In this document: positions 1-37,172 of the stretch, one piece after another
Layout: each line of letters opens with the position of its first letter
Position numbering within the stretch: the stretch's first letter is position 1
Virus record (IMG/VR): IMGVR_UViG_3300047562_001218
Span: 1-37,172 of that record
DNA: 37,172 nucleotides
DNA from: a virus
Reading direction: 5' to 3' (one strand)
The notes under the pieces: generated by a model
What the model saw: the letters and a program-made list of their open reading frames with translations, nothing else
Told to the model about the DNA's origin: nothing
Database searches by the model: none
Program-made: the position numbers and the translations under genes

Positions 1-330
1 ATGACGTAGAAAAAATCAAGTCTGTTACCTTTGAACATGGCATATTGACTAGTGTATGGGTAGAAGAAGCATCTGAAATAGAACAAGACGATTTTACACA
101 ATTAAATTTGCGTTTGCGTGGTCAAGCAAAGGTGCCGATGCAGATTACATTGTCATTCAATCCGATTGTTGCTTCACACTGGTTGAAGTCATACTTTTTT
201 GACAGAGATGTTGATAATTGTTTGGTGCAAAAAACAACGTACAAAGACAATGCTTTTTTGGATGAAGCATATAAGAAAACCTTGGAAGATATGAAAGAAA
301 CCGATTATTACCATTATATGGTATACGCGT
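1..330 (+). CDS. terL: Terminase large subunit, exon 1 (5' end outside window)
   Basis: This is the middle part of the ATPase domain of the large terminase, the motor that pumps DNA into the prohead. The reading frame is open from base 3, so the true start lies to the left. The Walker B-like segment reads SVWVEEASE, the usual acidic pair after a hydrophobic strand, followed by a region rich in terminase signatures (LRLRG, SFNP, TTYKDNAFLD). The exon ends at base 330, the first base of a codon. Joined to base 1215 it gives VYAL-GEWG, matching the strongly conserved GEWG segment of phage terminases. Without splicing the frame stops at 341. The Walker A motif is outside the window. Confidence 0.93.
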
Positions 331-1214
331 TAATTGCCTAGCGCGTTTAAAATTTCTCTAATTCAGGGAAACCCCTAACGTAAAGTCGAGGGCAATCCTG
401 AGCGAAGCAATTATTGATAGCCATTGACACACATAACTGTTTACGGTATACTTAAATAGGGGTGTTATCAATGAGTGAAGTTTGGAAAAATATTTTTGAG
501 TATGAAGGTTTATATCAAGTATCTAGTTTTGGAAATGTGAGGTCATTGGATAGAGAAATCATTAACAACAAAGGTGTGAAAAACATTTTACACGGAAGGG
601 TTCTTAGATTTCTTTATAGTAAATCAACAACTAGACATCCTAGGAAAAGATGCTTTGTTGAGTTATGGAAAGACAATAAAAGAAAAAGAATGGCAGTCCA
701 CAGATTGGTTGCCTTGGCTTTTATTGAAAATCCAATGAATAAACCACAAGTTAATCATATTGATGGAAATGGACTAAATAATAATGTTGAAAATTTGGAA
801 TGGGCTACTAATTCTGAAAATGTAAAACATGCTTATGAAAATAGTCTAATTAAACCATCAAATGAAAAGCCAATCATAGGTACAAACCTTTATACAAAAG
901 AAAAATATTATTTCAAAAGTGTTGCAGAAGCAAGCAGATCATTTAATGTCACGCCAGGTGCAATAAGAGCGGCATTAAAGGGATATGGTAGAGCAAAAGG
1001 AGCTTGTGGATGTAAATGGGAATATCAATAATTGAACGTGCAACGACTATCGAAACTTAGAATAAAAATTCTAACAAGTAGAGTAGGGTTCAAGCGAACT
1101 CGAAACGGGAAACGCAAAACGAGAGCCAATTGGTTCTTTTTTTGTGGTGATATAGTCTGACCTTTATGGAAACATAAAGAGATATAACGGATGCGGTTAT
1201 ATCGTAACAATTCG
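331..1214 (+). mobile_element. Group I intron (IA-like) in terminase gene
   Basis: An 884-base self-splicing intron interrupts terL. The 5' exon end ACGCGT pairs with GCGCGT at 341-346 as a perfect P1 helix with the required U-G at the splice site. CCTA just before it pairs with TAGG at the start of exon 2 as P10, and the intron ends in G (1214). Core elements are visible: P/Q strands at about 365-402 (CAGGGAAAC and AATCCTGAGC), the R-like element GCAACGACTA near 1039-1048, and the S-like element GATATAGTCT near 1149-1158. A P9 hairpin (CTTTATG-GAAA-CATAAAG) and a second hairpin (GATATAAC/GTTATATC) follow. The HNH gene sits between Q and R, consistent with a P6 loop insertion. Subgroup IA is a guess from the extra hairpin after P7. 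Confidence 0.92.
471..1031 (+). CDS. Intron-encoded HNH homing endonuclease
   Basis: This 186-residue protein would cut intronless terL alleles and so spread the intron. The N-terminus ([23 protein letters not shown]) is a NUMOD4 domain. The centre carries an HNH_3 nuclease: HRLVALAF, then [17 protein letters not shown], with the paired His and Asn residues expected. The C-terminus ([22 protein letters not shown], ending CKWEYQ) is a NUMOD1-like DNA-binding helix region. ATG at 471 is preferred over GTG at 462 because AGGGG lies about eight bases before it. The gene is whole, so the intron may still be mobile. Confidence 0.93.
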
Positions 1215-2053
1215 TAGGTGAATGGGGCTTATTGGGGCGTTCTGTGTTTGACTCCAAGGCTTTATCAGAAAGAATGACAGAGATTAAGGCTAGACCTTAT
1301 ATTCAAGGTGGATTTTCTTTTGAGTACGAGAATGAAAGAATAATTGACGCTAGCATAAAATTTATTCCAGATCCAGCAGGATATTTAAGAGTATTTGTAG
1401 AACCAGATGAGAACACGCCATATGTGATTGGTGGTGATACTTCCGAAGGCGGTTATGACTGGTCAATTGGTCAAGTCTTAGATAACACGACAGGAGAACA
1501 GGTTGCTACTTGGAAGGGTCAAATGGACACTGACTTATACGCAAAGCAAATGTACTGCCTTGGGAAATATTACAACAATGCACTGATTGCGATAGAAAGT
1601 AACTTTGACTTGCATCCGATTAAAGAGTTACAAAGACTTGGCTATAAGAAACAGTATCAGCGAGAAACAATCGACAAAATATCAAGAAAAGTACACGCAA
1701 AGTATGGCTTCCAGACGAATCGTGTAACAAGACCTGTGATACTTGATAACTTGAAGATTATCGTTCGTGAGAGCTGTTATTTGCTAAATGACTATCAGAC
1801 TTTAGACGAGATGATGACGTTTGTGATAAACGATGCAGGAAAAGCTGAAGCCATGGACGGAAAGCATGATGACTTAATTATGGCTTTGGCGATTGCTTAC
1901 AAGGCAAGAGAGCAGCAAAGCTATCAAAGAATTGCCGACAAAGAAAAGATAACTGGTACTTGGTCAATACCAGAACTAAAATGGAAAGGTTTTACTACGT
2001 TTGAAATAAAGAAAATGGAGAAAAGTGGGCAAATTAAACTAGTTGGAGGGTAA
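1215..2053 (+). CDS. terL: Terminase large subunit, exon 2 (nuclease domain)
   Basis: This exon holds the end of the ATPase domain and the RNase H-like nuclease that cuts concatemeric DNA during packaging. After splicing it begins GEWGLLG. Candidate metal-binding acids are visible in GGDTSEGGYDWS, in AIESN, and in HDDLIMALAIA near the C-terminus, which is the usual Asp-Glu-Asp layout of terminase nucleases. No start codon is needed because the exon is read through from exon 1. It stops at 2053 and its last codons (GGAGGG) serve as the ribosome binding site of the next gene. Confidence 0.94.
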
Positions 2054-2057
2054 CGGT

Positions 2058-2852
2058 ATGGATGTTAGCGAAGTTCTCCGTAAGGGTGTAATTGAGCATA
2101 ACTTGTCCGAAGATTTTGACACATTGGAACTGTATATTGTTTCAGATGTGCATGTTGGTGATAATGCTTTTGAAGAACAAGCCTTTTTAAAGTTTGTTGA
2201 TGAAATTGCAAGTGTTCCAAACCGTTATGTAATTCTAGCAGGAGATTTAATTGACAACGCACTAAAACACAGTAAAACAAATTCTTACAAAGCTACAATG
2301 TCCCCAAGAGAACAGAAAAAGTATATATGTAGAGTTTTAGACAAGATAAAACACAAGATATTGTGTATTGTAGACGGAAACCATGAAATGCGTTCTAGTG
2401 ATGCTTCCGACAACAACATTGGCGAAGATATTGCAATGATATTGGGTGTACCAAGTCTTTACAGGGAAGATGAAGCCATACTAAAGATTACGTTTGGCAA
2501 AAAAGATAATATGAAAAGACAATGTTATACGGCAAATGTTTTTCATGGTTCTGGTGGTGGTGCTACTCCTGGTGCTGCAATTAATTCTGTTGTACGGCGT
2601 TCAAATAATATTGTTGCAGACTTTTATATTTGTGGTCATTTTCATAATAAAGTTGTTCATAAAAATAGAATTAGACTGATTGATTTGCAAAATAAAATGA
2701 TAAGATATGTAACAAGATTATTTGTTGTTTCCTCTAGCTGGAAAGGATATATGGAAGGTTGGGAAGCAATCAAAGGCTTTGTTCCAGGAGAGCCTGGAAG
2801 TGTGAAAATTATATTACATTCAAAAGTAAAGAAAATGGATGCAATTATATAA
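2058..2852 (+). CDS. Calcineurin-like metallophosphoesterase
   Basis: A 264-residue two-metal phosphoesterase. All family motifs are present in order: D30-V-H32, GD63, GN108H109E, H163-G and GH194-F-H196, which supply the metal ligands. The fold covers phosphatases, phosphodiesterases and SbcD/Mre11-type nucleases, and the substrate cannot be read from sequence. The start at ATG 2058 has GGAGGG seven bases upstream, inside the end of terL. Similar enzymes occur next to terminase genes in other phages, so it may belong to packaging or DNA processing rather than to the sugar genes that follow it. No signal peptide is seen, so it should act in the cytoplasm. Confidence 0.88.
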   Translation: MDVSEVLRKGVIEHNLSEDFDTLELYIVSDVHVGDNAFEEQAFLKFVDEIASVPNRYVILAGDLIDNALKHSKTNSYKATMSPREQKKYICRVLDKIKHKILCIVDGNHEMRSSDASDNNIGEDIAMILGVPSLYREDEAILKITFGKKDNMKRQCYTANVFHGSGGGATPGAAINSVVRRSNNIVADFYICGHFHNKVVHKNRIRLIDLQNKMIRYVTRLFVVSSSWKGYMEGWEAIKGFVPGEPGSVKIILHSKVKKMDAII

Positions 2853-2864
2853 TTTGGAGGACCT

Positions 2865-3668
2865 ATGAAACCAGTATGCTTGATGTTGGATGAAATGACA
2901 CCAGAAATAAAAGATATTCTTGCAGAGTTTGTAGACTTTAAATATCCGAATGACAATTCTGACCACAGCCGAGATTTTTCCTTTGTTTATACAGGATTGA
3001 CTCCTGTTGTGACCAATGCTCCTGTGTTTTGTCCTTGTACTGGCGTGGATCATATTGATTCTCCAAAGATTACATATCTTGGCGATGAATTTAAAAAAGA
3101 GTTTTCGCAAGCCGTTACATCTACTGCAGAGCATACTATATCTCTAATGTTGCAGATATTAAAGAAAAACAAAATGCAAATATTGAATAAAAGAATATTA
3201 ATTATCGGTTATGGTAGAATTGGAAAGCTAGTGCATAAAATGTTATCTGGATTTGATGTTGATGTTGTTTGTGCAGATATTGATTCTGATTGGGAGTATA
3301 TGGTCAATTCTTTTGATATAATAACATTGCATATACCATTGCAAGAAAATACTGAAGCAATATTTAGCAAAGATATAATACACAGAATGAAAAAAGATGC
3401 CATATTAATAAATACTTCAAGACCTAGAATTGTTGATGAGGTAGCGATTATTGAAGGATTGAAAGCTGGACGTTTCTTGGGATATGCACATGACTTTAAC
3501 CCTATATCAGATAGAGATACTGACGAGAGATACAGCTTGTGGTTCAATAGTGGAGTAAATCATAAAATTGTTGCAACGAATCATATTGGCGGTAATTGCA
3601 ACGAAGCTAGAAAGGCTACTGATGCTTATATTGTAAGAAAGATATTGCAACACATAAAGGCTATTTAA
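2865..3668 (+). CDS. D-2-hydroxyacid dehydrogenase family protein
   Basis: A 267-residue member of the D-isomer-specific 2-hydroxyacid dehydrogenases, which interconvert 2-keto and D-2-hydroxy acids with NAD(H). Family landmarks are TAEHTISLML (87-96), the Rossmann loop GYGRIG (115-120), an acidic residue after the second strand (ADID, about 137-140) suggesting NAD, NTSRPRIVDE with the substrate-binding Arg at 186, and ATNHIGG with the catalytic His at 240. The Glu of the usual Arg-Glu-His set is not obvious: the matching stretch reads HDFNPISD. It is shorter than typical enzymes (about 310-330), with a trimmed N-terminal substrate domain. GGAGG lies just before the ATG. Lying directly ahead of the NeuB-C-A trio, it may act on a sugar-acid precursor, but this is inference. 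Confidence 0.85.
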   Translation: MKPVCLMLDEMTPEIKDILAEFVDFKYPNDNSDHSRDFSFVYTGLTPVVTNAPVFCPCTGVDHIDSPKITYLGDEFKKEFSQAVTSTAEHTISLMLQILKKNKMQILNKRILIIGYGRIGKLVHKMLSGFDVDVVCADIDSDWEYMVNSFDIITLHIPLQENTEAIFSKDIIHRMKKDAILINTSRPRIVDEVAIIEGLKAGRFLGYAHDFNPISDRDTDERYSLWFNSGVNHKIVATNHIGGNCNEARKATDAYIVRKILQHIKAI

Positions 3669-3684
3669 TTGTGGAGGAATCGCC

Positions 3685-3855
3685 ATGGATAAAACTATGT
3701 TATGTTATAGTTGTATGGGATGTAGCCGATTGAATGATAAAGGTTTTAGTGGTACAACAAATTGCAATGATTATAAACCAGATAAACAGAATACTTTTAT
3801 AGATAGAATTTGCAAAGAATGGGAACAGAAAAAAATAGAGAAGAAAAACAATTAA
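3685..3855 (+). CDS. Small Cys-rich protein
   Basis: A 56-residue protein starting at ATG 3685 with GGAGG eight bases upstream. The N-terminal CYSCMGC cluster plus two later Cys (TNCND, RICKEW) could bind a metal, possibly as a zinc ribbon. The C-terminus is highly charged (EQKKIEKKNN). I do not recognise a family. It lies between the dehydrogenase and neuB with short gaps and is probably co-transcribed with them. Its good ribosome binding site supports it as real, although it is too small for confident assignment. Confidence 0.7.
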   Translation: MDKTMLCYSCMGCSRLNDKGFSGTTNCNDYKPDKQNTFIDRICKEWEQKKIEKKNN

Positions 3856-3875
3856 TTTTATTTTCGGAGGGCATT

Positions 3876-4625
3876 ATGCTTACCAATAGAACAAATGTTA
3901 TTGTAGACGCTTGTGGCAATCACAACGGAAACATGAGAATGATTGAAAAAATGATTTATTATGCAAAAGAGTCGGGTGCAGATTACATCAAGTTTCAATT
4001 GTTTGATGCGAATGAGTTAAATAAAGATTGGGAAAACTACGAAGAAAACTACAAATACTATTCTGAAATTCAACTAGATGCAAACAAAGTTTCCAGAATA
4101 ATCAATTTGGCGAATGAAGTTGGCATAAAGGTATTATTTACTGCATTTTCTATGAATATGGCAAGAATGTTGCATTCACTGGGGCAAAAAGAAGTTAAGA
4201 TTGCTAGTCCAGATGCTGACAACTGGGAACTGATTCTGTTTTGTGTCTTAAATTTCGAGCGAGTGTTCATTTCTGCTGGCATGATAGACACGAAAAACTT
4301 AATTAGACTAAAACAACTACTTAGAAGAAACGATGTATTGTTTTATTGTATTAGCAAATACCCAACAAAACCCCAAGACATTGATTATGACAAAATGGCT
4401 TTGTTTGATGGATTTTCTGACCATACTGAAACCATTGATTGTGCTAAACAGGCAATAGACCTAGGAATTCAGTGGATTGAAAGACACTTTACGCTTGGAA
4501 AGTTTTTGCCTGGTAGAGATCATAAATTGTCATCAACACCAGATGAAATAAAGGACTTGTGCTTACACAGAGATTATGTTGCTAAGTGTGAAGCATACAA
4601 GGGGCGGTGGACAAATGGCAAATAG
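3876..4625 (+). CDS. neuB: NeuB-type nonulosonic acid synthase, catalytic barrel only
   Basis: NeuB enzymes condense phosphoenolpyruvate with an N-acyl-mannosamine-type sugar to give sialic, legionaminic or related nine-carbon acids. The 249-residue protein keeps the barrel motifs: GNHNG (14-18), ADYIKFQ with Lys39, VKIAS with Lys108, SAGM, KYPT, GFSDHT with metal ligand His183, IERHFTL with metal ligand His204, and GRDHKLSSTPDE. The family's first Glu (EIG-NHNG) is Asp11 here. It is about 100 residues shorter than standard NeuB because the C-terminal SAF (antifreeze-like) domain is absent. That domain normally lends an Arg to the neighbouring subunit's active site. ATG 3876 follows CGGAGGG. 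The end overlaps neuC by 11 bases, implying coupled translation. Confidence 0.9.
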   Translation: MLTNRTNVIVDACGNHNGNMRMIEKMIYYAKESGADYIKFQLFDANELNKDWENYEENYKYYSEIQLDANKVSRIINLANEVGIKVLFTAFSMNMARMLHSLGQKEVKIASPDADNWELILFCVLNFERVFISAGMIDTKNLIRLKQLLRRNDVLFYCISKYPTKPQDIDYDKMALFDGFSDHTETIDCAKQAIDLGIQWIERHFTLGKFLPGRDHKLSSTPDEIKDLCLHRDYVAKCEAYKGRWTNGK

Positions 4626-5640
4626 AAAAATTGTTCACGTTATTACAAACAGAGCATCGTATGGCAGAGTCAGAAACATATTGAAAGAAATTAACAACAC
4701 AGATGGACTAGAATTGATTATCGTAAAAGCAGGTGCTGCAGTAGATTTAGAAATAGACTTTGAAACAGATTATTTACTTCATTGCTTGGTAAATGACGAT
4801 AGCCATGTTGCAATGGTAAAAACTGCATCTTTAATGGCAAATGAGTGTTCTACTTTGTTTTCAATAATAAAGCCAGATGTAGTATTGATTCATGGAGATA
4901 GATACGAACAACTCGGAGTTGCAATGGCAGCAAGTTATTTGAATATAAAAATTGCACATACAGAAGGTGGCGAAACTAGTGGCTGTATTGATGACAAAGT
5001 AAGGAATGCAATCACAGCATTGGCAGATATACATTTACCAGTAACAGAAAAAGCATTTATGAAATTGCACTTTATGAATGGTGGAAATATTTTTAAAGTT
5101 GGTAGTCCTGCAATAGACTTATGCAGAGAAGCCATAGAAGACGATTTAAACGATTATAATGATGAATCATATATTCTTGTGCTACATCATCCAAACACAA
5201 CGGATAAAGAGAAAATAGAGCCAATGATACGTGTCCTAGATCGTATGCCAGTTAAAAAGATATGGATAAACTCGAATATTGATGCAGGAAGCAAAGAAAT
5301 GGCAAGGCTATTTCATAAAACCGATTGGGAGTTTAGAAAAAACTTAAGTCCAAAAGAATATTATGTGCTATTAAATAATTGTGAAGTGGCGGTTGGTAAT
5401 TCTTCATCGTTTATAAAAGAAGGTGCATATCTTGGAGTTCCTGTTGTTTTGGTCGGAAGCAGACAACAAAGTAGAGAAATGCAAGAGAATGTAATGCTTG
5501 CCAGTGATGAAAGCGAACAAGAAATTGAAAATGCAATATCATTACAGATACAACACGAGAGATATTCTGCTAGTCATGCGTATGGTGATGGAACATCTAG
5601 TCAAAAGATTGTTACAATATTGCAGGAGGTTTCTATATGA
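4615..5640 (+). CDS. neuC: NeuC-type UDP-N-acetylglucosamine 2-epimerase (hydrolysing)
   Basis: NeuC enzymes convert a UDP-HexNAc to free N-acetylmannosamine (or a di-N-acetylated equivalent in the legionaminic pathway) plus UDP, supplying NeuB. The 341-residue protein has the two-domain GT-B layout. Visible signatures are TNRASYGR near the N-terminus, HGDRYE (Asp95), AHTEGGE (Glu117), DDKVRNAITALADIHL, HHP (191-193) and the UDP-binding GNSSSFIKEGAYLGVPVVLVGSR. All key acids and the His are kept, so it should be active. ATG 4615 overlaps neuB and the stop overlaps neuA (ATGA). Sequence alone does not separate NeuC from LegG/NnaA-type epimerases. Confidence 0.92.
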   Translation: MANRKIVHVITNRASYGRVRNILKEINNTDGLELIIVKAGAAVDLEIDFETDYLLHCLVNDDSHVAMVKTASLMANECSTLFSIIKPDVVLIHGDRYEQLGVAMAASYLNIKIAHTEGGETSGCIDDKVRNAITALADIHLPVTEKAFMKLHFMNGGNIFKVGSPAIDLCREAIEDDLNDYNDESYILVLHHPNTTDKEKIEPMIRVLDRMPVKKIWINSNIDAGSKEMARLFHKTDWEFRKNLSPKEYYVLLNNCEVAVGNSSSFIKEGAYLGVPVVLVGSRQQSREMQENVMLASDESEQEIENAISLQIQHERYSASHAYGDGTSSQKIVTILQEVSI

Positions 5641-6251
5641 AAATATTGGGTGTGATTCCAGCTAGAAAAGGTTCTGTAACAATTAAGAATAAAAATTTAT
5701 ATCCTATTTGTGGTGTGCCTATGCTTCAATATACTCTTAGTGCAGCATGTGAAAGCAGCTTAGATGATATTGTTATTTCTACTGATTATGACCCAATGAT
5801 ATTCGAAGGAAATGTAACTATAATAGAAAGACCTGAGCATCTTGCCACCAGCAAAACAAAAATGATTGATGTTATGCAGCATGTAGCAAAATTCATGGAC
5901 TATGATGCTTATATGATATTGCAGCCAACATCTCCATTAAGACTTGTGGATGATATAGAGGAAGCTATTGAAAGATTTGCAGCAGAAGAAAATGCAACGA
6001 GTTTATATTCTGGGTACTATATGGGGCTAAAACACAAAGAAAAAGCATATGACAAATTAGAAAATGAATTGCACTTTCAAAGAAATGGTGCAATTTTTAT
6101 TATGACTAAAGAGTTAATTAAACAAGGAAAGTTGTGGGATGACAATGTAATTCAATTTGAAATGCCAAAATCACGTTCAATAGATATAGATGATATGGAC
6201 GATATGCAAATGGCAGAAGCTTTAATAGCATATGACGTATTTGGAGATTAG
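5637..6251 (+). CDS. neuA: NeuA-type CMP-nonulosonate cytidylyltransferase
   Basis: This 204-residue enzyme would activate the nine-carbon acid with CTP to a CMP-sugar donor. Family marks are IPARKGS at the N-terminus, QPTSPLR (96-102), RNGAIFI (149-155) and DIDDMDD near 183-189 for the metal and sugar. The CTP-binding signature normally reads R-x-G-S-K followed by KN; here the Lys is Val14, while Arg10 and Lys19-Asn20 remain. This is a possible loss or shift of activity. Spore-coat SpsF-like and LegF-like transferases share the fold. The start ATG overlaps the neuC stop in ATGA, the tightest link in the cassette. Confidence 0.9.
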   Translation: MKILGVIPARKGSVTIKNKNLYPICGVPMLQYTLSAACESSLDDIVISTDYDPMIFEGNVTIIERPEHLATSKTKMIDVMQHVAKFMDYDAYMILQPTSPLRLVDDIEEAIERFAAEENATSLYSGYYMGLKHKEKAYDKLENELHFQRNGAIFIMTKELIKQGKLWDDNVIQFEMPKSRSIDIDDMDDMQMAEALIAYDVFGD

Positions 6252-6261
6252 AGGTGAAGTT

Positions 6262-6456
6262 ATGATAATAGATATTATTTTATCTATATGTTGTGTTTTT
6301 ATTTTATATAAATACTATATATTGAATAAAAAGGTTATAGAATTAACTCAAAAGAAATGTGGGTGCAAAGAAATAGCTAAAACAAAGGACCCATACAAAG
6401 ACTGGCGTGACCCAAGCACTGGATTGTTAAAGTCAAGAAAAAATACAATGATTTGA
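6262..6456 (+). CDS. Small single-span membrane protein
   Basis: A 64-residue protein with one hydrophobic N-terminal helix (IIDIILSICCVFILYKYYIL) followed by a charged cytoplasmic-type tail containing CGC and PYKDWRDPSTGLL. GAGGTGAAG precedes the chosen ATG at 6262, and an upstream in-frame ATG at 6232 lies inside neuA. The function is unknown. Its place at the end of the sugar cassette would fit a membrane anchor or a small virion or host-interaction protein, but there is no direct evidence. Confidence 0.75.
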   Translation: MIIDIILSICCVFILYKYYILNKKVIELTQKKCGCKEIAKTKDPYKDWRDPSTGLLKSRKNTMI

Positions 6457-6465
6457 GGTGACTAT

Positions 6466-6609
6466 ATGCCGTTGAAAAAAGGTAAATCTCAAAAAACAAT
6501 TAGCAAAAATATTAAAGAACTTATTAGTACTGGTAGACCACAAAAACAAGCGATTGCAATAGCATTAACAGAAGCTGGTAAATCTAAAAAACAAAAGAAG
6601 AAAAAATAA
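6466..6609 (+). CDS. Small basic protein, DUF6496-like
   Basis: A 47-residue, very Lys-rich protein ([18 protein letters not shown], then [19 protein letters not shown]). The pattern of K-S-K-x-x-x-S-x-N-I near the start and G[10 protein letters not shown] matches a small protein family often found beside phage portal and capsid genes (DUF6496 from memory). GAGGTG precedes ATG 6466. It probably binds nucleic acid or the virion interior; that role is inferred from charge and position only. Confidence 0.8.
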
Positions 6610-6640
6610 TACGAACACTCTTTTGAAGGGAAGTGAAAAA

Positions 6641-8527
6641 GTGGCTTACATGGAATATGATAGTGAAAAAAGAAAAATGGAAAAGAATATGCGTAGACAA
6701 GATTTTATGACGCAAGATGAAATGAACGAAGTTGATAAATGGATAACAAAGATAAATCATAACAAAGGATATATGTCTGAATTTTACAGTCGATGGAAGG
6801 GCGAGGACGAAGCCTATAGAAATGACCAGCCGATGACACCAAACAGACCGAATACAAGAGTTGGCATACTCAATGCTATTATTGAAACTAGAGTTTCTTC
6901 TTTGGTGGATAAAAACATTGCAGTTGTTTGTAGAGGTGAAGGAAAGTCTGACCAATCATTCGCAAATTGGGGAAGAGTTGGCTTAGAGTGGACACTACGG
7001 AAGAATGGATTTAAAAAAGTATTGGCAGTCCACGAAAGACGCAGATCACTTCATGGCGCAGGAATATTCAAAGTATTTTTCGACCCAGACGCATTACATG
7101 GCTTTGGATTGACTAAGATTACTTGTGTTCCACTAAACAAGATATTCATTGATACAAAAGTAAAGGACCCACTAAGATTCCAAGAAGCAGAATACATAGC
7201 AGAAACAATACGCTTGTCGGAAGAGCAGTTTGAGAGTCTGTACGGAGAAGATAAAGCGGATGCCATTGATTATGGCAACAACGTGATAGAAGATACAACA
7301 ACTTTTAACGAAGATGAATTGTTTTATGACGATGCAGACGGTGCAACATTGATACAGCTTTGGACTAGACATAAAGGAAAACTCAGGCTTAGAGAAATGT
7401 CTGGTTGTGGTGTTTTATTGTACGATAGTCATAAAGAAGGCATGCGCGATGAGAATCAAAAGAACAAGAAGTATACACATGAAAGCTATTACAGCTTTGT
7501 GAATGACCAATATCCTTACTTCTTTACTGGTATGTATCAAGAAGAAGGCAGGTTATGGGGATTTGGAGATGGATGGTTATTGACTCCACTACAAAACATG
7601 CTGAATGACTTGTATGATAAAATAAGAATGTCGGCAAGACCACACTTGATATTGTTTGACCCAAACAGTGAGGTGGATTTAGAGGATTTTGACGAGAACT
7701 CACTAGAGCCAAGACCAGCAAGCCTTTCTAGTGGAAAGGTGGTAGATTATGTTCCTTGGGGAACAATTAATGAATCATGGTGGAGATTGCTAGTACAGAT
7801 ACATGAAGAAATACAAAGAGTGTCTAGAACAAATTACATTATGATGGGGCAGCGCTCTTCGGCAGATACAGCAACAGAAGCCGCCATACAACAACAACAA
7901 GGCACAACAGCGATTGACCACATGAAGTTGATGCTACAAGAAACAATAACAAGTATGTTGGAGTATATGCTAGGACTTATGCAAGAGTTTTATACAGAAG
8001 CAAAAGCCTTTAGAATTGACGAAGAACGAGAAGATTACGAATGGATTGACTTTAGACAGCTTGGAAAGGTACCAGCAATGGTTCCTGCTACGCAAGACTT
8101 CATCGAAGAATACATGAGAATGAATCCAGAAGGCGAGATGCCAGAATGGATGATTTTGACAGACAAAGACGGCAACACGATGACAAAGAATGTTGACTTT
8201 GACATTCAAGTATCACTTGGTGCAGGATTGCCACAAAATAAGGCATTTATTTATCAGATGGCAGAGAAGCTGTCACAATTAGTCATTGAAGGACAACACG
8301 TTATTCATTATGGAGAAATGAGAAAATTTGTAAAAGATTATCTGGGAATACCACTTGCCGATAGTGACGAAGAACTGATGAAACAATTCACACAAGGACA
8401 ACAGCCACAAGGCACACCAAGTGAACAACAAAACAGTGCGATGACAGAAGGCTTATCTGCAACTGGTAGACCACAGATGTCTGCACTTCCTTTAATGAAT
8501 ACAGGAGGTGGTCTTGGTGCAGGATAA
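6641..8527 (+). CDS. Portal protein (podovirus type)
   Basis: A protein of about 628 residues with the size and context of the dodecameric portal through which DNA enters and leaves the head. It lies after terminase and before scaffold and capsid. The C-terminal half has the portal-like sequence QRSSADTATEAAIQQQQG followed by a long helical run (MKLMLQETITSMLEYMLGLMQEF), like the helical region of P22-type and other podoviral portals. The C-terminus is Gln/Gly-rich and disordered. GTG 6641 is chosen with AAGGG ten bases upstream; ATG 6650 and an in-frame TTG at 6623 are alternatives. The stop overlaps the next gene's start region. Confidence 0.85.
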   Translation: MAYMEYDSEKRKMEKNMRRQDFMTQDEMNEVDKWITKINHNKGYMSEFYSRWKGEDEAYRNDQPMTPNRPNTRVGILNAIIETRVSSLVDKNIAVVCRGEGKSDQSFANWGRVGLEWTLRKNGFKKVLAVHERRRSLHGAGIFKVFFDPDALHGFGLTKITCVPLNKIFIDTKVKDPLRFQEAEYIAETIRLSEEQFESLYGEDKADAIDYGNNVIEDTTTFNEDELFYDDADGATLIQLWTRHKGKLRLREMSGCGVLLYDSHKEGMRDENQKNKKYTHESYYSFVNDQYPYFFTGMYQEEGRLWGFGDGWLLTPLQNMLNDLYDKIRMSARPHLILFDPNSEVDLEDFDENSLEPRPASLSSGKVVDYVPWGTINESWWRLLVQIHEEIQRVSRTNYIMMGQRSSADTATEAAIQQQQGTTAIDHMKLMLQETITSMLEYMLGLMQEFYTEAKAFRIDEEREDYEWIDFRQLGKVPAMVPATQDFIEEYMRMNPEGEMPEWMILTDKDGNTMTKNVDFDIQVSLGAGLPQNKAFIYQMAEKLSQLVIEGQHVIHYGEMRKFVKDYLGIPLADSDEELMKQFTQGQQPQGTPSEQQNSAMTEGLSATGRPQMSALPLMNTGGGLGAG

Positions 8528-8867
8528 ATCTTGGCAAGACAAAGATTTTTTAAAAATATCTTATAACAACAGACATATGCAACATGTTTTGTCTGTAGAA
8601 AAGATTAATGAAATGACACAAGTCGAAAGACGCTATCCAATGTCTAGACTTCCGGTATGCAATCATTGTGAAGCTTTAGCATTATGGTCAAGACCTTTGG
8701 AAGATGGAAAGCCAACAGGAACTTGTTTGAAGTGTGGAACGGTTACTGTAAATCCGATTTCATTGGCTGAATATTTGGTAGCTGGCTATGATTTGCCAAT
8801 GGATATGTCGGCAAAAGAAAAAGAAGAAATCAAAGTCAAACGCAGCTTAGTTGTTGACGAATTATAA
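8517..8867 (+). CDS. Zinc-ribbon protein
   Basis: A protein of about 116 residues with a central four-Cys knuckle (VCNHC, then TCLKCGTVT about 18 residues on) typical of a zinc ribbon. The rest is helical and charged with no recognised domain. The AGGAGG at 8503-8508 sits about eight bases before GTG 8517, which is therefore preferred to TTG 8514. The gene overlaps the portal stop by 11 bases, so it is translated with the portal gene. It may be a head-assembly accessory protein, but this is unproven. Confidence 0.8.
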   Translation: MQDKSWQDKDFLKISYNNRHMQHVLSVEKINEMTQVERRYPMSRLPVCNHCEALALWSRPLEDGKPTGTCLKCGTVTVNPISLAEYLVAGYDLPMDMSAKEKEEIKVKRSLVVDEL

Positions 8868-8882
8868 AACGGAGGATGCAAA

Positions 8883-9269
8883 ATGTATAAATTAAAAATA
8901 GACAAAGAGTCATTAAAAAAATACGATTACAAAACAGTAAAGATTGCTGGATTTAAAAAACTAAAGGAACTTGATTTGCCAGACAATTATTTTGGTGGCA
9001 GAGTACACAGGATTGTTGTTTTGAAAAATGAATCCACCATGTTGATTACAGACGAGTATCATAATATTATTGGATTGCTAATACCAGAAAATGTAAAAGA
9101 AGTTGTAGAAGTTGTAAATGAAGTTGCAGAAGTTACAGAAATTTTAGAAGTTACAGAACAAATTGTATACACTTGTGACGGATGTAAAAAAGAATTTGAC
9201 ACAGCGCAAAAAATCGGCGCACATAGAAGGTTTTGCAAAGGCGAACAAAAAGGAGGTGAAGAAGAATGA
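8883..9269 (+). CDS. Protein with C-terminal C2H2-type zinc finger
   Basis: A 128-residue protein. Residues 1 to about 75 form an alpha/beta region with no recognised family. A Val/Glu-rich repetitive stretch (VVEVVNEVAEVTEILEV) follows. The C-terminus has one finger of the form C-x2-C-x12-H-x4-C (YTCDGCKKEF, GAHRRFCKG), so the last ligand is Cys. GGAGG is close upstream of ATG 8883. The stop overlaps the next start as ATGA. The linker plus finger suggests binding to DNA or another head protein. Confidence 0.82.
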   Translation: MYKLKIDKESLKKYDYKTVKIAGFKKLKELDLPDNYFGGRVHRIVVLKNESTMLITDEYHNIIGLLIPENVKEVVEVVNEVAEVTEILEVTEQIVYTCDGCKKEFDTAQKIGAHRRFCKGEQKGGEEE

Positions 9270-9385
9270 TGTATAAAAAAGAAAAAAAGATGATGAACAA
9301 GATGATGAAAAAGGCTCCAACTGCTGTAAAAAAAGTTACATCTAAAAAAATGGTAATGACTGGCAAAAGAAAGAAAATGATGTAA
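9266..9385 (+). CDS. Tiny Lys/Met-rich protein
   Basis: A 39-residue protein made mostly of Lys and Met (MMYKKEKKMMNKMMKK, ending GKRKKMM). It starts in an ATGA overlap with the zinc-finger gene and has AGGAGGTGA about nine bases upstream, so translation is well supported. Its strong positive charge suggests binding to nucleic acid or to acidic head proteins. No family is recognised. ATG 9269 is an equally possible start one codon later. Confidence 0.65.
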   Translation: MMYKKEKKMMNKMMKKAPTAVKKVTSKKMVMTGKRKKMM

Positions 9386-9543
9386 AAAACAACGCACTAG
9401 AATTGATTTTAAGCGATTTAAAACTCGACAGAGTATAAATTGTCATGCGACAGCAAAAGTCGTTTTAAAAGCCGTTCTGACGCATCGTATAACGTGTTCG
9501 CAATTTTGCGGTGATTCCGCTAACAATCGGGAGGATTTTTTAC
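9386..9543 (+). promoter_or_regulatory. Structured leader ahead of scaffold gene
   Basis: These 158 non-coding bases are the longest gap in the early head region. They contain several possible RNA stems: ATGCG (9445-9449) with CGCAT (9481-9485), the alternative CGAC/GTCG hairpin (9448-9451 with 9459-9462), and GCGG/CCGC (9508-9511 with 9517-9520) about 12 bases before the scaffold GGAGG. TATAAA at 9434-9439 lacks a good -35. Mutually exclusive stems suggest a translational or processing control element. No open frame was found. Confidence 0.35.
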
Positions 9544-10299
9544 ATGGATGAATTAGAAATGTTAGAAAAACAAGCTGAAGAAGTGATTAGTGAAGAAAAT
9601 TTACAGCCAGACGAAGAAATTGAAGTTGAGTCTGACGATATTGCAACTGAACAGGAAGATTCTGAGAACAAAACAGAAAAGAACAAAAGTGATTATTTAC
9701 CTGTTTCCAAGTACATGGAAGAAAAAAGGCGTAGACGCCAAGTTGAAGAAGAGCTACGCAAGCTACAGGCTGAAAAAATGTCACATGAGAAAGTTGCAAA
9801 AATTGAGAAGATGAGAAGTTTAGCAAAAGACAGGGGCTATGATGACGATCTAGCTGACTTGTTGGGAAGTTTTGCCGATGAGCTACTTAGTTCGATTCCA
9901 AACTCGGCAGGAAAGACAGAAGAAGATTTTCTTGTGGAAGAAATTAGAGATGCACAAGAATATGGTGGTTTAAAAGACGCTATGAAATTTAAGGACCAGA
10001 TTATTAATCGAGTAAAGAAAAATGGATTGACGATTGAAGAAGCCTATAGGTTAGAATCTGCTGGCAGAGTAAAAGAATTGCAAGGCGAAAAAAGAACGCA
10101 AGAAGAACAAATTGCTGCAATGAAGCGTAGACAAGCGGCAGGAGATAAAGCAATCAGTGTGTCAACAGATTCCGCTAAATCTTCCGTAGCAAGCCTTAAT
10201 GCAGAAGATAGAAAATTGTTAGAGCATTTAAAAAGAACACAGCCAAACAATAATTGGACGGCTGAAAAGTTTGCAAAATATAAATCAATGTATACATAA
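9544..10299 (+). CDS. Capsid scaffolding protein
   Basis: A 251-residue, highly charged, largely helical protein placed just before the decoration and major capsid genes, the usual scaffold position. The N-terminus is very acidic (about residues 1-45). The middle is coiled-coil (MEEKRRRRQVEEELRKLQAEK), and the C-terminus is basic and helical (LLEHLKRTQPNNNWTAEKFAKYKSMY), as expected for the coat-binding end. It would guide prohead assembly and then leave. ATG 9544 has GGGAGG nine bases upstream. No protease motif is seen. Confidence 0.85.
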   Translation: MDELEMLEKQAEEVISEENLQPDEEIEVESDDIATEQEDSENKTEKNKSDYLPVSKYMEEKRRRRQVEEELRKLQAEKMSHEKVAKIEKMRSLAKDRGYDDDLADLLGSFADELLSSIPNSAGKTEEDFLVEEIRDAQEYGGLKDAMKFKDQIINRVKKNGLTIEEAYRLESAGRVKELQGEKRTQEEQIAAMKRRQAAGDKAISVSTDSAKSSVASLNAEDRKLLEHLKRTQPNNNWTAEKFAKYKSMYT

Positions 10300-10311
10300 G
10301 GAGGAATTATC

Positions 10312-10815
10312 ATGTTTAAGCCATATACTAATAACGCACTCGGAACTGACTTAATTGCTGTACTTCCAAACGATTCTACTGTTACTGGCTTTGTTGCAAG
10401 CACTGATGTTGGCAAACTAGCTTTTGCATCTTCTCAATTGGGTGGATTGATGGTTGGTTCAACTGCTGACTTCACTGGAGCAATTCTTGGGATTGTTGCA
10501 TCTGTTCCTGCTGCTACTACTCCTGGTTCTACTGTTCCTTTTTACATTAGACCTATTGTAACTGGTGCATTGTACGAAGCTGATTTTTCAACTTCTTACT
10601 CTACTGCATTGCCTGCAACTACTGACATCGGTAAATATCTTGGTGTATCTAATACTACAACTGTAGCTGGCGGAAGCTATTTGTCCATGGCTGGCATCGG
10701 AAATACAGCAGGTTCTACTTCTGGCAGATTCTTTAGAATCGCTAGAGCAAATACTGCTGACATAGAAAGAAGAGTTGTTATTGGAACATTTAACAGTTCA
10801 CACATTGGTGTATAA
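10312..10815 (+). CDS. Probable head decoration protein
   Basis: A 167-residue protein rich in Gly, Ala, Ser and Thr with a beta-strand pattern (GFVASTDVGKLAFAS, AILGIVASVPAATTPGS). Its position between scaffold and major capsid and its composition resemble capsid decoration proteins that stabilise the expanded head. No catalytic motif is present. AAGGAGG precedes the ATG closely. The assignment is by position and composition, so it could be another minor head protein. Confidence 0.65.
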   Translation: MFKPYTNNALGTDLIAVLPNDSTVTGFVASTDVGKLAFASSQLGGLMVGSTADFTGAILGIVASVPAATTPGSTVPFYIRPIVTGALYEADFSTSYSTALPATTDIGKYLGVSNTTTVAGGSYLSMAGIGNTAGSTSGRFFRIARANTADIERRVVIGTFNSSHIGV

Positions 10816-10843
10816 TTAAAATACGAAAAGGAGATGATCTATC

Positions 10844-11737
10844 ATGGCTTACACTCAATTATCGCAAATATCACGCGCACTAGTTCTTGGAGTAACTGAT
10901 TGGTTTACTCAAAACTTTGACGCTTATCCCGTACAATATTCTCAATACACAAAGACCATTACTTCTACTTTGGAAACTGAAAAGTATGATTCTATGGCAA
11001 ACTTGGCTCCTGCTGCTGAAATCGTAGAAGGTGCAAACTTTAACTACGGTTCTATCGAGCAAGCATACGAAACACAAGTTAAAAACAAAAAGTTCGGTGG
11101 TGGTATTCAATTCACTGTTGAAGCAATGGCATACGACAAATATCAATTGACCATTGAAGCAAAAGGTAAAGAATTGGTACACATCATTCGTGACAGAGAA
11201 GAAGAACTTGGCATCAAGCCTTATGACGAAGCATTTACTGTAAACTTAGCAGATGGTGTGCCTTTATGTTCTAATACGCATCCTTTATACAATGTACCAG
11301 GAGCATTTAATGATACTTTGATTACTGGTGCAATTACTCCAGACAACATTAAGTCTGCTACTCAACAATTTGCTACACATAAAAACCATCAAGGGAAGCC
11401 TTTTAGAGTATTCCCAGACCAACTATTGACTCATGAATACAACATGATTACTGTAGAAGAAGTATTAAACAGCCGCAACAAAGCATACGAAATGTCTAAC
11501 ACTGAAAACAAGTTACCAGCACTTCGTCCTGCTTACAGCAGATACTTAACTTCTACCAATGCTTGGTTCTTGAGAGATACTAAGATTGACCACGCTATTT
11601 TGCAATTCTACCAAGGCTACAGAAATAAAATGGATTGGGAAGAAGATTTTGACAACAAGAATCTCAAAGGAACTGTATACTTCCTTGGAAATTCTGCTGG
11701 ACTTCCTAGACCTGGTATTGTTGGTTCTGCTGGCTAA
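10844..11737 (+). CDS. Major capsid protein
   Basis: A 297-residue protein with features of HK97-fold capsid proteins of the Mu gpT-like type. These include an N-terminal helix region, KKFGGGIQFTVEAMAYDKY in the strand-rich part, and the characteristic DGVPLCSNTHPLYN followed by later strand motifs (FRVFPDQLLTH). It follows scaffold and decoration genes, has a very strong AAGGAG-type ribosome binding site, and uses favoured codons more than its neighbours, consistent with high expression. No prohead protease or long delta domain is seen, in keeping with a separate scaffold. Confidence 0.9.
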   Translation: MAYTQLSQISRALVLGVTDWFTQNFDAYPVQYSQYTKTITSTLETEKYDSMANLAPAAEIVEGANFNYGSIEQAYETQVKNKKFGGGIQFTVEAMAYDKYQLTIEAKGKELVHIIRDREEELGIKPYDEAFTVNLADGVPLCSNTHPLYNVPGAFNDTLITGAITPDNIKSATQQFATHKNHQGKPFRVFPDQLLTHEYNMITVEEVLNSRNKAYEMSNTENKLPALRPAYSRYLTSTNAWFLRDTKIDHAILQFYQGYRNKMDWEEDFDNKNLKGTVYFLGNSAGLPRPGIVGSAG

Positions 11738-11743
11738 TAACTA

Positions 11744-11764
11744 TGGGGAGATAAATTCTCCCCA
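11744..11764 (+). terminator. Stem-loop after major capsid gene
   Basis: A perfect seven-base-pair hairpin (TGGGGAG, loop ATAAATT, CTCCCCA) lies six bases after the capsid stop codon. There is no T-run after it, so it is a weak terminator at best. It may instead protect the 3' end of the capsid message or set expression ratios. Confidence 0.5.
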
Positions 11765-11786
11765 ATAATTTGAAAGGAGTGAAAAC

Positions 11787-12302
11787 ATGGCTGGTAAAAA
11801 CGTATTTGCACAAGATTCTGACGTATATGTAAAAAGCAATAATACAGAAGTTAAAGTTATCGGTTCTACTGGTAATGTGTTTGTCAATGCTGTTCCATTG
11901 GGTTATGTAGAAACTGTTAGCTGGAGTTCTGAAGGTCTTTCTCCAAGCACAGCTACTAACTATGGAATTACCTATATTAGCATGACTGGTACTGACCCAA
12001 GCACAAGTCCTGCTGTATTATCTTTGGCTGCTCCTGTGCCTGGAATTGAAAAAGTGATTATCCTTGATTCTACTGCTCCTTATGTAAACACAGTTGATGT
12101 AGACTTCGGTGCTGGTGTGGGAATGGATGGTTCCACAACAAATAGATTCTTGGCATTTTCCACTCTTGCTACAAAAGAACAATCTGTTACTTTGATTGGT
12201 ATTTCTACTAGTCTTTGGGGATTGATGACTGTCAATAGCACAGTTGGACAACATGGAAATGACTTAGGCATCAGAACATTGACTGCTGCTAGAACTTCTT
12301 AA
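11787..12302 (+). CDS. Virion structural protein, unknown type
   Basis: A 171-residue Ser/Thr/Gly/Val-rich beta-type protein (VKVIGSTGNVFVNAVPLGYVETVSW) with no Cys and no catalytic motif. It sits right after the major capsid gene, with AAGGAG upstream and a strong terminator downstream. Composition and place suggest a second head-surface or head-fibre protein. No family was recognised. Confidence 0.7.
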   Translation: MAGKNVFAQDSDVYVKSNNTEVKVIGSTGNVFVNAVPLGYVETVSWSSEGLSPSTATNYGITYISMTGTDPSTSPAVLSLAAPVPGIEKVIILDSTAPYVNTVDVDFGAGVGMDGSTTNRFLAFSTLATKEQSVTLIGISTSLWGLMTVNSTVGQHGNDLGIRTLTAARTS

Positions 12303-12314
12303 TTTGTTTTAACA

Positions 12315-12347
12315 TAAAAGGTAGGGGCTTAGTCCCCTCCTTTTTTT
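12315..12347 (+). terminator. Intrinsic terminator after capsid block
   Basis: AAAAGG, a bulged T, then AGGGG pair across the loop CTTAGT with CCCCT and CCTTTT, followed by a run of T. This is a strong rho-independent terminator. It closes the capsid block and must be leaky or anti-terminated if the tail genes depend on the same late promoter, because no clear promoter was seen before 12373. Confidence 0.85.
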
Positions 12348-12372
12348 AAATTATTTTTGGAGGGATAAGACT

Positions 12373-13119
12373 ATGGCTAACAAAAGAGTTACAATTATGG
12401 GATTTGCGCCATCTTGGGCAGAAACTAAGTTTGAAGATCCAACAATGGAAGTATGGACATTAAATGAAGCATACAATCTACTAAATGCAAAAAAGATACC
12501 ACTGACTAGAATTAGTCGTTGGTTTGAGATACACGACCCAAATTCTCCAACAAAGAATACTCCGGAACATATACAGTTCTTAAAAAATTGTCCTGTTCCT
12601 TTGATTATGCAAAACGAATATGAGGACTTTCCATCTAGCATTGCATATCCCAGACAGCAAGTGAGAGAATACTTTAATCAAAACTTTATTATTGACGATG
12701 TTGGTTCTCCGTACACAGAATATTCGAACTCTATTTCTTGGATGGTAGCATTGGCTATTCTAGAAGGATATGAGGAAATATGGATAACCGGTGTAGACAT
12801 GGCACAGCAACAAGAGTATGCTTGGCAGAGAAGTTCCTGTTCATTCTTCATTGGATTTGCAGCAGGAAAAGGCATAAAAGTATTGATTCCAAGAACATCT
12901 GAACTGTGTAAGTTCCCACAAGATTATGGTTTTGAAACAGATAACCAGATTAGACACAAAAAGAAATCAAGAAAGAAAGAACTAAAAGGAAGAATGAATC
13001 AAATCATGGCAGAGATACAAAAAGCACAGGTAGCAATTAAACAATTTGAATTGCAAGTGGCACAAATACAAGGTGCAATAAGCGAGATTGATTATGACTT
13101 AAACAATCATATTGTATAA
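12373..13119 (+). CDS. Phage Rossmann-like protein, possible glycosyltransferase
   Basis: A 248-residue protein starting KRVTIMGFAPSW, a Gly-rich nucleotide-binding-type strand and turn. It continues with EVWTLNEAY, RISRWFEIHDPN and later SISWMVALAILEGYEEIWITGVDM, EYAWQRSSCSFFIGFAAGKGIKVLIP. This arrangement resembles a widespread phage family with distant likeness to sialyltransferase (GT42) and Maf/DUF115 proteins. The last 55 residues are a Lys-rich segment and a coiled coil. If the likeness is real, it could transfer the CMP-nonulosonate made by genes 3876-6251 to a virion protein. The family also occurs in phages without such genes, as far as I recall, so the link is inference. GGAGGG precedes the start. 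Confidence 0.6.
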   Translation: MANKRVTIMGFAPSWAETKFEDPTMEVWTLNEAYNLLNAKKIPLTRISRWFEIHDPNSPTKNTPEHIQFLKNCPVPLIMQNEYEDFPSSIAYPRQQVREYFNQNFIIDDVGSPYTEYSNSISWMVALAILEGYEEIWITGVDMAQQQEYAWQRSSCSFFIGFAAGKGIKVLIPRTSELCKFPQDYGFETDNQIRHKKKSRKKELKGRMNQIMAEIQKAQVAIKQFELQVAQIQGAISEIDYDLNNHIV

Positions 13120-13146
13120 AAATATACGCTTTCTAGGAGGAATACC

Positions 13147-13446
13147 ATGTCTGCAAATTATGTGATTAATAAATTTAGAAAAGTAAAAGCAATCAAGCCA
13201 CTAACATTTTCTTCCACTACTGCTAGTGTAGCATCTTCTCTTAGTTCTACTGACTATGGAAATAACTTTTCTGTTACATTTCAAGCAGTAGCAGGAAACA
13301 CTTGGATAAATCCATTAACAACAGCCACTACAAATTCTTTTAAATTATCCGCTGGTCAAGCAATTGATTTAGTTGTATATGATGCGTTATCTATTATTTC
13401 AGACTCTACAACAGCAAGCTATCAAGCGATTGTTTGGGAGGGATAA
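13147..13446 (+). CDS. Small structural protein upstream of tailspike
   Basis: A 99-residue beta-rich protein (LTFSSTTASVASSLSSTDYG, SFKLSAGQAIDLVVYDALS). It resembles small Ser/Thr-rich virion proteins and has AGGAGG before its ATG. It ends just before the tailspike start, whose ribosome binding site GGGAGGG is made by its last codons. It may be a minor tail or head surface protein. No family was recognised. Confidence 0.7.
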   Translation: MSANYVINKFRKVKAIKPLTFSSTTASVASSLSSTDYGNNFSVTFQAVAGNTWINPLTTATTNSFKLSAGQAIDLVVYDALSIISDSTTASYQAIVWEG

Positions 13447-13447
13447 T

Positions 13448-15007
13448 ATGGCAAACATTGGACCTACTCTTAGTAAATATACAGGAGCCGCAGAGTTATC
13501 GGCTTTATTGGAAAGTGATAAGTTTGGCATTGTAAGTGTGAAAACGTATGGTGCGGTAGGGGATGGTGTAACAGATGATACGGTAGCTATACAAGATGCA
13601 ATAAATTCATTAACAAATGGTGGTTGCGTATATTTCCCATTGGGTACATATTTGATTTCAAATACGATAACAATTGATAAATCAAATATAACTATAAATA
13701 TAGCAAATGGTGCAAATATTTTATCTACATTAACAAATAAAACATTATTTTATGTAACTGGTAATAATGCAATTTTTACTGGGGGAGGGAAGATTGTTTC
13801 TAGTTTAAATTGGAACGGAAGCAACGTACAATGGACTTATGCAATTATTTTTATTAATAGTAATAATTGTATTGTAGAAAATATTTATATAGAAAATGTA
13901 CATAAAGTTGGAATAGGAATAAGTGGTAATAATTGTATTATTTCAAAATGTAAAATTACTGGAAATTATCCCGCTAGTTCTTATACAGGAGTTGAAACAG
14001 GTCATTTTGGGATTGCCTATGATCCAAATGGAATTCAACCAGATGGAAATATTTTAATTCAAGAAAATTTGATTGATAGTTGTGTTCAAGGTGTATTTAC
14101 AGGAAATTATGGAGTTGGAAATGGATATAGTGTTAATATTTCAAATAACATATTTACTGGTTGTCATAATCATGGAATATATGCAAATGGTGGAATAGGA
14201 AATATCATTGATTCAAACAGTTTTAATGGGTGTAGTTATCCTATAGCTGCAACAGGAGAATATGCAATAATAACTAACAACAATATGTATACTCATACAA
14301 GTGGTGGGAATTTAGATTTGGTATCTATTAGTGTTAGAGAAGCTACTCACTGCAATATATCAAATAACATAATTAAAGGTGAAAGTCCAAATGGTGGTGT
14401 AATTATTGATTTAATTAATTTATCTGAACAAACATTAGATAATAATGTTATATCTGGAAACATAATTGAAATAACAAACGGAAATGTTGTTGCAATTCGT
14501 TTGGGTTCTGTTACTCAAACTTTATATAATTATAAAAATAAAATTATTAACAATATAATAAAAGCAAATGGCATAACACTTAATGGAATCATATCAATCA
14601 CAACAAATACAAGTGGAATTGGTGAAGATAATCAAATATCAAACAATGCTCTTATAATGTTAAATAATTGCAATGGAATTTTTATTTCAAGACAAAAAGG
14701 AATGATAATTTCAAATAATAATATTAATTTCAAATATAATGCAGATAGTTCTGAAACTTTAAATATTATTTCTGCTACACTTTTAGAAGATTCTGTTATC
14801 AATAATAATGTTATGCTTTGTGAAAATATATATGGAAGCAATGTTACTTTAAGAGGATATATTGAAAATGCTACTTCAAATAGAAATTTAATTATTGGAA
14901 ATATAATTAATTTAGATACGACTTTATTGGTTGCAAAAACAGAAATAACATTAAATGCAACATCGAATTCTGCCAGCAATATGCTTACAGGAACTTATAC
15001 GCCATAG
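13448..15007 (+). CDS. Tailspike with pectate-lyase-like beta-helix
   Basis: A 519-residue receptor-binding protein. Residues about 30-60 carry VKTYGAVGDGVTDDTVAIQDAIN, the classic entry to right-handed beta-helix tailspikes and pectate lyase-like proteins. Long runs of Asn-rich rungs follow (ISNNIFTGCHN, ISNNIIKGE, IINNIIKANG). Such proteins bind, and often cleave, host surface polysaccharide; no catalytic pair can be picked by eye. The DNA from about 13670 on is clearly more AT-rich than flanking genes, with AAT/ATT/TTA codons dominating, pointing to exchange of the receptor-binding module. ATG 13448 has GGGAGGG upstream. Confidence 0.88.
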   Translation: MANIGPTLSKYTGAAELSALLESDKFGIVSVKTYGAVGDGVTDDTVAIQDAINSLTNGGCVYFPLGTYLISNTITIDKSNITINIANGANILSTLTNKTLFYVTGNNAIFTGGGKIVSSLNWNGSNVQWTYAIIFINSNNCIVENIYIENVHKVGIGISGNNCIISKCKITGNYPASSYTGVETGHFGIAYDPNGIQPDGNILIQENLIDSCVQGVFTGNYGVGNGYSVNISNNIFTGCHNHGIYANGGIGNIIDSNSFNGCSYPIAATGEYAIITNNNMYTHTSGGNLDLVSISVREATHCNISNNIIKGESPNGGVIIDLINLSEQTLDNNVISGNIIEITNGNVVAIRLGSVTQTLYNYKNKIINNIIKANGITLNGIISITTNTSGIGEDNQISNNALIMLNNCNGIFISRQKGMIISNNNINFKYNADSSETLNIISATLLEDSVINNNVMLCENIYGSNVTLRGYIENATSNRNLIIGNIINLDTTLLVAKTEITLNATSNSASNMLTGTYTP

Positions 15008-15023
15008 TTGGAGGTGATATTAT

Positions 15024-15626
15024 ATGATTAAAAAAATAAATTTATCAAATTTAATTTCATCATTTTCATATGAAAATTTCATTTTAAATCCAGGTTATTT
15101 TAATGGAACAAATAATTGGATTCCATTATTTTCAACATTGTCAATTTTAAATAATAATCTTGTAATAACTGGGAATGGAGTTAATTCTTTAAGTAGAGCA
15201 TATAATCAAAGAACTTTTAATTATAATCCTGCAAATAGAAAAATTTTTTTTTCTGGTTCTATTAAAATTACTAATTCAGATTGTATTTCATTATATTGTG
15301 CTTTTAGAAGTGATGGTAGTGGAACAAAAAGTTATATAATATTAAATCAATTATCGCCAATTAATAATTCTTTATATAATTTAGATGGAGTTTATACCCT
15401 TCCGTCTGATTGGAATTCTTCTAATATTTTTATTTATATTTATCATCAATATGCAAGTTCGGGAGCGGCGCTTGGTAAAACTGCAGAACTATCCAAAGTA
15501 TTAGCAATTGATTTGACTGAATTATACGGCGCGGGAAATGAACCAAGTGCAGCTGATTGTGCAAATATTTTTGATTTTGTTGATGGAACAAAACAATCAA
15601 ACTTTTCTAAACAAATTGCCACATAG
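15024..15626 (+). CDS. Tail fibre or carbohydrate-binding protein
   Basis: A 200-residue protein whose C-terminus, VLAIDLTELYGAGNEPSAADC, matches the LTELFGAGNEP-type segment common at the ends of phage tail fibre and receptor-binding proteins. The first 130 residues are beta-rich with a jelly-roll-like carbohydrate-binding look (NPGYFNGTNNWIPL at the start). Like the tailspike it is very AT-rich and Asn/Ile-rich, so both probably moved together. GGAGG precedes the ATG. Confidence 0.8.
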   Translation: MIKKINLSNLISSFSYENFILNPGYFNGTNNWIPLFSTLSILNNNLVITGNGVNSLSRAYNQRTFNYNPANRKIFFSGSIKITNSDCISLYCAFRSDGSGTKSYIILNQLSPINNSLYNLDGVYTLPSDWNSSNIFIYIYHQYASSGAALGKTAELSKVLAIDLTELYGAGNEPSAADCANIFDFVDGTKQSNFSKQIAT

Positions 15627-15641
15627 AAAGAAGGTGAATAC

Positions 15642-16283
15642 ATGGCGGAAACCTTGCAGCAGACACTTGACTATATTAACGAAATACTACCAAACAAAAT
15701 GAACACCACAACGATTATTACACTGATAAATAACGAACAACGCAAACTATGGCGCCACATGACATCCACTAGTCTTTACGAAATGTATACTGTTGCCAAT
15801 CAAGAGCTGTATACACTTCCGACCGATTGTGACTTTGAAATGATTACAGAGAATGGAATATTGGTGGGTGGAAGCACAAACGGATCTACAGACCAAACAT
15901 TCACAGCTTATAAGTACGCGGGAAAAGACGATTATGCAGGCGATTATGTATACTATGAAGGTTTAAACGATACTTACGGAATATTACCTGTTCCAACTGT
16001 ATCAAATAAGCCGATACACATACGTTATCAACCAAGACCGACACTCTTTGCATCTACTGATACAGCAGTGCAGTTTAATTTAGACGAAGATTATATCGAC
16101 TTGATTAAGTTTAGAGTCATGTCAAGAATCTGCAAGAGTGGTAACAATCCAGACCCAGAAATGGCAAACAACTATGAAGCAGATGCAATGGAATTAGAAC
16201 GCAAAATGAAACTTAGAAAAGCTAGAGATAAAATGAAAATGAATCGTAGACGTATAAGCTATAGAGAAGGGTGGAGTGGCTGA
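15642..16283 (+). CDS. Head-tail adaptor (P22 gp4-like)
   Basis: A 213-residue protein with an N-terminal helical part (LQQTLDYINEILPNK, TTIITLINNEQRKLWRHM), a central strand region (YTLPTDCDFEMI) and a long basic C-terminal helix (ELERKMKLRKARDKMKMNRRR). This layout and the place between receptor-binding and tail genes match podoviral head-completion adaptors that dock under the portal. Base composition returns to the phage norm here, marking the right border of the AT-rich module. The stop overlaps the next ATG by one base. Confidence 0.75.
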   Translation: MAETLQQTLDYINEILPNKMNTTTIITLINNEQRKLWRHMTSTSLYEMYTVANQELYTLPTDCDFEMITENGILVGGSTNGSTDQTFTAYKYAGKDDYAGDYVYYEGLNDTYGILPVPTVSNKPIHIRYQPRPTLFASTDTAVQFNLDEDYIDLIKFRVMSRICKSGNNPDPEMANNYEADAMELERKMKLRKARDKMKMNRRRISYREGWSG

Positions 16284-17710
16284 TGGCACAATGGAGAGCG
16301 CCAAGCTATAAATACCAAACAGAAACAAAGTCTTTGGGAGATGGACTCAACACTGGTGTTCCTCCTTTTGACATTAGCGAATCAGAATTAACATATGCTA
16401 GAAACTTGGGAAGCCAAGATTATCCTGCTATTTCTACACGATATGGCAGGACTTTTTATTCCACAGATATGTCTAGTTTATCCACAAATGTTAGCGGATT
16501 TGGGGAAAGAGCAAACAATCAATTGCACTTTGCAGATGGAAATACTTGGAAATACTGGAGTACATCGTCTACGGCTTTTGTAGAGTTATCCACAACATTA
16601 ACAAGTGGTGCTGAAGCAACATTTTCTGACTTCGTGGCAGGCACAAATAGATATACTTTGATGATGAACTCTACACAGCTAAAGTATTGGGATGGCGCAT
16701 CTAGTACGGCATTGAATCTCGGAGATGCAAGCACACCATACACGAATATATTTACAGTTCACAAGGGAAGAATCTATGCTGCAAGTGGTTCTGTATTGTA
16801 CTATTCTGCATTGAATTTAATTAATGACTGGACAACGCCAAACGATGCAGGTTCTATCACTATCACACAGGCAAAAGGAAATATCATTGCATTGGTAGAA
16901 TATAACGATAAAGTAATTGCATTTACAGAGTACGGTATGCACGAATTGTTCGGAACTGGTCCGATTAACTATGAATTGATTGACGTAGAAGGTGAGATTG
17001 GATGCTATTCTAGAAAGTCTGTTGTCAAAGCCAACAAAAAACTGTATTGGTATTGGCTAGATGGTATTTATGAATACAATGGATCTTCGCCAATTAAAAT
17101 TAGCACACCGGTAGACGAATATTTAAAATCTATACCATATGCAAATCGTGAAAAAGTAGTATGTGGTGCTGTTGGTGATTATTTGTATGTTAGCGTTCCT
17201 TATGATTCAAACGATAATGACTTGATACTTAAATTTGATACTCGACTTGGCAAATGGTATGCAGACACAGGCAACTTTGATTACTTTACAAAAATTGGAA
17301 ATGTATTGTATGGGTTAGATTCTACCGGTGGAGTTGTCAACATGAGAGATTCTTCTGTTAAAACAGATAACGGAACAGCAATCACTTATGACTTGATTAC
17401 AAAGCCATTTACAAACAAGTTTGTGAGTCAAAATGCTACGCTATCTGATATTTGGTTCTTAATATCTGCCACAACAGATTCAACAATCAACATTAGCTAT
17501 TCCACAAACTCCACAGGAACTAGCACTTCTTTATTTAAGAATATTGCAAGAACAACTGACTTTGATTTGACTGGTGCAAGTCAACAAGTACGAATACAAG
17601 TACCGACAACAGATTTGCAAAACGTACCATTCTACAGGCTTAGATTAGATGGAACTGGTGATGTCAAGATTCATAGAATGGAAAAGCAATTTAGAGCCAA
17701 AAGGCGGTGA
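16283..17710 (+). CDS. P22 gp10-like tail/stabilisation protein
   Basis: A 475-residue protein beginning MAQWRAPSYKYQTETKSLGDGLNTG. It has repeated strand-turn units of a beta-propeller kind (GKIYAASGSVLYYS-like, YNDKVIAFTEYGMHELFG, YWYWLDGIYEYNGSSP, DYLYVSVPYDSNDND). Such proteins form the hub that closes the portal in podoviruses with P22-type tails. ATG 16283 shares its A with the adaptor stop; GGGTGGAG is upstream. An earlier in-frame GTG (16271) is less likely. Confidence 0.75.
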   Translation: MAQWRAPSYKYQTETKSLGDGLNTGVPPFDISESELTYARNLGSQDYPAISTRYGRTFYSTDMSSLSTNVSGFGERANNQLHFADGNTWKYWSTSSTAFVELSTTLTSGAEATFSDFVAGTNRYTLMMNSTQLKYWDGASSTALNLGDASTPYTNIFTVHKGRIYAASGSVLYYSALNLINDWTTPNDAGSITITQAKGNIIALVEYNDKVIAFTEYGMHELFGTGPINYELIDVEGEIGCYSRKSVVKANKKLYWYWLDGIYEYNGSSPIKISTPVDEYLKSIPYANREKVVCGAVGDYLYVSVPYDSNDNDLILKFDTRLGKWYADTGNFDYFTKIGNVLYGLDSTGGVVNMRDSSVKTDNGTAITYDLITKPFTNKFVSQNATLSDIWFLISATTDSTINISYSTNSTGTSTSLFKNIARTTDFDLTGASQQVRIQVPTTDLQNVPFYRLRLDGTGDVKIHRMEKQFRAKRR

Positions 17711-17714
17711 TGAT

Positions 17715-18233
17715 ATGCCATACGAGAAATTTCCAGTGTACGATGATATGCAGCAAACACTTAGAATATGGCAACGAAAGTTAGAGTATTTGTTAAACAA
17801 GAATCTAAACAGTGACAACATTGCATCTACAGAGTTGACACTTGGTGCAGCACAAGTTAAAGCCAGCAATATCGACTTTGGTACAGGCGCAAATCAAGTA
17901 GATGCAGCAGATATTTTAATTGTAGACAATTCCAGCTACTTTTCTTCTTTGAATGTGGAAACAGCACTCCAAGAATTTTATTCAACGTACAGCACTCACA
18001 GGGACTCTACAACGATTCATTTGCAGTCTACGTCAATTACTACACTTGTGCCGATAAACAGTTCTAGCATCGTTTACAGCGTTTCTACGGCATTCGCAAC
18101 GTTATCTACTACATTGGCTGGGACTACTGAATTATTGAATCCTGTGGCGCTTAATTCTGATTTAATAGAAACAAATAATACTGTAAATGATATTCGGCAA
18201 CGATTAATAGATGTTGGAATATTGACTACATAG
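17715..18233 (+). CDS. Tail-associated protein of unknown function
   Basis: A 172-residue protein. The N-terminus has a helix (DDMQQTLRIWQRKLEYLLNK) followed by Ser/Thr-rich sequence with predicted strands and a final helix (NDIRQRLIDVGIL). The helix-plus-Thr-rich layout recalls trimeric tail needle or fibre-anchor proteins, but no family is recognised. GGCGGTGATG precedes ATG 17715, four bases after the upstream stop. Confidence 0.65.
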   Translation: MPYEKFPVYDDMQQTLRIWQRKLEYLLNKNLNSDNIASTELTLGAAQVKASNIDFGTGANQVDAADILIVDNSSYFSSLNVETALQEFYSTYSTHRDSTTIHLQSTSITTLVPINSSSIVYSVSTAFATLSTTLAGTTELLNPVALNSDLIETNNTVNDIRQRLIDVGILTT

Positions 18234-18250
18234 CAGATGATAAGCATCTG
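18234..18250 (+). other. Small stem-loop between tail and ejection genes
   Basis: CAGATG and CATCTG flank a five-base loop immediately after a stop codon. There is no T-run, so termination is unlikely. It may affect message stability. Confidence 0.35.
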
Positions 18251-18276
18251 AAATTTATTACATAAGGAGTGATATT

Positions 18277-20226
18277 GTGGCTGAATTATCAGAAAAGCGA
18301 GTGAGGTTTATACAGAGTGTGGCAAGCAATCCAAACGCAAGCCAAGCGGCTAAAAACATTGCGGCAAAATATGCAAGAACTGCTGGAACGACTGTTGAAG
18401 CTGTTTCTGCAGCACCAAAAATAACGACTACAACAAGAGCAACACAAGCAACGCCTGTTAAAATACCGACTGGACCAAGCATAACTAGCAAGGCACCAAC
18501 GGGAGTGGCAACTCCTGGTACGGCAAGAGATATTGCTAAGCCAAGTGTTGAAGCACAAGTTGTTGAGCAAAAAATAACAACTCCAAAAGCACCAGCACCA
18601 ACACCTACACCAACACCTGCACCAACACCTGCACCAACGCCTGCACCACAACAATTTCCAACTGGTACACAAGGATTGAGAGCCACAGCAGAAGGTTATG
18701 GATTGCCTGTTGGATTTGATGCAACAACTGGACAGGTATCTATTGGAGGAAAGGCTGTAGACGTATCTGGATTGCAAAGAGATGCGCAAGGGAGTTATTT
18801 TGGCACACCAGAGCAGATACGAAGCATTATTAATCAAGCTGGTACACCGCCAAGTGGATATACTAGTTTGAGAGATGCGTTTGCTGGTTCTGATGTGCAA
18901 TGGACACCACAAACAGGAGTAACGATTGATGGAGTGCAAGTAGATACGAGTAGATTGCCAATCGTTGGAGATAGATATTATATTAAGCCAGAAGATGCAG
19001 CTGCATTGGCACAACAAGTACAAGCACAAAAAGAAGCTATGATGACACCAGAAGAGAGATTCCAAGAACAAATAACAGTTACTAATGAAGAATTACAAAG
19101 ACAGCAAGAAGAACTAAATAGACAAAGACAAGAATTAATGACAGGGCTTAGAGAATATACATCTCCTTTACAGGAAGAACTTACAACAACATTGCGTTCT
19201 ATTTATGGAAATCCATTCCAATATGACCCAAACGCAGACCAGTCTTTGCGACAGGCACAATCATATGCAGAGAAACAGTTAATGGAGCAACTTAATGCTA
19301 GAGGGATATTATCTAGCACGATTACAAGAGATCAATACGCTTCCTTATTATCTGAGCTAATACCAAAATATGAGTCTATTGCTTTTGAAAGATACAATCA
19401 AAACATAGACGGTTTATTAAAGAAAGCAAACGTGCTTACTCAATTATCTCAAGACGATTATCAGCGGTATAGAGATTTTGTAGTACAAAGCATAAACACT
19501 ATAGATGAAGTCAATAAAAACACCATATCAGCAGCAAAAAATAACTTGGATTCAATAAACGATGCGTTGAAAATGCAATTACAAAGAGAAAAAGATGCTT
19601 TTGATATGAATTTAAAAATGATTGAAGGTGCATACAAGAAATTAGATGCACAAGGATTTGTTGACAATGAGATTGCAGCTATTACAGGACTTGCAGTTAA
19701 TACTCCATCTCAAGAAGTTAGAAGGTCATTATTGCAACAAAAAATAGCAGTAGAGAAAGCAATACTAGATACTGAACTAAAAATACAAGAACAGAATAAT
19801 AAAGCAAAACTAGACAAAGAACAAGTTGATTATGAATATGAATTAAAAGCACCAGAGAGAGAACTTGCTGCAGCTAAGTTTGAAGAGCAAAAAAGAGCAA
19901 CAAGAGTAAGTGAAGGGCTTCGTTCTAGAGCGCAAACTACAGCTGAAGCAAATTTAGCATTGCGAGTTAGAGAAATTGAAGATAAAGCAGGAGAGAAAAA
20001 GAATTTAACGTATACGGAAATAGATAGAACCCTTGGAGATTTGATAGATGCTTATACAGAAAGTGAAATTCCTTCAATAAGTGATTTTTCTTGGACAAAG
20101 CCTGGTTCAGTAGAAGCTAAAGAATTGTCTGAATTTATTGAAGAAAGAAGTGGAAATTTAGATGTGACGCAAGCATATGCGTTATACAAAAAATATAATA
20201 TACCAATTCCTGGAGAAGCGAGGTAA
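18277..20226 (+). CDS. Internal virion (ejection-type) protein
   Basis: A 649-residue protein. The parts in order are a basic helical N-terminus, a Pro/Thr/Ala linker (about 105-125), a compact domain near 130-245 with strand-turn pattern (GLPVGFDATTGQVSIGGK), and a very long Gln/Glu/Lys-rich coiled coil (about 255-560). Its place after the tail hub and before a giant partner fits the podoviral DNA-ejection proteins stored in the head (compare P22 gp7/gp20/gp16 and T7 gp14-16). GTG 18277 has AAGGAG upstream. No lytic enzyme motif is seen. Confidence 0.7.
   Translation: MAELSEKRVRFIQSVASNPNASQAAKNIAAKYARTAGTTVEAVSAAPKITTTTRATQATPVKIPTGPSITSKAPTGVATPGTARDIAKPSVEAQVVEQKITTPKAPAPTPTPTPAPTPAPTPAPQQFPTGTQGLRATAEGYGLPVGFDATTGQVSIGGKAVDVSGLQRDAQGSYFGTPEQIRSIINQAGTPPSGYTSLRDAFAGSDVQWTPQTGVTIDGVQVDTSRLPIVGDRYYIKPEDAAALAQQVQAQKEAMMTPEERFQEQITVTNEELQRQQEELNRQRQELMTGLREYTSPLQEELTTTLRSIYGNPFQYDPNADQSLRQAQSYAEKQLMEQLNARGILSSTITRDQYASLLSELIPKYESIAFERYNQNIDGLLKKANVLTQLSQDDYQRYRDFVVQSINTIDEVNKNTISAAKNNLDSINDALKMQLQREKDAFDMNLKMIEGAYKKLDAQGFVDNEIAAITGLAVNTPSQEVRRSLLQQKIAVEKAILDTELKIQEQNNKAKLDKEQVDYEYELKAPERELAAAKFEEQKRATRVSEGLRSRAQTTAEANLALRVREIEDKAGEKKNLTYTEIDRTLGDLIDAYTESEIPSISDFSWTKPGSVEAKELSEFIEERSGNLDVTQAYALYKKYNIPIPGEAR
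18591..18650 (+). repeat. 12-base tandem repeat coding a Pro-Thr-Ala linker
   Basis: Near-identical copies of CACCAACACCTG encode alternating Pro with Thr or Ala. It forms a flexible rod between the N-terminal and central domains of the ejection-type protein, and the repeat number may vary between related phages. Confidence 0.85.
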
Positions 20227-20230
20227 TTAT

Positions 20231-23200
20231 ATGGCATTATCTGATTATAAGAAATTTAAAGAAGCATATCAGAAGCAAGGATATATGAAAGCAGTTTCAG
20301 AATTAGAGCCTAAAGAACCAGAAAAAAAACCAACAAAACCACTAAAAGATATATTAAAGCAAATAGAACCTAAGAAGCCTACATATGACTTTACAAAAAC
20401 ACCAGAACAAAACTTGATTGAGCAATTTAAAGCTACTGCTCCTATTCAGCCAGCAAAAACACCAGCACAAAGATTGATTGAAGAACCGATAACAAGACGT
20501 GCAGAAATATCAGAAGCAGTTTCTGAAACTCCTGTTGGAAAGTACATTATAAATCCTGCAGCTGGGTTTGGTGCTGGTTTATTGCGAGGTGCAGGCGTTA
20601 CTTCTCTCGGAAAAGCATCTGGTTTAGTTGGTGCGCAAGAAGGTGCTAGAATAGCAGAAGAAACAGCAGCAAGAAGTCCGATTGCAAGTACATTGGGTAC
20701 TGTAGCTGGTGCTATTCTTCCCGGAACATTAGCTTCTAAGGGTGCCGCTAGAGTGCTTAGTCCTGTATTAAGAAGAACTGGTGCAGGTCCTATAACTGGT
20801 GCTGCTGCCACAGAAGCATTGGCAGGTGCTGGACTTGGTGCTGCTTATGCTGGGTTAGAAGGTCAGGCTCCAATGGATGTATTAAAAACAGCTGGAACAG
20901 GTGCATTACTTGGTGGACTTGGTGCGGGATTGATTACAGGTGCGCCAATTGTTGCAAGAAATATACGGAATAGAGATGCGATTATAGACGAAATATTTGC
21001 TACGACTCCAAGAATTGACATAGGAAGAACTACATTAGAAGAAGTATATGAAGCTGGAAGAAAAGAAGCATTAGAACAATTGCCAAAAACTCCATTACTT
21101 CCTGGGACTCCACGATTGGCATTGCCAGAGCCTGCAATACAAATGCCGCCGCCTACAATCAGACCAACTACATTGCCTGGTAAATTAAGGCTTCCTGGAG
21201 AAAAGGTACAAATTAAGCCTACTACATTGGCTGGAACACTTAAAGTGGTAAACAAAGAGTACGAAAAAGTGGCTAAGGAGTATGAAAACGCAATACAAGA
21301 TATTCAGAATTATTTTGGCACAAATGAATTGAGGGCATCTGAATTAGCAAGAGTAAAGAATGAACTTGGAATTGACTTAGACAATATTGTTACTAGATTA
21401 GAAAAGGCAGAATCTAAAGCATTATTGCCAAAGGCAGAAGAAGCAAGACTAAAAAGAGCGGCAGGTATTTCAAGGGAAGAACAATACAGATTACTAGAAG
21501 AAATAACTACTCCTGCAAGAACTTTTGATATTACAGAACCACAACAAGTAAGAGGATTTATTAACCAAGACAAGCTTTCACAAAAGTTTAAAATTGAAAG
21601 AGAAGCAGCAAAGATACCAGAAGCACCATTTCCAAAAGTACCACAACAATTTAGAAAAGAAACTCCATTTACTGCATTTAAGGGCGAATTAAAGCCGGCT
21701 AAACCAACGGTTGAAGAGATGGCAAAGATTGAGCCAACTAAGGCTGCACCACCACCACCAACTAAACCGACAAAACCAACTAAGCCAACTAAGCCGACAA
21801 AACCACCAAAAGTCAAGGAAGAGCCTATAACTGTAACAAAGACACCGACATTTACAGCGCCAAAAGAAACGATTGCACCAACAAAAGCAGTAGAAAAAGT
21901 AAAGCTAGAAAATATTGAGCCAAAGCCAATTAAGAGAGAAATAAAAGCAGCAATTACATTGCCTGGAAAGCAAAAGATAAGTCAAACTAGACTCAATACA
22001 ATAACTAGAACCACTGAATTTAAAGAAAAGAGCAAAAAGTTTTTACCAGAAGAAGAATTTGGATATGAACCAGAAACAGCTAAGATATGGAAAGACAAAG
22101 CAATTTCCAAGTATATCGCAAACAAAGAAGCTGCAATTGATGATTTGTTAAGCGATAAAAAGTTTACCGGCGGAGAAGATATATTTACATCTTCTTATGT
22201 ACTAAAAGAAGCAGAAGAAACCGCAAGGAAAACAAACAATTACTATGGTTTATTAAATTTAAGCAAGAAATATGCAGAGAAAATAAGAGAAAACGCAAGA
22301 GCATTAAAAGCACATGATTTAGCATGGGAGAAAAAACAAACAGGAACAAATACAATAATCAAGGCACAAAGAATTATTGATGATACATCGGAAAGCATAC
22401 TCAAGGCAAATCCGAAACTAAAAAGAACAATCCAAAAGGAATTAGCAGACGTATCAGCAAGCATAAAAAATGCAGTCCAAGAAGCCTCAAAAGACACTGT
22501 AAAAGCAATTAAACTTAATCTTCAATTGTTTTCACAGCAACAAAGAGAAACACTTGAGAAGATGATTGGAAGGCATTTCACAACAGATCCTTTGCGTAGA
22601 GGAGAGATTGTGAACAAACTTGTGGCACAGTTTGGTTTAAATGATGCAGAAGCCAAAGCATTGGCAAATAGAATCAACATTATATTTGAGCAAAAATTTA
22701 ATAAAGCATCTGAATCATATTTGCGTAGATTGTTAAAAACAGAAAACAAACAAGATCCAACACTAGACAAGATTATGAAATTGATTCGTGCAGGCGCATA
22801 TGATGATATTAGCATTACAAATGTATTAAAAGAAAAGCATGGGCTTCCAGTATTGACTCCACAAGAAGCCAAGAAGATGGTTGATATGGTAGATTCATTA
22901 AACAAGATGGACACAGCATCGGAGGAATATTCCATACAATTAGCAAAAATTAGAAGTTTGATTGAAGATAAAGAAGTTAAAACGTGGGTCGATAAACAGA
23001 GAGCTGTTAAAAATATTGCGCTATTGTGGAATCCTGCAACGACATTAACAAATATCATCGGTAACGTAACTGTAGCAAAGCTAGACATTGCAGCACAAAA
23101 CACGATTGGAGCCGCTGTTGATAAATTGTTGTCGATGAGAACAGGACAGAGAACTGTTGGCTTTACGGATGCAAAGCGATTGTTTTCTGGTGCGATTCGT

Positions 23201-25120
23201 GGTGCTAGAGATGCAACAATAGATATGGCTGGTGGAGTAAGACTTCGTGACCTTGACGGATTGACACCAAGGCAAAAAGTAGCAGTAATTCTAGATGCAG
23301 TACAAAATCCAATACAAAGACCAATATTTGAAGGAACGGAAAATATATTAGAATTAAAACGTGGCTTGGCTTTCAAAGGAAAGAATCCACTTGAAATGTC
23401 AGACAAAGAAGTTCAAAGAGTCATAGGAAAATATTTAGCCAATGCAGGAAAAGTAGGTAGAGTTCTAGAAAACCAACTATATTATTCTTTGAATGTATTT
23501 GATAAGAGCGCAAAGAGAGCGCACTATCAAGACACACTTGGATTTTTAGTTAAAAACAATAAAGGAAAAGATTTAGATGCTTTGAAAAAAGAAGCGAAAG
23601 AGATTGCTATTGCAAAAGCAGATGCAGAAAACATTACAGACGATACACTTTATGCAGAGCAGCTGAAAAAATATTACAACGAAAATGTAGATTCTTTAGT
23701 ACAAGCAAGTGGATCAGAAGAAATAAATGCTTTAAAGCGTATAGCAGAGCATATCGCAGAAGAAAGAACATTTACGGACATAAACACATTGTCAAATATT
23801 GGTAGATGGGTACAAGCACTTCCGCAAAAACAAAAAGACAATCCAAGAATTGCACAAACAATGGAATTTGCAATCAATTCATTGGCACCATACATAACAA
23901 CTCCTTTGAATATTGTTAAACGTGGAGTAGAATACAGTCCTTTAGGCTTAACAGAAGGATTGGCACAACTTGGCAGAGTCCTTGCAAAAAATGAAAAGAT
24001 ATCAATGGCAAGACAACGGTATATCGTAGATAGAATCTCAAGAGGTGTAGCTGGTACTGTATTATTGATGCTAGGTATGGCTGCATACGATAAGGGAATG
24101 GCAACTGGTAAAGTTCCTGTTAGCAAGGATATGAGGGAATTTTTCAATCAAATACAGATATATCCAAACAGCATCAAGATTGGTGACAGTACAATTGATT
24201 TAACAAAGCTACAGCCGCTATCCAGTACATTTTTAGCTGGTGTAAACTTCAAGAAAACATTAAAAGAAGCAAAAGAAAAAGGAATTGAAACAGGAGTTGG
24301 AACAGCTTTTGAAGGTATGCTTAGCGCAATTGGAGATGCATTCGAGTTTTATACAGAGCTTCCTGTGTTGCAATCACTCAAAAGATTGTTGCCTACCAGC
24401 TTGAATGATAATTCTATGGCTGAAAAACTATTGGATTTTGCACTTAGTGTACCACAGCAATACGTTCCAAGTTTACTGAGAAAAGCATCGTTTGTGTCGG
24501 ACGATTACGAAAGATTTACAAAAGATCCAAGTTTGTTAAAACAATCTTTAATCAATCCTATAAAGCGATATGTTCCGGCAGCAAGAGAAACATTGCCAAA
24601 ACAAATTGGAACATTGGGGCAAGAAGTGAAGTCTTTTGGTGGTAAAAATTCGTTTTGGAATGTATTTTTCAATCCAGTAAAAGTTGGAAAAGTATCTCCT
24701 ACATATTCTCAAGCAGAAATTATGAGATTGTATGATGTAACAAAAGATACGGCTGTATTTCCAAACGTATACACAAAAACAATCAAGCTAGATAGTGGAA
24801 AGCAAAAGGTTTTGAGTGCGCAAGAAATGATGGACTATCAGAGAATCATGGGAGAAAACGTAAATAGTTCTATTGAGAAGTTATTAAACAATCCTGGGTA
24901 TATCAAGCTGCCAGACACAAGCGAAACAACAAATAACACAAAGCTACAAGCAATCAAGAGAACAATAGAAAACAGCGTAGCAACAGCCAAAAAAGAAATG
25001 CTGAAACAACTCGGAGAGGAGGTTGCAGAAAAGAAGAGAAGGAAAAGTCCTTTGAAGCTTAAAGTTCCGAATGAAGAAACAAAAAGACGTAGAATTACTA
25101 GATTTTCAACATCGGACTGA
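20231..25120 (+). CDS. Giant internal virion protein, 1629 residues
   Basis: The largest gene of the window. An N-terminal charged region precedes a long Gly/Ala-rich hydrophobic block (about 101-248; GAGLLRGAGV, GTVAGAILPG, GTGALLGGLGAG). Then come a Pro/Lys linker (510-527), a long helical mid-part, and a further hydrophobic helix near 1270 (GTVLLMLGMAAYD). The C-terminus has the NPIKRYVPAARETLPKQ and FFNPVKVGK segments seen in large phage ejection or polyvalent proteins. It probably enters the cell with the DNA and helps form a channel across the membrane. No peptidase or transglycosylase motif was recognised. ATG 20231 follows a weak GAGG four codons after the upstream stop. Confidence 0.75.
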   Translation: MALSDYKKFKEAYQKQGYMKAVSELEPKEPEKKPTKPLKDILKQIEPKKPTYDFTKTPEQNLIEQFKATAPIQPAKTPAQRLIEEPITRRAEISEAVSETPVGKYIINPAAGFGAGLLRGAGVTSLGKASGLVGAQEGARIAEETAARSPIASTLGTVAGAILPGTLASKGAARVLSPVLRRTGAGPITGAAATEALAGAGLGAAYAGLEGQAPMDVLKTAGTGALLGGLGAGLITGAPIVARNIRNRDAIIDEIFATTPRIDIGRTTLEEVYEAGRKEALEQLPKTPLLPGTPRLALPEPAIQMPPPTIRPTTLPGKLRLPGEKVQIKPTTLAGTLKVVNKEYEKVAKEYENAIQDIQNYFGTNELRASELARVKNELGIDLDNIVTRLEKAESKALLPKAEEARLKRAAGISREEQYRLLEEITTPARTFDITEPQQVRGFINQDKLSQKFKIEREAAKIPEAPFPKVPQQFRKETPFTAFKGELKPAKPTVEEMAKIEPTKAAPPPPTKPTKPTKPTKPTKPPKVKEEPITVTKTPTFTAPKETIAPTKAVEKVKLENIEPKPIKREIKAAITLPGKQKISQTRLNTITRTTEFKEKSKKFLPEEEFGYEPETAKIWKDKAISKYIANKEAAIDDLLSDKKFTGGEDIFTSSYVLKEAEETARKTNNYYGLLNLSKKYAEKIRENARALKAHDLAWEKKQTGTNTIIKAQRIIDDTSESILKANPKLKRTIQKELADVSASIKNAVQEASKDTVKAIKLNLQLFSQQQRETLEKMIGRHFTTDPLRRGEIVNKLVAQFGLNDAEAKALANRINIIFEQKFNKASESYLRRLLKTENKQDPTLDKIMKLIRAGAYDDISITNVLKEKHGLPVLTPQEAKKMVDMVDSLNKMDTASEEYSIQLAKIRSLIEDKEVKTWVDKQRAVKNIALLWNPATTLTNIIGNVTVAKLDIAAQNTIGAAVDKLLSMRTGQRTVGFTDAKRLFSGAIRGARDATIDMAGGVRLRDLDGLTPRQKVAVILDAVQNPIQRPIFEGTENILELKRGLAFKGKNPLEMSDKEVQRVIGKYLANAGKVGRVLENQLYYSLNVFDKSAKRAHYQDTLGFLVKNNKGKDLDALKKEAKEIAIAKADAENITDDTLYAEQLKKYYNENVDSLVQASGSEEINALKRIAEHIAEERTFTDINTLSNIGRWVQALPQKQKDNPRIAQTMEFAINSLAPYITTPLNIVKRGVEYSPLGLTEGLAQLGRVLAKNEKISMARQRYIVDRISRGVAGTVLLMLGMAAYDKGMATGKVPVSKDMREFFNQIQIYPNSIKIGDSTIDLTKLQPLSSTFLAGVNFKKTLKEAKEKGIETGVGTAFEGMLSAIGDAFEFYTELPVLQSLKRLLPTSLNDNSMAEKLLDFALSVPQQYVPSLLRKASFVSDDYERFTKDPSLLKQSLINPIKRYVPAARETLPKQIGTLGQEVKSFGGKNSFWNVFFNPVKVGKVSPTYSQAEIMRLYDVTKDTAVFPNVYTKTIKLDSGKQKVLSAQEMMDYQRIMGENVNSSIEKLLNNPGYIKLPDTSETTNNTKLQAIKRTIENSVATAKKEMLKQLGEEVAEKKRRKSPLKLKVPNEETKRRRITRFSTSD
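21758..21811 (+). repeat. Nine-base repeat coding Pro-Thr-Lys units
   Basis: Tandem CCAACTAAA-like units encode repeated Lys-Pro-Thr within the giant protein. This is a basic, extended linker that divides the hydrophobic N-terminal third from the helical remainder. Confidence 0.85.
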
Positions 25121-25144
25121 TAATAAAAACATGGAGGTATAACG

Positions 25145-25342
25145 ATGGATATTTCAACTCTAATTCCGCAACTTGGTTTATCTGCAATATTCGCAGTGGC
25201 TGTTTATAAACTATACAACGACATGAGAGAAGATTCTAAACAGCGTGAGGAAAAGTTGATGGCACATCTCGAGAAAGTAGCTGATACGTTAGAAAAGATT
25301 GATGAGCGTCTTAGCAAATTGGAGGATGCTAAAGATGATTGA
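25145..25342 (+). CDS. Holin, BhlA/UviB-like
   Basis: A 65-residue protein with one N-terminal membrane helix (LIPQLGLSAIFAVAVYKLY) and a highly charged coiled-coil tail (REDSKQREEKLMAHLEKVADTLEKIDERLSKLE). This matches the BhlA/UviB class of phage holins. It overlaps the amidase gene by eight bases (ATGATTGA), the standard holin-endolysin pairing. It would time lysis by opening the membrane to the endolysin. GGAGG precedes ATG 25145. Confidence 0.88.
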   Translation: MDISTLIPQLGLSAIFAVAVYKLYNDMREDSKQREEKLMAHLEKVADTLEKIDERLSKLEDAKDD

Positions 25343-25994
25343 GTCTATTAATTTAAGATTTAGATACCCTTTATTAGAGCTAGATCCAAACAAGGTAAAG
25401 TATATAATTATTCATCATCCTGGTGCAATAAAAGCAAGCGTACAAGACATCCATCGGTGGCACTTGGGGAATGGCTGGTCCGGTATTGGTTATAACGAAT
25501 ACATAACAAAGAGTGGCAAGGTATATATTGGAAGAGGTGATAAGGTCGGCGCGCACTGCGCCGATTCTGTTACCAATTACAATTCAATTAGTTATGGTAT
25601 TTGTACAGAAGGAGATTATAATTTAGAAAAAACGATGCCAGAACAACAGTTTCACGCATTAATTGAAAGAATCAAGGTTGCACAAGCAAAGTTTAAAAAT
25701 GCAATCGTGGTTCCTCATAAGCAGTTGACAGCTACTAGTTGTCCTGGTAAATACTTTCCTTGGGGAAGAATGATTACAGAACTAACATTGCCGATACTCA
25801 AATTAAGATCTACAGGAGATGCCGTAAAGGTATTGCAAAGAAAATTAATACAGCATGGATATTTTATTGGCTTTGTTGATGGAATATTTGGTTTATTAAC
25901 AAGAAGAGCAGTAGTAAAGTTTCAACGCAAAAACGGATTGCTTGCAGATGCGATTGTAGGTCCAATAACTTGGTCAAAACTAAACAGCAAATAA
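25335..25994 (+). CDS. Endolysin: N-acetylmuramoyl-L-alanine amidase
   Basis: A 219-residue PGRP/Amidase_2 enzyme that cuts the bond between muramic acid and the stem peptide of peptidoglycan. Zinc ligands are visible as His27 or His28 (IIHHPG), His128 (VPHKQ) and Cys136 (TSCPGKYFPW). GIGYNEYI and GRGDKVGAHC are family landmarks. Residues 155-216 form a peptidoglycan-binding domain (LKLRSTGDAVKVLQRKL, DGIFGLLTRRAVVKFQ). There is no signal peptide, so it depends on the holin. GGAGG lies inside the holin gene, ten bases before ATG 25335. Confidence 0.95.
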   Translation: MIESINLRFRYPLLELDPNKVKYIIIHHPGAIKASVQDIHRWHLGNGWSGIGYNEYITKSGKVYIGRGDKVGAHCADSVTNYNSISYGICTEGDYNLEKTMPEQQFHALIERIKVAQAKFKNAIVVPHKQLTATSCPGKYFPWGRMITELTLPILKLRSTGDAVKVLQRKLIQHGYFIGFVDGIFGLLTRRAVVKFQRKNGLLADAIVGPITWSKLNSK

Positions 25995-26020
25995 TCATAT
26001 TCGTGACATCACGAAAATGA
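25995..26020 (+). other. Long inverted repeat after endolysin
   Basis: TCATATTCGTGA and TCACGAAAATGA pair over 12 positions with one mismatch around a two-base centre. The tight spacing suits a protein-binding operator or a cruciform better than an RNA terminator, and no T-run follows. It lies just before the small gene at 26046. Confidence 0.5.
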
Positions 26021-26045
26021 TATAAACCACATAGGAGTTGATATA

Positions 26046-26177
26046 TTGATATATCTAACAGACGAAGAAGTGGAATTATTTGCAACGATTATTAAGAACA
26101 AAATGGAATACAATGGTAAAACATATAAGATTGTAAGAGTCACAAACGAAGGATATTACATCCATGAAATTAAATGA
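26046..26177 (+). CDS. Small protein with TTG start
   Basis: A 43-residue protein (beginning IYLTDEEVELFATIIKNK after the start) with a helix and a short strand pair (KTYKIVRVTNEGYYIHEI). AGGAG lies eight bases before TTG 26046, which is the only start that fits. It is the last gene before the late terminator. No family was recognised, and its function is unknown. Confidence 0.6.
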   Translation: MIYLTDEEVELFATIIKNKMEYNGKTYKIVRVTNEGYYIHEIK

Positions 26178-26183
26178 TTAGCT

Positions 26184-26216
26184 ATGGGCTGCCGATTATG
26201 GCAGTCTATTTTTTTT
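26184..26216 (+). terminator. Strong intrinsic terminator of late operon
   Basis: A ten-pair stem (ATGGGCTGCC with GGCAGTCTAT, two G-T pairs, loop GATTAT) is followed by a T-rich tract. It ends the structural/lysis operon just upstream of a new promoter. Confidence 0.9.
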
Positions 26217-26248
26217 GCACAAATGTAAATATAAATATATAAAAAGTA

Positions 26249-26277
26249 TTGACTTTGTAATTCATATATGCTATGAT
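26249..26277 (+). promoter_or_regulatory. Sigma-A promoter for early operon
   Basis: TTGACT at 26249-26254 and TATGAT at 26272-26277 are separated by exactly 17 bases, in an AT-rich setting directly after the late terminator. The first gene starts 34 bases later behind GGGAGGTGA. This is the best rightward promoter in the window. Confidence 0.85.
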
Positions 26278-26310
26278 TGTATTACAGGGTAAGCGAAGGG
26301 AGGTGATAAT

Positions 26311-26523
26311 GTGACAGAATATAAAATTACATTTTACAAAGTAGATCCATCTGCAAGATTTGACAAAACAATTGAAACAAAAGAAAAGTTTGTGATTGGC
26401 GATTACACAGAACAAAGAATTGAAGGCATTGCAGAGTACACTAGGCATTATATGAATTTTGATTATTATTCAATAGAAAAGAGGAATTTACATGAAAAAA
26501 ATGAGAAGTTACAGGTTAGATGA
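26311..26523 (+). CDS. Small early protein, unknown
   Basis: A 70-residue protein starting at GTG 26311 with GGGAGGTGA upstream. It is mixed charge, with strands at the start (EYKITFYKVDPSARF) and a helical C-terminus. It is the first gene of the early operon, a usual position for host-takeover proteins. Its end overlaps the next gene by 32 bases. No family was recognised. Confidence 0.72.
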   Translation: MTEYKITFYKVDPSARFDKTIETKEKFVIGDYTEQRIEGIAEYTRHYMNFDYYSIEKRNLHEKNEKLQVR

Positions 26524-26653
26524 TGATGTTGCAAAAATGCTAGAGATTATTGCAAAAAAGCAAAGAAGAAGCTTAGCTAGTGTATTAGAGATATTGATTG
26601 AAAAGGAATACAATGCAAATAAGCAAGTATATGTACAAGAATCTAAAGTATAA
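26492..26653 (+). CDS. Ribbon-helix-helix DNA-binding protein
   Basis: A 53-residue protein fitting the CopG/Arc pattern: a basic strand (KKMRSYRLDDDV), helix A (VAKMLEIIAKKQ), turn (RRSLAS) and helix B (VLEILIEKEYN). It probably dimerises and represses or activates phage promoters. ATG 26492 has GAGG eight bases upstream and lies inside the end of the preceding gene. Two other RHH proteins are coded at 29934 and 36462. Confidence 0.8.
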   Translation: MKKMRSYRLDDDVAKMLEIIAKKQRRSLASVLEILIEKEYNANKQVYVQESKV

Positions 26654-26672
26654 AACATTGGAGGGAAAACAA

Positions 26673-26933
26673 ATGAATGAAATGTACGCAACGATGAAAG
26701 ATTATGAATCTGTAGAGTTACAAGAGGCATTACTAGATTTAGAGATAGCAGAAAATCAATTCAATCATTGTGACCCCGAATTCATTGACTACTGTATTTT
26801 GCAAATTGAATCAGCAAGATTAAAATTGTCTGCAATATACAAAAATCTAAAATTGGAGGGTGACAATGAACAAATTACTAGTGTCAGCGATAGTTCTTGG
26901 ATTGTTCGTATTATCGATAGAATATTCGGGTAG
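26673..26933 (+). CDS. Small early protein, unknown
   Basis: An 86-residue protein, mainly helical (ELQEALLDLEIAENQF, EFIDYCILQIESARLKLSAIY). It resembles small helical proteins common in phage early regions but no family is assigned. GGAGGG precedes ATG 26673. Its last 68 bases overlap the next gene, whose GGAGGG site lies within it. Confidence 0.72.
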   Translation: MNEMYATMKDYESVELQEALLDLEIAENQFNHCDPEFIDYCILQIESARLKLSAIYKNLKLEGDNEQITSVSDSSWIVRIIDRIFG

Positions 26934-27642
26934 AACAGTGGATGCAAGCAAATTTGAAGATTACATGGATTTTGGTCAAACAGTAGATAACATGGAGATT
27001 GTGCAAGAAATAGAGCAAATAAAGTTGATGGAATACAAAACACAAAATGAAAAGGATTTAATGATTGAAGAATTACAACGCAAGTTAGACGAAAAAGAAG
27101 CAAACAAAATACATGAGGTAAATTTAAACACAATCAGCAATCTATATGACATAGTAGAGCAGGAAGCGAATTTGATTGCATTAGACCCTAGAATTGCAAA
27201 GACTTTAATTGATACAGAGTCGGGCTTCAGAAACTTTGCACACAACGGGAACACAAATGGAAGCTATGATTCGGGATTGGCACAATTAAACAACAAGGGT
27301 GAACCTTTGGAGCATTATTACAACAAAAATATCACACTAGCAGATGGAAGGACAGTAAAGGTCAATTATGTAAATTACAAAACGGATGCAAGATTAAATG
27401 TGGCGATGGGTTTACGCAGATACAAGGCATATATGGACGAATTGGGCAATCCGTTTTCAGCATATGCGTGTTATAACATCGGACCAGCCGTAAAGCGAAT
27501 ATTGAAGAATCACAAAAATTCGGATGTGGCAACAATTATTACAGCAGTACGCAAAGCAGGATATAATCAAGGTGCTAACAATTTAAAGAACAACTTTCTT
27601 GTAAAATACAAGAAATGGACGGGAGGAACATTCTACAGATGA
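26866..27642 (+). CDS. Secreted or anchored lytic transglycosylase
   Basis: A 258-residue SLT-type enzyme that cleaves peptidoglycan glycan strands. Residues 1-20 are a hydrophobic signal or anchor segment (LLVSAIVLGLFVLSI). Residues about 42-85 are a coiled coil, and 98-258 form the lysozyme-like domain: LIDTESGF with catalytic Glu118, GLAQLN (137-142) and AYACYNIGP (199-207). It is coded in the early operon, not with the holin and amidase, and is followed by two tiny membrane proteins. It could locally open the wall or act in a second lysis route. GGAGGG precedes ATG 26866. Confidence 0.88.
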   Translation: MNKLLVSAIVLGLFVLSIEYSGRTVDASKFEDYMDFGQTVDNMEIVQEIEQIKLMEYKTQNEKDLMIEELQRKLDEKEANKIHEVNLNTISNLYDIVEQEANLIALDPRIAKTLIDTESGFRNFAHNGNTNGSYDSGLAQLNNKGEPLEHYYNKNITLADGRTVKVNYVNYKTDARLNVAMGLRRYKAYMDELGNPFSAYACYNIGPAVKRILKNHKNSDVATIITAVRKAGYNQGANNLKNNFLVKYKKWTGGTFYR

Positions 27643-27746
27643 GTACATTGAAGAAATTGTATAAAGTGTTGATGGTTATATTGGTTTCTTATATTGCACT
27701 GTATTGGTATGTTGAATTTCTGGAATATGTATTCCCAAAACAATAA
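27639..27746 (+). CDS. Tiny membrane protein
   Basis: A 35-residue protein with a basic start (MSTLKKLYK) and one membrane helix (VLMVILVSYIALYWYVEF). Its ATG overlaps the transglycosylase stop (ATGA), and GGGAGGAAC lies about ten bases upstream. The overlap suggests it works with the transglycosylase, perhaps as a small holin or anchor, but this is only inferred. Confidence 0.65.
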   Translation: MSTLKKLYKVLMVILVSYIALYWYVEFLEYVFPKQ

Positions 27747-27763
27747 AATTGGAGGTAATTCAA

Positions 27764-27913
27764 ATGAGTATGTTACATTTTATTTTATTAACAGTTGTTC
27801 TGTGTGCGATGTTTGTTGTTGGTATTGTTGCCGGTAGAGAGTGGGAAAGAGCAGCACTCGAGGAAGAATATGCAAGATTTGAAGCAGAACAAGAAAAATA
27901 TAAAATCGATTAG
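27764..27913 (+). CDS. Tiny membrane protein with charged tail
   Basis: A 49-residue protein with an N-terminal membrane helix (FILLTVVLCAMFVVGIVAG) followed by an acidic helical tail (EWERAALEEEYARFEAEQEK). GGAGGT precedes ATG 27764. With the 35-residue protein just upstream it forms a small membrane-protein pair after the transglycosylase. No family was recognised. Confidence 0.72.
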   Translation: MSMLHFILLTVVLCAMFVVGIVAGREWERAALEEEYARFEAEQEKYKID

Positions 27914-27925
27914 GAGGGTAAACAA

Positions 27926-28060
27926 ATGAATGAATCAAAAATGGATGAACATTGTGACGATTATGATTATGAAGAATATTATCGGTTTGTATGCAACTTA
28001 AAGGACTTGCCAGACTCGGAACCTTACCCGATAACAGATAGCGATGAATTACCATTTTAA
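27926..28060 (+). CDS. Small acidic protein with SSB-like C-terminal tip
   Basis: A 44-residue, strongly acidic protein with many Asp, Glu and Tyr. It ends ITDSDELPF, which copies the conserved C-terminal peptide of bacterial SSB (acidic residues then LPF/IPF) that docks RecO, PriA, RecQ and other repair and replication enzymes. The phage's own SSB (34910-35230) ends DDDTELPF. There is no OB fold here, so it may compete for SSB partners or recruit them to phage DNA. GGAGGG precedes ATG 27926. The gene is supported by its site and operon position; the role is inference. Confidence 0.75.
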   Translation: MNESKMDEHCDDYDYEEYYRFVCNLKDLPDSEPYPITDSDELPF

Positions 28061-28081
28061 ATTAATAATGGAGGTAACAAC

Positions 28082-28276
28082 ATGGATGAAAAAGAACGAT
28101 ATGAGATTATGTATAACGAGAATCACGATTATGACAATTTGAAAGAATATGATTGGTGTAAAGAATGCGAGAAAGAAGCTACAAGGTTTGATGTATTCGT
28201 TATGGTAAATGGTAAAGAAGAATGTTTTCACGTTTGTTATGAATGTGGACAAGAACTGGAGGTAATATGGTCATGA
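28082..28276 (+). CDS. Small zinc-knuckle protein
   Basis: A 64-residue protein with two Cys pairs, CKEC near residue 26 and CYEC near residue 53, forming a likely zinc ribbon, in an acidic context. GGAGG precedes ATG 28082. The stop overlaps the next ATG. It belongs to a run of small genes leading to the ERF annealase and may help recombination or host takeover. No family was recognised. Confidence 0.75.
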   Translation: MDEKERYEIMYNENHDYDNLKEYDWCKECEKEATRFDVFVMVNGKEECFHVCYECGQELEVIWS

Positions 28277-28476
28277 GCAAAATAATATCAACAACAGCAA
28301 AAGAAAAAGACGGAAAGTATGTGTGTCCGAATTGTGAACACGATGGATTGAGAGTTGTGGCACACGCAGACGGAAGAACATTTTACGAATATTATTATAA
28401 TTGCTTGAATTGTTCGGCAGTTGTTAAATTTAGATATGCAAGACGTCCCAATAGTATGTTTGGAGGTATGAGATGA
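28273..28476 (+). CDS. Small zinc-ribbon protein
   Basis: A 67-residue protein with CPNC and CLNC separated by about 25 residues (YVCPNCEHDG, YNCLNCSAVVKF), a standard zinc ribbon. ATG 28273 lies in ATGA with the upstream stop and ten bases from GGAGG; ATG 28267 is too close to that site. Its end overlaps the ERF gene in ATGA. The tight coupling suggests a role with the annealase. Confidence 0.75.
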   Translation: MSKIISTTAKEKDGKYVCPNCEHDGLRVVAHADGRTFYEYYYNCLNCSAVVKFRYARRPNSMFGGMR

Positions 28477-29084
28477 AAAACGTGGCATTGAAATTACTTA
28501 AAATACAACAAGAATTAAAGGTAAACAAAAGTCAATTTAATAAATTTGGTAACTATCATTACAGAAGTTGTGAAGACATTCTTGAAGCATTAAAGCCAAT
28601 ATTGGCAAAACATAATACAACGATATTTATAAACGACACAATCGAAAATTTAGGTGATAGATTTTATGTTAAGGCAACGGCGATACTATTTGACATAGAA
28701 TCAGGGGAAGCAATAGAAACAACAGCATACGCAAGGGAAGAGGAAACCAAAAAAGGAATGGACGGGTCACAAATTACAGGTTCGGCAAGTAGTTACTCAC
28801 GAAAATATGCTTTAAACGGATTATTTTGCATTGACGATACAAAAGACAGCGACAGTACTAACAGACACGGCAAAGAAGAACAGAAAGACGATAAATTATT
28901 TGATACACCACAAACAAATAACGATTGTATATCGGAATCACAAGCCAAGCGAATTTTTGCAATCAGTAAAGGCAACACCCAACTTGTAAAAGAAATATTG
29001 ATGAAATATAACTATACATCAAGCAAGGACGTTAAAAAAAGCGACTACAATTCGATTTGCGAGGATATTGTAAGCAAAGTATAA
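28473..29084 (+). CDS. erf: ERF-family single-strand annealing protein
   Basis: A 203-residue recombinase that anneals complementary single strands during phage recombination and replication. The N-terminal core has FNKFGNYHYRSCEDILEALKP, then TAILFDIESGEAI, and GMDGSQITGSASSYSRKYAL, the hallmark GS-x-x-SY-x-(K/R)-(K/R)-Y-A-L of ERF proteins. A flexible acidic linker follows and a C-terminal helical domain begins near 150 (SESQAKRIFAISKG). It is translationally coupled to the zinc-ribbon gene and followed by a terminator. Confidence 0.92.
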   Translation: MKNVALKLLKIQQELKVNKSQFNKFGNYHYRSCEDILEALKPILAKHNTTIFINDTIENLGDRFYVKATAILFDIESGEAIETTAYAREEETKKGMDGSQITGSASSYSRKYALNGLFCIDDTKDSDSTNRHGKEEQKDDKLFDTPQTNNDCISESQAKRIFAISKGNTQLVKEILMKYNYTSSKDVKKSDYNSICEDIVSKV

Positions 29085-29108
29085 AAGTATTCATACAAAA
29101 ATAAAAAT

Positions 29109-29136
29109 GGCTTAGAAATGATTCTAGGCTATTTTT
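29109..29136 (+). terminator. Intrinsic terminator after erf
   Basis: GGCTTAGAA pairs with TTCTAGGCT (two G-T pairs, ATGA loop), with an A-rich stretch before it and ATTTTT after. It could lower expression of the two small genes downstream. Confidence 0.75.
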
Positions 29137-29156
29137 ATAACAGGAGGATGAAACAA

Positions 29157-29393
29157 ATGACAAGACATCAGCGAAGGAAGAAAGCAATACACCTTAAGAC
29201 TAGCCTTAGGATATATTCTGAAATAGCGATTGCATTGCACAAGGAATTTGGTTTTGGTCAAAAGAGAATCTCCAGAGTTTTTCAAGCGATAAACAATGAG
29301 ATTGATACAGTAAATAATAAATCTTTGGAAGAATCAATAAACCAGTGTAAACGGTTTAAACTGGATGTATTGCAAATTACAAAACAACTTTAA
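29157..29393 (+). CDS. Small helical protein, paralogue of 33401 gene
   Basis: A 78-residue basic helical protein. Its core IALHKEFGFGQKRISRVFQAI closely matches LSLHDEMEFGYKRTGRVLNRV in the gene at 33401-33733, so the two are likely paralogues of a small phage family with the pattern LH-x-E-x-x-FG-x-KR. AGGAGG precedes ATG 29157, and an in-frame ATG at 29118 falls in the terminator. The function is unknown. Confidence 0.8.
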   Translation: MTRHQRRKKAIHLKTSLRIYSEIAIALHKEFGFGQKRISRVFQAINNEIDTVNNKSLEESINQCKRFKLDVLQITKQL

Positions 29394-29402
29394 TAAACTA
29401 AT

Positions 29403-29432
29403 TTTGGTAAGGACATTAATGTCGGTACCAAA
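29403..29432 (+). other. Strong imperfect hairpin between small genes
   Basis: TTTGGTA pairs with TACCAAA, and the inner GACATTAATGTC is itself a perfect palindrome, so the whole makes a 12-pair hairpin with a small internal loop. There is no T-run. It may be an operator or an RNA processing site. Confidence 0.55.
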
Positions 29433-29458
29433 GTATAAAAATATGCTTGGAGGTACGA

Positions 29459-29623
29459 ATGATTGAGCAACTGGAAGCAATGAGAGCATGGGCATTAAGC
29501 AATGGCTTTTACGATTGGGTTGAGCAATTGAACGATGTTATTGACAAGTTGATTGTTCAAAAAAGAGATCTGGAAGAATTAAGAGAAAAACACGAAAGAT
29601 TGCTGATACAAATTAAAGAATAA
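29459..29623 (+). CDS. Small coiled-coil protein
   Basis: A 54-residue helical protein (MIEQLEAMRAWALSNGF, then a heptad-rich VQKRDLEELREKHERLLIQIKE). TTGGAGGT precedes ATG 29459. It is the last gene before the bidirectional terminator. The N-terminal Trp-Ala-Leu helix resembles small phage proteins of unknown role. Confidence 0.72.
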   Translation: MIEQLEAMRAWALSNGFYDWVEQLNDVIDKLIVQKRDLEELREKHERLLIQIKE

Positions 29624-29626
29624 AAT

Positions 29627-29667
29627 AAAAAAAGACAATTGGTGAATCAAGCCAAAAGTCTTTTTTT
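29627..29667. terminator. Bidirectional intrinsic terminator
   Basis: AAAAAAAGAC and GTCTTTTTTT flank an inner TTGG/CCAA stem. Because A-runs and T-runs lie on opposite sides, it can stop transcripts from either direction: the early operon from the left and the predicted leftward RNA from the promoter at 29742-29770. Confidence 0.88.
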
Positions 29668-29735
29668 ACATTGGAAGTTAAACAAATGAACACATCACGA
29701 TGAACATTTTTTAAACAAATAAACAAATCAACGAT
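29627..29735 (-). ncRNA. Predicted small RNA 1, about 109 bases
   Basis: A consensus leftward promoter places a start near 29735, and the bidirectional terminator ends the transcript near 29627. No protein of useful size is coded; the longest frame has nine codons and no ribosome binding site. The RNA can form a 5' stem (ACACATC with GATGTGT, about 29685-29740 region) before the terminator hairpin. It reads away from the replication operon. Existence, ends and role are predictions from signals only. Confidence 0.5.
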
Positions 29736-29741
29736 GTGTGT

Positions 29742-29770
29742 ATTATATACCACGATTTATTATTTGTCAA
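29742..29770 (-). promoter_or_regulatory. Perfect-consensus leftward promoter
   Basis: Read on the minus strand, TTGACA (29770-29765), a 17-base spacer and TATAAT (29747-29742) match the sigma-A consensus at all 12 positions. The surrounding GTTTGACAAATA is repeated at the second leftward promoter. No minus-strand gene lies downstream before the terminator. Confidence 0.75.
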
Positions 29771-29772
29771 AC

Positions 29773-29796
29773 AAAAAACACCCCTTTTGGGATGTT
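29773..29796 (-). terminator. Leftward intrinsic terminator
   Basis: On the minus strand AACATCCC pairs with GGGGTGTT around AAAA, followed by a short T-run. The pairing is complete only on this strand because a G-T pair becomes a mismatch on the other, so it is built to stop leftward transcripts. Confidence 0.65.
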
Positions 29797-29839
29797 ATTT
29801 GCAGGTAATTGTTATTTAGTTGTATGGGTTCAATTGGGT
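29773..29839 (-). ncRNA. Predicted small RNA 2, about 67 bases
   Basis: The promoter at 29846-29874 would start near 29839 and the leftward terminator ends the RNA near 29773, just before the -35 of the next leftward promoter. No coding frame of note is present. It forms the upstream member of a tandem promoter-terminator pair. Predicted from signals only. Confidence 0.42.
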
Positions 29840-29845
29840 AATTTC

Positions 29846-29874
29846 ATTCTAGCAAAGTAAAAAATATTTGTCAA
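29846..29874 (-). promoter_or_regulatory. Second leftward promoter
   Basis: On the minus strand TTGACA (29874-29869), a 17-base spacer and TAGAAT (29851-29846) differ from consensus at one position. Its -35 region shares a 12-base direct repeat (TATTTGTCAAAC on the plus strand) with the other leftward promoter, 104 bases away. It lies back to back with the rightward promoter at 29880-29908. Confidence 0.68.
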
Positions 29875-29879
29875 ACTTA

Positions 29880-29908
29880 TTGTTTTTTATTGTAGTATGT
29901 GTTATACT
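29880..29908 (+). promoter_or_regulatory. Rightward promoter for replication operon
   Basis: TTGTTT, 17 bases, then TATACT, preceded by TG in the extended -10 position. The RHH gene starts 26 bases downstream behind GGAGGTGAT. The -35 nearly touches that of the divergent promoter, so one repressor could control both. Confidence 0.68.
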
Positions 29909-29933
29909 TATTTTACAGATTGGAGGTGATATT

Positions 29934-30080
29934 ATGAATAATTCAACACCATTAACAGCTATGAGAATTGACCTTGATACAAGAAAAGATTTGAAGGTAT
30001 TGTCTGCACAAGAAAGAAAAACAATGGGACAAATGATTAAAACGTTAGTCGAATTTTACAAAAAGAATAAAGGAGAATAA
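29934..30080 (+). CDS. Ribbon-helix-helix regulator
   Basis: A 48-residue protein with strand (PLTAMRIDL), helix (DTRKDLKVLSAQE), turn (RKTMG) and helix (QMIKTLVEFYKKNK), the Arc/CopG fold. As the first gene after the divergent promoters it is the natural candidate for autoregulation of this switch, perhaps through the TATTTGTCAAAC repeats. GGAGGTGAT precedes ATG 29934. An upstream in-frame ATG (29868) lies ahead of the promoter and is rejected. Confidence 0.85.
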   Translation: MNNSTPLTAMRIDLDTRKDLKVLSAQERKTMGQMIKTLVEFYKKNKGE

Positions 30081-30083
30081 GCA

Positions 30084-30914
30084 ATGGCAGATGACAAAAA
30101 ATATTTTTGGTTAAAATTAAAGGATGATTTTTTTGCACAAAAAGAGATAAAAAAATTAAGAAGAATTGCAGGTGGAGACACATACACAATTATATATTTA
30201 AAATTACAATTATTAAGTATAAAAAGTGATGGCAAATTAATTTTTGAAGGGGTAGAAGATAACTTTATCGATGAAATGGCTTTAACTTTAGACGAGGAAA
30301 TTGAAAATGTAAAAATTACACTAATGTTTTTACAAAAGCATGGATTGATTGAAGAATTGCGAAATGATGAATATTTTTTACCTAAAGTATGCGAAAGCAT
30401 AGGCTCGGAATCATCTTCAGCTGAAAGGGTTAGAAGGCATAGAATGGGACAAAAAATGTTACAATGTAACACCAGTGTAACAAACAGTAACGTCATTGAA
30501 ACAAAACGTAACACAGAGATAGAGATAGAGATAGAGAAAGATATAGATATAAAGAAAGATATAGAAAAAAAGTTAAAAAAAGAAAAAGATAAATATATTG
30601 ACGATTTCTTTGCAGAAATCTGGAAACTATATCCTAGGAAAAACGGAAAATCTGCTGTTACGAAAAAAGCTAAGGTTGAGTTGTATAAGCTTGGTTTAGA
30701 AAAAGTTACGAAAGCAATCAATAAGTTTAAGGCACAAATGCAAAAAGAAAACAGAGAAATAGAATTTTACATGTATGGCTCAACATTCTTTAACGGAGGT
30801 TACATAGATTATTTAGACAGTAATAGCGAAGAAGTTAAGCCTAAGCCGAAGAAGCAGGAGATTAAAATTATAGAAAGAGATTATTTACATGGAGAAGTGA
30901 CGCCTTTTTATTAA
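30084..30914 (+). CDS. Replication initiator (replisome organiser, DnaD-like)
   Basis: A 276-residue protein that should bind the phage origin and load the replicative helicase. The N-terminal winged-helix domain (KYFWLKLKDDFFAQKEIKKLRRIAGG) is the phage replisome organiser type. A charged linker (about 125-175) is coded by repeats that may be the origin. The C-terminal domain (IWKLYPRKNGKSAVTKKAK, then YMYGSTFFNGGYIDYL) is DnaD/DnaB2-like. AAGGAG precedes the ATG, three bases after the RHH stop. The primase-helicase follows, completing the replication module. Confidence 0.88.
   Translation: MADDKKYFWLKLKDDFFAQKEIKKLRRIAGGDTYTIIYLKLQLLSIKSDGKLIFEGVEDNFIDEMALTLDEEIENVKITLMFLQKHGLIEELRNDEYFLPKVCESIGSESSSAERVRRHRMGQKMLQCNTSVTNSNVIETKRNTEIEIEIEKDIDIKKDIEKKLKKEKDKYIDDFFAEIWKLYPRKNGKSAVTKKAKVELYKLGLEKVTKAINKFKAQMQKENREIEFYMYGSTFFNGGYIDYLDSNSEEVKPKPKKQEIKIIERDYLHGEVTPFY
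30457..30565 (+). repeat. Iteron-like repeats inside initiator gene, possible origin
   Basis: The perfect dyad TGTTAC-AAT-GTAACA (30457-30471) is followed by further GTAACA or GTAACG copies at 30477, 30487 and 30508. Beyond them lies an A/G-rich tandem AGAGAT/AAAGAT tract (30514-30565) with strand asymmetry. Binding sites followed by an easily melted tract within the initiator's linker is the layout of lambda-type origins. Confidence 0.55.
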
Positions 30915-30946
30915 GCATTTTAACCACACTTGAAAGGACATCTATC

Positions 30947-32803
30947 ATGGATAAAATTCAAGAAATCAAGCAAAAGTATGGTCAGCAAGCAGAAAGCATT
31001 ATTGCAAGTGGATTGAATTTAGTTCAGAAAAATAAAAAGTACAGATGTCCAAACACTCTAGCACATAAGCATGGAGATAGAGATCCAAGCATGAGTTGGC
31101 ATAATCAAGCAAGTCAGTTCTATTGTTTTGCATGTGGAATGAAGATTGACTTGTATGGCTATTACAAGGAGCATTTAAACTATTCGCACAATGAAATAGT
31201 GTATGAGCTTCTTGGAGAGTCTAGAAACGATAAGTTTGAGCAAGAAAGAAAAACATTCACAGACAGAATAAAAGACGTTACAAGGCTAACTGGTGAGTGT
31301 GAAGCATATATAGAATCAAGAGGAATAACCAAGGAAACAATTCAGAAATTCAAAATATCTAGTTATCAAAATAACATAGCATTTCCGTATTACAAGTTCG
31401 AACAAGTCATTGGTTACAAGGTAAGAAAGCCAATTAAAAATCCAAGCAAGCCAAAAATGACATCTATACCAGGTTCAAAGCCGTATTTATTTAATTTTCA
31501 AAACTTAGACGATAATTTTGATGAATTAATCATATGCGAAGGTGAATTTGACTGCATGATTATTTATCAATGTGGATTCCATAATGTTGTTTCAGTAGGA
31601 GCAGGAGCAAACTCTTTATCCAGCTTGATTGAGCAATCCAAGGAATTTCTAGAAAAATACAATAATTTAATTATCGTATCAGATAATGATGATGCAGGAT
31701 CTAACATGGATGAACAATTTGGAAAGGTGTTTGGCAGCAAAGCCAGATTGATTGACAAGACGTTATACACAGCAAATGACGTAAACGCAGAATATTTTAA
31801 GCATGGGAAAGAAAAGATTGCAGACATCATACAGAGTGCAAGGTTTAAAGTAGAAGGACGCAGAGATTTAGACGTTCAACCATACCAAGGCATTATCAAG
31901 AAAACAGGTAGATATATACCGACTGGAATCAATAAGATTGATTATGCTTTAAATGATTTATCTCCTGGATGTATTACAGTAATTGTGGGAAGGACCAACG
32001 CAGGAAAGACCACGTTTACGAAACAAGTAATAGCAAATGCAATAGATTTGGGGAACAAAGTATTTTGTGTAAGTGGAGAAGGCGATCAAGAAATATTTAT
32101 CAATGAGATATATAAAAATATCATTGGTAAAACTGAAGCATATTATGAACTAGTAAAAGTCAACAAGAGGTTTTACAAGGAGCCACGAAAAGAAGTTATA
32201 TCAGCGCTACAGAAATGGCATAAAGATAAGCTGGTGTTGTTTAACAAAGGCGATTCTAGATTAAAGACGATGGATGAATTATTTGATTTATTGTCTTATG
32301 AGATTAAATACAAAAGACACAATCTAGTAGTTATTGATAATTTAATGTCATTGTTGACAATTGGTAATAGCAAAGAAAAGAACGATGCACAAGGCGATTT
32401 TATACAACGGTGTTGTGACATTGCGAAGGTTTATAGTACGCATATCATTGTTGTTGTGCATCCGAATAAAGAGTACAAAAAAAGTTCGGAGATGGAAATT
32501 GAGAACATAAGTGGCACCATGGATATTGGCAACAAGGCAGATAACATTATTTGCATAACAAGAACAGAAGATCCCGAATCTTTATATTCTGGACAAATTA
32601 AAGTTTTGAAGAATAGATATTTTTCAGAGTTACCGGAAGTAAACACAATATTTGAAAAAGAAACAGGATTGTTGCTTGAATATGACGAAACAATGGGGAG
32701 TGCATTTAGATATAACTTTAACTGGAAAAAGTATTTAGAATATGATGTTGCTGCAAAGTTTGAACAAGAAATCATTCCAGACTGGGTAAGAGATGCAATG
32801 TAA
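30947..32803 (+). CDS. Primase-helicase (T7 gp4-like)
   Basis: A 618-residue fusion that makes primers and unwinds DNA at the fork. The N-terminus holds a zinc-binding primase motif (RCPNTLAHKHGDRDPS, then FYCFACG; Cys34, His40 or His42, Cys60, Cys63). A TOPRIM domain follows (LIICEGEFDCMIIY and IIVSDNDDAGSNM, about 190-255). The C-terminal RecA-like helicase has Walker A GRTNAGKTT (about 347-355) and Walker B LVVIDNLMSL near 460. AAAGGA lies 11 bases before the ATG. All essential motifs are present. Confidence 0.93.
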   Translation: MDKIQEIKQKYGQQAESIIASGLNLVQKNKKYRCPNTLAHKHGDRDPSMSWHNQASQFYCFACGMKIDLYGYYKEHLNYSHNEIVYELLGESRNDKFEQERKTFTDRIKDVTRLTGECEAYIESRGITKETIQKFKISSYQNNIAFPYYKFEQVIGYKVRKPIKNPSKPKMTSIPGSKPYLFNFQNLDDNFDELIICEGEFDCMIIYQCGFHNVVSVGAGANSLSSLIEQSKEFLEKYNNLIIVSDNDDAGSNMDEQFGKVFGSKARLIDKTLYTANDVNAEYFKHGKEKIADIIQSARFKVEGRRDLDVQPYQGIIKKTGRYIPTGINKIDYALNDLSPGCITVIVGRTNAGKTTFTKQVIANAIDLGNKVFCVSGEGDQEIFINEIYKNIIGKTEAYYELVKVNKRFYKEPRKEVISALQKWHKDKLVLFNKGDSRLKTMDELFDLLSYEIKYKRHNLVVIDNLMSLLTIGNSKEKNDAQGDFIQRCCDIAKVYSTHIIVVVHPNKEYKKSSEMEIENISGTMDIGNKADNIICITRTEDPESLYSGQIKVLKNRYFSELPEVNTIFEKETGLLLEYDETMGSAFRYNFNWKKYLEYDVAAKFEQEIIPDWVRDAM

Positions 32804-32868
32804 ACATAACAATTGGGATAAAACAAAACGACAACAATGCAATGAAAATTTTACCAACGAGGTGAATT

Positions 32869-33090
32869 ATGAACATTAAACAAGAGTACAACGCATTACT
32901 TGTCAGATGGAAGAAAGCAGAAATTTACATGGAGAATGAAGAAATAAAATATGAGAATCGAATCAAATATGCAGATGAATTGTACGATCTATTACAAAAA
33001 ATGAATTATATATTGGATCAGCTGCAAGAACAAAACATTAAAGCAACAGAACATGAGATTTTAAATGGATTTACATTGGAGGTTAAGTAA
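32869..33090 (+). CDS. Small coiled-coil protein
   Basis: A 73-residue helical protein (LLVRWKKAEIYMENEEIKYENRIKYADELYDLLQKM) with no recognised family. GAGGTG precedes the ATG, after a 65-base gap with no other feature. The last codons contain GGAGG for the next gene, which starts directly after the stop. It sits among replication genes. Confidence 0.75.
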   Translation: MNIKQEYNALLVRWKKAEIYMENEEIKYENRIKYADELYDLLQKMNYILDQLQEQNIKATEHEILNGFTLEVK

Positions 33091-33333
33091 ATGAAAAAAG
33101 ACAACGCTATTGTTTTATTACAAGATATGCTTAATTCTTTTCAGATTGACCCAGAATCGATTTTTATACAAGATTTGATTAATATGCTAGAGCATTATGA
33201 AAAATGCGTTAAATCGCTTTCTGTTACGTTAAATGTAATTCGAGATAATACCGATGAAGAATTTATGTTGAATCTGCAGCCAGAAATTGATATTTACAAT
33301 GAATCATTTAATTATTTTACAGAAACTATTTAA
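33091..33333 (+). CDS. Small helical protein, unknown
   Basis: An 80-residue acidic helical protein (AIVLLQDMLNSFQIDPESIF, DLINMLEHYEKCVKSL). It begins immediately after the preceding stop with GGAGG 12 bases upstream, so the two are co-translated. No family or motif was recognised. Confidence 0.75.
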   Translation: MKKDNAIVLLQDMLNSFQIDPESIFIQDLINMLEHYEKCVKSLSVTLNVIRDNTDEEFMLNLQPEIDIYNESFNYFTETI

Positions 33334-33400
33334 TTTGTTGTTAAGTAATAAAAAATAGAACCGATAATATATTTGAAAACATTACTTGGAGGGATAAACA

Positions 33401-33733
33401 ATGGGAAATGCACGAACGATGAAACGGCAACAATTAAGGGAACAAGCACGCAATAGTGTTGTGTATAAGTATACACCACAACAGCTACAGGCAGAGATTA
33501 ATCGATTAATCAAGATTGAATCTGCAGAAATACGAAAGGAAGCTGCAAAGGAAGTTGTAGACATGATGTTAGCAGTATTTGCTTTATCATTGCATGATGA
33601 AATGGAATTTGGTTACAAGAGAACGGGTCGAGTATTAAACAGAGTAAAGTCAAATTTTGCAGCAATTCAAACACAGCATTTATCTTTAAAGGATGTACTG
33701 GAAGAATTGAAGAAATTAAAAATTGAATTTTAA
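33401..33733 (+). CDS. Helical protein, paralogue of 29157 gene
   Basis: A 110-residue protein. The basic N-terminus (RTMKRQQLREQARN) leads to helices (TPQQLQAEINRLIKIESAEIRKEAAKEVV) and the core LSLHDEMEFGYKRTGRVLNRV, shared with the gene at 29157-29393. The LH-x-E-x-x-FG-x-KR pattern occurs in small phage proteins of unknown role. GGAGGG precedes ATG 33401. Confidence 0.8.
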   Translation: MGNARTMKRQQLREQARNSVVYKYTPQQLQAEINRLIKIESAEIRKEAAKEVVDMMLAVFALSLHDEMEFGYKRTGRVLNRVKSNFAAIQTQHLSLKDVLEELKKLKIEF

Positions 33734-33744
33734 GGAGGAAGCAT

Positions 33745-34017
33745 ATGACATTACAAGAAACAAAAGATTGTTTGGTTGACATAGCAGAATGTTTGTTAAG
33801 CGTTCCAGAATGTGCTGATGATGTTGTTACATTCAACAGAGCGATACAGTTTTTGGAATATGTACCCAGACTAGCCAATGCTTTAGATTTAGTTTACACA
33901 TTAGCATCCAGGCATTATCAAAGTGGTGCAATGGAAGAAATCAATTTGTTGTTAAAAGATATATTTTACGAATTGAGAGATCAGAATTTTAGAATCGTGG
34001 AGGAAGATGATGAGTGA
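33745..34017 (+). CDS. Small acidic helical protein, unknown
   Basis: A 90-residue protein with several helices (LVDIAECLLSVPECADDV, RLANALDLVYTLASRHY) and a very acidic end (RIVEEDDE). AAGGAGG precedes ATG 33745. It overlaps the methyltransferase gene by eight bases and supplies its GGAGG site. No family was recognised. Confidence 0.75.
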   Translation: MTLQETKDCLVDIAECLLSVPECADDVVTFNRAIQFLEYVPRLANALDLVYTLASRHYQSGAMEEINLLLKDIFYELRDQNFRIVEEDDE

Positions 34018-34702
34018 AACAATAATCGACAAAAAACCACAAATGATTTTACACAATAAAAATTATTTGGAAATTATAAATACAATAGATTTTAATAATA
34101 CAGTTATAGTAACAGATCCACCTTTCAACATAGGTTACCATTACAAAACATATAATGACAAAATGAAACAAGATGAATATTATCAAATGTTAATTGATTT
34201 ATTTAATTATAAAAAATTTGTAATTATACATTATCCAGAAGAAATTTATAAAATTTCATTCGGAGTTGGGCTTTTCCCAGAAAAAGTAATTAGTTGGGTT
34301 TATAATTCTAATAATGCAAAACAACACAGGGATATTGCATTTTTTAATATTAAACCAGATTTAAAAAAAGCTGGACAACCATATAAAAATCCAAAAGATA
34401 AAAGAATTTTAAAAAGAATAGAACAAGGAAAACAAGCTAGACTTTATGATTGGTGGAATATAAATCAAGTAAAAAATGTATCAAAAGAAAAGACAAGTCA
34501 TCCTTGTCAGATGCCATTACAAGTTATGGAAAATATTATTAAGATTTTACCAGAAAAATATACAATATTTGATCCGTTTATGGGTAGTGGAACTACTGGA
34601 GTGGCATGTAAGAAATTAAACAGAAATTTTATTGGAACAGAAATTGATTGTGAATATTATAAAATATCTGTTAATAGAATTATGGAGGAAGAAAATGAGT
34701 GA
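34010..34702 (+). CDS. DNA methyltransferase (N6-adenine or N4-cytosine)
   Basis: A 230-residue SAM-dependent amino-methyltransferase. Catalytic motif IV is TDPPFNIGYHY near residue 34, and the SAM-binding motif I is FDPFMGSGTTG near 187, followed by FIGTEIDCEYY. Motif IV before motif I indicates the beta class. DPPF is found in both adenine-N6 and cytosine-N4 enzymes, so the base is unsure. No restriction partner is nearby, so it is an orphan that may protect phage DNA. The gene is visibly more AT-rich than its neighbours, suggesting recent gain. ATG 34010 is preferred to 34007 by spacing to GGAGG. Confidence 0.92.
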   Translation: MSETIIDKKPQMILHNKNYLEIINTIDFNNTVIVTDPPFNIGYHYKTYNDKMKQDEYYQMLIDLFNYKKFVIIHYPEEIYKISFGVGLFPEKVISWVYNSNNAKQHRDIAFFNIKPDLKKAGQPYKNPKDKRILKRIEQGKQARLYDWWNINQVKNVSKEKTSHPCQMPLQVMENIIKILPEKYTIFDPFMGSGTTGVACKKLNRNFIGTEIDCEYYKISVNRIMEEENE

Positions 34703-34916
34703 TAATGTAAACAAACCAAAGCATTACACCAGCCATCCAAGTGGTGTAGAGTGCATACAGATTGCAGAACATCACGATTTTTTGATTGGAAATGCAATAA
34801 AATATTTATGGCGTGCAGGAATAAAGAGTACGGATACAGAAATACAAGATTTAAAAAAGGCAATATGGTACATTGAAAGAAAAATAAAGTTGTTACAAGG
34901 AGATAAAACATGTTAA
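34695..34916 (+). CDS. DUF3310 protein
   Basis: A 73-residue protein with the DUF3310 pattern: NKPKHYTSHPSGVECIQIAEHH, then GNAIKYLWRAGIKSTD, then DLKKAIWYIERKI. The family includes phage T7 gp1.7, linked to nucleotide metabolism. It starts inside the methyltransferase end behind GGAGGAA and overlaps the SSB gene by seven bases. Confidence 0.9.
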   Translation: MSDNVNKPKHYTSHPSGVECIQIAEHHDFLIGNAIKYLWRAGIKSTDTEIQDLKKAIWYIERKIKLLQGDKTC

Positions 34917-35230
34917 ATATTGCAGAAACAAAGGGAACATTGTACAAGATTAAAGAAGTTGGGAATATGGTGCTTGCGACTTTCAGAACGTCAAAGAAAG
35001 TCAATGAAGAATGGACTAGTATGTTTTGGAATGCAAAGTTTGTCGGAAAGGAAAAAGAAAAATTATTAGATTGTGGCGACAAGACAAAAATTAGTATTAT
35101 CAGTGCAATTTGCGAGCAAAACAAATACAACGAAAAGATGTATACGAATGTTGTTGTGTTTAAGTTTGATGTACTTGACAAAGTAAGCAAACAATCAGAA
35201 ACAGATGATGACACAGAATTGCCATTCTAA
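34910..35230 (+). CDS. ssb: Single-stranded DNA-binding protein with SSB-type tail
   Basis: A 106-residue OB-fold-sized protein (beginning NIAETKGTLYKIKEVG, with strands TKISIISAICEQNK and YTNVVVFKFDVLD) and an acidic tail ending DDDTELPF. That tip is the SSB motif that recruits replication and repair partners. It lies between DUF3310 and RusA genes in a recombination/replication cluster. It is shorter than cellular SSB (about 150-180) because the linker is nearly absent. The OB assignment rests on size, tail and context. Confidence 0.82.
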   Translation: MLNIAETKGTLYKIKEVGNMVLATFRTSKKVNEEWTSMFWNAKFVGKEKEKLLDCGDKTKISIISAICEQNKYNEKMYTNVVVFKFDVLDKVSKQSETDDDTELPF

Positions 35231-35252
35231 AATACACCGGAGGTAACATACC

Positions 35253-35669
35253 ATGAAGATCGAGTTTGAGGTTTACGGCAGACCGCAAGGCAAAGCACGA
35301 CCGAGAATGACACGTAGTGGACATGTTTACACGCCAAAGGAAACAAAGCAGTATGAAGCATTGGTAAAAGCATCGTTTGAGAAAGTGAAGCCCAACGGCT
35401 GGACGCCCATATCTTCAGCCGTTATCGTAACAATCGAAGCATTTTTCATTAAAGCAAAAAGCAATAAGGACAAATACTGCACAATTAAGCCCGACATTGA
35501 TAATATACAGAAGATTATTTTAGATGGAATCCAGGGGAATGACAATGTAATTTTAGATGACAAGTCAGTAATTGGAATTGTAACAAGAAAGTTTTGGGGA
35601 GTCATAGACAAGGTGCTTATAACGGTGGAAACAGTGGAAAATGTGGAGGGTCCAGCCCATGAACAGTAA
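35253..35669 (+). CDS. rusA: RusA-type Holliday junction resolvase
   Basis: A 138-residue endonuclease that resolves four-way junctions before packaging. RusA signatures are clear: GRPQGKARPRMTR at the N-terminus, KPDIDNIQKIILDGIQGNDNVILDDKSV with the catalytic Asp cluster, and the following strand with Lys and Trp (RKFWGV). GGAGGT precedes the ATG. The next gene starts inside its last 11 bases. Confidence 0.95.
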   Translation: MKIEFEVYGRPQGKARPRMTRSGHVYTPKETKQYEALVKASFEKVKPNGWTPISSAVIVTIEAFFIKAKSNKDKYCTIKPDIDNIQKIILDGIQGNDNVILDDKSVIGIVTRKFWGVIDKVLITVETVENVEGPAHEQ

Positions 35670-35874
35670 AGATCCATTATTTAGAAATTACATGGCATTG
35701 TACTTGAGTATAGTATCAGAACATAGCGTGACACAATCTCTAATGGCGGTCGGTATACTAGGACATACGGCAGGACGTGCATCAAGATATAAAAAAGAAT
35801 TAAAATGGGAAGATCTAGATAGAGAAGATGAAAAAATGTTGTTTGCCCATGACGATGACGAGAATGAATTTTAA
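35659..35874 (+). CDS. Small protein with acidic tail
   Basis: A 71-residue protein. A helical part (PLFRNYMALYLSIVSEHSVTQ) is followed by a short helix-turn-like stretch (SLMAVGILGHTAGRASRYK) and a very acidic end (HDDDENEF). The middle could be a helix-turn-helix, but this is weak. GTGGAGGG precedes ATG 35659 within rusA. Confidence 0.7.
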   Translation: MNSKDPLFRNYMALYLSIVSEHSVTQSLMAVGILGHTAGRASRYKKELKWEDLDREDEKMLFAHDDDENEF

Positions 35875-35900
35875 GCCCACATTATATTTTTTAGTATAAT
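35871..35900 (+). promoter_or_regulatory. Possible promoter before late regulator
   Basis: A perfect TATAAT at 35895-35900 lies in the 98-base gap before the late regulator. The best -35 (TTAAGC, 18-base spacing) is poor, so it would be weak or activator-dependent. Confidence 0.3.
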
Positions 35901-35972
35901 TTATCAAAACATGAATAAAAATCAATTACAGGGAATTCTGGTAAATATTATGCACATATGGGAGGTGGAGAA

Positions 35973-36431
35973 ATGACAAAAGAAGAATTATTGCAAGAAT
36001 TATCAGATTACAAGACAAATGTATATTTTTTGAAGCGTAACGTGTTTGATCGTGATGAAATGATCGAGTCTATCGCCCTGAGTGCGCCCGGTTTTTCGCC
36101 CGTACCGCCCAGCGTGACGAATAAATTTTCCAGTAAGGTAGAAAATGCAGTGTTTCGGATTGAACAAGAAGAGAGAGAATATAGCGATGGAATTCGCCGG
36201 ATCGCCCGCAGTGTTGCAAACGTAAACTTCTTGATAGATTCGCTTAATATGGATCAACGATTTATTATTGAGGCAAAATATGTAAAGGAATACAAAACAT
36301 GGGTTGACATTGCAAGGGAATACCAACGGTTCAAGGATATTAATTTCATATCGGTGTCAACTATCAAGAAAATAAGGGATCAGTCTTTGGACCGGATGTT
36401 AGAAACAATGAATAAATATAATCAAATATGA
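35973..36431 (+). CDS. Late transcription regulator, RinA/ArpU-like
   Basis: A 152-residue protein whose C-terminal half matches sigma-70 region 4-like phage late regulators: FLIDSLNMDQRFIIEAKYVKEYKTWVDIAREY, then a recognition-helix pattern (FISVSTIKKIRDQSLDRML). The N-terminal half is helical and charged. Proteins of this type switch on packaging and structural operons, and it sits at the end of the replication module as usual. ATG 35973 has GGGAGGTGG upstream. Its DNA uses more G+C codons (TCGCCC, GTACCGCCC) around 36060-36210 than nearby genes. Confidence 0.82.
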   Translation: MTKEELLQELSDYKTNVYFLKRNVFDRDEMIESIALSAPGFSPVPPSVTNKFSSKVENAVFRIEQEEREYSDGIRRIARSVANVNFLIDSLNMDQRFIIEAKYVKEYKTWVDIAREYQRFKDINFISVSTIKKIRDQSLDRMLETMNKYNQI

Positions 36432-36446
36432 TTTGCCATTACCAAT

Positions 36447-36480
36447 AAAAAAGATATACCTTCATGGTATATCCTTTTTA
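36447..36480. terminator. Bidirectional terminator between converging operons
   Basis: GATATACC pairs with GGTATATC around TTCAT, with an A-run before and T-run after. It ends the rightward replication operon and the leftward small-gene operon. The stop codon of the leftward RHH gene lies in the loop. Confidence 0.85.
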
Positions 36481-36662
36481 TTCTGTTCTTTTTGCTTCTG
36501 CAGCTCTATGAATTCTGATTCGATTTTATCGTGGTATAATTCTATTATACGTTGAAATTCATCCGCCCGTGATCGCCTGTGGACGTGTGCAAGTTGGTTC
36601 AACATATCGTTTACTCCTTCTGTTACTCTTAAAGATATCAAGACTCTTTTTTGTCTGCCCAT
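36462..36662 (-). CDS. Ribbon-helix-helix protein (leftward operon)
   Basis: A 66-residue protein with strand (RQKRVLISLRVT), helix (EGVNDMLNQLAHVH), turn (RRSRAD) and helix (EFQRIIELYHDKIE), then a Gln/Lys-rich tail. The N-terminal basic strand would contact DNA. GGAGGG lies eight bases before the ATG on this strand. It is the last gene of the leftward operon and probably regulates it or the phage switch. Confidence 0.85.
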   Translation of the reverse strand: MGRQKRVLISLRVTEGVNDMLNQLAHVHRRSRADEFQRIIELYHDKIESEFIELQKQKEQNKKDIP

Positions 36663-36679
36663 TGTTTAGCCCTCCATGC

Positions 36680-36844
36680 TTATTTGAAAATTGCATTGCA
36701 TATATGTTTATTTTGATGAATTACTTTAAAAATTGCCGTAAAATCCCCCGTGGTATCGTATATATCATAGCAATCGAATACCATATATCCTTTTATTTTA
36801 CGCTTTTTATGTTTTTTATTTATTGTTTTAAAATTGTTTATCAT
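36680..36844 (-). CDS. Small protein of leftward operon
   Basis: A 54-residue protein with a very basic start (MINNFKTINKKHKKRKIKG) and a strand-rich remainder (YMVFDCYDIYDTTGDFTAIFK). GGAGGG lies nine bases before the ATG within the same junction sequence used by the neighbouring genes. No family was recognised. Confidence 0.7.
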   Translation of the reverse strand: MINNFKTINKKHKKRKIKGYMVFDCYDIYDTTGDFTAIFKVIHQNKHICNAIFK

Positions 36845-36863
36845 TTTTTAGCCCTCCATATGA

Positions 36864-37049
36864 TTATTTAAAAATATATATATCTTTATATCCGAATATG
36901 ATTTTATTGCATTTTTTTTCGGGTTGATTTGCAATGTCACACAATCTATTGGTTTCTTTTGTCCATTCGATTGTGTACTCCTTTTTTCGTCTAATCCCAA
37001 AAGATATACTACCGTCATTATAAACATATATAATCTTATTTATTTTCAT
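36864..37049 (-). CDS. Small protein of leftward operon
   Basis: A 61-residue protein, basic and strand-rich (MKINKIIYVYNDGSISFGIRRKKEYTI at its start, partly), with Cys at two places. GGAGGG upstream is formed by the last codons of the preceding gene, so translation is coupled. No family was recognised. Confidence 0.7.
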   Translation of the reverse strand: MKINKIIYVYNDGSISFGIRRKKEYTIEWTKETNRLCDIANQPEKKCNKIIFGYKDIYIFK

Positions 37050-37052
37050 TTT

Positions 37053-37172
37053 TTAGCCCTCCACATCTACAGAATTTTCTAAAAAAGATCGCTTATATTG
37101 TTCGCTATATTCTTGATCTAGTATCATGTTGCTAAGGCTAGAAAATATTGTTTTGGCATTTTGTCTTGATTT
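37053..37172 (-). CDS. C-terminal end of a leftward gene (cut by window edge)
   Basis: An open frame of 39 codons runs from the right edge to a TAA at 37053-37055. The visible part is helical (AKTIFSSLSNMILDQEYSE, then QYKRSFLENSVDVEG). Its final codons GTG-GAG-GGC double as the ribosome binding site of the next gene, which supports it as real. The start and function lie outside the window. Confidence 0.65.
   Translation of the reverse strand, partial: KSRQNAKTIFSSLSNMILDQEYSEQYKRSFLENSVDVEG

Follow-up and report, generated by a model that had tools for sequence, protein, structure and literature searches.

Organization of the locus

The window, by which we mean the whole stretch of DNA analysed here, is a 37,172-base IMG/VR virus record. 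Its early genes are read rightward; the final one stops at position 29623, and the replication operon starts at 29934. The gene-free gap contains two leftward sigma-70 promoters and two terminators; the replication operon's own divergent promoter lies to their right. The features are listed below, with comparisons to L040 (IMGVR_UViG_3300021425_000861), the only close one (81% protein identity) of 80 ERF recombinase relatives that were retrieved.

29623 to 29668, both strands: terminator T2, at which the rightward operon terminates (its last gene stops at 29623) and RNA2 would terminate too
29626 to 29735, minus strand: RNA2, predicted, approximately 110 nt, body unconserved
29742 to 29770, minus strand: promoter P2, TTGACA-17-TATAAT, 12/12; in L040 only TTGTAA-17-TATACT
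29770 to 29796, minus strand: terminator T1, 8-bp stem at 29796 to 29777, leftward only
29770 to 29839, minus strand: RNA1, predicted small RNA of approximately 70 nt, with an unpaired 5' tail of approximately 37 nt and a terminator hairpin; homologous unit at 1844 to 1950 of L040
29803 to 29824, minus strand: conserved single-stranded core of RNA1, UACAACUAAAUAACAAUUACCU
29846 to 29874, minus strand: promoter P1, TTGACA-17-TAGAAT, 11/12, with a TGn extended -10
29880 to 29908 (approximate), plus strand: replication-operon promoter read from the sequence, with a weak -35 (TTGTTT) and an extended -10, TGTTATACT (in L040, TGTTACAAT)
29934 to 30080, plus strand: RHH-like leader gene, 48 amino acids, with a weak RHH_10 match below the cut-off
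30084 to 30914, plus strand: replisome organiser (initiator) gene, Phage_rep_org_N
30466 to 30572, plus strand: 6-, 18- and 21-base tandem repeats in the initiator gene, candidate origin

P1 and the rightward replication promoter are arranged back to back, with their -35 boxes approximately 5 bp apart. Since the P1 and P2 units are divergent from this promoter, RNA1 and RNA2 would not overlap the replication mRNA or be antisense to it. The sequence-only reading had placed them opposite the replication promoter, a description that holds only in the sense of divergent transcription. RNA1 lies wholly inside the gap and is antisense to no coding region, and RNA2 overlaps only the 3' terminator hairpin of the upstream operon mRNA, tail to tail (29626 to 29668). 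Downstream, the tandem repeats inside the initiator gene are the likely origin.

Other regions of the window are also of note. At positions 1 to 2053, the terminase large subunit is split, with a Terminase_3 segment (45 to 341), a NUMOD4/HNH homing endonuclease gene (462 to 1031) and the rest of the terminase from approximately 1232; the split gene looks like the holder of a group I intron, with no Rfam family reaching threshold. Genes for a 2-hydroxyacid dehydrogenase, NeuB, UDP-GlcNAc 2-epimerase and a CTP transferase (2865 to 6251), inside the structural gene region, form a predicted phage-borne pathway for a sialic-acid-type sugar. The portal protein (6644 to 8524) gave no tblastn match in approximately 50,000 phage records and matched only a PHROG profile; judged by these searches, the virus belongs to a little-known phage lineage. 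Two overlapping searches, each sampling 398 genomes, likewise did not find the portal protein. At the right end, a late-regulator-like gene at 35958 stands beside two short minus-strand genes (36462 to 37049), one of which has a weak match to a family of phage transcriptional repressors.

Promoter and terminator signals in the gap

A promoter scan and folding confirmed the earlier claim that the gap holds two minus-strand promoters, each followed by an intrinsic terminator. Only four sites across the 37 kb score at least 11/12, and P1 and P2 are two of them; P2 is the sole 12/12 promoter in the virus, and P1, alone among the sites scoring 11/12 or more, also carries an extended -10. Shuffled windows contained on average 2.8 sites of at least 11/12 and 0.05 sites of 12/12, and overall no excess of promoter-like sites over shuffled sequence was seen. 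When the 266-base gap itself was shuffled, two sites of at least 11/12 appeared in 2 of 3,000 shuffles. The 12-base -35 region said to be identical in both promoters, GTTTGACAAATA, was found exactly at 29761 to 29772 and 29865 to 29876, with no other mismatch-free copy.

T1 forms its full 8-bp stem leftward only (-10.6 versus -7.6 kcal/mol) and has a U-tract leftward only, whereas T2 folds about equally on either strand (-15.7 and -15.2 kcal/mol), so that an earlier remark on one-way, leftward pairing applies to T1 and fails for T2. Promoter and terminator positions predict products of approximately 70 nt (RNA1) and 110 nt (RNA2); the sequence-only reading had given about 67 and 109 bases. The RNA1 unit has its own promoter and intrinsic terminator and no open reading frame, as in intrinsic-terminated phage small RNAs, and the first 37 bases of RNA1 are predicted to be 91 to 99% unpaired in both phages. 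No Rfam family scored above its gathering threshold for the unit. P1-T1 is probably a small-RNA gene making a phage RNA of approximately 70 nt.

Conservation of the P1-T1 unit in a related phage

L040 holds the P1-T1 unit at the same place, and the unit aligns at 75% (E = 1.6e-24). Fourfold sites of the adjacent ERF gene are 77% identical; against this yardstick, identity reaches 93% in P1 (27/29 positions) and 100% in the RNA1 core (22/22, with one inserted base in L040), with 57% from the -10 to the core, 17% from the core to the stem and 63% in T1. A structure-aware comparison of the window and L040 revealed that 7 of the 16 arm positions of the T1 stem differ, yet all eight pairs form, and in three of these both bases have changed. 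When neutral drift to 77% identity was simulated in a simple way, the promoter and the terminator survived together in approximately 0.2% of runs, and an identical 22-nt block arose in 2%. From this comparison of two sequences, P1, the core and the terminator pairing look to be under selection in L040.

Identity was 75% around P2, 44% in RNA2 and 20% in T2; the P2 counterpart in L040 is weaker (9/12), and a different two-way hairpin stands at the place of T2. Since P1, the core and T1 were kept while P2 and RNA2 drifted, these results favour one conserved small RNA (RNA1) rather than two. The check for conservation in related phages that the sequence-only reading had called for therefore separates its two units: P1, the core and T1 pairing are kept, with compensatory changes in T1, whereas P2 is weak, RNA2 is unconserved, and its terminator is shared with the rightward operon.

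Across 1.07 Mb comprising the window and related loci, the scan yielded just four units with a strong promoter and a terminator: that of the window, its counterpart at the same place in L040, a third within a coding gene (L098) and a fourth in L106. Further pattern scans of the viral and genome collections returned chance matches only, leaving L040 as the sole relative carrying the unit. Core-pattern matches in five genome contigs, several of which precede an apparent TPP riboswitch, got low scores against the two-sequence profile and seem to be chance matches; of 18 viral-contig matches to a less strict core, those beyond the L040 contig itself were also chance matches. The exact P2 promoter pattern gave no match, no homologue was found in the plasmids and annotated phages searched, and no viral relatives came up for the initiator or lysozyme-type queries. 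Relatives of the helicase have other genes upstream and lack the unit, and the LT985575 phage, with a similar initiator, is also without it.

Exchange of the replication genes behind the unit

Where the operon begins, the window and L040 share only the small leader protein (45% over 31 residues). The initiators show no detectable similarity (E 1.5): that of L040 has HTH_36 and weak DnaD_N matches, versus Phage_rep_org_N in the window, and also contains internal repeats, other than those of the window. The helicases differ as well, being a primase-helicase in the window and of the DnaB type in L040. Since the unit is kept while the initiators show no similarity, it does not appear to depend on one particular initiator.

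Predicted pairing of RNA1

The RNA1 core ends in AAUUACCU, which can pair with AGGUGAU or AGGUAAUU at ribosome-binding sites. The Shine-Dalgarno sequence of the RHH leader gene, AGGUGAU (29924 to 29930), can pair with AUUACCU of RNA1. The start of this gene is the second-best predicted site in the window (-11.6 kcal/mol) and the third in L040 (-9.0 kcal/mol), and it is the only orthologous start region with a predicted pairing of -9 kcal/mol or lower in both phages. However, pairing to start regions was no better than for shuffled cores, 13 to 15% of which did as well in the number of sites reaching -9 kcal/mol or lower, since an ACCU in any sequence will pair with Shine-Dalgarno sites; a general excess of RNA1 pairing to ribosome-binding sites was likewise not significant. 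Therefore, the RHH leader gene is held as a lead only for a target of RNA1. The start region of the initiator is not among the best predicted pairings.

On the plus strand, AGGTAATT occurs three times, a total at chance level: once as RNA1's own complement and, at 20221 to 20228 and 27753 to 27760, at the starts of a 1647-residue ORF and of a 49-residue, membrane-bound-looking ORF. These two gene starts are possible further targets. Overall, RNA1 likely acts by pairing in trans. Cis-antisense control of the replication mRNA is unlikely, since the units are merely divergent from the replication promoter; of the RNA-based control first suggested for the locus, the small RNA is supported and control remains plausible.

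Comparison with known small RNAs

Like the predicted RNA1, lambda OOP (pO-tO) is a short RNA read leftward from a promoter of its own to an intrinsic terminator, located between preceding early genes and the initiator gene, and origin repeats lie inside the initiator gene in lambda, as do the candidate ones in the window. However, OOP is antisense to cII and RNA1 to no gene, including the coding 3' end of the preceding gene; moreover, the OOP promoter faces pR transcription, and P1 is divergent from the replication promoter. RNA1 is not known to be related to OOP in sequence.

CopG of pMV158 is a small ribbon-helix-helix protein. In the copG-repB operon, this repressor precedes the initiator gene, and RNAII consists of a 17-nt single-stranded tail and an 8-bp terminator hairpin (PMC4485353). 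RNA1 shares this build, a single-stranded 5' tail and one terminator hairpin, and the neighbourhood. RNAII, however, is complementary over its full length to the stretch between copG and repB, whereas RNA1 maps outside the replication transcript and carries a longer tail, and good pairing with the start region of the initiator is not predicted for it. OOP and RNAII are the nearest working models, and RNA1 appears to be a member of neither, because it is antisense neither to a cII-like coding sequence nor to a pre-initiator region. PreS of lambda and VpdS of VP882 are likewise short and phage encoded, with a trans action such as we infer for RNA1; they differ in having Hfq binding or shown targets in Gram-negative hosts (PMC12197685). 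RNA1 is probably a new small RNA of phage origin, belonging to a general kind already known.

Proposed mechanism and alternatives

From the signals, their rarity and the conservation of P1, the core and the hairpin, we infer transcription, pairing, target and effect as follows. Host RNA polymerase would start at P1 and stop at T1, giving an RNA of approximately 70 nt in which an unpaired 5' tail is followed by the hairpin of the terminator. This RNA would pair in trans through its 22-nt core, and its most likely use would be to mask ribosome-binding sites of phage early mRNAs, that of the RHH leader of the divergent operon first, which would damp the replication operon. P2-RNA2 would be a weaker, lineage-specific second unit or mere leftward transcription into the shared two-way terminator. 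We assign this explanation as a whole a probability of approximately 0.5.

The main rival to a trans-acting RNA1 is that leftward transcription itself matters: P1 would compete with or supercoil the replication promoter and tune origin firing, with the terminators keeping transcription short. Lambda pO offers a precedent, since it influences replication by interfering with pR (PMC3985674). The closeness of the two -35 boxes, the candidate origin repeats inside the initiator gene and the P1 spacer, unusually conserved as expected of an operator, are all consistent with such control, which nevertheless leaves a conserved 22-nt core amid drifting flanks unexplained; we regard it as a serious but minority possibility.

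No integrase or CI-type repressor was found among the ORFs examined. An immunity role, also suggested by the sequence-only reading, consequently found no support. The same absence, together with a divergent promoter pair at the edge of the early operon, would suit a remnant of a temperate divergent switch, in which a repressor gene once read leftward has since been lost and the terminators stop useless transcription. This is unlikely given that P1, the core and the terminator pairing look selected in L040.

It is more improbable still that RNA2 is an OOP-like antisense RNA against the end of the upstream rightward operon; the tail-to-tail overlap with the 3' terminator would permit it, but halts approximately 3 nt short of the stop codon and covers no coding sequence, and P2 and RNA2 fare poorly in L040. 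Chance consensus matches in AT-rich DNA, in keeping with the ordinary overall frequency of promoter-like sites, are very improbable in view of site quality, tandem placement, terminators and conservation.

Returning to the trans-acting RNA1, a more specific and rather doubtful version is a CopG/RNAII-like control head, in which an RHH protein and a divergent trans-acting RNA masking its ribosome-binding site would be kept as a cassette while initiator and helicase are swapped. Should RNA1 be transcribed and act in trans, the replication boundary of a little-known phage lineage would be under RNA control, which would point to phages being able to keep a control cassette while the replication machinery that follows it is exchanged.
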